From Hypholoma sublateritium FD-334 SS-4 (Eukaryota; Basidiomycota; Agaricomycetes; Agaricales; Strophariaceae), in assembly GCA_000827495.1 (NCBI GenBank), contig KN817532.1, positions 315,388-379,387 of the forward strand: a stretch of 64,000 nucleotides of DNA, in the 5' to 3' direction. The notes beneath the pieces were generated by a model. The model was given only the letters and a program-made list of their open reading frames with translations. It was not told where the DNA came from and made no database searches. The translations under genes were made by a program, and so were the position numbers. This document shows, piece by piece, positions 1-64,000 of this stretch (position 1 is the stretch's first letter; each line of letters opens with the position of its first letter).

Positions 1-21
1 AGATCCACAGATAAAACGCAC

Positions 22-543
22 CTGCCCGTATCGCCACTCGTCGCGCCCACCACCGTCAGCCGTTCCCGCGCCTCCCCAGCCGCTTTCCGTGCATTCCGCC
101 GTGCGAGGAAGAATTCAAACAGGTTGCCGAGCAGCTGCAGCGCGACGTCCTTGAACGCGAACGTCGGCCCGTGCCACAGCTCGAGCACCGACAGCCCGCC
201 GTCCAGGGTCCGCAGCGGCGTCACGTCGGGGTGGCGGAAGCCTGCGTACGAGCGCTCGACGAGATCGCGCAGCTCGGGTGGTGCGATCTCGTCCGCGGAG
301 ATGTACAAAGAGAGCACGGCGACAGCGAGGTCGGTGAAGGAGTGCGTGCGCCAGGATGTGCGCCAGTCTGCGGGGAGCGAGGGAATGGACTCGGGGATGT
401 ACAGCCCACCGTCGGGGGAGAGGCCTGCGAGTACTGCCTGCGTGCGATGATGTTAGCTACTAGCTAGCCACTGAGGAATGCGATGCGCGCACCTCTTCGA
501 AAGACAACCGCGCCTCCGCGCCGCGCGTCGAGAAGTATTTCAT
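22..543 (-). CDS. THR4: Threonine synthase, 5' part (cut by window edge)
   Basis: Threonine synthase converts O-phosphohomoserine to threonine with pyridoxal phosphate, the last step of threonine synthesis in the cytosol. Exon 1 is 543-493 (starts MKYFSTRGAEARLSFEE), a 55-nt GT-AG intron follows (492-438), and exon 2 is 437-22. It ends at a good donor (GTGCGT from 21), so the rest lies outside the window. Seen in the protein: SPDGGLYIPE near residues 24-33, LELWHGPTFAFKD near 102-114 with the PLP-binding lysine at about 113, and ATSGDTG at the end. The N-terminal motif, the FAFKDVALQ lysine loop and the ATSGDTG phosphate loop are hallmarks of the fungal/bacterial threonine synthase family. 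Only about a third of the enzyme is visible. Identification is secure. Nothing in the visible part looks broken. Confidence 0.95.
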
Positions 544-1451
544 CGTTGATGTTGATTGTGAAAATGTGTTTTGATCGCTATGATACGTTGGCGAATGGAC
601 GTTGGCGGCGGTGGGATGTGCTGTTATGTGTTGGCAGTGATTGTGTCGAGCGGCGAAATTTGTTTATAGATGAAGAGAACAGTGACTCCAGACTGATCGT
701 ACCAATTTGCCACCGCGCTCCGATCCCGATAATGCCGACGGCGCCATCCGGGCCGGTTACACCCACCCCCAGGTCGCGCTGGTCAGACTATAAGATAGCC
801 GTTAAACATGGTGCAAGGACGTTGAACCTCTATGCACCAGAATACAATGCTGTTATTGACGAATTCTGGAGCTGTGGGTCTATGTACATGATTAATTTGT
901 GAATGATACGCACACGGCGTCCGCTGTGCCATCTTTGCACAGGGCGTCAGCAGAAGGAGAAATAATCCCTTGCAGCTTTCTCCACCGCGCTTCTAATGGA
1001 CACATCAGTTGCATGCGACGCATCAAAATGAGGTGCGCATCGCACGGCACAACGCGTGCGTACGAAGAACTCAGAGACACTGAAATATACCTCGAACCAG
1101 GGCTGTTTTGGCTAATCTTCCGCGAGGTGTCGATACGCCCAGGAAATTGACAGTGCACCAAACATACTCTGCACGGTACGGGGTATGTCTCTCTGTGCAA
1201 ACATTGACCACAGATCCACACACTCCTGCTCCTCTGCAGGTACTGGAAACCAATTTCAGAATCTTTGGCAAAGATAGCTGATTTCGGCAGGCTTCCCAAG
1301 CCGCCTCTTGTAGAAAGATGGGGTAGCCCCTCGGACAACAAATTGCGGGTTGGGATTGGTGCCCTGGCCCCTGGCGAATTTGTGCGCCGATAGCCCACTC
1401 TGCACACCAGTGCGAGGACGAGAATAAATGTAATAAATTAGCGTGCCCTAT
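544..1451. other. Intergenic, THR4 upstream region
   Basis: This is the region 5' of THR4 and 3' of the Asterix-type gene. Both are on the minus strand, so it should hold the THR4 promoter. A 171-codon minus-strand open frame (1407-892) has arginine-, serine- and cysteine-rich composition and no recognisable motif, and I do not call it. No tRNA or repeat was seen. Confidence 0.5.
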
Positions 1452-1996
1452 CTATAGGATCTTGGGCGAGGCGCTCGTGAGCACGAACACAGGGATATAC
1501 GACGCAAACAAAGCAGAGAAAGAGAGCCTGGAGAAAACGAAACGGTCAGCGTTGCGATATCCAATAAGGAAGAAGGGAAGGGACGCACGCGAGACCCGAC
1601 CAGCCCGACGTGCCCTCCTTCGCGCGCAAGGGGTGCGCGTTGAACATCGTGTTGAGCCCCCAGAGGACTGCGGGCCAGGCAAGGTACCTGTGCGAAGAGG
1701 GGCGTCAGATTCTCGTTCGACGCACGCGACCGGTGCCACCGCCCGCTCCCGTGGGCGCTGTTCAGCAGAGCTGGAGGAAGAGGGAACGTACCGGTTGCGC
1801 GTCACCATAATAAGACCCGAGAGGAACATGCCCGAGGTGCCTAGGCCGTCTGTGGGGTGTTGTGTCAGTCACTGTTTCGGCGGGCAAATGGGGTCGAGAG
1901 GGGCAGCGCACCGAGGTTGTCGCGGAACCATGTTTTTGGGGTGCTGTATGGCACCTCGAGGGCGGCGTCGCGGGGGTCGTCTTTCAGTGCGGACAT
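1452..1996 (-). CDS. Asterix / WDR83OS-like ER membrane protein (PAT complex subunit)
   Basis: Four exons: 1996-1912, 1849-1792, 1687-1589 and 1527-1452. All introns are GT-AG (62, 104 and 61 nt) and every junction keeps frame, giving 105 residues. The family's usual length is about 105. The protein starts MSALKDDPRDAALEVPYSTP, then has a WFRDNLDGLGTSGMFLSGL segment, a WPAVLWGLNTMFNAHPLRAK segment and a final hydrophobic helix SFSALFASYIPVFVL. This pattern (short polar N-terminus with prolines, two to three weak membrane segments, a small-residue/NAH.L region before the last helix) fits the Asterix family (PF03669). In animals it pairs with CCDC47 to chaperone multi-pass membrane proteins at the ER translocon. 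Assignment is by remembered family pattern, not a search. Confidence 0.8.
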
Positions 1997-2724
1997 CGTT
2001 GGCGATGGGGGATGCGGTCGACGTCCGGTTGGCGCTGGCGAGATCTGCGTGGGCAGGCGCCGAGGGTGTTAGTAAACATGACCATACAGAAAAGCCAGGC
2101 AACTGTCCGAGTCATTTGTACGTTGAGAGTATCCAACATTTCACGAGATATTCAGAGAAAAAACGATTTGCGGTGCAGTTCGTTGAGATGATAGAAAACC
2201 ACAGGCTTCGAGGGCATGGTCGAGGTTGAGGCCTGCCGAAGAGCCGAATGATAGCATTTCGGCAACTTCCTTATCAAACCCAACTCCACCAATTTATTAA
2301 ATGCCACTCTCTCAACAACACCCACCGTCCACCTCGCCCTAGCACTCTTCGTGCGCTTCTTAGAGGGAATATTCTACGCATTGTCCGTAGTCGACAATGA
2401 TCGCACGCGTTTGCACGCGCTCAACAGCCTTAGGCCCTTCCACGCGCGCCCATGCGTACATCCGCGCCGTGCTGTCCGCACCTCTCCACTCGATAAGCGT
2501 TCACAACACCCGTTATTACGGACATTGGTGCGTCGCTTGTATTGGATACGCTTAGCCATATCTTCAGCTAATATTAGCTAGCGATATGTCTTAGGCATGC
2601 TGTTTTCCAGCATGCCCGGCGTCGCCCATGCATGGCGCGAGGAATCTACGTGCTTTATTTCGTACTTCCTTTTCCCTACACCAATCCAGACCGACCCCCT
2701 TATTAGAGCACATATCCTCTAAGC

Positions 2725-2740
2725 GACGCATATATGCGTC
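2725..2740. repeat. 16-nt perfect palindrome GACGCATATATGCGTC
   Basis: The 16 bases are identical to their reverse complement. The right half (TATATGCG) is the core that recurs at 2824-2830, 2940-2947 and 3137-3144. A second perfect palindrome, GAATACGCGTATTC, lies at 3463-3476 in the same block. Confidence 0.85.
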
Positions 2741-2917
2741 TGGTACGTGTGTGCATGGGCGCGTTTTGCGCATCGCCTCCGCTATTCGCACCCGCAAACA
2801 CCGCAACATCACCAGAAGTGGGTATATGCGCGCTCATACACTCTCAGAGCTTTCCAGCGACCTGCGTTCCTTCCACCGCGATCCATCTCGGCCACGCTCA
2901 GCGGCTATCCTTCCTAC

Positions 2918-3144
2918 TTCACGAGTACTCAGACGTGGATATATGCGTGGTTTCTGAAGTCCTCGTTGTCCTCGTTGTCCTGCGCTTCCTCGTTGTCCTG
3001 CGCTCTTTTCAACGCGGGACGCTGGCTCAATCAATCCTCAGGCGCATATTCTCCCCGTGCTGGTGGCTTCAGTGCTGCAACACCACTCCTTCCTGGTCGC
3101 AAACATGTGGGCGCTTCACGAACTCCGCGACGTGGATATATGCG
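2918..3144 (+). repeat. Pair of degenerate 30-nt repeats ending CGTGGATATATGCG
   Basis: Copies at 2918-2947 and 3115-3144 both begin TTCACGA and both end CGTGGATATATGCG, with a diverged middle. Their starts are 197 nt apart. The exact 14-nt tail is unlikely by chance. A weaker relative (GGTATATGCG) is at 2821-2830. Confidence 0.7.
2961..3004 (+). repeat. Short tandem repeat, 18-nt period
   Basis: CCTCGTTGTCCTGCGCT occurs at 2970-2986 and again at 2988-3004, all 17 bases identical, preceded by a partial copy (CCTCGTTGT) at 2961-2969. Confidence 0.85.
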
Positions 3145-3822
3145 CCTTTTCTGGGCTCTTCACCGCCTCGTGCGCCCTTCAGCACAGGATTCCGGTTGAC
3201 AAGACCTATTGGTCGCGAGTATACAACACGCACGGCCGTATTGAATGCCCCACCCTTAATTTCAAAACACCAACTTTTACCCTCTTCACCGCTCAGCTTC
3301 CGCGCTTCTATCGCATGCCTGTCCTGGCGCGTCTCGCACCTCGACATACATACGTGTTGCGTGTTAGTCGTCGTCATACAACATTATTCTGCACCTTCGA
3401 CAGGTGCGCCCTTCCCTCTCCACTTCCAATTCTGCCTCAGGTCACCAGCTGCCGGCCGTCATGAATACGCGTATTCTGCGCGGCCTCGGGCTGCCTGTAT
3501 GCCCGGACACATCTGGCAAGTAGCTCGCCGCCTCTCGCCGGCCGTCGCTTCCCCAGCTGACCTGGCCGGGGGTTGGCGTAAAATACCAACAAGCGCACGG
3601 GTACTTGCCGTGTAATAATGTCTCGCTTCTCGCATCGAAACCGCGCCGCCGCATACATGAGCATTTTAGATATCATTCGGGAGGTGGAATAAAGTAGGGA
3701 GCACGGACAAATAGGGTTTCCGGGCCGGCGAAAGCGGTTTCCGGCAATTTCCCTCTTTACGCAACTCCCTGCGGCTGACAGCGCCTCTTGGTCCCGGATG
3801 TTATGCCCATCCCCGATGTAAA

Positions 3823-5972
3823 ATGGGTGTTGCCACTCTCCAAACCGCCCCTGTCTTCCGCCTCTCCAAAGAGCTCCTTGTGAGCGTATTCATGTTCGTC
3901 TACTACGCATCCTCCGCCGATCTCGACTACGCACACCCAAGCAAGCTCACCGACCCCGCACTCTTCCCCGCGTGCCTCGCGCGCGTCTGCAGGCATTGGA
4001 AGAAGGTTGTGCGCTCAGTCCCGCTCTTCGCGACCCGCGTCATAGTGCGCGTTGACATTCCCGTCGTTCTATCAGAGCTCAAGGCCGAGCTCGCGGCGAG
4101 CAAGTCGTTGCTCGTCGATGTTTTTGTCATACGGCGGGAGTACCCTCTCGCACCCATGGACGCGGGTGACTCCGAGGAGCGCGAGGCAGTGCAAAAAGCT
4201 ATGGACGCAGTTGCGCTGCACGTCGCGCGCCTCCGCGTGCTGGTGTTCGACGTGCTGTACGCCGCGGCTCTGCCGCGCGTCACAGACCTCGCGGGGGCGG
4301 CGCCGAAGCTGCGAACCTTCCGCGTGAAGTGCCGCTATCCGGATGCACAACCTCGGGGCGCGGGCGGGGGATGGCCTATGCAGGTGTCCACGCCGCGTGC
4401 GCTTACCTGTCCGACACTCCAGTATCTTGACATGTACGGCCCTGTCTTCCTCGCCGCGCTGCAAATCCCGCGATGGATCACCAGTATGGAGAAGATCAGC
4501 GCGAAGCAACTTTGTATCTCCCATCTCTACCTCACCCCCGCATTCGACCTTCTCTCGCTGCTCGGCAATCTCTCCCGACTCGGCCACCTCACGAAGCTGC
4601 GCCTGGCGGGCCTTTCGCTTGACCCTGCCATACGCCCCGTGCAGGGCAAGGCTCCGGAATTGTACGTCCAGAATATAGAGCTGGAAGACCTCTCGCGGGA
4701 GGCGGTCGTGGCGTTCGGTGCGCAGTACGACAACAAAATCGACCTCAGTTCGCTGGCGCTGACGCGCTGCGAGCTCTCGCCTATGCCCATGCAGGCGTGG
4801 CGCCTAAGCCTCGAAGATATCGCCGCGGACGAGGACATCTGCGCGTTCGTGCGAGCGTGGGATGGATACTCGCTGTGCATCGACAACTGCGCCGGTGCGG
4901 ACGACGTGCTGATCGACATGCTCGCTGAGCGCGGGCCCTACGGGCGGTTCAATGTACCGACACTGCGCGAGCTGCACCTCTCGGGCAGGGACGCCGCGCC
5001 GCTCAGCGTGTCGCCCTGGGCGCTGATGTGCCTCGTGAATGAGCGCAACAAGGAAGCGGACAAGTGGAGGTTAAATCTCGACCCGCGTGCGCCGCTGTCG
5101 ATGCACACGATTGTGGTAAACAACGCAGGGTGCCTGCTTGAGCCGAGGCAGAAGGAGTGGTTCGAGGCGAGGCTGGAGGTGTTCATCTGGGGGGTGGTGG
5201 CGGCGCTGCGGTCGCCGGTGCTGGTCGGGGACTGCTCGACGTGGGACTTTTCGGAGGTGAGTGCGCTGTTTGTGGGGTGGAACGCGCCGGCTGATGTGGT
5301 GGTGTAGTTTGATGATGGCGGGTTCACTGCGCTCGCCCTGCCGCCACCGTCATCCTTTGGGAAGGATGGCGGCCAGCTACCTGGGGATGTGGAGGACAGC
5401 AGGGTCTTCCTGCCCCCGCTCGAATCGGGCGAGTCGAGCGAGGTTGGTGTTTTTCTAATGTGCGTACGTATGTTGATCTGATGATATTTTTCTTTTGCAG
5501 CTTTTGGGGATGGATAGTCGTGTCCTTCTGCCGCCGCCGGAGTCTCAGGACGGGCAAATGCTTGGCACGCAGGAGTCCGATGTCACTTTAATAGAACCAG
5601 TAAGTGTTCCAGTTTACTTCGTCCTGTGTCCGCGATTGTAACGATTTTCCATCATCAGACTGGCGACCTTCTGGATGAGGTCAGTACTCCTGTCGTGTGG
5701 AGGTATCGTGGGCTCAATCTGACGAGCCTGTTAATTGTTATTTGGTGCAGTTGTGTGACCCTGAGGTTGAGAGTTGCGTGTTGCCGCCCACGCAGGAGTC
5801 CAACACGTCGAGCTGTATGGGACCGGTAAGCGTGTTGACTGGACCTGTCCCCGGCTCTATTTTTGATTGCGTGTCCAAGGATGAATCATTGAGTTCGTCC
5901 CAGTTCTCTATCGAGGACGGCGGTAACTGCCGCCTTGAGTTGCTTTTTTCCCAAGTGCGTCATCCCGTGTAA
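3823..5972 (+). CDS. F-box-like protein with multi-exon 3' end
   Basis: The first exon (3823-5256, 478 codons) starts MGVATLQTAPVFRLSKELLV. It has an F-box-like N-terminus (LSKELLVSVF then LARVCRHWKKVVRSVPLFAT) followed by leucine-rich stretches, as in the large F-box families of basidiomycetes, whose members recruit SCF ubiquitin-ligase substrates. The downstream exons, all phase 0, are 5308-5442, 5501-5599, 5659-5679, 5751-5825 and 5904-5972, giving about 610 residues. The first intron (5257-5307, GTGAGT...GTAG, 51 nt) contains an in-frame TAG, so an unspliced reading stops at 5307. The tail repeats a DSRVxLPPxES motif. Uncertain points: the 78-nt intron 5826-5903 is open in frame and may be retained, and GTGCGT at 5955 with TTTCAG at 5998 could add another exon. 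Function beyond the F-box is inferred. Confidence 0.65.
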
Positions 5973-7292
5973 CGCACGATTTACGGTGCTGATTTCAGTG
6001 TTTTATTAGGTCTAATTTATTTCTGCTCCATCTCGTCGCTGAACACTGCACCTGCTTTTCCCTCGGACTGTATTTGTCTCTTCTTTCTCCGCCTGATTAA
6101 TTATATGGCCCACCCCGGGCTTCGTCCCACTTCACGGAGAGCATATCGTGTTTGACGGCCAGCACTTGGATGTCGACCAATATGTACGTCCGTCCGTGCA
6201 ATCAGCATAGTCTGCGGTGCTGAACCATATGTTCCTTAGGCGTAATATGTACTAATATATCGAACAACTTGCTGCATCTCAACTTCAAACAGTGTTCTGT
6301 AGGCCACCTATGTATGCCTTAGCAAGCATACATTCAACCTGCCGCTCCCGTCTCTTCCTTAGAACACATGGGAGATGTTCGCCGTGCCACTGCGGCCCCT
6401 TACTCTGATAGTGTGGTGCCTGTTCCGGTCGTATTTTAGGTAGCGGTGGGTAAGTGAGTTCTAATTCCGCGGTACTTTGGCGCTCGTTGATCGTGTTGGC
6501 CGGGCATCCGGCGCTGATGTGAAGACACGGACGCGGAAACGAACGCAATGTTATCATTGATACCCACCCGGCCCCATCTTTGAACGTGGCTTCGCCACGT
6601 ACACCCTTGCGTATGGGTGTCATTCCGGACTACGCACGAATTAAATATGGCCCCGAGAGTCGTGTCCGATCTCAAAGACTCAATGCTCGTTGGCTTTGTT
6701 GCTGCTATTAGCTGCTATTTCAAGGAATATATATGGGATATGTATATCCCATACACTACTCTAATCTGACCGAACTCTACCCCCCGCATCGAGGGAAGGG
6801 TCCCAAGGAATCATTCCGATTGCCGGTAGCGTCGCGGCCTCATTGAAGACGAGTGTGCACTTTTGACAAGATCGCCCCTGCGGTAATGATCCCAGCCCTG
6901 CCGGGCATTTCTTCTCGCCGACCCCGCAAGAGGCCTAAAAACCCAGGCGTATATGGGTCATCGAGGCCATGTATGAGTACCGTACCGCAGCGCGCGCGCT
7001 CGAAAGCTAAATCTACGTGAACCGAACTACCTTCCTCAGCGTGCCTTCCCCAGAACCCGAAAATTGGCCAGATAGGTTCATCAAGCAGACTAAACGGAGG
7101 TAATATATGCCATCACCCCCCGACACTTGACTCTCACGGTTCGTAGCACATGTAAGGCGCTAACAAATATCCTTGAGGCAGGGGTATCTGCCAGGCTCAC
7201 CCACAGGCTTCAACCTGCTTGTTGACTACCTCCCGACAATCCATTTCCTCTACAAACACTCACGCACGCCACGAATACTTAACGCCCCTAAA
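5973..7292. other. Intergenic between F-box gene and CorA-like gene
   Basis: No gene is supported. A short coding-like stretch (about 6107-6180, followed by GTACGT) could be a further exon of the F-box gene but has no clear acceptor. A 112-codon minus frame (6623-6285) has no recognisable motif. An inverted repeat sits at 6732-6753. Confidence 0.45.
6732..6753. repeat. Inverted repeat, 9-nt arms and 4-nt loop
   Basis: TATGGGATA (6732-6740), TGTA, then TATCCCATA (6745-6753) form a perfect inverted repeat in AT-rich sequence. It is not associated with a gene end; its role is unknown. Confidence 0.8.
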
Positions 7293-9711
7293 ATGTCGCA
7301 ATTACAGCTCCCGCTCCCATCTCGCCTGGCCGAACTTAGGCATAGGTCTCCTTCGATAAGGAGCTCGAGGAAGGAGCCCAAGGAAGACAAAGGTCGTGTC
7401 CCCCGCCCATCTCATAGGCACGCTTCGCCCTCCGCGCCCTGGCCATGGGTCGACCTCGAAGACGGTAAGCGCCCCGCTGTCTCGTCCCCGTGCCCCCCTC
7501 ATGCCCCGCCTAGAGGTCGACAAAACGCAGCTCGAGTCGCCGTTGCCGCCGATTCCCGCGCTGTGCGATCACTCGTCGTGCGGCGGATGCTATGTTGGCT
7601 ATCCACAGTCGCGCTTCCCAAACTGGACCGAGCGCCAGGTTAAGAAGAGCCGCATCTTCGAGGCGATCCATGAATACGACCGCGAGAGGAAGTGCATCCT
7701 GCACCGGGTCGACGTCGACAGCAATGGCTTCTTCACGAACCCAGGCGAGATCGTAGCCGCTCCTGGGCACGATAATGAGATCTGGGAGGAGCTGATCCAC
7801 GAGAAGGTGCGTGTCGATCATTGATGGCCCATAAGCTACAGGCGTGGCGGGGTGTTAACCAGTTGAAGTAGAGGCCTGAGGGCATCCGTGTGCGTGCGAT
7901 GTTCATCGAGAATATGTCGGGTCCTATCCTGCAGATGCTCGGTGCAAAGTAAGCGCTGCATTCTTCGAACCAGAACTGCCAAAGAGATGGCTCACGTGCG
8001 ATATGCCACATTTCAGGTTTAACATCGAGCCCTTTTTCTGGTCCTCATCGTTGAGTTGGATTCCTTCGCGGTTCCAGGAGGAAATTCAGCCTGGCATCGG
8101 AGATCGTGAGGCTTTGTCGATAGCCGCTGGCATTTGCGTGACAGAGAACTCAAGTCGACTTTGATGCAGATATAACCATCACGCTGACTTTCCTGCGGTC
8201 CATGTCAGACCATGACGCGCAGCATCTGAGCTCAGCCCCCAATAATAACTCGAAGGCGTCACTCAATAATACCCGCACTCTCCTGGGAACACAGATGATT
8301 GACCCACATGCGCCGCTGTTCCTGTACTCCAGTATGTGCCCACCTACAAAAATTCCCTTGTTTGAGCGCTCACAGCTCTGCGAACCGCAGACAGGCGCCT
8401 TCTTGTGCTGGATCTCCTCTCGGTGCATCTTATCCGGAACAAAAATGGTAGCACCATTATCTCGTTCCACCCAAGCCTTGACGTACCGACGACCACTGCT
8501 CCGTTCTTGCACGAACGCATCCGCTTTGCTGGTATGTTTCCCGTCATGATGTCGACCGACACCCTCTGATGCTCCCGCAGGACAAAGTGTGTATTGGCAG
8601 AGCATATTCCAGAAGTCCTCGGACCCAACATTTGTTCTCCTCACCTTCGTTTGGCACGCAATGTACGCCTGGGACGAAGCCCTCGAGAACCTGTATGACC
8701 ACATCTGTTCTTTGGTGAGTAGATGGGCTATGAATTAAATATGCCCTGTTCATAACAACCGCATTCCAGGAAACGCGCGTCATCTCCACGGCTGAAATGC
8801 CACTGACCCGCGAGCTGCATATCATCCGCGCGCACCACCTGCATTACTCGTCGCTCATAGACGACTTCCAGAAGCACGTCCTATTTATCCGTGACACGCA
8901 CAACCCCGCGATGGAGGCCGCGACGCCAGAGGACCGCAAGCACAGCAAAGAGACCATGCATCGCGAGTGCGAAAACCTTCTAACAGAGGCTAAGCGCCTC
9001 AAGAACGAGTTGCACATGCAAGAGCGCCGGTTGAAGAACGTTATGAACTTGGTACGTCATGTCAATGCCGCCATGTAGTGTAGTATTAGGTGGCACCTAA
9101 CATGGCTTCGCCCTCTAGGTTTTTAGCAGCGTAAATATCACAGACAGCCGGTATATGCGAGAGATGACGGAGGCTGCTGTGCGGGACAGTGCTGGTGAGT
9201 CCTCAATAATATCAATGATAACCTGTGTTGATGATTTCTTTCAGCCGTATGTCTTGCTCGAGCTTCGAATACTCTCGTACTGACTTGTTCTAGATGAAAC
9301 AAATTGCTTACCTGACTATGGTCTTTTTGCCTGCGTCCTTTGTCGCGGTGCGTAGTAACTGTATCGCATCACAATTGGAATACACTAAACAGTACATATT
9401 AGGGTGTCTTTGGAATGAACATCAGTGAGATCAATCCTGGCACCCTCGGCAATCTCTCCATCTATGTAGCGATTGCGCTACCGCTCACCCTCATTACCGC
9501 ATGGATCATCATCGCCTTCCAGAGCCGTTACATATTCCCAGAAGGTACCCCCTTCATCACGCGACTCAGCTGGCCCGTCAAACTCCTATCCAACATAATG
9601 AAAAAGAAGAACGAAGAGGATGACCCGCATAGTAATCATTCAGAATCAGAAAAGGACGGCGATTCATATAGCTATCACTGTAATAAGACTCCTTCGCATT
9701 CGTCCGACTGA
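7293..9711 (+). CDS. CorA-like Mg2+ transporter family protein with GMN motif
   Basis: Twelve exons: 7293-7464, 7514-7806, 7872-7948, 8017-8105, 8170-8331, 8376-8531, 8581-8714, 8770-9051, 9119-9194, 9245-9246, 9294-9347 and 9403-9711. They total 1806 nt in one frame, 601 residues. The cytoplasmic N-terminal region contains ENMSGPILQMLG, FWSSSLSWIPSRFQEE and TADRRLLVLDLLSVHLIRNK. The C-terminus has the CorA signature: RDSA-A-MKQIAYLTM, FLPASFVAGVFGMN (membrane segment 1, GMN at about 503-505), then a second membrane segment (about 516-540) and an acidic tail. GMN marks the selectivity entrance in CorA divalent-cation channels. Basidiomycetes have many such long CorA-like proteins, so actual Mg2+ transport is inference. 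Exon 10 is only two bases (see findings); without it the frame of membrane segment 1 is lost. Confidence 0.85.
9245..9246 (+). other. Probable 2-nt micro-exon of the CorA-like gene
   Basis: TTTCAG precedes and GTATGT follows these two C residues. The flanking introns are 50 nt (9195-9244) and 47 nt (9247-9293, with CTGAC branch site and TTCTAG acceptor), both normal lengths for this window. The split codon G|CC gives the alanine of the family motif DSxAMK. Confidence 0.75.
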
Positions 9712-11010
9712 GCGCGGGGTCCTGGGTTTCTGCATGCTCCGCCTAGCATGTTTTGACCCGGCCACATAGATATGGCATTATTTTTTACAAACATATGTAC
9801 CTACTGCGTGAAAATGGACGGGCGTCTAGATTACAGTGTATGCATATTTAGATAATGCATGCAAAAGGGTAAATTTGCGATATCATGTAATTTGGTAATT
9901 CGCAGTCGATTATCACAGCCTTCAGAATGACGCACTCAAGCTTCATGTATGTCCCGCGTTTGCGTCGTCGCGTCGGTCGCTGGTGTAATGTAATCGAAAC
10001 GGTATCAAATGCAATCATAATGTATAAAATAACAAGAGAAAGCTGTACTGATTATCCCTCTCAATGTAAGTAAAGACATATGTCATACAAGCCTAGATCA
10101 AGCGGGCCTCGACCCGCAGTACCTTTGCAGTACTGCGGGGAAAATTCATAGTCACGGCGATCTTGATGATCATGATCATGGGCGCTCTGTCGTGTTTTTA
10201 GACAAATTATTCCTGCCTTGCAATGGGGATCCTGGAATTCTGACAATGTAGGGCAGCACCATGGAAACAAGAAAACTTGGGTTATTTGAATCACAGACAC
10301 ATCCTATGGAGCAGTCCACTAGAATGGATCATATTTTGGCCGATGAACGTTGCTCAACAATTTATGTTTCTCATTCGCCGATAGATAGAAGAAGCGTAAG
10401 GCCAGAGATGCCCGATGTGTTGAACTTGTATTTACAAAAGAGCAGCTGACAGCGGATCTATTAGACACTGCCTCTCGGGCCCACATATCATGATGTATAT
10501 TTTAGAATGTGAGCGCTGCCGTCTACCTTCTTTGCGCACCGCTCCATCTACATACAATGTCCATGGCTACGAACATTTATAGGAAACAATGACGGTGAAA
10601 AAGGCTACAGTTTCGTGCACTTTCTGAACATATTCCGGAATTTTCTGGGGCCCGCGATGACGAGCAATGACGTCCGCGATGTTTGATTTGTTTCCCCAAA
10701 GAGCAAATCATCGATCAGCGGTCAGCCCGCAGCGCTCCCCTCCCCCCGTTCTATGATGGAATCAATCCTAAAATCGACTCCGCCTATACTCGACGATCGA
10801 AATTGGAAAACAGGAAATATGTATTTATTCGCAAGCTAGCTGTGTAAGGCTGTGTGTGGGTCTCAAAAGATAAGGTAGTCAGTCAGTCAAGTGTCGAAGG
10901 CTGAAGCTGAAGCTTGGCTTCTCCATTATTCTTTACTCATTTAAGTACTCCGTCTACTAATCTATCTGTAGATGTCATAGCAGTGAGCAAGCACCGGGCC
11001 AATTCGTCCT

Positions 11011-11035
11011 CCTATCGATGGATTGCGTATCGATT
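11011..11035 (+). promoter_or_regulatory. Shared CipC upstream element, copy A
   Basis: CCTATCGATGGATTGCGTA followed by TCGATT lies 229 nt before the ATG. A near copy stands at 12956-12984 at a similar distance (198 nt) before the tandem paralogue, although surrounding bases have diverged. This suggests a retained binding site; the factor is unknown. Confidence 0.6.
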
Positions 11036-11156
11036 GTGACCTCCATTGTCATGGTGGCACATGCATCTTGTTCTATATTTAGCACATTACGTTATTATCT
11101 TTTGGAGCCTTCGTTTTATTTTTAGACTCGTGCGGAGTTCCCCCCTGACGGCAAGG

Positions 11157-11164
11157 TATTTAAA
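11157..11164 (+). promoter_or_regulatory. TATA box of CipC-like gene A
   Basis: TATTTAAA lies 83 nt before the ATG and is followed by a pyrimidine-rich leader (TTCTCTTCACCTCACACC). The paralogue has the equivalent TATTTAAG. Confidence 0.7.
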
Positions 11165-11239
11165 GCGCCCTGATCCACTTCGCTAATTCCCAAGTTCTCT
11201 TCACCTCACACCCTTCATCACTCTCTCGCATATATCATC

Positions 11240-11768
11240 ATGGGCTGGTTCTCTGACGACTCTGACCAGGCTGGCGCTTACGACCAGGTACGCCAACCTT
11301 GTCCATGTAATTCCCGTTAATGCTAAAACCACTTCCAGGTGGTCAATGCACCCCACAAAGCCACGCTTTCGCATGAGCTGATCGCTGCCGCTGCATCCTA
11401 CGAGGTGAGATAGTAAATTATCCTTTACAAATACTTTTTCTCACGCTACACTTCTCCAGGCTGCTAAGGCATACGAGAAGCACTGCGAGGAGAACGGGCA
11501 GCCTGCATCGCACGCAGAGGCCAAAGAGATTCTGGCTGGTTTCTCTGGCGCTTTCGTCGACCGCATAGTCGAGACCAAGGGAGTGAGTGCATCTGATGGG
11601 ATGTCGCTGAAAAGATATTGATCATCATTCAAAGCTCGACTTCTTCGACAAAGAGAAGGCCAAGCACGCCGGTGGGTACCAGTACTACGATTTGATGGAC
11701 TAATCGCTGATATCTTTGTCTATCTAGCCAAGGAGCAGCTCTACGACGCCTCCTCCTCTGACTATTAA
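11240..11768 (+). CDS. CipC-like (DUF3759) small protein, copy A
   Basis: Five exons (11240-11287, 11339-11404, 11460-11582, 11635-11671 and 11728-11768) give 104 residues. The protein starts MGWFSDDSDQAGAYDQV, continues with NAPHKATLSHELIAAAASYE, AAKAYEKHCEENGQPASHAE, AKEILAGFSGAFVDRIVETK and ends DASSSDY. This is the CipC / DUF3759 family, named from a concanamycin-induced protein of Aspergillus: small soluble proteins often strongly expressed under stress or in symbiosis, with no known biochemical activity. The last intron splits an alanine codon. About 1.4 kb downstream lies a same-strand paralogue with the same promoter elements, so the pair is a tandem duplication. A strong TATA box and short leader suggest high inducible expression (inference). 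Confidence 0.9.
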
Positions 11769-12955
11769 ACTCATTTTTTATCTGTAAATCCTAACAATGA
11801 TATGTACGAAATATAAGATTGGTACAATGCCACGCCTATTATAGTCTCGTCAGTTGAACAACCCGTGTAAAAATCGCCTTTAAGAAGTTCGCATGTAGAA
11901 TCGTAAGAGATAAAAAGCCACGCCTACCAAATGGTAATGATGTTGCCTTCCATTAAAATTGAGATGAAAACTACTGTTTGAATAATAATTATGTGTTTAT
12001 TATCATTCATTGACAGCTGAAGCGACACTACCGTCAAGTCTCTCTGAACGCCATGGGCATAGATAATATGTGCGGAAGGAAGGATACTGCCAGTGTCCGC
12101 ATTGGGTCTATTTTGGTTGTCCAGTCCCTCGCTATTCTCCGACTTGAGAATTGACGGATGTCATTGGCAAGCAAACAGTAAAACAGTAACACCTTTATTG
12201 CCAGTTTTCCTTGAGTTTTTTACTGTAGAGATCTTAATTGTGTAAAATTCAACACATATGAGAATGGGGGCAGTAATGCGCGAGGCATAATCATGAACGA
12301 TGGAGATATGATATTTAGCCTGAGAGAACGCTTGTGTTCCGAACTGTGCTTGTTATCGGTGAATAACTACAAATGGAAAGATTCCTCGAGCGCGGGGCTC
12401 AACATCTACGGTGTTCGAGAACGTCAAGGAAACGAGACAGTTTCAGCTATTTAGATTGTCATTATATGGTTATGTATACCAGCTATCTGCTGTTGTAATG
12501 GTCTGACAAGGCGCGTTCAGATTAGCAAGATGTCATGAGCAATGATGTTGAGCGTTGAACCGCCACGATTGGTTGTCAGTGTCTTCGAGAGGCTGACGTT
12601 CACCGAATTGGTCAACCTGCCAGACATCACGACATCAGTATAAAAATAGAACATGGGCGCTGCTGTCCAACCTTCTTAAATGGCGTATATCCATATTTGA
12701 AGCGTAGTTGTCTGATAGAAGAATACTATATCAACAAAGGCTGTGACTTGAAAACAACATGTGGTGCCTATGGCAGCCATCTTAACCTGCGTAAAGCTGA
12801 CAACAATCCTCCCAGACTGAGAACGCGCCGCTGCGAAGCTCTGCATACAAAAGAAACAAAAGACGCAATCTGCTCGCCATTCAGAGAGTAAGGTAGCATT
12901 CTATTTTTAGTATGTACTACTTAGAACTGATCCAGTGGCATCGGTCCATTTTACT

Positions 12956-12984
12956 CCTATCGATGGATCGCATACTAATCGATT
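12956..12984 (+). promoter_or_regulatory. Shared CipC upstream element, copy B
   Basis: CCTATCGATGGATCGCATA followed by CTAATCGATT, 198 nt before the ATG. It matches the element at 11011-11035 apart from a four-base insertion and a few substitutions. Confidence 0.6.
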
Positions 12985-13082
12985 ACCATAGCTGTAGGTA
13001 ACCAGAATATCTCCAATCTACTGCGGCACCTTTCTAGATCCTTCATTCAGTCTTAGATTCTTTCGGACTTTTCCTGGAGGAG

Positions 13083-13090
13083 TATTTAAG
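13083..13090 (+). promoter_or_regulatory. TATA box of CipC-like gene B
   Basis: TATTTAAG lies 71 nt before the ATG, in the same relative place as TATTTAAA of copy A. Both are followed by a cytosine-rich segment and a CTCACTC-type leader. Confidence 0.7.
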
Positions 13091-13153
13091 GAGCCCCAGC
13101 CTCCGTCTGCGAACCCCAATTCACTCACTTCTCACTCACTCGCAAATAGTATC

Positions 13154-13740
13154 ATGGGTTGGTTCTCTGACGATTCTGACCAGGCTCAGGCCTATGACCA
13201 GGTATGCATCAATTATTTCATTGCGATTGTTGTAGGAGCTGACTGCTGTCTTAATAGGTGGTGAATGCACCCCACAAGGCCGCGCTTTCTCACGAACTGA
13301 TCGCCGCCGCTGCATCCTACGAGGTAGGGATCATCGCAGCGCTCTCATCAACATTACTCACGCTGTATCGTGAAGGCTGCCAAAGCCTACGAGAAGCACG
13401 TTGAGAAGAACGGTCAACCCACATCTCACGCAAAGGCTAAAGAGATCCTGTATGTCTGCCTCTACTCTCGCACAGTTTTGGATCTAACCCAAACTACAGG
13501 GCTGGTCTCTCAGGAGCCTTCATCGACCACATCGTTGAGAGCAAGGGAGTGAGTGCACAGGACAAGCGAATCTTATCTGATGCTGAATATAATATATTCA
13601 TAGCTCGATTTCTATGACAAGGAGAAGGCTAAGCACCATGGTGAGTATTCATGTCGAATGTCAATCGATCTTCCCTCATATTATGGCGATCATGTTCAGC
13701 GAAAGCGCAGCTCCACGATGCATCCATCGGTGACTACTGA
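13154..13740 (+). CDS. CipC-like (DUF3759) small protein, copy B
   Basis: Six exons: 13154-13201, 13258-13323, 13376-13449, 13500-13548, 13604-13640 and 13700-13740, 104 residues. The sequence starts MGWFSDDSDQAQAYDQV and ends DASIGDY. It aligns with copy A along its whole length without a gap. Differences are mostly conservative or charge changes (for example CEENGQPAS to VEKNGQPTS). Exons 1, 2, 4 and the last match copy A exactly in length, and exons 3 and 4 here (74 + 49 nt) together equal the single 123-nt third exon of copy A. The extra 50-nt intron (13450-13499, GTATGT...TACAG) is specific to this copy. Same family and cautions as copy A. Confidence 0.9.
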
Positions 13741-15149
13741 GTAGCATTCCGTTACATCGAGTAGAAGTATAAATGTAAAGATTTACGCTAAATTGAATAC
13801 CTCCAGTCCTATAGAAGTTGTTCGTCGAGTCCGAGTGGAACTTGCCTTGTACATATGACACTCATGCTAAAAAAAATGAGGCTACTTCATATACTCGCGT
13901 CAATTCATACACCTATTTTCTTCTAGATTAAATATGCTGGAAAAAAAGGTGAGCAGTTTGGAGGAATCACGGAGGAAGGCTCACTCGGCAGAACATATGC
14001 AATTTCTATTAATAGACCACTTAAATTAAATGGCATGATTCCGATCGGCATAGTCCGGTAGATGTCACGTAATCCTAGACCGGTTTCAGCCGTTTTCCCA
14101 GGCTTCGACCACTACAATGTTCAAAGAAAATCAACTCTTTCACCAATCTTTCACCTGGCTTTCAATGTCAAGGCTATGTCGTACTGTAGTCGCACTCAAT
14201 CCTCGATCAGAACTATTTAACCAGATCAACATATGCGGGCCAATGCGGACACCAATAAACTTGTCAGGGTAACAGCGATATGGTACTTCAAAAGATACAA
14301 GAGTTACTGTCTATTCAGGCCTTGATATTCTTGTGCGGAACCATATGCCGGGCCAGGAAAGAGCTTCATGGTAAGGTTACATCCTAAAAAATATCTTACT
14401 TAACGACTTCTTTTCATTTGTCACGCTGCGCACACCGATAGCCCCACTACCACCCTTGAACCCGTTCAGATATATGCTGCGCTTGGTGACTCAGTCGACG
14501 TAATGGTCCCTCAGTAGTAGCTGGGTTACCTTCCTCCAGGCGTATCGGCGACCTCAGGGTGGTCCACAAAGTATGGTGCGTCAATTGGGGTAGCGTTGAG
14601 TCTGATGTAAAAGATGGTGCGTTGCAATCTTCTCAGCGTGGATGGACTCCTGATTAATTTCAGGGTAGGTAGTATGCTCGAAGTTTTCCTCGCATTATGT
14701 TAGCATGCATATAATATCTATCGAGGCCGGCGTTCGATTACATTCCCATCATCTATCCGGTGTTCAGGTTGCCCGATGTTGCCTACCTTCGTTGCACCAC
14801 GCGTAAACACGCTTCCGACTACTTTGTGACTACACGTTCGACAATAAAGCTGGTACTACAGCTCAGATCTCGTTACCAGCCCTTTCGCACCAGCCAACCT
14901 ATCGAAAGCGCGCTAGATCCATGAAATGTCGCTCATTCTCCACGTTCAATCGAGCTCTTCCTTTCATAGAAGATTGAAAGGATACTTGCTAGTCTGATTT
15001 TGCAAAGTCCCCTGGATCTTGTTCTCCTAGCTGCCCATCTAATAGCGCGCTCACCGCACCGGAATGCTCCACACCCATCGCGATACTTGTATTGTTTTCA
15101 TCTCCAAGGATAGGAACGACCGAAGTATATAACAAAAGTTGACAACACA
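13741..15149. other. Intergenic, upstream of GH30 gene
   Basis: No gene, tRNA or obvious repeat was seen. It includes the promoter of the GH30 gene; TATATAAC (15126-15133) just before the start may be its TATA-like element. Confidence 0.45.
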
Positions 15150-17706
15150 ATGCCCGCCTCAGCTGCAGATATGCGAGCGTCTGCGATTCTGTGTCTTGTG
15201 CTTCTAGCATTTCCATCCGTAGCACAGCAGATTTGGGATATTGTGAGTCCCGCCTACTGCACCGGTCGAGCTGTTGTACATAATACCTGACACAGTGGCA
15301 AACTACATGGGACCGATCTAAGCTCTTCACGTCGCTGTCCCCTTCATCACCCATCAACTTTGTGATACCAGGAGCCATCGGAAGTGCCGACATTGTCGTC
15401 AACGATGGCACGACTTACCAATCCATTGTGGGGTTCGGTGGTTCATTAAGTAATTGATCCCTCCCCGCTTCTTCAACCGCTGACGATGTCCTCGACCAGC
15501 TGATACATCTGCTCTGACACTTAATAATCTGAAGGTATGTATTGCGAGTCAGCGTGACGTCTTATAGCAGCACCGTCTACGCCTCGTTGACGACACGCAT
15601 TTTAGACCATCAATCCTGCCAATTACTGGAAGGTACTACAGCATATGTTCACCATGACCGATGGCGCCAATGCAGCAGGCCTGAATTATGTACGATTACC
15701 TCTTGGGTCTTCGGACTTCTCATCCAGCGGTGAGTTTCATGAATCAGAGTGACAATTCAAAAAATTCCGGTACTTATATTCTGTTCAGTGTACAGTCTGG
15801 ATGACGTGAGTGGCGACACAAGCTTCAGCAAGTTCGACATCAACAATATCCCGTCATATGTCTTTTCTGTGTTGAGTGATATCCAGTCAACAAACAGCCT
15901 GGTCAAACTTCATCTCGTTCCTTGGTCCCCGGTAGGTCGAGAACATTAGTATAGGGACCAACCCCTCTTACCCCTCGCCTATTCGCTCGATAGCCTGCTT
16001 GGATGAAAGACGGCGGAACCATGAACGGTGGATCTCTGAAGTCAGAGTATGTCAGCTTCTGTAAGACTATGCTTCTCGTCGGATGCGGCGTGATTCTGAC
16101 TTTGTCGTTGTAGACTCTACCTACCTCCTGAAGGCAGTTCAAGGCTTCCAATCCAAAGGATTTCCGATCTATTCTACCTCAGTTCAGGTTAGCGACTTTC
16201 TAAGTACTAAATTCGTTTTGTAACGCGCAAACGCACATCTAGAATGAGCCGCAGAACAGCAACCCGACTTACCCCACTTGTATGATGACCTACGACGTGG
16301 AAGGGCAGATCGCAACCTCGTTGCGGAGTCAACTCGACTCAAACGGACTTTCGGGCGTGAAAATTATAGGATATGAGGTGCCTATCTGAATGTTCTCGCT
16401 GCCTTAGGTGCTATTTATCGAAGATTATTCACAGCATAATTGGGACAACGCAGCGACTTATCCAGTGGAGCTGGTAAGGCCAGATCTAGAGTATAGATGA
16501 ACCTATTTTCGCTTACCAACTGATTTCCAGATGGGTTCATACGCCGATGCCTTCACAGGAGCAGCATTCCATTGCTACGCTGGATCCGTCTCGAATCAAG
16601 ACTCGTTCCACAATGCGTACCCTTCGAAGGTGAGCACTCCTTTAAAGAACTTGCAATTTGTTATTGACGTATTTCCGACGACGCACCCAGGCTGTTTATT
16701 TCACAGAATGTTCAGGGACAATCGGATCTGACTGGTGGAGCGATATCAAAGTAAGCCTTCTTTTCCATATTATCTGCGTCCATCAAATCTCATCGAAGTC
16801 AGTGGTACATGGACAATCTGTAAGATGGACTTGTTCTCACGTGTCCAACCGCGCTCTGACTGAAACGTCTTACGTTCAAGCTGGATTGGAAGTCTGGAGC
16901 ATTATTCTCAGTCGGTATGGGCTTACCCGCATTGTCAGCGTCGCCGGTTCTGAACTAGAGGCTGTAGGGGCTGATGTGGAACATCGCTGCCGACGGTAAT
17001 GGCAATCCAAAGCTGCCCGCGACGGATAGCTGCGGCGGTAATGGTTGCCGACCCATGGTCACAGTCAATAGTGATGGGACCTACACCTTCAACCAAGAGT
17101 GTACGTATGGAAAGAGTCAATATTATCTGTTTGATTTCGGGCTGAGCACTTCAATCACAGTTTATTCCATGGCGCAAGCTTCCAAAGCAATCATCCCGAA
17201 GGATTCTGGTGGTCCCTACGGGCAGCGGATCGACGTGACTATTGGGGGTTCGCTGAGCTGGGCGCTCCGTGTTAGTGCCTTTGTGACCGGTAGAGTATCC
17301 TCAAGCGATTCATTGAGGTATTCAATAGTGGTTATGAACTGTAAGTGATTTTCGCAAGCTTCTTCAAAGCTCACATCGTCTTATTACCTTCCAGGGGACG
17401 ATAGTGCGTCTACCACCTGGAATCCGCAATCCGTAAAGACCACCATTGAATTTAGAGGAATGCAGGTGAGCCTTCAATTCAGCAGGAAAATCCGGTAATT
17501 ATCGCATAGCTGAGCGTTACCAGGCTACATATACCTTTCCTGTAGGTGTAACCACGTTATGGTGGTTTGCCCCGAACACAGGACATTCAAGGCGGTGCAC
17601 TCGATGTCGCACCCCAGCATCTTCTGAAGCTGTCAAATTGACCACCTCGAATATAACTTACACTGGGAATGAAACCTCTCAGATCTTCACACGCATTAAC
17701 AAGTGA
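15150..17706 (+). CDS. GH30 family glycoside hydrolase (probable endo-beta-1,6-glucanase), secreted
   Basis: Seventeen exons, introns 50-71 nt, all GT-AG, 546 residues in frame. Boundaries: 15150-15242, 15296-15449, 15500-15534, 15606-15729, 15789-15931, 15994-16060, 16114-16187, 16243-16377, 16435-16473, 16531-16629, 16691-16750, 16803-16819, 16881-16914, 16968-17100, 17161-17340, 17395-17465 and 17524-17706. A second in-frame ATG at 15171 gives a cleaner signal peptide (RASAILCLVLLAFPSVAQQ). Landmarks: IVGFGGSLTDTSALTLNNLK, LHLVPWSPPAWMKDGGTMNG, QNEPQNSNPTYP (acid/base Glu about 232), FTECSG (nucleophile Glu about 327), SGLMWNIAADG and a C-terminal beta-rich domain. This fits fungal GH30 cleaving beta-1,6-glucan outside the cell; the subfamily is inference. 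Family proteins usually end soon after the LWWFAP motif; here about 43 extra residues follow, so the 3' end may be misread. Confidence 0.85.
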
Positions 17707-19382
17707 TATTGTTCCCCAGGCCTTGGCCGCGTGGACGATGCTGTTCAATACGCACCAGTTCTCAGAGGTAATTGCTAGGTTCCTTACCACCGTTATAACA
17801 GATCACACTAGACAGTCTGTAATTGCACCAAATTCAAGCCAACGCCTTTCTCAGCTTTCCATGTTAGTACACCGTTATTCAAAGGAATTTCCATTGCATC
17901 TATGTTGGATTTCTACTTACCCGTGCCAAGTTTGTCACCTCTGGCCGAAAACACTTATAAAGCAGCTCTTGCAACGTCCCACCGCTCCTACATTTCAAAA
18001 TATCCATCAAAAGAGTGAGCCTCCGAATTCCGGATCTGAGTGACAGACAGTTCCCAACTTCGCTCAAACCTTCATCCTTGCTATGAAATGAAACCATCCG
18101 ACTCCTCTTCCATTCGCGATGTTCATGCTACACACTCAAGGCAACATCTAAAATTGGTCCTTACTTACCTGTGGAATATCTCGACTGATTCTTCCGGGAG
18201 GGCTATGAAAGAGAAATCCTCAAGCCAGGCAAATCCAAGTTCCGAGTCACTGCCCAGTGACGCCCAACTCGTCAATATGATCAAGCGCTCAAGCGCTCGC
18301 CGCTCAATGTCCAACTTCTAATACCCAGCTCTTGGCCATTGCCCCCCGGACTCTCGATGATCACTGACTGATCTCCCCTCTCAAACCCCGAATATATCAA
18401 ATCGGTGCATTATAAGAGCGTCATACAGCAATTCTTCCATGCTTTGTTCAACCTGGAATCTACCTGCAGTGGGCCTGCAGCCTGCCGAACCTAGAGTTTT
18501 CCCGGCAATAACATGTGTGATGTCAGTGGCTATATCCGCTCTTCTGCCGACTTTACACGTCGAAGGTTCTCCACTTCGTCATGTAACGATACTTATCTAC
18601 CTTTTGGACTTTGCGTTTCTTGTATTCTTTGCACAAAGCTTTGCTTGCAACTTCGACCGTGAAATGCACGCTGCGGCTCTACATAGACACGCACTACACA
18701 GCTGTTTAATTAACGCTTCTATTCGCTCCCATGGATCTCGGTTAATTGTCTATTTATGTTTCTGATCCCAGTTCTACAGTCCCGCGAAGTCTCTCATCAT
18801 TATTTCGTAACACACGGCGCTTGGATTGACGGAACTCAAAAAGAAAAACCACGAAAGCCGTCACCGGCCGTCATCTATCGTCCAGGGTTCAGGAAGCAGG
18901 GTCTACTGCCCAATAACGGAAACAAGGAGCCGATAACCTGGCACGTATTTCACACGCAAGGTCTGTTCAGTATTTAATGCCTCTTCGGCGTGCCACGATT
19001 CTGTTGATCGCTTTAATTCCACGGAGAATCAAAAATGCTGCTTTACATACCCCAGAGATTGCCTTGCTTTCTTGAAATTGGGTTTCCATCCCAAATTCCA
19101 ATCTTCAGTCGAGCAGCCACCCGTCGTATAAAGTACTGCTCCCGGTATCAGTGAAGTGGGTGTAACACTGGCACGGTACGTATCCTCCGTCCTAGCTCCC
19201 CTCTTTTTCTTGTACTCACACAGGCGCCACAACGAGCAGGCCCCCTAATCTTCTGGACGAGCTACTAGATCTCGACAAGCAACCTGAGTTAATATAGATC
19301 TTGTATAGATCCTCCGGGCTAGTACTACTTACATCGATCGAAGTTCGGCGCTCAGCCTCGGGGTGGACGACAATAGACGACA
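17707..19382. other. Intergenic, GH30 to small membrane protein
   Basis: Several open frames of 73-124 codons (for example 18040-18321 and 18439-18765) lack motifs, splice support or good composition. No gene is called. Confidence 0.4.
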
Positions 19383-20136
19383 ATGGCTCAGGGCCAGACT
19401 GTAGATCTTCACGGTGAGTTGGGCTTTCATTTTGAGGCTCTATGAACTGTAGACACTCATGTTTGAAGTTGAGCTTCCGAATACGGTAAAAGCGATACGG
19501 GATGGTTGGAATTGGACCAGCACCAGCGGTGCGGTTGTGGTAAGTTTGTGACCTTCAGAGCAACGTCCACTAAGTATTCTAAATCATCGAACATCTGCAG
19601 TCCGGTCTGCTGGCCGGAGGCGCAGCGCAATTGCTTAGCACTTTCAAAGGAGATATGGATCTTATGAACAGGGAGCCCCGGGACCGAAATCTCGTCCTGG
19701 TTCTATGTTACGCCGCTCTGTTTCTGAACATAAGTGCAACTATCAGTTCTTTCATCCTCACAGATAATTTGGGAGAACTTGAATACAATACGGCAAAAGG
19801 ACGCGGGGGCGTTAACACCACCCAAATGCTTGGTGGTGAAGCAACGATATTGAAGGCGCACGGCGCCAGCCCCAGCTGGGAATTCATGCTTTACCACTGT
19901 ATGTCTCGTAATTACTGCTCAACAACCTCTTGCTGTATTTGTTGACGTGTACTATTCCCTTACCAGGGCTCATAACATTCTACTCCGGCATTTTATCTTT
20001 GATCATGTCTGTTCTCTCGTATGTATGGCTTGTAGAGGCGCGATCCATCGCGGTTACTATGTCAGTCATAGTTGGCTTCACTCTATTGCCGACTACCTAT
20101 TTTATCCTACTCCGCCCCTTTCTGGAGTTTAGATAA
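19383..20136 (+). CDS. Small multi-pass membrane protein, unrecognised
   Basis: Four exons: 19383-19413, 19469-19539, 19601-19898 and 19967-20136. All junctions are GT-AG and in frame, giving 189 residues. It starts MAQGQTVDLHVELPNTVKAI. A weak hydrophobic patch (SGLLAGGAAQLLSTF) is followed by three clear membrane segments: LVLVLCYAALFLNISAT (about 60-80), a long one from FMLYHWLITFYSGIL to SYVWL, and VTMSVIVGFTLLPTTYFILL near the C-terminus. A charged motif DMDLMNREPRDRN precedes the second segment. It has no signal peptide and no catalytic motif that I recognise. The splice pattern and codon use look genuine, and the topology resembles small fungus-specific membrane proteins. No function is proposed. 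Confidence 0.7.
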
Positions 20137-21241
20137 TGTAAAAAAGAGGATATATCGAGTCGTTTACACTGCCAGTAGGGCCTGGTTTAATGGGTCACCG
20201 GTCCCTTAGCAAGTAACCACCAAATAAGTACCAATTTCGTATCTCGTCGCACCGGCTACACCCGCTGAGCAGGAAGTACTGAAGATTAATTACTGGATGT
20301 CACTAGGACTGCATCAGGACTATCACTTCGTCAAGTGTCGATAACCTCAAATTTCACCTTTGTCCCAGGTGCTCCCCATCTCATCAAAACTGACATATTT
20401 GAATCTTGATACTATTTATCGAATTTTGCAAGAATTTTGTGCGGTAGAACTCATTGATTGCCCAATGAACGCCTCGGAATTGCAATCGCGACGAAGTACC
20501 GGGGGCATATAGTATGTGTTACTCAAATGTTTATTGGGACACACGACTACAAGTAGTTGCGTTGTATAAATTAAATGAGCCATGTAGAGTATTGAAGCCG
20601 AACCATTGTCAGACACTTAGTATCGTCCGGGGGTGGTTGAGAGTACGTATCACCCGCGTTGCGTCATGTGTGAATGATCAAAGCAAGGTCGGTTGATGAA
20701 GACAAAGGTGAATGCCTTTGCGTTGCTTGAATCAGCAGCAACAGCACGGAAGTGGTATAATATAACAGCAACCACCATCCTATTGGGTTTCTTTAGTTAA
20801 TGTACTAGTTTATGATGGAACTGCGTACCGGGCAAGGTATGCAGCCTCCGCGAAGTCTCTGTACGCCATCGACAGTTTGAGGTTGCCTCGGGGTATTCAA
20901 AGCCTGGAGAGACATTGCTTGGGATGTCATCGGTTGCTCCGCAATCATTTTTCTATTCGGCGCAGGGGCATACGATTGCACTGGAAGCGAGGGGAGGTAG
21001 CTTGGTGCAGAAGAAGACATAGTGGCTTTGGTGGTGGTGGTGGTGCAGCAAAACCTGCGCGCTGCGGCAAGTTTAATCAGGGGACAATGATGACGTCAAT
21101 CATAATGTAACACGGAACGCATCACATGACAATCTTTTACTTATTGGTGTTGATTAGATAACGCTGACCGATGACGGATCGTTATCAGGGGCACAGCTCC
21201 GTCCCATGGCGCTCAACTTATCTTAACCATATACTACCATC
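20137..21241. other. Intergenic
   Basis: No gene is supported. A GGTGGTGGTGGTGGTG run occurs near 21030. Small open frames on both strands have no motif. Confidence 0.45.
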
Positions 21242-21743
21242 ATGCCTGTTGGAGAGTATTCACTGAGACTTCAGCACGGTGAGATCCCATTCCAGGAATT
21301 TTGGAATTTATTTCTCAAACGATGGCGGCACAGGAATCACTGGCGGATTTGCACCCCCAACTCCTAATGCCATTTACACAATCACCCAGCCCCTGAAGAG
21401 CGACACACTCGTAGTGACGTCTGCAATTCGTGCTGACGGAACTCCCAGCCTCCAGGATTTTGCACCGAAGCATATTAGCAACAAGAACGACAAGGTTTCT
21501 AATCTCGTCGAAGAACTTCACAGCATTTTGAAGGAGCTCCCCACCGAACAACCACCCGGCAGCCAAGACATATATGGCCTCGACACTAGCATCGCGTGGG
21601 GAAGTGACGATCTCGAATGGATGAACGGATCGCCTCAGGGATGCGGAGGTGGAATCAGCGAAGTGCAGGCAACGGAGGAACAGAAGGCCAAGTTCCGCAG
21701 GGCGGTCGATATCGTCACAGAGCTTACCCAGATTGAGCAGTAG
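21242..21743 (+). CDS. Conserved small fungal protein of unknown function
   Basis: Two exons (21242-21278 and 21334-21743) separated by a 55-nt GTGAGA...CACAG intron give 148 residues. The protein starts MPVGEYSLRLQHGITGGFAP. It continues with a PPTPNAIYTI segment, RADGTPSLQDFAP, LVEELHSILKELPTEQPPG, DIYGLDTSIAWGSDDLEW and NGSPQGCGGGISEVQA, and ends with a probable helix (EEQKAKFRRAVDIVTELTQ). An alternative reading without the intron starts at 21279 in the same frame but lacks the initiator context. The glycine-rich, Cys-containing PQGCGGG motif and the acidic WGSDDLEW motif look conserved, and I recall similar short proteins in other basidiomycetes without an assigned role. It has no signal peptide or membrane segment, so it is probably cytosolic. 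Confidence 0.75.
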
Positions 21744-24126
21744 ACAATACCCTTGATCCCGTACTAGTAGCTGCGGTACTCGGTTATCATATATTCGTAC
21801 ATTATACATTCACCAACGACCGCGCCATTTATTTTGAATCGCTAATAAGACGCTGTAAATTTTGTCGTATTCTAACCACAGGAACCTATCGTGTGCTACT
21901 GAGCGGAAACAACCCAGATATGTAGTTGGTTTATTTTTGTCTTGTATCAGTAGGACGCTAATCCCACAACAGGTTTGTGTGTATTTAATCTATGGGAGCA
22001 GAAGAACTCCCAGCCTGAGTGAATAAATGGCATAGTTTGCTTACTACTTTTTGAATCAAAGTGAATAATTGGAAATATTAATCATGAAGATATTTATTGG
22101 TATACCTACCTACTGCTATCTGAGGTGTGATAACGCCGTTGCCGACGTAGCTGTAGGTCCATCTGGCGTGGATGTATTTACATAAACTTTTCAAAGTCAC
22201 GGATCCGGTGCATTGATTTCCGGAAGCAGTAGAGGCGTGGTAAATCGGCTGTCCACTGGCAACCGACCTTCACACTGAGACCCTCAAGTTGGGGAATAAG
22301 TACTATGGTCGTTAAATGGTCGTGGCTTATACTGCCAGTGTCAGCGACATTGTGGATCCTCGCTCCTTTTGACACCTTGCTAGCGTCGTTGGATTCCAAT
22401 TTATAACGTACATATCAACTGCCAGTGGTCAACCAGTGGTCATTAATATTTGATTAATCTGCCAGTGACGTTCACTATACCTTCTTCGATGCTTTACTTT
22501 ATTTCTTACTACGCATTATCACCAATGAGTCACAGCGAGTTGTCATATCTTGCTTCTACCTCTGGTACCTAACCCGACCAGGAAAATGCGGCTGAATTGT
22601 GGGCTCGACTGGCATTTCATTACTCCGATTGATTCCATCTTCCTCCAAATCCTGTGTTTGCTGAGCGTTACACATGAAAAAAGACTACTGACGCGACAAG
22701 AGCTGATCAGCCGAAAAGCATTTACGGCCGACGCTTTTCCCAGATTCTTCAGCCCTCTGACTATGGAATTTGTTCGGGTAATCGTATTGGTGGAAAATCT
22801 GGTGGCACCACATTTATCAGGCGGTTCGCTGGAGAGAATAAATCTCATCTTTTTTTGGACACTGGGTATTTTTGGGTACGACTATCTCAGGTGCTTCTGT
22901 GTCGACACGCGCTACTGCAGCACGGAAGTGGGCATGAAGACTTCTAGTGCCTAGTAAGTCTCATTGTACGAATTGTGGCTTACTTGCAAAACCTCTCATA
23001 ACTTGCCAACTTTGTGAATTGAAGCGCAAGTATTTTTACCGCGCTTTCAGCAATGTTTTATTTATGGCATCGGCATGTTGGCGCGCAGACTTAAATACAA
23101 TGGGATCAGCTGCGGATGTTACGGAGACGTGGAAAAACTCCGGCACAGGTGATATATCCTATGACAAGAAGCTGCGTCATTATGACATTTAGGACTTGGG
23201 TTGTTAGATATAATAAAGACAATGCTGCCTCGGTTGAGAAAGAGAGGGAGAAAAACTCCACAATCAATATTCCAGGGTATTTTCCTGTCATAAACTAATA
23301 AGATATTGAATGTTTCTGAAGAAACGCGGTTCCAGGAAGAACTTGACACGCAGTCGTTCAGTGCGAGTGCTGTAGCTAAAAAGAGTGCGGATCAGCCGGC
23401 ACCGCAGAAAAGTTAAAAATAGCGTCCATAAATAACTACCTTGTGATGGGGTTCTATCTTAGGATCCGGGGCATGGCAGCCGCGGTTCAGCAGAGCAATC
23501 GTAATTAATCCACTGTTTATTCTCTTTCGCACAGGGACGGAGTTTGCTCAGTCCTCGATATTCGGAATGGCGCTATCTATGCATCGATGTTCACCACTCT
23601 CAACTAGAGCTTGCAGATCGAGGATTTCACACTGGCGCACTATGTGGCGTTGTTCCCGTCCTCTTCCCAACCCCTCGTTGCAACGTAGCGCTATTTGCTC
23701 AGAGTCAACGAAAGAAAATACCATAAAATACGCATATACATCGGCCGTTATTTGGGAAGTTCTCCGGGTCAATTAACGAGGTACGCTCCCCTGTATGTCC
23801 GGATTTACGAAGTCTGTCTACTCTGAGGTGGAACTTCACTTCGGTGGCAACTTTCGTCTCCAAGCACAGGATAAAAAAAAGCATCGTGACCTTGCCACGC
23901 AAGTACGACTACGTATCGATGTAATACCGAGTCCGAAAAGACGCCAAGTTCGATCTTGCGTGTCACCGTCTTGTGGACTACCACAGCAATGCGACGTCGA
24001 CGCGCCATGGACCGGACATTTTCCGCGAACGACTTATAAAAGGTGGACAATGGAGACGACAAAACTCATCAGTTCACTCAACTGCACCGGTTCAAACAGG
24101 CTCAAGGCACTCGCATCTCCTCTAAA
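21744..24126. other. Intergenic, upstream of cellobiohydrolase A
   Basis: About 2.4 kb without a supportable gene. A 134-codon plus frame (22550-22954) was examined and not called. The last few hundred bases contain the promoter of cellobiohydrolase A. CCGGGG at 23466-23471 fits the CreA/Mig1 carbon-repressor consensus, but a single site is weak evidence. Confidence 0.45.
24035..24041 (+). promoter_or_regulatory. TATA box, cellobiohydrolase A
   Basis: TATAAAA lies 92 nt before the ATG. The block from CATTTTCCGCG (about 24017) through TATA, the leader CTCATCAGTTCA and AACTGCACCGGT to the start codon is closely matched upstream of cellobiohydrolase B. Confidence 0.85.
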
Positions 24127-25825
24127 ATGTTCAACAAGGCCGCTCTCGTTGCTTTCTCTTTCCTCGCCATGGTCTGCGGTCAGCAGGTCGGCACCCTCAC
24201 GGCGGAGACCCACCCCGCCCTTCCCTGGGAGTTGTGTACCACCGCCGGTGGTTGCGTCACTCAGTCCTCCGGCAAGGTCGTCCTCGACTCCAACTGGCGC
24301 TGGCTCCACTCCACCAGCGGGTCCACCAACTGCTACACCGGAAACACCTGGGACGCCACTCTCTGCCCCGACGGTGTCACCTGCGCGGCCAACTGCGCGC
24401 TCGACGGTGCTGACTACGAGGGCACCTACGGTATCACCGCCAGCGGAAACGCGCTTACTCTCAAGTTCGTGACCGACTCCGCCCAAAAGAACGTCGGCTC
24501 CCGTGTCTACCTGATGGCCAGCGACACCGAATACGAGTTGTTCAAGGTCCTCAACCAGGAATTCACCTTCGACGTCGACGTTTCCAACCTCCCTTGCGGT
24601 CTCAACGGCGCTCTTTACTTCTCCCAGATGGACGCCGATGGCGGTTTGTCCAAATTCCCGGGCAACAAGGCCGGTGCCAAGTACGGAACTGGATACTGCG
24701 ACTCTCAATGCCCCCGTGACATCAAGTTCATCAACGGAGTGGTACGCGTCTATTTTTAGGCTTTCTTGATACCTTCAACTCATTTTCTCGCTTCAGGCCA
24801 ACTCTGTCGGATGGGATGCGTCGGCCAACGATGCCAACGCTGGAACCGGTCAATTCGGTACCTGCTGTAACGAGATGGATGTCTGGGAGGCCAACAACAA
24901 CGCTGCTGCCTTCACTCCCCACCCCTGCACGGTCAGCGGACAGACTCGCTGCGACAGCACCGCCGACGACGGCTGTGGAACCACCGACCGCTACAACTCC
25001 GTCTGCGACCCCGATGGCTGCGACTTCAACTCCTTCCGCATGGGCAACACGACCTTCTACGGTGCTGGCATGACCGTCGACACCACCAAGAAGTTCACCG
25101 TTGTCACCCAATTCATCACCGACGACGGAACCGCCACCGGCACCCTCAGTGAGATCCGCCGCATCTACGTTCAAGACGGAGTGGTCATTCAGAACTCCAA
25201 CGTCAACATTCCGGGACTCTCTCCTACGATCAACTCCATCACCACCGACTACTGCACTGACCAGGTCACGGTCTTCGACGACACCCCCTCGTTCTCCGAC
25301 AAGGGTGGTCTTGCCGCCATCTCCACTGGTATGGCTGCCGGAATGGTCCTCGTCCTCTCAGTCTGGGACGACTACGCCGTCAACATGCTCTGGCTCGACT
25401 CCGACTACCCCACCACCTCCGACCCCAGCAGCCCTGGTGTCGCTCGCGGCTCCTGCCCCACCACCTCCGGTGTGCCCGCTACCATCGAGACCACCGAGGC
25501 CAACGCCTCCGTCACCTACTCCAACATCAAATTCGGTGACATCGGCTCTACTTTCTCTGCTGGTTCCGGCACTGGCTCCCCAGGCACCACGACTGCTCCG
25601 GCCCCCACCACCACCGTTACGCCCCCCACCACCCCCACCACCACCGCAAACGGTGCTACTCAGACCAAGTACGGTCAGTGGTAAGTCTCGTTTTCGTCGC
25701 CATAGTTTGATCATATTCTAATCCGACCTCTTTTCAGCGGTGGTCTGGGCTTTACCGGCCCCACTGTTTGCGCTGCTGGCTCTACTTGCCAGGTATCCAA
25801 CGCTTACTACAGCCAGTGTCTCTAA
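24127..25825 (+). CDS. Cellobiohydrolase, GH7 with C-terminal CBM1 (copy A)
   Basis: Secreted reducing-end exo-cellulase releasing cellobiose from crystalline cellulose. Three exons (24127-24741, 24797-25680 and 25738-25825) give 528 residues. The signal peptide is about 18 residues ([18 protein letters not shown]), and the mature enzyme would begin [16 protein letters not shown]. The GH7 core contains [34 protein letters not shown] and the catalytic motif [10 protein letters not shown] with Glu231, Asp233 and Glu236. A Ser/Thr/Pro linker (about 455-490) leads to a CBM1 beginning [15 protein letters not shown] and ending YYSQCL. Intron 1 (55 nt) follows INGV. Intron 2 (57 nt) splits the first CBM1 cysteine codon (TG|C); if retained it reads TGG TAA, ending the protein before the CBM. 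The start is fixed by the signal peptide, although an upstream in-frame ATG exists at 24043 just after the TATA box. Same-strand paralogue 4.1 kb downstream. Confidence 0.97.
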
Positions 25826-28223
25826 GCTTAGACGAGGAATGATGGTGAACGACTCGGAAAAAGACTGCTCGGGGCCTCGTAATTAGTTTGATGCAGGTCT
25901 AGAATCGACAAAGTAATATAATATGGTTTATTCTATTCTGCAGGCACCTCTGAGCTCGACCGCGCACTGCACATTAGATACTGACGCAATGCACTCAACA
26001 GTTCTCCCTAGCGCATTCGGATCGCTAGCTCTTAGCTCTTTGGTGAGTCTCCTATACTTTGCTCATACATATCTTTCGCTGACCATTTCGAATCGCTCAA
26101 TTTCCAGTGTATACGTTGTTTCACCTGATCATGGCGAGTCTCCTGTTACTCGGAACAACGACTGGCACACCCCAATCAAAAGAGGCTGGTATCACGCGGA
26201 GACGTTTTCCGCTGTGGGTTTCTCGTTGGTGAGCGTCACTTTTCTATTTCCGCGAGGTTTTCGGCTCTAGGACGACTGCTATTGGCGAGCGGCTAGCATT
26301 GAGTGTGATGTGCGGTGGTGAAAGGAACGGGTGGATGGAGGAATATTTCGGGGAGGTACTCTACGGTCGAAGGGAGGTGCCGTGGTTATATGTGGCAAGG
26401 CGCTCGCAGACGCTGTACTGTCCTGAGGCGATATATCCCTTTCGAGACGCGGAGTTGCTCGCCGCCATTTTCAAATTCAATTTATCCGTGGGCTATTTTA
26501 GTTCGAAGTTCTTCCGCCAACCTCCTCCATCGCCAGCCAAGCAAGCGTCTATTTCGATTAGAATTCGGCATATCTTATAGGGGCGATCCACTTCGATGTT
26601 ATGCTGCAGCTACCACTATCAAGTGCATTGTGTAGCTCAGGAGCGGATATACCGGAGAAAGTCATCGCATTGGAGCTGTTGAAATAAGCGAATCACTCTT
26701 AATTATCCGCTCGGATAATACCAGAATGTGAGCGAGGAATGGGCTGGAATGGGAGATCGGTTCGTCGATCTATTCTTAAACCTCACCAGAGCTCGGAGAA
26801 AGCGGAGTACGGCTCGACCAACTGCCCAAGTGTGCAGTTTGGGTGCAATCTCGCGCGGTACGGGGGTGTTCACTCGTAGTGGATCCCTGTTTTCTGGTGT
26901 GGGATGAACATCAGCTTCTGCCAACGAGCACTGCAATTGCTGGCGACATGTCCGTCACCGCCTGTTAATCAACGCACCTGATGTATTCTGAAGGAGCGGG
27001 CACAGCACTTATCGCGACCGTGACGATGCACTATCTATTCGTAGTATTGTCTCGCTGTCTAACACAAGAAGTTCCGAAGGGTCATGATCCCCCCGGTAAA
27101 CGACACCGTCGACACGCGTAGCATTGTTTATCGCAGCAAAGAATCAGCTACACCTTTGCACGAAATGCGATGGCTGAAAAACCTCGGCGTTCATGTGATG
27201 AAATATTATCGTCAATTTGCTTTGGCAGGTAGACATTGACCAGACGCCGGCCCGAGGAAAATATGTACTCGGCACAGTGACAACACTATGTAATTGCTCA
27301 AAAAGACAATGTCAAAAAAAATTTGGGATAGAATTTTTATACGTATATCTCCTTCATGCGGCCACGTATACTCCTGAGGATTGTAGCTGCGCCTAAGGAA
27401 GGCCCAGCGTACATGGAGAACCGATGCCTTGGAAAACCCACACTCCGTTGAGATGTGCTAAATATAGAAATGATAGCCAAACACCGCACGTGCTCTGATG
27501 GTAAGTCTATTTATGACACAGAATGGCTTGGCAAACGAATTTTGCACAGTTTTTCACTTCTGACCGACTGGACCAACTTCTGGCCCTTAGATGAATCACC
27601 CGGTACGCAAAACTTACGCATATGAGGCTTTAGCAATATTCGAATAGAGCCTACTAGAGCGCCCAGCGGCAAACGAATGGAATCAACTGAAAGCCATTCA
27701 AGCGAATCTTCGGTTGAACCTGGTATCTCGAATTCAGTATTTCTCCTCCATGCTGTTCTTCCTCCGAAATCTTGGGTGTCGAACAACTTTGGACGCTATT
27801 ATCTCGGCCACATTCGTGGAAATTTCCCGGCTTATTGCTTAGGGACATCCGACTCGAGGTAAAGCATTACAGCGCGTCTATCTCGTGTTCCGTCGTGTCC
27901 CTTGCTGGGCGATCGCCTGGTCTTTGGTGGCAATTGTTGCCATGTCCCAGGACAGAGCCAAGGCATTGTGACCGTGCCGCGGAAGATTACAGCGAGCGGA
28001 CGCGGTGGTGTATCCGAAGAGAAGCCAAGTGGTGCCTATACGACAAGCCACCCAGACGCCGGCATGTGCCCTGTACTCGCCCTCCATTCGAGCACCTATG
28101 TCGAGGCCGGATATTTTCCGCGGAGTATGTTATAAAAGGCTGCAAGTTGTCGCTCAAATATTCATCAGTTCAATCCAACTGCACCGGTAAAAACAGGTTC
28201 AAGGCATTCGCATCTCTTCCAAA
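25826..28223. other. Spacer between the two cellobiohydrolases
   Basis: About 2.4 kb with no supportable gene; small open frames (25923-26270, 26299-26580) have no motif. No GH7 remnant or transposon terminus was seen. It includes the promoter of copy B. Confidence 0.45.
28131..28137 (+). promoter_or_regulatory. TATA box, cellobiohydrolase B
   Basis: TATAAAA lies 93 nt before the ATG, one base off the spacing in copy A, with the same TATTTTCCGCG block upstream and the same leader (TTCATCAGTTCA, AACTGCACCGGT) downstream. Confidence 0.85.
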
Positions 28224-29923
28224 ATGTTCAACAAAGCTGCTCTCATCGCTTTCTCTCTCGTCGCCATGGTGTGCGGTCAACAAGTCGGTACCCTCACGGC
28301 CGAGACACACCCTGCTCTGCCCTGGCAAAAGTGTACCACCAGTGGCGGATGTGTTACTCAATCCTCCGGAAAGGTCGTCCTCGACTCCAACTGGCGCTGG
28401 CTCCACTCCACCAGCGGGTCTACCAACTGCTACACCGGAAACAGCTGGGACGCCACTCTCTGCCCCGACGGTGTCACCTGCGCGGCCAACTGCGCACTCG
28501 ACGGTGCCGACTACGCTGGTACTTACGGTATCACCGCCAGCGGAAACGCCCTCACCCTCAAGTTCGTGACCTCTTCGGCCCAGAAAAACATCGGTTCCCG
28601 TGTCTACCTCATGGCCAGCGATACCTCCTACCAAATGTTCAAGCTCCTCAACCAGGAATTCACCTTCGACGTCGATGTTTCCAATCTCCCTTGCGGTCTC
28701 AACGGCGCTCTCTACTTCTCCCAGATGGACGCCGACGGTGGCTTAGCCAAGTACCCAGGCAACAAGGCTGGTGCCAAGTACGGAACTGGATACTGCGACT
28801 CTCAGTGCCCCCGTGACATCAAGTTCATCAATGGAGTGGTACGTCTATCTGTCTTTTTTATCTACTCTCTTTGGATATTAATTACTCTTTAGGCCAACTC
28901 TGTCGGATGGAATCCCTCCAGCGCTGATGTCAACGCAGGCTCTGGACAATTCGGTACCTGCTGTAACGAGATGGATATCTGGGAAGCCAACAACAATGCT
29001 GCAGCCCTCACTCCTCACCCCTGCACGGTTGGCGCCCAGTCTCGCTGCGACAGTACTGCCAACGACGCTTGTGGAACCACTAGCCGCTACAACTCCGTCT
29101 GCGACCCCGATGGCTGCGACTTCAACTCCTTCCGCATGGGGAACACCACTTTCTACGGTGCTGGCAAGACCGTTGACACTACCAAGAAGTTCACCGTTGT
29201 CACTCAATTCATTACCAACGACGGAACCGCTACCGGAACGCTCAAGGAGATCCGCCGCATCTACGTGCAAAACGGAGTGGTCATCCAGAACTCCAACGTT
29301 AACGTCCCAGGAATGTCCTCTTCCTACAATTCCATCACCGACCAGTACTGTCTCGACCAGAAGGCTGCCTTCGGCGACACCACCTCCTTCCAGGACAAGG
29401 GCGCCCTCGAGGGTATCTCCAAGGGCTTCGCCACCGGAATGGTTCTTGTCCTTTCCGTTTGGGACGACCACGCCGTGAACATGCTCTGGCTCGACTCCGA
29501 CTACCCCACAACTGCTGACCCCAGCAGTCCCGGTGTTGCCCGTGGCTCTTGCGCCACCACTTCCGGTGTCCCCACCGACATTGAGGTCAGCGAAGCCAAC
29601 GCCTCCGTCACCTACTCCAACATCAAGTTCGGTGACATCGGCTCGACCTTCGCCTCCACTGGTACCGGCTCGACGACCACCGCGCCTGGCGGGACCACGA
29701 CCTCTGCGCCTCACACCACGACCACCACGACCACCACGAGCTCTGCTCCCGCTGCTACTCAGACCAAGTACGGTCAATGGTAAGTCTTATCGCCTTTCTT
29801 CGTTGCGCGATCTCGTACTCATTGACTCTCTTTAGTGGTGGACAGGGATACACCGGCCCTACTGCCTGCGCGGCTGGATCTACCTGCAAAGTCTCTAACC
29901 AATATTACAGCCAGTGCCTCTAA
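28224..29923 (+). CDS. Cellobiohydrolase, GH7 with C-terminal CBM1 (copy B)
   Basis: Paralogue of the upstream gene with the same architecture: exons 28224-28838, 28893-29779 and 29836-29923, 529 residues. The signal peptide [18 protein letters not shown] precedes [16 protein letters not shown]. The catalytic motif is [10 protein letters not shown] (Glu231, Asp233, Glu236). The linker is richer in threonine runs than in copy A, and the CBM1 runs from [15 protein letters not shown] to YYSQCL. Both intron positions are identical to copy A, and intron 2 again splits the first CBM1 cysteine codon so that retention gives TGG TAA. Nucleotide identity to copy A is patchy: about 150 nt around WRWLHSTSG is nearly identical even at silent sites, while the region after NVNVPG is clearly diverged. 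It acts in extracellular cellulose breakdown; the two enzymes may differ in product binding or induction, which the sequence does not show. Confidence 0.97.
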
Positions 29924-30563
29924 AATCTCGGACCCAGTCGATGAAAATGCGCCAAGGGTTCTAGATAACGCGCATCCCAGTCGCGAAAGTAGTTAATGGA
30001 TCCCTCATAGTGAATGTTTGTATAAATACTGTCTCAAAATATACCGTGTTTGCGAAATTTACAGCTCTTGCATAAGCGTAGCCCCAATAGCTGCAATGAT
30101 TCTCAAATTTCTTCTTTACACAATAAATTGATACATATATGAAGATGCTTAATTTTCTATCGTGTACAACAATAATCAGTTGTGCGAATGAAAAAAAACT
30201 TTTTAACTATTCTGATAGGGCGTTATTATTGCTTGGATACCAATTACAATAAATTAATTTCCGTTCTAACCGCCTGCCAGACACTGGCAGGGAAGCAATC
30301 TTCACGTTCCGCATAAGCGCCCACCAGCGCCACACGGGGAACAATTTGTTAGCAATGTGTTCAGCCACAAGGCGTTCGCCAACAAGACATCCCTTCCCTG
30401 GCCCACAGTACGTATGATTGGATCAAGTACATATGGAAGACGACAAAGATAACATTGGAAAAATTACAATACATTGCCTATGGCCGTGTATTACGGACAC
30501 TGGCACACAGCGAAAACGACGGAATATGTATGTATCATGAGAGAAATCTAGTAAACATGGTCC
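29924..30563. other. Convergent 3' intergenic region
   Basis: This lies between the 3' ends of cellobiohydrolase B (plus) and CDC20 (minus). It is AT-rich, with A-rich runs near 30190, and contains one hairpin (30273-30291). No gene is seen. Confidence 0.5.
30273..30291. repeat. Hairpin, 8-nt arms and 3-nt loop
   Basis: CCTGCCAG, ACA, CTGGCAGG form a perfect GC-rich inverted repeat in the convergent 3' spacer. CTGCCAGTG-like words also occur at other intergenic sites (22331, 22461, 38397). Confidence 0.8.
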
Positions 30564-32416
30564 TCAGCGGATGCTCAAGATCCCCTCCTTGGTCGAGTTC
30601 GATCTGCCACCTCCGAGCTCCTCTCCCGTCGACTTTTTCTTTGTAGACTCGCTGGCGACCTCCCAGATCCGCCAGAACTTCAGGTTCTCGTCGCCCGCCC
30701 CGGTGCAGACGACGTCTCCCGCAGGCCCGACGCAACTGAAGAGCACGCGTGAGTCGTGCGCATCCCGGATCTCTGCGACACGCTCCATGCTGGGATATGC
30801 GTGGATCATGATAGAGTTCGTCGGGTAGCCATGGGTGGTGAGCAGCTCTTTCTTGCGCGGAGCCCACTGGATCGAGGTGATCTGTGAAGGGGTGCGCAGC
30901 GTATGAAGACGGGCGCCGGTTGTGCTGTTCCAAATGTTGATGGTGGCATCGTTCGTACCGCCCCCCGATGCGAGTAGCGAGGGCTGCCAGGGACACCATG
31001 CAATAGCCTAAAATTTCTCATCAGAATGGGTCTCACGTAACGCGCGCCAACATGCGCACCTTGACAGCGGCGGTATGGTTCCGTTTGGTCCACTTTGCGC
31101 TGCCGCGAGCACCCTCGCCGACGTCGCCGAGCCGGCCGTCCCAGATGTTGACGACGTTATCGTTGCCTCCGCTAGCCAGCAGCTCACCGTCGGTGCGCCA
31201 CTTCAGCCCGCAGACCTCCCCTGTGTGACCGAGGAGCTCCATGACTTTATGGCGACCGATGCGCACGTCGTGATGCCATATGCTCCCGTCGCCGCAGCCA
31301 GAGGTCAGAATGTGCTGATGCCAGGATAGCGTCGCAATCTGTGCCTGATGTCCGGCCATAGTACGCAGTTTCTGTCCAGTCTCCACATCCCACAGCTCGA
31401 CGTCCCCATTTCCGTTTCCGACGCCTAAAAAGGCACCATCTCCCGAAAAGTCCACGCTTGACACATATGTCCCTTCGGGACATTCCCCGAGCTGTACGAC
31501 GGCGCCCGTATCGGCTTTCCAGATATATGTTGAAGATTCGAGGGCAACAGCCACTGCATTTTGGCATGACCAACTGATCAGATTCAGGTAAAAGTCGTCG
31601 ACCATTCCAGGGGCGTCTAAAACGCGTTCGGGCTGAGTGGGGATCTTTCGTGTCTTGTTTGTAGATGCCCCGGTGGAGGTGGCGATTGCACCAGGGCGTT
31701 GCGCGTAAAGTGGCTTTGCGTATTCACGTTGTTGGGCAAGTGTCGTGTCAGAGGAGGAGGCAGCCGGTGGCTGCTCATGGTACCCGAGGATACGTCTATT
31801 CATAGGCATCCCTGTCGCAGCTGCCAGGCGAGCGGTATGCCCGGGGGATCCAGCCTGGGGATTCAGAGAGAGCTGTTCCATGGTAGCGGCGACAATGGCG
31901 ATGTCGGTAGTTTCGCGACTGGTGATGAAACGGTCTCGCGTGTCAGCAGTGGCGCGGTTCTTATGGGTGCGAAAAGTCGGTTCAGATCAGGTGGTCTTTC
32001 ATTTCTTTGTTCTGACTCACCACGGCTGGTGTAGACTTGGACCTCTTTATCTCTTGCTTCGGAGGAACATAGTCTCTTGTCACGACGTCAAGTCGACTTT
32101 CCACGCCACCTTTGCGGATGACACCCCCACTGGCCTGGCGTTGGAATGCCTCTGTGGTCGGGATCCCATTGGCTGATATGCGCTTTATGGGAGACGACGG
32201 CCGAGACTTGGACTGAGGAGCGATGAATGGGTTCGTCGTGTCGAAGGCAGAGGTGGATGACTTTGACTTCGTGGATGCCCCCGGCCTTGAAATTCTCTTG
32301 GTCGGCGAAGCAACTAAGGATGCATTGCTCATGGCCGAGACGAGCGAGGGCGTTAGAGGTGTTTTCACCTCTGAGCGAGATCGGTAACGCGATGGAGTTT
32401 TAGGGTGGTTAAACAT
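30564..32416 (-). CDS. CDC20: Cdc20/Slp1-type APC/C activator, WD40 protein
   Basis: Cdc20 binds and activates the anaphase-promoting complex to start anaphase and is the target of the spindle checkpoint. Three exons: 32416-32021, 31959-31060 and 31007-30564, introns 61 and 52 nt, 579 residues. The basic, Ser/Pro-rich N-terminus (MFNHPKTPSRYRSRSEVKTP) fits Cdk-regulated Cdc20. At the start of exon 2 is a C-box-like DRFITSRETTD, then the fungal linker RKIPTQPERVLDAPGMVDDF and WD40 repeats (SSVDFSGDGAFLGVGNGNGD, ATLSWHQHILTSGCGDGSI, VCGLKWRTDGELLASGGND, AIAWCPWQPSLLASGGG). The protein ends in the APC/C-binding Ile-Arg tail (ILSIR, stop at 30566-30564). ERVLDAP and the IR tail identify the Cdc20/Cdh1 family; the short N-terminus and EQLSLNP context favour Cdc20 over Cdh1. 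The C-box has Thr where Pro is usual. A divergent promoter is shared with MTG2. Confidence 0.93.
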
Positions 32417-32995
32417 AGTGTGTTGGAAGATCAGAGCGAGATGAAAGTGAAATGAAAGTTGGAGGATCCGAAAAGAGTAAAGCCAGATGTTCAAAATAAC
32501 GCGTTTTCAACATCGGTCATGTGATCGCATTCTCGTTCGCAGTCACATGTCAACATGCCAATGCCCACCCAAGTCAAAGCATATTATTATTTCTGGTCCG
32601 AAAGCAAAGATTCATGAGTATGTCTTCTTACTTTCCCTGAAGAAGATACTACATATAGATCTCGTTACCAGTAGATTATATGACTGGCCATGTAGAATAG
32701 ATTCAAAAATAGTGGTCGTTTAGTTGACTGAGAATTCGGCTTGCTTGCAGTTAACCCGAAGTGGGAACTGGGCGATAATGGATGGAGGAAATTGGCGCTA
32801 CTAAATTTATATTAGTCTCAATGCAGAAGAATTATGAGGTTGCTAGCCTTTTAACTTCCATACGCCATCTGCATCAAATGCTGGCCAAGAATGGCAACTA
32901 TTTCTGCATTCAGCTGATGACATAATCAAGGTCACGAGCATTTTCTACCAACACCTTTTGCATGTCATATTCAGAAAAAGATGTAGACAACTCCC
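32417..32995. promoter_or_regulatory. Divergent promoter region, CDC20 / MTG2
   Basis: This 579-nt region separates the start codons of two divergently transcribed housekeeping genes, so it should hold both promoters. No clear TATA box or shared motif was identified. Confidence 0.45.
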
Positions 32996-34739
32996 ATGTC
33001 CATTGTGGGCATTCTCAGGTTTTCACATCGATGCAATGTTCTCTTCAGAGGTGTTCGAACTATATCTAGCCAACCGGATGCCATCAGCGAAGACTTAGAC
33101 ACATTTCGACGACGAAGGAAGACCGATTGGAAGCGACGGCAAAGGGTGCGTTGCAATTAGTTTCTCTGCCTTTTATTGTAGTATTCAAGCTAAACAAGTT
33201 CAGGGTCAAACTTTCTTAGATAATGTCATAGTCACTGTACGGGCTGGCACTGGTGGCGATGGTTGTGCTGCTTTTCATCGCGAGAAATTCAAACCTTTCG
33301 GGCCACCTTCTGGAGGAGACGGCGGACGCGGCGGCGACGTGTACGTCCTCCCAACATCCCACCTCACCACACTCTCTTCCGTTCCCAAGAAGATTCGAGG
33401 AGAAAATGGTACCCATGGACAGGGAACATGGCAGAATGGAAAGGCAGGGGCTCCGCTTGTCATCAAAGTTCCCGTAGGCACCATTGTCCGCCAACTACCT
33501 TGGGACGACCCACGACGCGCGAAAGATGCATGGGAATCTGAAGAAGATTCACTGGATGGCCTGGAACCCTCGGCCAAACGTCACAAGATGCGAGACAATC
33601 GATGGGTACACTATCCCCTCCACCACGACGTGAATGTGGAGCGCGACACCTTCAAAGATGCCGAGGAAGCTCACTACAAAGCCGAGCGGATTCGACGGTT
33701 TGAGAGTCGGAGGAAGGCCATGCAGGAACCCATATACCTTGACTTGGACAAAGAAGAAACTTCGGAAAGGCCTGTAGATGCCCCGCTTGGCACGCGACAT
33801 CAAGAACTGCTGGGGCACCTGGTCGCGACTGGTGGGTTGGGCGGCCTTGGTAATCCTCACTTCGTCTCAGCCGATAATCGCTCTCCAAAATTCGCAACCC
33901 GCGGAATTGAAGGCGAGCGTCTAACGCTTTCGCTAGAACTCAAACTGCTTGCCGACATTGGGTTGGTAGGCATGCCGAACGCCGGCAAGAGCACCCTTCT
34001 GCGCGCGCTAACTGGTGGCCGAGCGAAAAGCGAGGTGGCCGGGTACGCCTTCACCACCCTCAATCCGGTTGTAGGCACTGTCCGCGTGGCAGGAGACGGC
34101 ACCTTTGAGGGTTCAATCTCAAGCCAAAGCGTGCACGACGAAACATGGCGGGAGGAGCAGGAAGCCCGCGAGCGAGAGGCTAATGGCGAATTCGCCACGG
34201 CTCTTACGCGTAACCAACTTGCCGAGGAGATCCCTGAATCCGCAACGGTGCCCATTAAACCTGGGCACCATTTCGATATCTTCGAAACGTTCCGATTCAC
34301 GATCGCTGACAACCCGGGGCTTATTTCGCGGGCGTCAGAGAACGTTGGCCTCGGACATGCGTTCCTGCGATCTATGGAACGCTCGCTGGCTCTGGTTTAC
34401 GTCGTCGATCTCTCAATCGACAAGCCCTGGGATGAACTGGCCGTGCTTCGCGAGGAACTCGAAAAGTATCAACCTGGAATGAGCGAAAAAGGTCGTATCG
34501 TCATTGCCAATAAAGCCGATCTACTGGCTGGAGATGGGGACCCGATTGAAGTCGAAAAGGCGAAAGAAAAACTTAGGAAATTGGAAGAATACGTCAAGTC
34601 CGACATGGTCCTTCCGGACGGCCGAGTGTTGGACGTCGTCCCAACATCTGCTAAATTTAGTCAGAATTTACGGAGAGTTATCTCGCTGATGCAGAAGTAC
34701 ATCGAGGAGGAAAGAGAATATATGGAAGAAGAAAAGTAG
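32996..34739 (+). CDS. MTG2: Mitochondrial Obg-family GTPase (Mtg2-like)
   Basis: Obg/Mtg2 GTPases assist assembly of the mitochondrial large ribosomal subunit. Two exons (32996-33145 and 33204-34739) with a 58-nt intron give 561 residues. The N-terminus (MSIVGILRFSHRCNVLFRG) is basic with no acidic residues, as in a mitochondrial presequence. The Obg fold begins FLDNVIVTVRAGTGGDGCAA and continues through the glycine-rich PPSGGDGGRGGDVYV and NGKAGAPLVIKVPVGTIV. The GTPase domain shows G1 GMPNAGKST (about 306-314), G3 DNPGLI (about 417), G4 NKAD (about 485) and G5 TSA (about 530). Two insertions relative to bacterial Obg are visible: an acidic/basic one after VRQLPW in the Obg domain, and about 60 residues between the TVRVAGDG strand and the G3 motif. 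The glutamate-rich C-terminus ends EEREYMEEEK. Confidence 0.92.
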
Positions 34740-37700
34740 GGAAGCACATCATTCCCAATGTTCGTCTTGCTGTCGTATATAATCATATATAATACTAATT
34801 GTTTCTCCAAGGATGAAGTGCGTTGTGCGTGATGAAAACATTCTGTTAATTCATGTTACCGACAGGAGGTGGAACATCACTGCACCTCTTCATATCGATC
34901 TAGAGCCTCATAAAGCTAGATTATCGAACTCTCGCTGGAGTGAACTTTGTGATTACGCCCTGAGGACATTGCGAGTGCTCCGAATTCACCTCAATTCCTC
35001 GTCTGAACTGAATATCAGTTTCATTTCAGATAGAAGGAACGACCGTGCCGATTGTGTTGGGAGTTGATTGAGCATCTGCTCTCTGTATTCCACCAAGCGG
35101 CTGGGATTCCTGAATTAACTCATCCACATCCGACCTATATATGATCCTGAACGTTTTTTGGAGTCAGTTATCCACTTGCTGGTCATCCCCGTTCATGTGA
35201 CGTTCCCCATAAAACTCATGAGTAGTGCACGGTTACAACGTGTACTTACTTCAACCCGTGGTCAATCGGGGATGTCAGATTTATGTGCCCAGCCCAAAAT
35301 GTATGGGCTAAAGATGGATTTCCCTCCCAGGTCTGTGCAAGGCTAGCCTATTAAATGCAATGCTACTTACAATCATCAATAACCTATTTCAGAAACAGCC
35401 TCAGCGACTCTTTGCAAGGGCTTGTTCATCGCCAACATATTCACATAGAGGCAAGATTGTCAAGGATTGTTGTGTTCTGGTTAATGCTGCGCGTTATTGT
35501 TTCTTGGTTTTCGCTGTCTTGATCAATACTAAATGCAGCCAGTGCCTCTTTAGAAGTTTAGATATTATGGGCACCCCAGCTGACCGTCTTCAGCCGTCTC
35601 TTTCTTACAAGTACCGGCGGCATGTACGGAACTTTATTAACTATATAAATCATCAGAAGTATCAGAAGATCCAGCTACCCGAATCAGAACGATCTTGCAA
35701 ATGCTTGTGGAGGTGGGCAATCGCCTTTCGTCATCACTAGAAGCCGGCGGCAGGCTTCCAGACCGCCCGAGGTACCTGCGGCTATTCTTTAAGTCAATAA
35801 TAGCCTTGCCATTTAATAGTCACATCGCCGTGCTCCAAAATGTCCTACGATCAAGCGCTCACCGGTCTTCTCTGCGTCGCTTTCTTTGGCATGTTGGCAC
35901 CCAGCGCAGAGATATGACCAAAATGCTTGTGTGTATCTCCCTATATGCACTTCCTACACGTATTCGGGCCGTTGGCCGTCACCAGGATTGAAGAATCCGC
36001 AGTCAGTCATCTGGGGCATTCGGGGACATCCGAACCCTCAACGGGGAGCTCGGTCCGATATCATTCTACTTATCTGCCCACATACGTTAAAAATGGGATG
36101 TGATAGCACGAAACTGCCTTCGAGCGTGAAGCTTGCTGACCTGCACGTCCTACGGACTGTGAATCCGACATAGACCGAAGAAGCCATGCTCCTGAGGGGT
36201 CGTTGCAATTGAGTACCGTGAGCAGATTGAAGACGGTATGAAAGGGCATGCTCTGAGATATTAACGACTCTATCGTGAACCCAGAAGCTCGGACTGTGGA
36301 ACATAACGGTGCGAAAAATCAGATTTATATATGGGACGTGGCACACACCTTCTTGTATATCCCCACTGACGAGTACAATCCGGAACCTTGTTCTTCAGAA
36401 GCCTTTGTAACAGCTGGTACCACGATTAATTTCTAGAAAGAGTCTCCAAAGAAGGCGCCTCCTCCTTCTAAACTAGCTGAGATATATAGATCTTGACCAT
36501 TATTGGTTTCAGTGCTCATGAACTGCGTTTCCTGAAAGGGTCTCCGCCCAACCTCATTCCCTTGTCCAAAATATTTAGCCTCGAGCACAATTATTAACAC
36601 AGCGAACTGATCGCAGAATACATTTTAGTCAGATGACTATGCCGCGGGTAAGGGACACTCTGAGCCGTGCGTCACCACTACCCATATGGGGCCTCCAAAC
36701 TATGTGTGGCGCATTGGATCGTCCATTCCAAGGCGCTTATTATGTATGCGGTAAAATATGGCTTTTATTCTCCCTTTCATCAAGGCACATATGTACGACT
36801 TGTGGCGAAAATTTCGGTGGCTGCACATATGCTTTTTTCTGCTCATATTGGCTCTGTTGTAATCCTAATGCTCGGGCAAAGGCGTATATAGAACGGTAAA
36901 TCAATAACCAGCACTGTCAAATGAGGTTCCAAGGACACCGAACGAAATGTTCTGCGATAATCAATAAACTTTAGAGGTTTAGAAGGGTTGTGGGAAATGC
37001 GTTATGGGAAAGATAACGACTCAATTGTATAGTAATAGGTCAAGGCGAAGCAAGGTACTCTTTACCGATGACTGATGGCATTTTCATACAGCATGTTGTA
37101 CGTACAAGACAATTGGAAGAATGCAAGATGAACTTCGCAATAATAGAGATATCTTAACTAGCATCCGATGTATTGAACAGCGGAAGACAGCGAGACCACC
37201 ATGATGGGTCCGGGAGAGAGGTCAAGATTGGATTGAACAAGTTGAGGCACGAGACGAATTTCAGAATGTGATAGCCAGACCTCTGTGCCCTCGGAAATAA
37301 TATCCTCACTGGCAGTGGGTATACTACCATTTCGGAAGTTATTATGATTTCTGTGCTTTAAGTTTGGCACATGATCAGCCCATTGGAAACAGTCCTACCT
37401 TTCAACCTTTAGGATTGTTCGCGATGGTGTGCAGAGCGGTGATCGATTGGCCCAGATAAATATAGAGTATCTTCCCGCCGGTGCACGCTGGGAAGCCGTT
37501 GTCTTGTCAATTGTCGATGAATGAAGAAATTTATCCCCACAGCGGTGGCAGAGACTAGGTCATGTAGGTCTAGCCGCGATTGCCATTATAATAGCTTCAA
37601 AGGCAGCCCTGTGAATATTTACACCACTCCTAAATGCTTGAAAATATAGTTGATACCACTTTTCTGATGCCAATCGTTGAGTTTAAACTACGTCCTCACT

Positions 37701-40700
37701 TGACATTTGCTACCCCGTGTCCCTTCTCTCCCACTTTGTCCCTGAGCTTAATTGTCATTTGTGACTCCTCCTTAAGCCCGTAGGTTCCTCGCGTATGTCC
37801 GATGTTTGATGATAACCTCCGTGCACTATATATTACACTTGTACATGGATAGGATACCTCGAAGGGCCCTTATTTGTAGCTATGCTGTATTATTCGATGT
37901 TTCGCTAAGTTGCGATGGCAGATTTGTACAGAGGCAGTGTTAAGTAATGGGAGGGCGTCATCCAGGGAGAACGACAATATGTATGCTCTGGTGAGCAGCA
38001 AATGTACCTGTGATATTGTTTATCGACGTAGCGCCTCTGAAAATGGAATGGAGATGTACCGACTAAAGACTGTCAAGGCCACTGGTTCCCGTAGTAAAGA
38101 CGCAATTCTTTCGGTGGAAGTCCTGCTTTATCTTATCGTTATATCGCACCCAAATCGCACCGAGGAAATACGACCACTAGTATAGGGATGATACGCCTGT
38201 ACCGTTAATTTATTTATTTCGCAGAAAACCTACAGGTGGTACATAGCTAGCTCTATGCTGTAGATTAAAATCGAGCACCGGAAGTCTCCTTCACATGGAG
38301 TGACTGCAAATATTTTACTTTGTAGCCAAGCAGGCCTTACACTGGCTAGGTAAATGAACAGGTTAGACTTGGCATCTGGGACTCGGGTACTTCTGCCAGT
38401 GGCATGACTGGGCACACAAACGGCGACACTCATTCTCAGGGTCCTGGCTGCGCGATGCTTAATTTGTCTATCTTCCTCGGACAGGGACGGGAACGTTTTG
38501 CGTCGAGTGGCTCTTCTCTTGAGCAGAAGTATAATCTACTTTCTGTAACGTGAAGTAACTCAGAGGGACGCTCAATGTCCTACATACGGAGAGTGGATAT
38601 CACCGTTTGAATCACACCTTGAGATTAATTAGACTTTAGTTAATACCATAACAGGATACAACCACCCACCCATAAGTGTATGCGCCCGCTTTGCACGAGA
38701 TTTGAAAGGATATAAAAGGATAAGTCAAACTTTACACGACAATGACGAGACAAATAAATGCCTATGACGAGTTTACTTCCGCTATATTGATGCCGCCATG
38801 TGGATTTCAGTGCAAGTGAAGGAACGTTACGGCTTAATTGTTAATGACACTTACGTGCATCAGCCGCAAGACCTCGCAACACTACTTTTCCAGGTGGTTA
38901 TGTCCAATGTGCGGAGGAAGGTCGGCTGTAACACGCGTGCCACTCACACCTTACCCCTGGATCCCATATGCCATTATCGACATAGCACCCGCAAGTATTT
39001 GGTTAGGCAATGAATGATAGTCAGTAGTCCGTCGTCTACAACAGATAAGAGATAAGACTATTCTATATGCCAGTTGAATGTAAATCATAGGGTTTGAATT
39101 GGATCGCATATACGCTTGCAGAAGGCACCTCGGAAGCGCCGAGTCCGAGAAATCTGGAATATTTGTGGTGGGCGAGGTTATTCCGAAATTACGAGAGCAG
39201 TTACTGGGGGTGATACTGAGTGATACTGAATGACGTCCGGTTGTGTTCCTTCTCGAGTACTAGAAGCTCCGCGCTATCACTCTTGGTGCGGCGAATGCGT
39301 AGCGCGGTCACAGTGCGAAGGCTCGAATGGCTATTTTTAGAATTAAATGCGCTAGAGCAAGCACAGAAGCTTGATCTTATGATGCAGCGCAGGAACATAT
39401 GTGATTGTGGCTCTCCACTGCTGCAAACTACATGGCGAGTGATACGCGGTTGCGTGATGTTTTCAGACAGGGCATAGACGTCACATTCGCATACTTCCAA
39501 GCAAGTTGTCGTTGGGATCCCTGCTGAACGACTTGGGCATCTTGCATCGAAATTTGATCATGCACGCAAGTGATATGTCACGAAAGCCCTTCCAATACAG
39601 TCCGCATACACGCAGCTACTTCATTATACGTCGCATTCGGCCCGACTCCCTGCAACCCAACGCTCAGGCCCATGTCTCTGTAAGACAGGCGCGAATGCAC
39701 GCCCTCACGGTCTAAAAACATCATAAACTCTCAAGGTAACCTCGGATGGGCTCGTATTCCGCACAGATCCAGCAGAGCTCTCAATCTAATCTTAACCTGC
39801 GGGGATACAGTGAGGTCGGCAAGCTTCGGCAAATCGCGACGACAAATCTATTAATAGCACCACCTGCTCAGTGCCAAGGGGGGTCTCTCGTTCTGTTTTC
39901 GGCGCTCTCTTCAGATCTCTGGAGTTTGGAACACACATGGTCTCGCATCATTCCTTGTATGCCCTGCCCTGTAAAGACTATTCCCTGGCGCAAGGCGGCC
40001 GTAGGCAGTATTTCAGGCAGGCTGTCACACTCGGGTGCATATGGAGAAGCCTATCAGAGCTCCCAAACTTGTCGGACATGATCAGACCGCAGAAAGAGGG
40101 CCCAAGTTGAAGTGACTGCTCAAAACACGCCGAGATGTCAATGTTCCCAGTCCCGACGGTATGTACATGAAGTGCGCGGTGATGTGTACTCTGTATTGAT
40201 CAAAGCGCAGCGAGGCGTTCGTTGAAGTGGAAGTGAACGTGCGAAGGAAGCCTCAGTGCGACGAAACTACCAGGACCAGGAAAGAGCAAAGCACTAGCCT
40301 ATGTATCTACTTATCATGACGCATAAATATAATTTGTTCGCCGTGGACGATCCAGATGCGAAAACTGGACCATAATCTCTCTACGTCATCTATTTTTATA
40401 CAGTCTGATTATCTAGTCGCGTCGGCTCACGTCGGTCAGGCCCCTTCAGGAAATTTCTCTTATTTTGTCGGGGCAACGCGCCGGATGGGAAAAGTGGCCT
40501 ACGGCATCGCTCACGAGGATTCCCAGCTCCTAGGGATGCGTCCCCGAGCGTTCCCGTCGCAGGGCATAATAATACACCAGAACTATAATATAATCGACCG
40601 ACATTAGTCTTCTCTTTTTATTGCTCATCTACTTTCCCGTTTCCTGTGGATGTGTATTTAATTCCACGCGTAGGAGAGTGTAACGTATTTTTGATATCCC

Positions 40701-42664
40701 GCGGTATAGCTGATGGACATCTGTCATCGCAGCAAGTTGACCATCAATGATCAATCTAACTTACTCATTTCATTCATCTGAATCACGCAGAATCAGCTGG
40801 CTTACTTTCGCACCGACAGTCTCTTATATGTAGACTCTGGGAGCAGGAGTATTAATAAATAGAGCCCGCGTCTGGGGCATTGATAGTAAAACACGGCGAA
40901 GTGGCTCGCGAAGTGCTAGATCTCTCTGCGCGCATCGCTGGGGCGTTTGATGCGAGTCCCGCTATCAAGCTTCCCGCCGCGCGTAGACTGAGCACTCCAG
41001 TTTGTGGGACGACATCGCTTGTCTAAAGCAACCAGCGGATGGGCACCGCTACTACTCCCCAAGCGTGCACGCCGGATCCGGGCGACGTTGTTCCCACCTA
41101 AGATTAGTGCGCTGGGATTGAAAGGGGGATCGCCAGGGTGTCGGGTGGCATGATGCCATTATGCGCCGCCCCATGGACGTGTGCGTGAGCGCCCTCGAGC
41201 GCGCCGGTGTACGTATCGCCCTTGACAGAGAGGCTACGGTGATTGAGTAGGTCCGCAGTAGGGCCCTCTGGGCGCTACCCACGTGTGAGGATGCCGGATG
41301 CCGGATGCGCGCCGCCTCGGCATGTTGTACGGGCAGGGCCAAAGTGAATATGTGGAAGTGTATGGAGTGAAACGGCAGTGCAGGGGAAGCGGGGATGTCT
41401 GGGCGAGGCTGGACCGCGCGCCACCCTTATCTAGAGAGCGGGCACTTCTGCGAGTGGAAGATTCAATGCGCCATCGGCTGCTTCGCAGCCGTACGCGGCA
41501 CGAACGAGAGCAGGGGGAATACGTTTCAATATCATCGCGGCCAGGGCTGGGGAGGCGTTGAATCCGGCATGGCTCTATGGACCGCTGTGGACCGAGCATA
41601 TGGCTTCTCGCACCGTATGTCAAGATCTGGACAGAAGAATCAGGGTGCGTCTGGGAGTTGTTTCTTGTTTCTTTGCTAATTATGGCAGTGCCCATGAATG
41701 CAAGATGAAAGGGGACCGAGATGACGAAGGATAGATGGCCGAATGGTCGGATGGTCGGGACGCGCAGTGCAGTTATAAGTGTGTCATGGCAGGGAACTTT
41801 TGGCTTGCTTGGGGAATGAGCGCAGTTGTTGATGCCGATAATAGAATAGTGAAGCCTAGATGAATAGGGCGTTGAGGAGAGGCTAAGTGCCGGCTGCGCA
41901 AGTCTATTTTGTATCAGCAGCAGACCATGCTTTTATGGCTACTTTGTATGGCGATGAAGCATGGAGTCTGTAAAACGCAAGGATTAAAATGGGACTCCAT
42001 GCTTAGATCCGCGGCTACACGACGGTTCGTGCAGCGGCAGAAGAGGTATATTTAGTTGCCTACGGCTTGTTAGCGGCGCGGCTGAGGAGAAGCTTGTCTT
42101 CGTTTACACGACCATGCAGCTAGGGGGATCGACAGCTCCGAGTATAATCCAGCGTATGAAGGTGAGATTGATGCCCACGCGATGTCGCAGCGATTCGCTT
42201 TTAGCAGTGAGTAGCGAGAGATTATCAGACGGTTGCGTAGCTGGGCCCTTGGAAGCTGTGAGAGCAGCGACCGAGGGGATAACGAGCGGTGCGGTGGCTC
42301 ACGGACGAGAAGAGCGGGCATGGAGCATGCCCATTTGACATCTGGATGTTCTCCTTTTCGAAATGTGCTCATTGACTGACACCGAAAGCGGCAAGATAGG
42401 TCCATGGATAGCGGAATGGATTCTGGATGGAATTGAGGGGGCTGGACGACATGAAACGAAAATACTGCGGAGGGGGTGTCTCGATTCCCCAATATAGATT
42501 CTTCACAGAAATACATGCCGCTCGGCATCCTGCGCAAGCCGCGGCACGATGGATCTGTTACAAGGTAGTCACACCTTACCCTGACTGTGTCCGAAGGGAT
42601 TAACAGACGCTTGGGTCATCGTCCCTTCATTTACACCTCTTTCCTTCCCGCCACCATCTGTCCC
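34740..42664. other. Gene-poor stretch of about 7.9 kb
   Basis: No open frame longer than about 155 codons, no splice-linked set of exons, no recognisable domain, tRNA or transposon protein was found on either strand. Candidates examined and not called include 35360-35740, 35840-35917, 36633-36899, 39201-39500 (minus), 41234-41695 (minus) and 42070-42537 (minus). It could hold unannotated lncRNAs, decayed repeats or very small genes. The last part must include the promoter of the zinc-cluster gene. Confidence 0.5.
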
Positions 42665-45600
42665 ATGGACGCTCCTCCCCAGCTCACGAACGGCCACTCC
42701 GCCGCCGCGACAATGCAACAGCCGCCATCTGCGTCCTCAGCGGGCCCGTGAGTGCTTTCTCTGTTTGAGTGCGCCAAGCACCTCATTTCTCGTCAAACTG
42801 CCAGCCAAATCAGGTCCCGAATCACGGTGGTGTGCGCTGAGGTCGGTGTTCCCTCGGGCTGTCCATTATCATCAAACGAACTAAATATATGCGTCGGAAT
42901 CCAACAGTGCAAGCGTCTAAAGCTAAAATGCGACAGGAGAACGCCTTGCGGGAGTTGCACGAAGCGCGACACAGTCGCGAGATGCACATATTCGCCTGCT
43001 GCGGCAGAAAAAGTGTAAGCATATTCCTCGCGCTGAACACTGCCTCGCGTTGCTTATTTGTTTTTCGCGTGGACTAGTGACCTGCATTCGCTGAATAACC
43101 GGCTTATTCAAGTCGAACACGCTATGGCATTGATTACTGCTGGGCAAAATCTTCCTGCTTTCCAATCATCTTATCCGCTCGCCTTCCCGACCGGCACCAG
43201 CAATGCGCAGCCGCCAGTGTTTTCGTCAGCGTTTGTTTCAAACTCCCCAGGGTCGCACCAGCACCAACATCATCATCATTATGCTGTCCCGTCTGCCCAT
43301 ATCTCGGCCCACAATTCATTTTCTCCCTCCACCAGCGACCTTTCGTCAATATGGCTACAAGATCTCGATCTATCCATACCCTCTGCGACAGGGTCTTCCA
43401 GCACACAGAGGCCGCGCTCGTTCTCAAATGCGGAGAACGCTGGGCTCATCAAATTGGAGCCCTCCCCAATCGACATAGAACTCTCACAACCGCAGACTAA
43501 CACATCTGTTGGAGATGATTTGGGTCAGCCGTCGCGTGCTCCTTCACCTCTCAAACGAATGAGAAATGAGCGTCATCAACAGCAACAACAGCGATCATCA
43601 GCACAACTACTGCTTCCTGCGCTAAGTATATACTACCCACTTCCTTCGATTCCTCCTCCCGGCACTTCTGCCTCTTCCTCTTCCTCCGCCCCCTTTCCCC
43701 TTCATCCTTCGAGTGCTTCTCCATCATCGACACCACCTTCCACGTCACCTCCTAGCAGCTCCGTAAACAACGGATATAGCTCCTCGTCTCACCTCCCGGC
43801 TCCGTGCACGAAGCCTCAAGTGACTCAAGCGCTCTTAGCGCTTCTGCCATTGCTCCCGGCATGTTCGCGGCTCTTGCACAATGCCCGCGACGTCTTACGG
43901 ATCCGACCGATTCCTTTCGAATCCGCACCAGGTCAGGGTTGGAAGCAGTTCGAAAATCGATGTTTGACTCTGCTTGGTGGCGGAGCAAATAAGGAAAGAG
44001 ACAAAGAAAGGGAGAAGAAGGAACGCGAACGGGAAAAGGCACGGGAGGCGCGCCGCGCGCGACAGATCTACTTTGGCGGCATCCCGGGACTGCAGCCACA
44101 TGTCACGCTCGACACAGAGATGGACGACGTTGCCGCAGCAGGAGGCAGAAACACGGCGAAATCCAATGGAGAAAGCGAAGACGGTACAGGTGACGATCAT
44201 TCGCTGACGTTCTTTGCTGTCATGTGCGGCGTGCTCGCCATCGGCGCGTCCATTCCTTCCTCCTCGGCACCTCTCACGACCACGACGGACGCCATCAAGG
44301 AGAACCCCGCTTTTCTGTATGCACTCTCACAGCAAGCACTTGGCGTCTGGGACACCCACACGTCTTCCACGTCTTCTGGCAGCGCGCTGACGGCCGCCGA
44401 GGAGACAGAGAAGCTCGACTATCTACTCGCGTGCATCGCGGGCTTGAGCTATCTACTATTTTCAAACTCGCCCGCACGTGTGGTGGGCGCTGGCGATGCG
44501 GAGCGCGAGGGAACGGGCGGCTTGGGCCTCATATATCCTTTGGTGGGTCCTCTCTCAGCGCCCGCGCCTATAATTAATCCAGGGATACTCATACTCATTC
44601 GCATCTGTCCGTGTCTCTGTGCCTTCCTTTTGCACTAATGATAGGTCGGCAAGCTGGTTAATGCCGCACGCGGGATGGGGCTCGCCAAGGACTCCTCGGT
44701 CCTGACATCCGTGCTCAGTCGGAAAGGCAAGCACGCAAGCGACGGGGCCGCTACTTCTGAGCGGCCGGGCGCGCCCGCTGCACACGGCCCTGGCGGGGGC
44801 GCGCCGGGGAAGGTGGTGAGTAAGCGCGAACGAGAGGCAGAGAGGGAGCGTATCAGAGAGGAATGGAAGAAAATGATATGGTGGGAGGTGCTGTACTACG
44901 ACCTGTGCGTATCTTTCTGCTATCTTTGCGGAATGTGTACTCATGTTCTGTTCCCCTGGCGGCCAGGTTCACGGCCGATGCCCTGGGGCACCAGTCCTAT
45001 ATCCCGGCGTACCTGTTCGGTATGAAACTTCCTGGGTGTTCGTCACCGGCAGTGCCGTCGCACTTCGATCAGCAGGACTCGGACGACAGCGGTGGTGGTT
45101 TCGATGGCTTGGGTATTGAGCAGGAGGACCTCTGTTCGAAAGCTAGAACCCGGCCTTCCCGAAATTTGTCAGCCATCGGGGGCGACGATTCCGAGCACGA
45201 GGAAGATTATTTCGGTGCACGGTATCGGTACGTTATCATATGAAGCCGCGGCACGCAACTTGCTGACTCTTTTGTTGTTGTAGTTTAACTCAGCTTGCGC
45301 AAAGGATTAAAACTCGTCTGACGCACCCGGACTGCTGTTGTGGGTATACGCTCGATCAAGCTGCTCAGCTCGAGGCCGAAGTCAGGCAATGGCAGGCGAC
45401 CCTGCCCGTTGCGCTCCGGTGGACTGAGCTTCCTGCTATGATCCCTGATGCCGCTGTGCCGCTCGTCCATGAACGGCATGGTCCAAACGCGGACAAGGTC
45501 GTACACCTGCAGAGCTGTGAGCTCGCTGTCATGGGCAATCTGCTCCTCGTCAAAGTGTACACGCCATTCCTGCGTCACATCGCGAACACTGGCGCATCAG

Positions 45601-47606
45601 CAGGCGCGTCATCTGGGCTCGTGCCATCTGGACTCGATAGGAACAGCACCTCCGCACCCGACGCTGCGTCCATCAGCACATCGGCTGCGCAGACGACGCT
45701 GCACGCGTCGCAGCTGATCATCCGCGCCGTGAAGGACGCGTACGCCACGCAGCGCGCAATCTCCATATTTTCTTCGCCTTCCTCCTCTTTCTCCCCCTCC
45801 GCCTCTCCCGGCAAGACCAACTCGTGGCCGATAGCGGTCTCGCCGGCAATGTTCGATTTATATTCGGTCGACAAGATAGTGTTCCACGCCGCGGTCGTCT
45901 GCGCGCACGCGGGGCTCGCCGACAAGGCGCCTCCCCCGCTGGCGATGGACGTCGATGCGGTGCTGGAGGACGCGACTGTGGGCCTCGGCGCACTGCTGAT
46001 GGAGCAGGGCGCGCCGTCCGTGGGCCCGCTGGGGCACGCTCAGCGCAAGGTCGCGGATGTGCTGTACAAGCGCACGCAGTTCCGCGTGAACTCGGCGAGC
46101 CATGGGATGAAGCGCAAGCACAGCCAGGCCAACCTGAGCAATGTGAGCAATGCCTTCGGACGTATGTGCTTTTGTCATTGTTTGTTGTACGGAAAGAGAA
46201 CTAATATTTTGCTTGTGCCAGTCTGGTTGCCTAACGGCCAATCGACCAACATCATCAGCCTTCCGGGGCCAGAGCACGATTGGATGGACAGCTACCAGAA
46301 CCAGGTGAACGCAGTTGACATGCATGCCTCATCGCAGTCCCAGGCGCCTTGTCCGCCGAACTTCACCCGGGACCGGCCCAAGCCAGACCTGCAATCCGCT
46401 GTGCGCCAGGCAGTGGCAGTACGCGATTTAGCGCGGGTGGACGACGAGAAAGACAAGAAGTATGCGAAGAAAACTTCTTACCCCTCTGTTGGCTTCCGCG
46501 TTCGTCCCGGCAAGGACGGTCAGACACGGGCACGCGGGCTCTCGAGCGCGGCGCAGCAGCCGCTGATGACGTCGACTCCGCGACCGCTGCGGTCTGCAGA
46601 CACCGTCCTGGCGTATCAGCAGCAGCAGAAGCAAAAGCTGCAGGCGATCGCTGATGGGCCACCGGCAAACGGCGGCCCGGCCTCGTCCTCAAGCTATGAG
46701 GAGGATCTGAACCGCTCGCGCTCATCGTCTTTCAGCCACGTCCAGCCGAACCCTTCACAGCAGCACCAGCAGCAGCCGTCACAGCATTCGGACAGTGCCG
46801 CGGAGGATCTCCAGTACCCTTTCTTTGGGGGCGCCACACCATCGGAGATGCTGAATATGCAGCAGATGCTTCCCAGGAAACGTTATAGCATTCACGAGCA
46901 GACACAACCGCCACAGCCCCTGTCGCCCGAGCACCCACCTTTTACTCCGCATATCTTTGATCAGTCGCACTCGCAAGCGATGTATGAACAGGCGTACGAC
47001 GGATCGTCTGGAACAGCGGTCGAGGGCATTGGGTACAGTACCGTGTCCAGCCCATTCTCAAATGGCGCGCCGACCTCCTCGTCGGGCTCGCCGTTCACGA
47101 CGACGAGCGTTGTGAGCGGCGGGCATCCGCCCACACCGACGTTTGGGCCACACGCCCCGGTTTTCGGGCCGCAGCCGCTCGATGATCTCCCCACATCGAG
47201 TCCGACGACATATTTCCACACCCCAAATGTGTTCAATGACTCGGCGTATCCTGGGCCGTCGACATCATCGGCGCACCTCTCGCATCAGCAGCAGCAGCAC
47301 AATATGGCCCTCGGACTGAATATGGAGATGTCTATATCCAGCGCGCCCGGGTACGAGAAGGCGGCGCACCAGAACGCGATGTACGATATCAAGTCGTCGA
47401 TCGAGCAGCACCAGATCGCACACCAGCAGCGGCAGATGCCGGCGATGGAGGGGTACGACGACCAGGGCCACCAGCTGGGGATGGGGATGCCCGCTGCGGC
47501 GTCGTGGACGGCGGAGCAGCAGCGGCAGCAACCACAGCAGCCGCATCAACAGTCGCCATCGAACGCGTTTTGGAGTAATGGCCCCGAATACCGGTTCTAC
47601 CCATAA
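42665..47606 (+). CDS. Zn2Cys6 (GAL4-type) fungal transcription factor
   Basis: Eight exons: 42665-42747, 42814-42841, 42908-43014, 43078-44542, 44645-44904, 44967-45227, 45284-46161 and 46222-47606; 1488 residues. The start MDAPPQLTNGHSAAATMQQP is followed by a zinc cluster with Cys at 35, 38, 45, 51, 54 and 63 (C-x2-C-x6-C-x5-C-x2-C-x8-C) and basic KRLKLK. After it comes a dimerisation-like segment (DLHSLNNRLIQVEHAMALI), then Ser/His/Gln-rich sequence. The fungal-specific middle homology region follows (FFAVMCGVLAIGAS, KLVNAARGMGLAKD, WKKMIWWEVLYYDLFTADAL). The C-terminal ~400 residues are low-complexity and Gln/Pro/His-rich, as in activation domains. The intron 46162-46221 is a multiple of three without a stop but has GTATGT and GCCAG borders. 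The target pathway cannot be read from sequence; closeness to cellulase genes (13 kb) proves nothing. Confidence 0.88.
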
Positions 47607-48545
47607 CAGCGCCACTGCGGTGGTTCTGGGTATGATTCTTTCCTTCTGTGATTTCTGGGGTTCTCTCTATGTGTCCTATTATATCCACACCCACTCAGTC
47701 CTTTGCTTTGATTAATGCCCACGATTACGACTATGATGTTACTTATGCCCTTGTTTTGCTTGCTCTCCTTGGTTCTTATGCTGCTCTATTGCCTGTCGCC
47801 AGTTTTGGTCTCATTGTATTACTACTGCCCTCTTCCCCTGGCTCTCACGTTGATCGCTCTCCCGCTCTATCTATGTGCTGTTTCCCTGTTTTATTGCTGT
47901 AGCCGCTCCTTTGCAGCACATCTGTAACAATCTATATACGAGGCCCTATCTATTCCTGCCTCCGCCTATTAAACTTTTATTGGGTATCAACGTCGAATAT
48001 ATCTTTGGGTTTGGCTATCAGATGGCTTTGGCTTTTAGTAACGAAAGTGATCGTACCGTATCATAATATAATAAAGCGACAGCTTTCTCACGGCTTAGTC
48101 ACAAACAACGTGGCATTTTTCTCACATCTTGCGCGCGACTTTGTGCAGCTGCTTTTGCACCGCGGCCATCGTTGTTGTCTCCAATTCGCTCTCGCCACGA
48201 CATTCCGATGGTTGAAGGACATTCCGATGGATGAAATTCTCATCTGCATGTTTCGAGTTCCCTGTACAGCATGTGTGTAAATTTCACATTTTCTGCATCT
48301 TTTCTTTTACTTATTGGCTCCTTCAAAGGTCATGTATGATGTATCTCATACTATACTTCTAATTAACTTATTTTACTCTTTGTCAACCCTGAATACATGT
48401 TGAGTCGGATTGACCTGTGTATCTCAAAAATGTTGCATGAAACCGTGCCCTGGCGCGCAGAGCTGAGCCCCCGTGCGAAGCACGGGTCGGCGGCTCGTCT
48501 ATTTTGTTCTTTGTGGCGTGATAGGCATGCAGGCACCGTTACATG
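47607..48545. other. Convergent 3' intergenic region
   Basis: The 3' flank of the zinc-cluster gene (plus) faces the 3' end of a minus-strand gene. T- and CT-rich, with small hydrophobic open frames (47648-47927) that look like composition effects. No gene is called. Confidence 0.5.
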
Positions 48546-49115
48546 TTACATGTCGATGTGATGGGCGATGACCACGAAGCATATCAGAGTGAGCACACCA
48601 ACGGCGATATAGCTCCCCGCGAGCAGCCGTCTGTCCGCGGCCCCTGCCTTCCCCGACCTAAATCCGAACTCCAGGGAGCTCTGCGCATACGAATATGGCC
48701 AGCGCGTGCGCGCGAATCCGCGGGGGTCGCGGTGGTGCGCTGCGGCACTCTTCAGCTTGGGGCTGGGGCTCGCTGCGGCGCCGAAACTGACGAGCCCCGG
48801 GACGGCGCCGGGGTAGAAGTCCGCGGCGGTGATCTCGAGCGCAGCGCGCCCTGCGTCCCACTGTGGCGTGTGCGTGTGCGTGTGCGCGCTGCCGTCGCCA
48901 CCGGCCTCGGCTTGGGCCTCGATATCGGGTGACGGCACGCGAGCGAGGTTCTCGAAGCGCCCTTCCTCGGCGTGCGCGTAGAGCGCGTCGTTCGCGTGCA
49001 GCCGCAGGAGCGCGCGGTGAAAGGCGCGCGGGGAGGCTGGGCCGCCGTGGAGGAGGAGCTGGCGCGCTTTGAAGGAGAGCGCGTCGGGTGCAGGGCGCGA
49101 GGCGACGGTAAGCAT
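48546..49115 (-). CDS. Probable tail-anchored small protein, unrecognised
   Basis: A single-exon frame of 189 codons starts MLTVASRPAPDALSFKARQL and ends in one hydrophobic helix (LLAGSYIAVGVLTLICFVVI, about residues 164-183) followed by AHHIDM. A single C-terminal membrane segment with almost no residues beyond it suggests post-translational insertion into an ER or mitochondrial membrane. The middle has an HGGPASPRAFHRALLRLHAN segment, ENLARVPSPDIEAQ, a short His-Thr run from a TG/CG-rich dinucleotide tract and a PQWDAGRAALEITAADFYPG segment. The GC-rich sequence leaves two other minus frames open (203 and 146 codons); I prefer this one because of its non-random composition and clean C-terminal helix. 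I do not recognise the family. Confidence 0.6.
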   Translation of the reverse strand: MLTVASRPAPDALSFKARQLLLHGGPASPRAFHRALLRLHANDALYAHAEEGRFENLARVPSPDIEAQAEAGGDGSAHTHTHTPQWDAGRAALEITAADFYPGAVPGLVSFGAAASPSPKLKSAAAHHRDPRGFARTRWPYSYAQSSLEFGFRSGKAGAADRRLLAGSYIAVGVLTLICFVVIAHHIDM

Positions 49116-50049
49116 TGAGAGGAGATATGGGGTGGACTTGCGTGTTTGTGAGTTTTAATGGGATTATTAGGTGGTGCGCGTTGTTGAAACATACAAGGCG
49201 CGCATAAAGTTCATGCGCCAACGCGCGGCGGTTGGATTGACGCGCTGCCAATGATTGGAGATTCAGCAATCTAGGTTCATGAATGTCTCGCTTTCTAAAT
49301 GTGGTGCCAAAAAAGTGGATTGAAGTGAGAGTCCAGGCCCAGGCCGCAGGCTTGTCTGTAGGTACATGATGTCCGTGATAAAATCATGGCAATTATTATG
49401 CTACCTGCTCAGTGTTGACGTGAGCCTCGGTATTGGCGTTGTATCTGCGTTCCCAAAATTCCAATTCTCTACCTAATTACACTGTATATTATATCGCGTA
49501 GAAGGGTTTACTTATTAGAATTTTATCCAGTATCCTGTGAGCTACTTAGAATACCGTTTATGAAGTGGGATAAGTATCCTCTAATTTTATGGCTGCATTC
49601 GGCAGCAAACGGATATTCTACCGGATGAAATAATAAAAGGTAAACTGGACATTAATCATGTATAAATTATGCAACAAATCATCCAAGAACATTCAAATGC
49701 GTCGAATGTTTCTACTTACACGAGTGCCACCGGTGCTCGGCCCGTTCGCGTTATCACTTACCAATAGTAGCTTACTAATGAGGCGCTTATTGAATTCGGC
49801 ACCTTCGGCACAGATTCACTCTCACAGAACTTGCACGGAACCATACCGCCTGCCAACTTGAATAGCCACGGTCGTGCACACTGCAGATTATTTCAATTAT
49901 CAAGGCACGATGTAGTCCCGTGTATATAGGCGCCAGTGGCTCGAATCGCGAAGATGATTGACGCTCCTTATCTTGCCAACATCCAAACTCGCGGCGCCGC
50001 AACCTGGAAGCCTCACTTGCATCGATAAACCACTTGGAAACCACATAAA
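49116..50049. other. Intergenic, upstream of second CorA-like gene
   Basis: Divergent spacer holding promoters for the minus-strand tail-anchored protein and the plus-strand CorA-like gene. No gene or repeat is seen. Confidence 0.5.
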
Positions 50050-51826
50050 ATGTCCAGGATTGGCAGAGCGACATACCCGGAGATTGAGTGTTGGTCAGCC
50101 GTTCATCCGCGGGCGCCTACATCTGCAAAAAAGGAGTCTCAGGAGTCTGTCGGGGTAATCGCTCAGACTAAGATCATTGGCGATGAATCTCAGCCGCAAG
50201 TGTTTCACAGTGAACGGTCGTTCTTGGATGACTTCGCGCCAAGCTCGAGTTCTTACAAAGAAAATAGGAATGCGCGAGAGGTGCCCTTGCGAATTTTGTG
50301 CGTCTTGCCCCCAGTGTTGCGCCGGAAGCCAGCTCATCCTATTTGCTTTGGGTAGCTTCATTGACTCCGAGCCCATTGCCAGTAGTGCTCCAAGAGGGTC
50401 ATTTGACAATACTCAGAAAATGGACTCATGGTTCACAGCGACCTGCGGTGTCTCTCCGCTTTTCTTAAGGTTGTTTTGTCCTTCAGACGAGCCTTATCGC
50501 AACGATGGAGGGGCGTCATTCTCGAGAAAGGATGCATGGGGGAATATTATCTCTCTTGGTATTTATTTCACTCTTATAACGACGCCTTTTATTCAGACTC
50601 TCTTCCTGCCCCTCTCAGATGGTTTTTATCAAATTGCTTCTGGTATTACTCTCAAACCATCGTATCTCTGGTACAAGCATTCGACGACTAAAAACCAAGA
50701 TATCGCGTCCACTTACATCATCTACCAATGTCCACAATCCGCCAAAGATCAAATTATATCCATTCTCCAAGAAACCCCGGCTTGTCTTTTACGGCCGCTT
50801 TCCGTCGACGCGTTGATACTTGCGGAGCAGTTAAACCACTGGGGTACCTCCATGTACCACGATCACTCTAAGCTGCGTCCTATTGTCAGTACAACACCTG
50901 CAGATGCAGTTCGCATGCGAGAGCCACGCTAAACTCCTGTAGATGTCCAAGGTCCGCGAGCACGAGGAGTTTCCCGAGGACACCGTGTACAACCTCCATT
51001 TCCTGTCTGAGCACTTCCACGCCGTGCGCGCTGTCCTCGAGGACCTGAAGGAGCGCACAGAACACCTGCTCGATGTCTATAGAAAATACCCGACCTTGAT
51101 GCGGCCCAGTGCGCGGCTGGTGGGCGAGTTCGGTGACGTCGAGGATTCACTGGCATATCTGCTCGCGCAGACGCGGACGCTGATGCGCTGGGTGGGCACG
51201 TACATCGAGCATACGCAGATTGCCGTGGGTTTACTGTTCAACCTCGATACGGCGTCCATCGCCAAGTCGACGCAGCAGGACAGCTCGTCCATGATCACGT
51301 ATGTCTGCCCTTGTCTGCATTATTGATGTGCACAATGAGTTGATCGTATTAATCCCTAGTATGGCCGCCGTCACCATGTTCTTCCTTCCGGGCACCTTCG
51401 TCTCAGTAGGTCCCGCTCGCGCTTGCGAATGCACACATCAGCTAACTAAATACGTCATGCGATAACTCGTCATTCTAGGCCCTATTCAGCATGGTGTTCT
51501 TCAACGCGGACCCCTCCAACACCGGCCTGCTCGTCAACAGCCAGCTGTGGCTGTTCTTCGTGATCACCGTCCCGCTCACCGTCGCCGTGTTCCTCACGTG
51601 GGAGCTCTGGCGCCGCTGGCGCGTCGACTCTCAGCGGAAGTCGTCGCCGTCTAACAAGCGCACGGCGAGTCCGGATGCGGATGATATTAACCCGGACGAG
51701 GGTGGAGAAGCACTCGCATATGGGCTCGAGGAAGGAGGGGCATTCAGGGCGTCGCCATCGCCGACGTCTAGCTTACGCGGGGGAACCAAGCTGCGCACGC
51801 ATCGTCATTCCACTCTATCGCGATAG
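50050..51826 (+). CDS. CorA-like membrane protein lacking the GMN motif
   Basis: Six exons in my model: 50050-50313, 50417-50558, 50619-50884, 50943-51298, 51360-51405 and 51479-51826; 473 residues, all in frame. The first junction (103-nt intron) is the least certain. The N-terminal half has WFTATCGVSPLFLRLF, YLWYKHSTTKNQDIASTYII and ILAEQLNHWGTSMYHDHSK. The C-terminal half has the coiled region EDSLAYLLAQTRTLMRWVGT, DSSSMITMAAVTMFFLPGTF, VSALFSMVFFN in place of the CorA GMN region, a second membrane segment (LWLFFVITVPLTVAVFLTW) and a basic tail. These are features of fungal CorA-like proteins with two C-terminal membrane helices. GMN is replaced by FSMVFF, so canonical Mg2+ selectivity is doubtful. 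Intron 50559-50618 is a multiple of three and open; if read as coding, it adds a hydrophobic segment. Confidence 0.75.
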
Positions 51827-52282
51827 GCCGACATGCGCAGGAATAAAAATTCCTAGGAGAGGCGAGTGCAGCTTGAACCTCTGCTTTCTGTTGATTATCA
51901 ACATCGGCCCGTTGCGCTACTAGGGCTCAAAGCTAGTCTTTAATGTTGTACTTATAGACATTTATTGTGTACTATGATTTAGTAGCACTTGATTGAATTA
52001 TACGCTGTCATTATGTTGTACCAATAATTATGGACAGCAGCAAGGGATGAGTGCTCTGCTTCCAGACTAACGACGACAGGATGAGAACAAGATATACTTT
52101 GAATTATTGTAGCAAATTTAGATGAGATATACATGGAGTATAGAAAGAAGATTGCAAGAATAACGTGAGGAAGATAGTCGTAAGTCATAATGAGAGGAAA
52201 GTGAACGCAAAGTCATGTAGATTACAGATAATATCAATATAGGTACTCATATAGGCATCAAAATAAATGTTTCGTGAAGGCA
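51827..52282. other. Convergent 3' intergenic region
   Basis: AT-rich spacer between the 3' ends of the CorA-like gene (plus) and the giant gene (minus). No gene is seen. Confidence 0.5.
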
Positions 52283-55200
52283 TTAACGGTGTTGGTCATA
52301 CATCGATGAATCTGAGGGTGCTCCAAACAACCCGACGGCTGGAACCATCATCGTAGGCTCCATTATTGGTGGTGTGAGCTGATTGCGTTCCGCTGGAAAA
52401 GATATGTCAGAATAAGTCATCAGCAATACGTATTATCGATACTCACGCTGCCAAGTTGCCCATGATCCCGGCCCTCGATGCAGTGGTTCAAAGCCGCCAG
52501 GTGGGGCATGCATTGCGACAGGGATAGCTGACGTTGACGCTACCGGACGAGGAGCTTCAGCCTTTTTCTTCTTCTTTGGGCGAACGTGGACGGTGCGCCA
52601 GGCGGGTTTGGCAAACGGTGGAACATCCGGCATAGGTGGCATTTCGGGCATTGGCATTTCGCCAGGAGGAGGACCAGGAGGACCAGGCGGTTTCCTAAAC
52701 GACGTTGAGAACAACTCGACACTGGTTAAAATGAAATTGATTTACCAGTCGGGTTCGTACTCTCCTCCAGGACCATATTTGGCTTTCATACATAGCAAAT
52801 CACCGATTTCACTGCGTAAAATGGTTAACAGATACCCAAGTTGGTGATGTTCATCAACGTACTGTTGAAGAGCTCGTCTCTCTTCGCGGATCTTCCCGAC
52901 TTCTCCGAGTAGCATGCGTACTTCAGTGGCTAAAGCTCTGCTGAATTCGTCGAGATACTGGGGTAATGTAAGTATCCAGTTTGGGCAATATGAAAGAATG
53001 AACCTACTCCTTGAACGTTGAATGGTACTTGTTCATTTGCAGTGGATCGAACTACTTCAATGGTTTCCAGATGGTGCTTCTCGCAATCCGCTCTCCAGCC
53101 TAGTGATACAAAACATGAGATCAGGTCTACGCTATTGACGATATCGATGAACTTACTTTCGGACAGAGAGTGCAATAATTCACGTTGCTCGTGGTTCTGT
53201 TTCTGTAGATCCTCAATGATCCTTTCGAGAGCTGCGTAAAGGCGATCAGCCAAGCGGCAACGGATAGCAATAAAATAACTCTTACCATCTTTTGACTCGC
53301 GCCTGTCTTGCTCTGACCTCTCCCTATCTGCCTGCATATCGTCGTGGATTTTGCGAATGATATCATGCAGTTCGATCGATTGCAGCTCTTTGTCCGCTCG
53401 TCGCGCTTGCTTTTCTTCATGGCGGGAATCCATTAAGCTCTTCTTCGTCTCGAGCATATCGCGTTGATCCTGAAGCAGATTCGTTAGGTCTTCTAACTGT
53501 TTTCGGACGAAGTCATCTCGTTCTGCAAGCTCGCGCTGTTCCCTTTCCCTGAGTTCCGCGTCCTCTGCCGCTCGCTGTTGCTTCTCGCCATCAAACTCAT
53601 CACGCAGTTGGGCAAGTTGTTCTTCGAGAGCACGAATGCGGGCATCCTTTTCTTCGACAATCAAATCCCTTTCGCGCTTCAATTCATCTAACATAGCCGC
53701 GCGTTCCTCTGCCAACTCTTGGCGCTCTCGCTGAGCCTCCTCTCGTTCTTCTCTCACGGTCTCCAGAACATCGCTGGCATGCTGGCTGGCGGCGGCGGCG
53801 GCTACAGTTCGGATTGTGTGGATAGATGACTTGTCACTGATATCTGCCTCAAGCCGGTCGCCGGGGGCCGGCACATCGGCGGCAGCTTGCGGCGCTGGAA
53901 GTGCTGCCAACCGTGTCTCCAGATCGTCCCAAATACCGGCTGCGCGCTCGCGGGCTTCGCGCGTTCTTGCTTCCTCGTTTTGAAGGAAAATATCATCCCG
54001 ATGTTCTTCATGACTGCGGAACTCGAGCTCTCGCTGGTCCTCTGCCTCCTGCGCCGCGGCGGCAGTGACGTACAGTCGATTGGCGGCTGCGTTCAGCTCC
54101 TCCAGTTGGCCACGGCTTTCTTCGGCAACCTGGAAGTTGAAAGGAGTGGCAGTTGCCTCTCGCGGAGGCGGTTCCACGGCTGGGCGGCGCTCAGAAGCTT
54201 CAGTGGGTGGCCGTGTCCGTCTAGTTGACGCAGTGGTAGGCTGCCGATGAACAGCAGGAGATCCAGCAGCTTCAGAGCGAGGGGTTTCGGAGCGAAGTAC
54301 TTCGGAGCGAGGTGCTTCGGAGCGAGGCGCTTCGGAGCGAGGTGCCATGCTACCGCCAGCCTGTTCATCATGAGGTGGTATACCGGTACTAGCTCGTTCC
54401 TCAGCGGGTAGAGCGCCTGAAGGATGTATTGCGGGGTGACCCTCTTCACTGCGCTGACGAGAGGCAGAACGCCCAGCAGCTGGCTCAAATACAGTAGATG
54501 GTCTTGGTGGTAAGGGCTGGTCGTCGTGAACAATGCTTTCAGCAATAGAAGGCTCCGGAGCATCTCCACCCGTGCGACGAGGATGTCGACTATCGTCTGC
54601 ATAATCGGAATAGCGTGCATCAGAATAGTCTCCTGTATCATAATGCCATGTTAGTGGATTGTTAAGTCAAAAAATCGTAGTGAGCTTACCGGACGGTCTT
54701 CGTGGTGTTGTAGTACGGCTTCTGCCAAGCCCGCCTGTGTCATCAATAGTCATGACTGTAGGCGGCCTGCGCCCGCGCCCATGCCTCTCAGGAACTGTGA
54801 CCACGACGCTAGGAGCGGAACGTGGAGAAGGGGGACCATCGTCATAAGCTGATACACGACCTGATGGGCGAATAGGCCGAGGACTTGCTGAACGAGGTCG
54901 TCCCTGCGTTGGCGTTCGTCCAGATGATGCAACACTTCGTACAGGAGACCAACGGCGCTCGCGTCCAGTTGTTGGAGATCGGTCGCGAGATTGTAGAGGT
55001 CTTACACGACGTTCTAACGGATCATCGTGTACATATCCACGAGCACTTCTAGATGTTCCAGTTCCAGTACGTGTTCTTCCGATAGGTCTGGGGGCAGGAG
55101 ATAGAGAGCGAGACCGCGGAGGAGAGTACGACCGACTACGCAGGGAACGCGAACGTCTCGAACTGGGCGACGGCGAATAGCGCGCTCTAGAACGATCACC

Positions 55201-58200
55201 TCCCGTGTACGAGGACGAGCGGCGCGGCGCTCGATGCCTCGAAGTGCGGCGACGCCCTTCCGCAGGGCGACGAGAATAGTCCGGATAACGTCGACCTGAT
55301 GGGCTCGCATCCCGCGAACGGTCTGAAACAACTTCAACGCGAGTGACAGGACGCCTGGGTAAGTGCCGAGGCGATCTGGATCTGGAGCGGTCGGGCGAAC
55401 GAGAACGCGGTATCGAATGGACGCGACTGGATACATGGGGCCGTCTAGGTGAAAATGAGCGCCTTGGAGATCTTGGAGAAATTGAGCGCCTGGGGGAAAC
55501 CGAACGCCTCGACGTGTGTGTGCGACCCGACGGATAATAGCGGCGAGGTGAAGGCGAACGAGAGTCATAGCGATGGGGATATGTTGGATGTGTCATCATC
55601 GTAGGGGGCAGCATAGGCTGACCAGGGATGACAGTAGTGGTTGGTACATACCCTGCTGTAGGAACGTAACCACGAGGCGATCGAGAGCGACGAGAGCGAG
55701 GGGAACGAGAGCGCGGACTCTCGCGATAGCGATGACGGTCAGCATACCGTTCGTCGCGGTAGCGCGGAGAGCGAGACCGAGTGCGCGACCGTTGGTGTGT
55801 GCGAGGCGATCTGGATCGCGAGCGGCGGCTTCGTTCCGTCTGGCCAGGAGGTATAATGATTGGCTGACCCTGAGACCTGCGGGGCGAGCGAGAGCGGGAG
55901 CGGGAACGAGAGCGAGATGTCCTTTGGTAGACGACTGGTGGGGGGCCAAAGCCGGGCATTCCTGGTACCCCGTATCCTGGCATACCTGGCTGGAGGATCA
56001 CTTGCGGCTGGCTTGGGGCTTGTGAATAAGGAGCTGGAGCTGGCGGGCCCGATGGCTGAATAATAACAGGAGCACCTTGTTCCCGCCGAGGGCTTCGACT
56101 GCGACGCGAGCGATGGCTGCGATGACTGGACGACCTGCTGGGCATCATCTGAACCATCGGGGGTGGCCCACCGAATTGTGATTGCGGCAACATAACAGTC
56201 GCAGGTGGCATCTGAAGCTGAGGCTGAGGGGTGTGATGTCGAGGAGAACGCGATCGACTTCGAGAGCGCCGGGTGTCGGTGATGATCACTGGCGCTGCAG
56301 CGGGAGCGGGCTGAGCAGGAGGTGTTCGGTGACGACGACGACTGCGACCACTGCTTCTCGATCTACTGGAGGATCTGGACGGTTGCTGTAAAATCACCCC
56401 AGGTTGCTGGGGATAGAAGCTGGGCTGCATGCTTGGTACCATTGGAACCCCAGTCATCGGTACACCGGACATGGGCATACCAGTCATTGGCATACCAGGC
56501 ATAGGCATACCGGACATTGGCATACCGGACATTGGCATACCAGGCATAGAACCAGGTGGCATCATCACACCCTCAGGTCCATACCCAGGACTTGAAGGAA
56601 CCATGATAGGCTGCTGCGGCTGTTGACCAGGCTGTTGGACAATGATGGTGGTTGGAGATTGCTGGGGTAGCGGAGGCTGAGGCTGTGGTTGAAGACCGTA
56701 CTGCTGCTGCGGTAAATGGTCTGAGTATGTCCTCGGCGACATCGAGCCGGCGGAAGGCGCAACGACGTGAATGGGCGGTTCGCCATATGTTGGTCCCGGA
56801 CGACCGTATGCTGAGCCTGGTCGACTTGGATGCCCATGCGCCGATCCCAGTCGAGGGCTGTGTCGACCACCGCTATCTGGCAGGACGATTGGCATGCCGC
56901 CTTCAGACGGATTGGTGACAGCCAATTGCGGAACATGATGCATCGGAGGGCGGCGTTCACCGCTGCTCGACCGACTATCGTACCTCGGTCGACGTCCGCT
57001 TCTGCCTGTCCGCTGGCTGGGACTGCGACTGGGCCCATAGCTTTCCGGCCTTCGTCGGCTTGCGGTGCGACTGCTGGGGCGGCTCGGCGGCCTGCTGTGG
57101 GGAGTTCGTCGACTTGGCGTGCGCGATCTTTCCGTGCTGTATGTCCTCGAGCTGGACGAACTGGGCGAGACGTGAATGACGTCAGGACCGAAGTCTCCTG
57201 GGTGTCTTGGGGGTATCATCGTGGGGCGGCTGGTGCGACGGCTAGTGCGAGGCGAGCCCGTCGAAGCGCGCGAGCGCGTATAGCCGATCGGGGGAACAAA
57301 TGGCTCTTCGCGTTCCTCTATGGGTATGTGCGATGACGGGGGCATTGGCCCAGGAGTGCGCCCGTAGCCTTCAGTGATAGGTATGAAAGGAGCTCCTCCG
57401 CTCTGCATCATGGTCGACTGGGGCGGCATGCCTGGAATCACAGGAGCAAACTGAGGATGCGGTGTCTGATGCCGCGACATTGGGATGCCAGGAATCACCG
57501 GACCCTCGAAAGGTTGGAATCCGCCAGGTGGCTGCCAGCCTGGTTGAGGCCCTTGCGGCATTGGTATCTGAGGGACGGGCATTTGGGGACCTGGCATTTG
57601 GGGACCTTGAGGAGGTATATAGAATGCAGTATCTTCTTCATCGGTGCCACTCGATACAGATTGAGGTGGACGATGGTCTGGTTGCAGAAACAGAGATATG
57701 AGTACGATGTTTTTCAAATCAAAACAAAACAGCCTACCTCGCATCTGGAGGCCACGAAGGTCGTGACCGAGCTGCTCCACACGAGCAACAACGCCGCGTA
57801 TTTCAGACTGTCTATCATGCACATCTCTCTCCAGCCATTCATTGAGGCCTCGCATATATCTCATCAATTCGCGCTGTTGCTCAACGGTAGCTAATTGCGC
57901 GAGACGATTTTCCTGTGATATCACGCGTTAGAACACAGAATTCAGACTCAAGAAGAAACTTGCCCGAAGAATTTCCATGAGCGAATCAAATAGAGGAGGC
58001 AGCTGCACAACCGTCTGCAAAAAAAAATCAGCGGATGTCGATGTGCGAAGAAAGTACGACGCACAGGACCACTCGGCATAGGAACATATGTAGGTCCCGG
58101 CTGCGTCTGCAAACCTGGGCCACCGTGTCCAGGACTTGGCCCGCCATCTGCAGGAACTTGCGGGGCAGTGGGCTGAAAGAAAGAATGAGAACGAGGCGCG

Positions 58201-61200
58201 ATCAGAGAGCGGTATTTGCGTACCCTCTGCTGTGGGCGTCTTTCGCGCCCTGGCCTGTACCAACTCTGTCCTTCCCTCCGCTCACCATCGCCCCCAAGGC
58301 TTGGAGGCGCGCTCGGTATCCGTCCAGGATCACGATACAGTCCACCAGGCGGCTGACAATGTGTCAGTCGCGTGCTTCTGAAGAATAATAAGTATTGGTA
58401 CTTACAAGAATTGGGCGAGGCGTAGGTCCTGGAGGGCCGCCACCATGAAATCTCTCCTGGAATCTCTCGGGTCTCTCCTCCTGCGGAGGCTCCTGAGTGC
58501 GAGGCTCGTCCCGGAAGGTAACAGGTGGTTGGCCGCCGCGAGGAGGCACCCACGGAGGCACCTCTGGCACAGGTACGTATGAACCTACAGAATCGCGGTG
58601 GCCCTCTGACCCCGGCGCCCCCGGGCGCGCATACCCGCGCGTGCGATGCGGAGGAAGCGGCGGAGGAGCGATGTACTCGCGTATGATCGGCACCGTTATA
58701 GGACGCGGCGGCAGCGTGTCCATCGAGACGGGACTGGGGCTCCGTATCCGCTCGCCGCGGTCCGCAGGCTGGTAGCTAAACGGCACGATTCGCGGCGCAT
58801 CGAGGGGCGTCATGGAGGGTATGTTGCCACGCGACAGGATGTCCTCGAGTTGGCGCGCCATCGAGGGCCCGGCGTGGGCAGGCACTGGGGTGGGCATGTG
58901 AGGGGCATCAAGAGGCGAGGCCAGGTCGCCTAGGATGCGCGCCAGACGCTCCAGAGAGTCGTCCGACTCGGATATTGACTCCGTGCGCTCGGTGCGCGCT
59001 ATTGGCGCCGTGGGCGGTGGCTGGAACATCGGGATCTCGCGCCCGCGCTCGTGCCCTTGCTCTATGACGGTTTGGATGAGCTCTTCGATGCGGCGCAGGC
59101 GATCCGCAAGTTCCGGGGTGTGGTCCTCGGGCAGCGGAAGCTCCTTTTTCTGCAAGTCGGAAATCGCATCGAGCGTATTTGCCTGATTTTCCGCGAGCGA
59201 GCGCAGTTGGTCCTGGATGGCGCGCAGGGATCCGTCCAACACATCAGGCTGTCGGATGGTCCTTCCCGACGAATCACTCGATTCCGACAGCTCGCTTGAA
59301 GAAGAGATAATCGAAGGCGCCGTGCTGCTATCGTCGTCCAAGCTGGACGACGAGTCCGCGATGGGCGCTTGCCAGGAACGCGGCGACGGTATCTGCTCGT
59401 CCATGTCCTCCTCGTATAGGAAGTCATCCGAGTGCGCGGAAGAGAGGAACGACACGCCGCTGACGTTGCTCGCCGACCGGCTGAGCGAGACACCCTGGTC
59501 GGCGAGTACAATATCGACGGCCTCAGGCGGGCGTAACGACGACAGCATGCTGCTCGATCCAACGGGCCGGTCCACGAGCTGGACGCGCTGGGGCGAGCGC
59601 GGGCGGGGCGTTGCCGCGCCGGGCGCTGGCGCTGGCTCCGCCTGCACGGTCTGGGTGACGACGACGGGCGACCGCGGCGGCTGCGGGCGGTGCAAGAAGT
59701 CCGCTAGGTCGCGCAGTTCGTCGCGCAGCGCACGCACGTTGTCGGCGATCTCCTGGCTCTCCAGACCGCGCGCCTGATCGTACGTCTGCAGCTCGTCGAC
59801 GAGGCGGTCGATGTCGCGCGAGATGTCGCGCTCGGTGACGGCGCTGACTGTCTGCACCGTGCGCAGGCTCGACTGTTCGGTGTCGCCGCTGCCGTGCGGC
59901 GTCGTGATGCTGACGACGATGGAACCATCCGGCGTAAGATCCTTGCTCAGCTGCTGGCTTGATGGTGTGGGCGGCGAAGGCTAGTAAATGATAATCAGCA
60001 AGGGGCAATGCAAACAAGAAGAAAAAACATACCGAAGGCGGAAGTGAGGGCAGCAGTGATGGCTCCGTCGAGAGCTCCGAGAGCGGCTGCGACGGCGACT
60101 CCGGCTCTGGCTTCGCCTCCGGGATTATCTCCAGCGAGCGCTCCGCCTCTATTTCCTCCCATTCAGGCTCGACCTCCTCTGGCTCGCCGTAGTCCACGAT
60201 GGAGCGCGAGTCAAAGACCGACGAGCGCAGCGAGGACTGCGACATGTACGACGACGTCGAGTACGTCGACAGCGTGCGGCCGAGCGAGCTCGAGGACTCT
60301 GATTCGGATGAGAACATCAGGCTCGTCGGCGTCGCGATGTCCGACGCGGACGAGATCGACGCGGGCAGCGGCGGCACAGGTGTGAGCGGCTGCAGCGGCG
60401 ACGCCGGCGCGACCGTCTCCAGTGGCGAGACCGACGCAGGGATCGTGCTCATTGCGCCTATTGAAGAGGCCGAGCCGCTAGGGCGGAAAATTGACGTCTC
60501 GATCGAGGTCTCGAAGCTGTCGTGTAGCTCAATCGATTGTACCGACGGCGAAGGGGCGAGGATCGACGGATCGTACGAGACATCCGACACCGTTCGCCAC
60601 GCGCGCGGGGTTGGCGGTGCGAGTGAGGATGATGACTGAGTAAACGACGAGACGTCTTCCGACGTTGAGATAGACGACTCGGTGATGGACATCGACGGCA
60701 TTGTAGTCGGCGCGACGAGGGGCGTTGAAGGCGGCAGCGTCGACGCCGTCGAAGGCGACAGCATCCCAACGGACGCCGGCGTGGCGATCGACGTCGAACC
60801 AAGCGTGGACATCGGCAGAGACGACAGCAGGCTCAGGCTGACGCTCTCCTCCTCTTCTTCATCCGTCAGCGACGACTCTGTCGGCGCCGGCAGGCGCAGC
60901 GTGCTGGGAGTGCGCACATCATGCCCGTCAACCGATTGAGGCAGCGGCGAGGGCGCGCCCGAAAGCGATAGCGAAAGCTCCGGCTCCTGAGGTAGCGGCG
61001 GCAACGGCGCGGACTCGGGCGACGTCAGCGACGCAGGTGCAGAAGGCGCCGCAGCCGGCGGCGTCCCGGGCAGCGAAGGTAGCAACGATTCTGGGGCAGA
61101 GGGCGGCACGGAGGGCTGCGCCTCGCCTGGCGGAGACGGAGGCAGGGAGGGCAGCAGCGACGAGTGCTCAGAGGGTGGCGCGAGGGGCGGCGCCTCGCCT

Positions 61201-64000
61201 GGCGGAGACGGCGGCAGCGAGCGCAATAGCGAGCGCTCAGAGGGCGGCCCAGGCGGCAGAACGATGGCAGACGGGCCGGAGGACGGCGGCAGCGATGGCA
61301 GCGACGGCGACGGCGCGAGCAAGATTTCCGGGGTTGGCAGCGCCGGCAACGCGCGGTCGATGAACGGTGTGGGTGTCGACAGGCTCGGCAGGTCAAGCGG
61401 CGAAGGCGCAACGGACGCGGGCAGCGGGATGTCCTCCGGGAGCAGGTCGGACCAGACGGAGCTCGGCGGAGAGCGGATCGACGGCACGACGGACGGCACG
61501 ACGACGACGCTCGGCGCCGGGGGCTGCGGGGGCGACTCCCAGAGGTGCAGCGAGGACATCGTCGGCGTGCTCGCCTCCGACGGGATCGTGCCGATCTCGT
61601 CGTCGAACACGTCCGCGGTGGCGTACACCGACGGCGCCTCGACCTCCGGCTCAGACGCCTCCGAGGCGGTGCGGTAGTCGGTCTCCATCTCTGGCTCCGA
61701 GGCGGTGCGGTACTCGGTCTCCATGCCGGGCTCCGACGCGGTGCGGTACGACGTCGAGACGGAATCAGCGGTGATGTAGTCCTCCGAGCCAGGGATCGAC
61801 GGGAACGACTCGAACGACGTGATGGACGCGCGGTCCGAGACGATGACCTCTGCGGTGGCGAATTCGGTGCTCGCCTGGGACGCGGTGACGAATTTCTCCG
61901 AGGCGACCTCAGACAGCGTGTCCGAGCCGAAAGAGAGGGGCGTAGGCGTCTCTGACTCCGTGGTAATGCGCGTGTAGGTGAAGTCGGTCAGGTCGGACGA
62001 CGGACAGATGTCGTACCCCGTCTCGCTCGACGAGAGCGGCGTGTGTTCGCCGACGCCAACGCCGTTGCTCGACGTCGTCGACACGCCATTGCTCTCGCTC
62101 TGCAGCGTGTAGCTCCCGCTGCCTGGTGTGTAGCTCCCGCTTCCCGGCGTAAAGCTGCCGCTGTTGGTATAGCTCCCGCTCGGCGTGTAGCTCCCGCTGT
62201 TCGTGTAACTCCCGCTCTGCGTGTAACTCTCGCTCCGCGACCTGTCGCTCCCGGTGTAACTGCCGGTATAGCTCCCAGTCGGCGTCCGGCTGTGACTTTC
62301 CAACGCAGACCCACTGCGGCCCGAGCCGAGCGAGTCGTGCGCGCTGCCCGGCGTGTACGTGCCCGTGCCCGTGCCTGTGCCCTCCTCCTCCTCCTGCGAG
62401 ACACTGTCCCGGTCCGACTGCGACGCCGACGCGTCCGTCTGATACCCTGACGTATACGAGCGCAGACTCGCCGCACCGCGCCGCCGGATCTCCTGCGCGC
62501 GCGAGAGCGTCGACGGCGAGTCCGCGAACGACACGTCCGACGCGCCGCTGCCGCTGCGGTACGACCCCGCGTCGCTCAGGCGGTAGCTCGCCGTCAGCGT
62601 CGCCGACGACGGCGTCTGCGTCTGCGACGCACTCCCCGTAAGCCCGCCGGTGAAGCTCGTCGCGCCCGTCACGCTGGTCGCGCCCGTCACCGTCATCGTG
62701 CGCGGCCCGCCCGTCGACGTCAGCGACGTGTGCGAGAAGTACGTCGCGCGCGCGCCGTCCGACGAGCCGCTGAAGAAGTGCTCGTCCGACACGTCGGACC
62801 GCGCGCGGTCGGAGCCGCGCCCCGTCGACGGCGGCGGCGTCATGAAGATGTCCCGCCCGAGCGACGACCCGCTCGAGATCGTCACCGGCGACGCGCCGAC
62901 CAGCGCCCCGCCGCGCGCGCGGTCCACCGCGGACTTGAACTCCTCGTCGAGGTCCGCCATCGAGCCCGTGCGGCGCAGCGCGCTGCCGCGCCTGGGTGTG
63001 ATCACGCGCGCATCGCCCGGGTAGACATACTCCTGGTTCTGGATCACGATGTCGTCCACCGTACGCGAGTGGTGCGACGAGACAAAGGACGACTGCCGCG
63101 AGAGCGACGCGGTTGACATGAAGTCAGAGATGTCCGGCAGGGTGCTGAGCGGTGGCACGAAGACGGTCGAGCGCGAGCCGTTGCTGGAGACACTGCTCCG
63201 GCTGTCGATGGAGAGGATGGTCCTGATGGAGCCGGTGGGCGAGCGAGTGACGGACGCCGAGTCTGGCACAGCGACAGGCCTGTTGACGGTCTCCCTATTT
63301 TACAACGCATATTGAGCATAAAACTGCAAAAACAATAGATTGGACTAACCAAAGCCGGTTGACCCATTTTTGTCTCTCGAGGAGACTCTCCGCCGCCAAC
63401 CTCTCGACGCCGTCTGCGTACAGCATATGGAACGGGACCAACATCTCCATCAATGGTTGCGAGTTTGCCTCGGCACTTTGCCGCCTTGCCGCAATGGTGC
63501 CCACGTCGTCGCGAGCACTGGGATGCGTCGGCGAGGGTACCGACTGGACGCTTGTGCAGTTGAGGAGGTCGAGCGCTACAATGCCGCGGCCACCGCCAGG
63601 AGAAAGCCACGACAATAAAAGCATGTGCGGGTAGAGCAAGGCCTGGCATCTCTGCCAGCGGTATGGCGGCGACGCGTGCACGTTGAGGTACCACAGCAGA
63701 CCAATATGAATCGGCTGTATCCACTGTCAGTCAGTGTGTACACAGAAACAATAAAAAATGGCTTACTGGTTCGGAGCTTTGTGCATAGTTGCTAATCTCA
63801 TTCATATCCAAACCCGGCGGGAACACGCCGCTCCTCTGCCTCCTGATGCTCGCGTTTTCGGGCACGTCCAGCGACACCGGCCGCGCAGGCGTTACCTGCG
63901 TAGCCGCGCCCTCGCGCGACTCCCGCAGCCGCTCCCGCGCGCCCCTGAGTTGCCGCCGGATCCCCGATAAGCTGTCGTTCTCGCCTGTCTGCGCGTATGG
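52283..64000 (-). CDS. Giant PH-like / SR-rich / coiled-coil protein, 5' end outside window
   Basis: Fifteen exons read through in one frame: >64000-63767, 63714-63350, 63294-60033, 59980-58406, 58352-58224, 58172-58065, 58014-57964, 57912-57738, 57677-54690, 54632-53286, 53231-53157, 53099-53008, 52957-52746, 52694-52447 and 52392-52283; at least 3656 residues. Introns are 50-60 nt, and the one at 57963-57913 uses GCAAGT as donor. In order: a charged segment (SLSGIRRQLRGARERLRESR); a PH-like domain across exons 1-3 (PIHIGLLWYLNVHA to ERQKWVNRLWE); a ~1100-residue Ser/Thr/Pro region with GSYT, LPPSPPGEA and YRTASEPEMET repeats; helical segments (DIDRLVDELQTYDQ, DRLRRIEELIQTVIEQ); Pro-rich sequence; a GMPMxG repeat; a long SR-dipeptide segment; APRSE repeats; a ~250-residue coiled coil; and a Pro/Lys-rich C-terminus (stop 52285-52283). 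Architecture suggests a membrane- or cortex-associated scaffold; SR content could instead mean nuclear RNA work. I know no characterised homologue. Confidence 0.8.
54271..54345 (-). repeat. Five tandem 15-nt units encoding APRSE-type repeats
   Basis: On the plus strand the unit is TTCGGAGCGAGGTGC; five consecutive copies differ by one to four bases. In the giant protein they read as APRSE/VLRSE/TPRSE units just before the coiled coil. Confidence 0.9.
56436..56547 (-). repeat. Tandem 15-nt units encoding GMPMx repeats
   Basis: About seven copies of a CATACCGGACATTGG-like unit (plus strand) encode GMPMS, GMPMP, GMPMT and GVPMT in the giant protein, between its proline-rich and SR-rich parts. 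Confidence 0.85.
61081..61260 (-). repeat. Direct repeats encoding LLPSLPPSPPGEA
   Basis: Two close and one weaker copy of a segment with GCCTCGCCTGGCGGAGACGG on the plus strand encode LPPSPPGEAPP / LPPSPPGEAQP and a decayed LPGTPPAAAP in the serine/proline-rich region of the giant protein. Confidence 0.75.
62106..62275 (-). repeat. Degenerate 15-18-nt repeats encoding GSYT units
   Basis: GTGTAGCTCCCGCT-like words recur about nine times on the plus strand and encode GSYTGSYT, SGSYTNSGSYTPSGSYT and similar in the giant protein. The Ser/Thr/Tyr/Gly composition suggests a disordered, phosphorylatable spacer. Confidence 0.8.

Follow-up and report, generated by a model that had tools for sequence, protein, structure and literature searches.

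Evidence for a two-nucleotide exon in a CorA-like transporter gene of Hypholoma sublateritium and in its relatives

The transporter gene and its joint

The window, a stretch of 64,000 nucleotides, lies on contig C15 of the 46-Mb assembly of Hypholoma sublateritium FD-334 SS-4 (Agaricales, Strophariaceae). Our main focus is a CorA-like transporter gene in which two coding bases, CC, appear to form an exon of their own (Table 1). The 12-exon model given here agrees with the deposited protein HYPSUDRAFT_37835 at all 596 residues. Downstream on the same strand, from 11241 of the window onward, another small multi-exon gene starts (MGWFSDDSDQAGAYDQ/VVNAPHKATLSHELIAAAASYE/...), putatively CipC-like.

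Table 1. Features of the transporter gene around the joint (positions in the window).
Feature	Position	Strand	Remarks
CorA-like transporter gene, 12 exons, 596 aa	7293..9711	+	protein equals deposited HYPSUDRAFT_37835; PF01544 match
Exon 9, end of stalk helix, phase 1 end (...RDSA + G)	9119..9194	+	ends ...GAC AGT GCT G
Intron 9 (here intron 1), 50 nt, GTGAGT...TTTCAG	9195..9244	+	candidate branch site TTGAT 13 nt before end
Putative 2-nt exon CC, completing the Ala476 codon G/CC	9245..9246	+	
Intron 10 (here intron 2), 47 nt, GTATGT...TTCTAG	9247..9293	+	CTGAC 10 nt before end
Exon 11, membrane helix 1, MKQIAYLTMVFLPASFVA	9294..9347	+	begins ATGAAA; Met477 aligned with position 291 of 3jcf_A
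Exon 12, FGMN motif, membrane helix 2, C-terminal tail	9403..9711	+	

The product scores 49.8 bits against the Pfam CorA profile (cut-off 27), and the GMN motif expected after membrane helix 1 is present as FGMN at residues 497–500. Structure prediction gave a model with low overall confidence; its cytosolic part and stalk resemble those of CorA structures, and a single helix would run across residues 460–487, also at low confidence. Among solved structures, a profile search with our alignment (A1) gave no match at E values up to 0.01, and a single-sequence search returned ZntB (E 0.13) and CorA chains (E about 0.25–0.28). Because the weak single-sequence alignment to 3jcf_A (Magnesium transport protein CorA, E 0.25) is joined by the Pfam match, we equate Met477, the residue that follows Ala476, with CorA position 291, a residue of the pore gate in the T. 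maritima protein.

The 99 nt from 9195 to 9293 do not behave as a single intron, because the joined product leaves the frame directly after DSA, meets a stop downstream and contains neither membrane helix. With CC retained, one frame of 1791 nt encodes 596 aa and a stop. The initial annotation had predicted both this frameshift ahead of membrane helix 1 and its repair by introns of 50 and 47 nt around CC, and its coordinates proved exact to the base. The two flanking introns are canonical GT-AG introns of workable length, the other nine introns of the gene measuring 49–68 nt. The interval offers a single AG/NN/GT split, and CC is its sole in-phase internal exon that leaves both introns at least 40 nt long.

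We asked how often such a pattern arises by chance, using 20,000 dinucleotide shuffles of each interval, that of the window gene and the equivalent ones of two sister genes described below (C106 and C22), with the first 6 and last 3 bases held and both parts at least 45 nt long. The patterns were picked after the sequences had been seen, and the counts should be read in that light: AGNNGT appeared 243 (window), 2026 (C106) and 912 (C22) times, AGCNGT 56, 464 and 148 times, and AGCNGTRNGT, which is common to all three loci, 1, 11 and 3 times.

Sister genes in the same genome

A search of the same genome gave four relatives that hold this region, C106, C22, C83 and C29; more distant CorA matches on C1 and C9 were left out. 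Intron 1 stands at a common position in all five genes. Intron 2 and the putative 2-nt exon are found in three of them, the exon reading CC in the window gene and CT in C106 and C22 and giving alanine each time. The layout is 72 nt, CT, 51 nt in C106 (G/GTGAGT...GAAG/CT/GTGAGT...ATAG/ATG) and 55 nt, CT, 53 nt in C22 (G/GTAAGC...ATAG/CT/GTAGGT...ATAG/ATG). CT is the sole in-phase choice in C22. In C106 there is another in-phase internal exon, of 29 nt; read by eye, it begins G/CT AAT TGA and thus runs into a stop.

C83 and C29 share the position of intron 1 but have no intron 2, and their dinucleotide is fused in frame to the next codon (CC ATC AAG in C83, TC ATG AAG in C29). Comparison with the paralogs of this genome gave the same two-intron layout in two of them and a fused dinucleotide in the two others. 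It also bears out the proposal that CC supplies the alanine of the RDSxAMK motif, since the motif holds and two diverged paralogs have the same structure. BLAST between the intervals of the three genes found shared runs no longer than 7–8 nt, so the common layout does not stem from recent copying.

Taken as single introns, the three intervals would measure 99 (window), 125 (C106) and 110 nt (C22), and the six half-introns measure 47–72 nt; the other 25 canonical introns of the three threaded genes (9, 7 and 9) comprise 24 of 49–68 nt and one of 119 nt. CTGAC, noted earlier in the second half-intron of the window gene, was found in intron 2 of all three genes, 10, 10 and 14 nt before the end. 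In intron 1 of C22, no YTNAY branch motif was found within 6–40 nt of the end.

The sister genes also differ from the window gene in other respects. The stalk exon of C106 (L015 2537–2591) is about 7 residues shorter than that of the window gene (VVVIQNFADSGKMKEDSA) and the deposited C106 model is partial; this gene may be decaying or specialised. In C83 (L017 2328–2335), the conserved methionine that opens membrane helix 1 is replaced by isoleucine (CC ATC AAG), and the helix reads FAPA, compared to FLPA.

We threaded the deposited proteins exactly onto the DNA, allowing non-canonical introns at a penalty. For HYPSUDRAFT_37835, the solution of lowest cost uses CC as an exon and 11 introns, all of them canonical. 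This exon is therefore very probably part of the deposited model already, and the expectation that gene predictors miss such exons does not apply to the window gene, whose deposited protein has the alanine. It does apply to C106 and C22: both match further deposited proteins of H. sublateritium FD-334 SS-4, and both of these proteins are incorrect at the joint. For C22, the deposited protein has DSAGMK and threads most cheaply with one non-canonical intron there. For C106, the genuine stalk exon is missing from the model, and part of intron 1 is translated (VSSFSNDFMSYT/MK).

The joint in homologous proteins and competing readings

We examined the best 120 of 589 homologs that passed the E-value threshold, comprising 104 annotated genome proteins and 16 proteins from lgn/jgi contigs. 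Two automatic rules for sorting the junctions misfiled some rows (e.g., P0079, P0004 and P0030); the counts for this set come from a separate pattern reading, with P0060, P0041 and P0042 read by eye. All 16 lgn/jgi homologs carry V[RK]DS[AT]A directly before MK (...AMK). Ten of these contigs are probably cDNA, because they are too short to hold the coding sequence together with the introns of the window gene.

The annotated models in this best-120 set are less uniform. Alanine stands before M[KR] in 64 of the 104 (63 by pattern and P0060 by eye), glutamate in 2 (P0005 and P0017) and glycine in 12, and 26 are otherwise disturbed, some of these having the alanine but then no M[KR]. In total, 38 of the 104 lack Ala or Glu directly before M[KR]; in many cases they carry an insertion or a frameshifted segment immediately ahead of the pore helix. 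Glycine is what reading through the donor of intron 1 (G/GT) would give, and we infer this origin for the glycine in individual annotated models; the C22 model demonstrably needs a non-canonical joint.

Two further kinds of disturbance have the form that mis-modelled junctions around a dinucleotide would leave. In three models from Lyophyllaceae, the residues after DSA fit MKQIAYLTM.FLP when it is read in the +1 frame (14 of 14 residues in Tricholomella and in Sphagnurus, 5 residues in Tephrocybe), the product expected when G is joined to ATG without the dinucleotide. When one frameshifted tail was shuffled and compared to one template, none of 2000 shuffles reached 5. Among 115 annotated proteins, including the added P0126 and P0127, eight have the alanine followed by a residue other than M[KR]: valine in five, serine in two (P0031 and P0058) and leucine in one (P0064). 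Valine is what a GT donor right behind the dinucleotide would force. The valine cases are P0010 and P0015 (two genes of Psilocybe cf. subviscida), P0097 (Lyophyllum, Lyophyllaceae), P0126 (Amanita, Amanitaceae) and P0127 (Tetrapyrgos, Campanellaceae). Of the 11 proteins added to the best-120 set, only P0126 and P0127 entered this valine comparison; among the rest, P0121 and P0128 too show a disturbance close to the joint. These protein models suggest that the 2-nt exon occurs in several families of Agaricales outside Hypholoma. The viral_contigs, searched with the protein and the alignment for relatives in other Agaricales DNA, yielded none.

As a rough contrast, we assembled a second set with a Pisolithus query, in which 119 of the 120 listed proteins were new (95 annotated, 24 lgn/jgi). 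Among the proteins listed, glycine was found in only 1 of the 95 annotated models (P0166), which fits the absence of intron 2 from this set but does not prove it. Eight annotated Pisolithus rows (P0137, P0138, P0141, P0142, P0143, P0148, P0149 and P0157) read DSRAMK, a form shared by one lgn protein, P0139. P0239 has a similar form, and P0221 is not readable. These Boletales homologs are about 14 residues shorter ahead of membrane helix 1. Given that one lgn protein shares the form, it may reflect a real shortening of the exon.

Among the competing readings, the one that survives best accepts the CC exon as real but holds that it is optional, so that skipping would yield a frameshifted, probably unstable mRNA and act as an expression switch. 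Skipping would lead to an early stop, and the available account of the Trichoderma Xlr2 microexon describes it as regulated. However, the alanine is present in every one of the 16 lgn/jgi homologs, although frameshifted products would be hard to find as full-length proteins, and we consider a switch of this kind unlikely.

A second reading replaces the two introns with a single 115-nt intron at 9179–9293 that uses a weak donor, GTGCGG. The initial annotation had placed this donor near 9176; it exists and keeps the frame, but it begins at 9179. The resulting junction, 9178 to 9294 (GAGGCTGCT-ATGAAA), gives a product that reads MTEAA/MKQ and lacks VRDSAA. Against the Pfam CorA profile, this product does slightly better (38.4 vs 34.5 bits), and four Mycena models (P0075, P0081, P0105 and P0107) have a similar joint. 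Yet the intron would remove the six positions V[RK]DS[AT]A that all 16 lgn/jgi homologs among the best 120 of 589 keep and that the deposited HYPSUDRAFT_37835 retains. Moreover, the C22 paralog has no GT at this position, and of the 25 further canonical introns in the genes that were threaded, 24 are shorter than 115 nt. We therefore regard the single longer intron as very improbable.

Two short introns back to back also recall a stwintron, from which all 99 nt would be removed by two successive reactions with no base kept; nested introns are known in fungi from the sources available to us, and they share with the present pair an adjacent position and a need for consecutive splicing. In a stwintron as those sources describe it, though, one intron interrupts the splice signal of the other, whereas here two coding bases are kept between the introns. 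Loss of the whole interval would shift the frame ahead of membrane helix 1, and the dinucleotide is coding in the paralogs that lack intron 2, and we regard this reading as extremely improbable. Equally implausible is that the gene has decayed or that the sequence or its assembly is faulty: C106 is partly degraded in appearance, but nothing of the kind was found at the window locus, the layout is identical at three separate loci, and the remaining frame of the window gene is open and conserved. Judged from gene and protein sequences, CC is almost certainly a real, normally included 2-nt exon between two ordinary short spliceosomal introns.

Proposed splicing and origin of the two-nucleotide exon, and its significance

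In the arrangement we propose, intron 1 would interrupt the alanine codon in phase 1, and intron 2 would follow in phase 0, 2 nt downstream and directly before the methionine of helix 1. With only 2 nt between them, GTATGT and TTTCAG cannot be occupied at the same time by U1 and the 3' splice-site factors, respectively, so the two introns would be removed consecutively, probably by intron definition. In all three genes with the 2-nt exon, the base ahead of the dinucleotide is G both in unspliced and in half-spliced RNA, so removal of intron 1 leaves the context of the second donor unchanged. Since the second donor keeps its context, it seems slightly more likely that intron 1 leaves first, as in recursive splicing. 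For potato invertase, the second intron is removed first, according to a work cited in the available part of PMC4674806.

The 2-nt exon probably arose as two introns came to stand two nucleotides apart. Intron 1 is common to the five family genes of this genome, and intron 2 was either acquired by one lineage or dropped from another. Selection would then retain the two bases, because their loss breaks the frame at the pore helix. In our tree of 61 rows and 168 columns, one 24-row group (94/96) holds both C106 and the window gene, and C22 stands next to Pholiota P0029 (90/85), neither branch being starred. C83 and C29 are long branches that join each other (88/73), and for this reason the tree gives no direction of gain or loss for intron 2.

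The CC exon belongs to a known, very rare class of ultra-small exons; it is well supported by comparison and is itself probably widespread. The accessible text of PMC12940212 cites exons of 2–5 bp in Arabidopsis, Drosophila and humans, and 1-nt exons are described in Arabidopsis (PMC4674806) and other plants (PMC8831610). The closest fungal counterpart is the 1-nt exon of Fusarium CYP621A, claimed in the accessible text as the first for a fungal gene (PMC12940212). As in our case, this ultra-small exon was recognised from the reading frame, canonical sites, orthologs and an intronless relative; according to the paper, only one of the transcripts listed is correct at the joint. Unlike CC, it is a single base in a P450 gene and is backed by 18 RNA reads.

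The 1-nt exons of plant APC11 and VPS55 are likewise too small for simultaneous recognition of both introns, and sequential removal was proposed for them in the portions of PMC4674806 and PMC8831610 available to us. In their intron-free relatives, the base lies inside a larger exon, as the dinucleotide does in C83 and C29; in contrast to CC, these exons were tested by GFP constructs, RT-PCR and RNA-seq (PMC4674806, PMC8831610). P450 genes of Phanerochaete chrysosporium, another basidiomycete, also combine small exons with frequent introns of 45–55 bp, but the shortest exon given in the part of PMC1184071 at hand is 6 bp. The literature searched, which covered few subscription papers, yielded no fungal exon of 2 nt.

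Taken across families and paralogs, the 2-nt exon is probably of old date and spread through the Agaricales as an order-wide trait of these transporters, misread in 38 of the 104 annotated models among the best 120 of 589 homologs. Few exons of one or two bases are documented, and they probe how short an exon can be and still be spliced. If the feature is indeed order-wide, it would provide a large natural set of 2-nt exons, and the relatives without intron 2 would show the state before or after the exon came into being. Ultra-small exons are often mishandled by gene-finding software, and because so many annotated models are disturbed at this joint, public sequences of this CorA-like family require checking. 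Because a single genome holds such variants, with both introns in three genes and intron 1 only in two, the order of intron removal and the origin of the exon become directly addressable.
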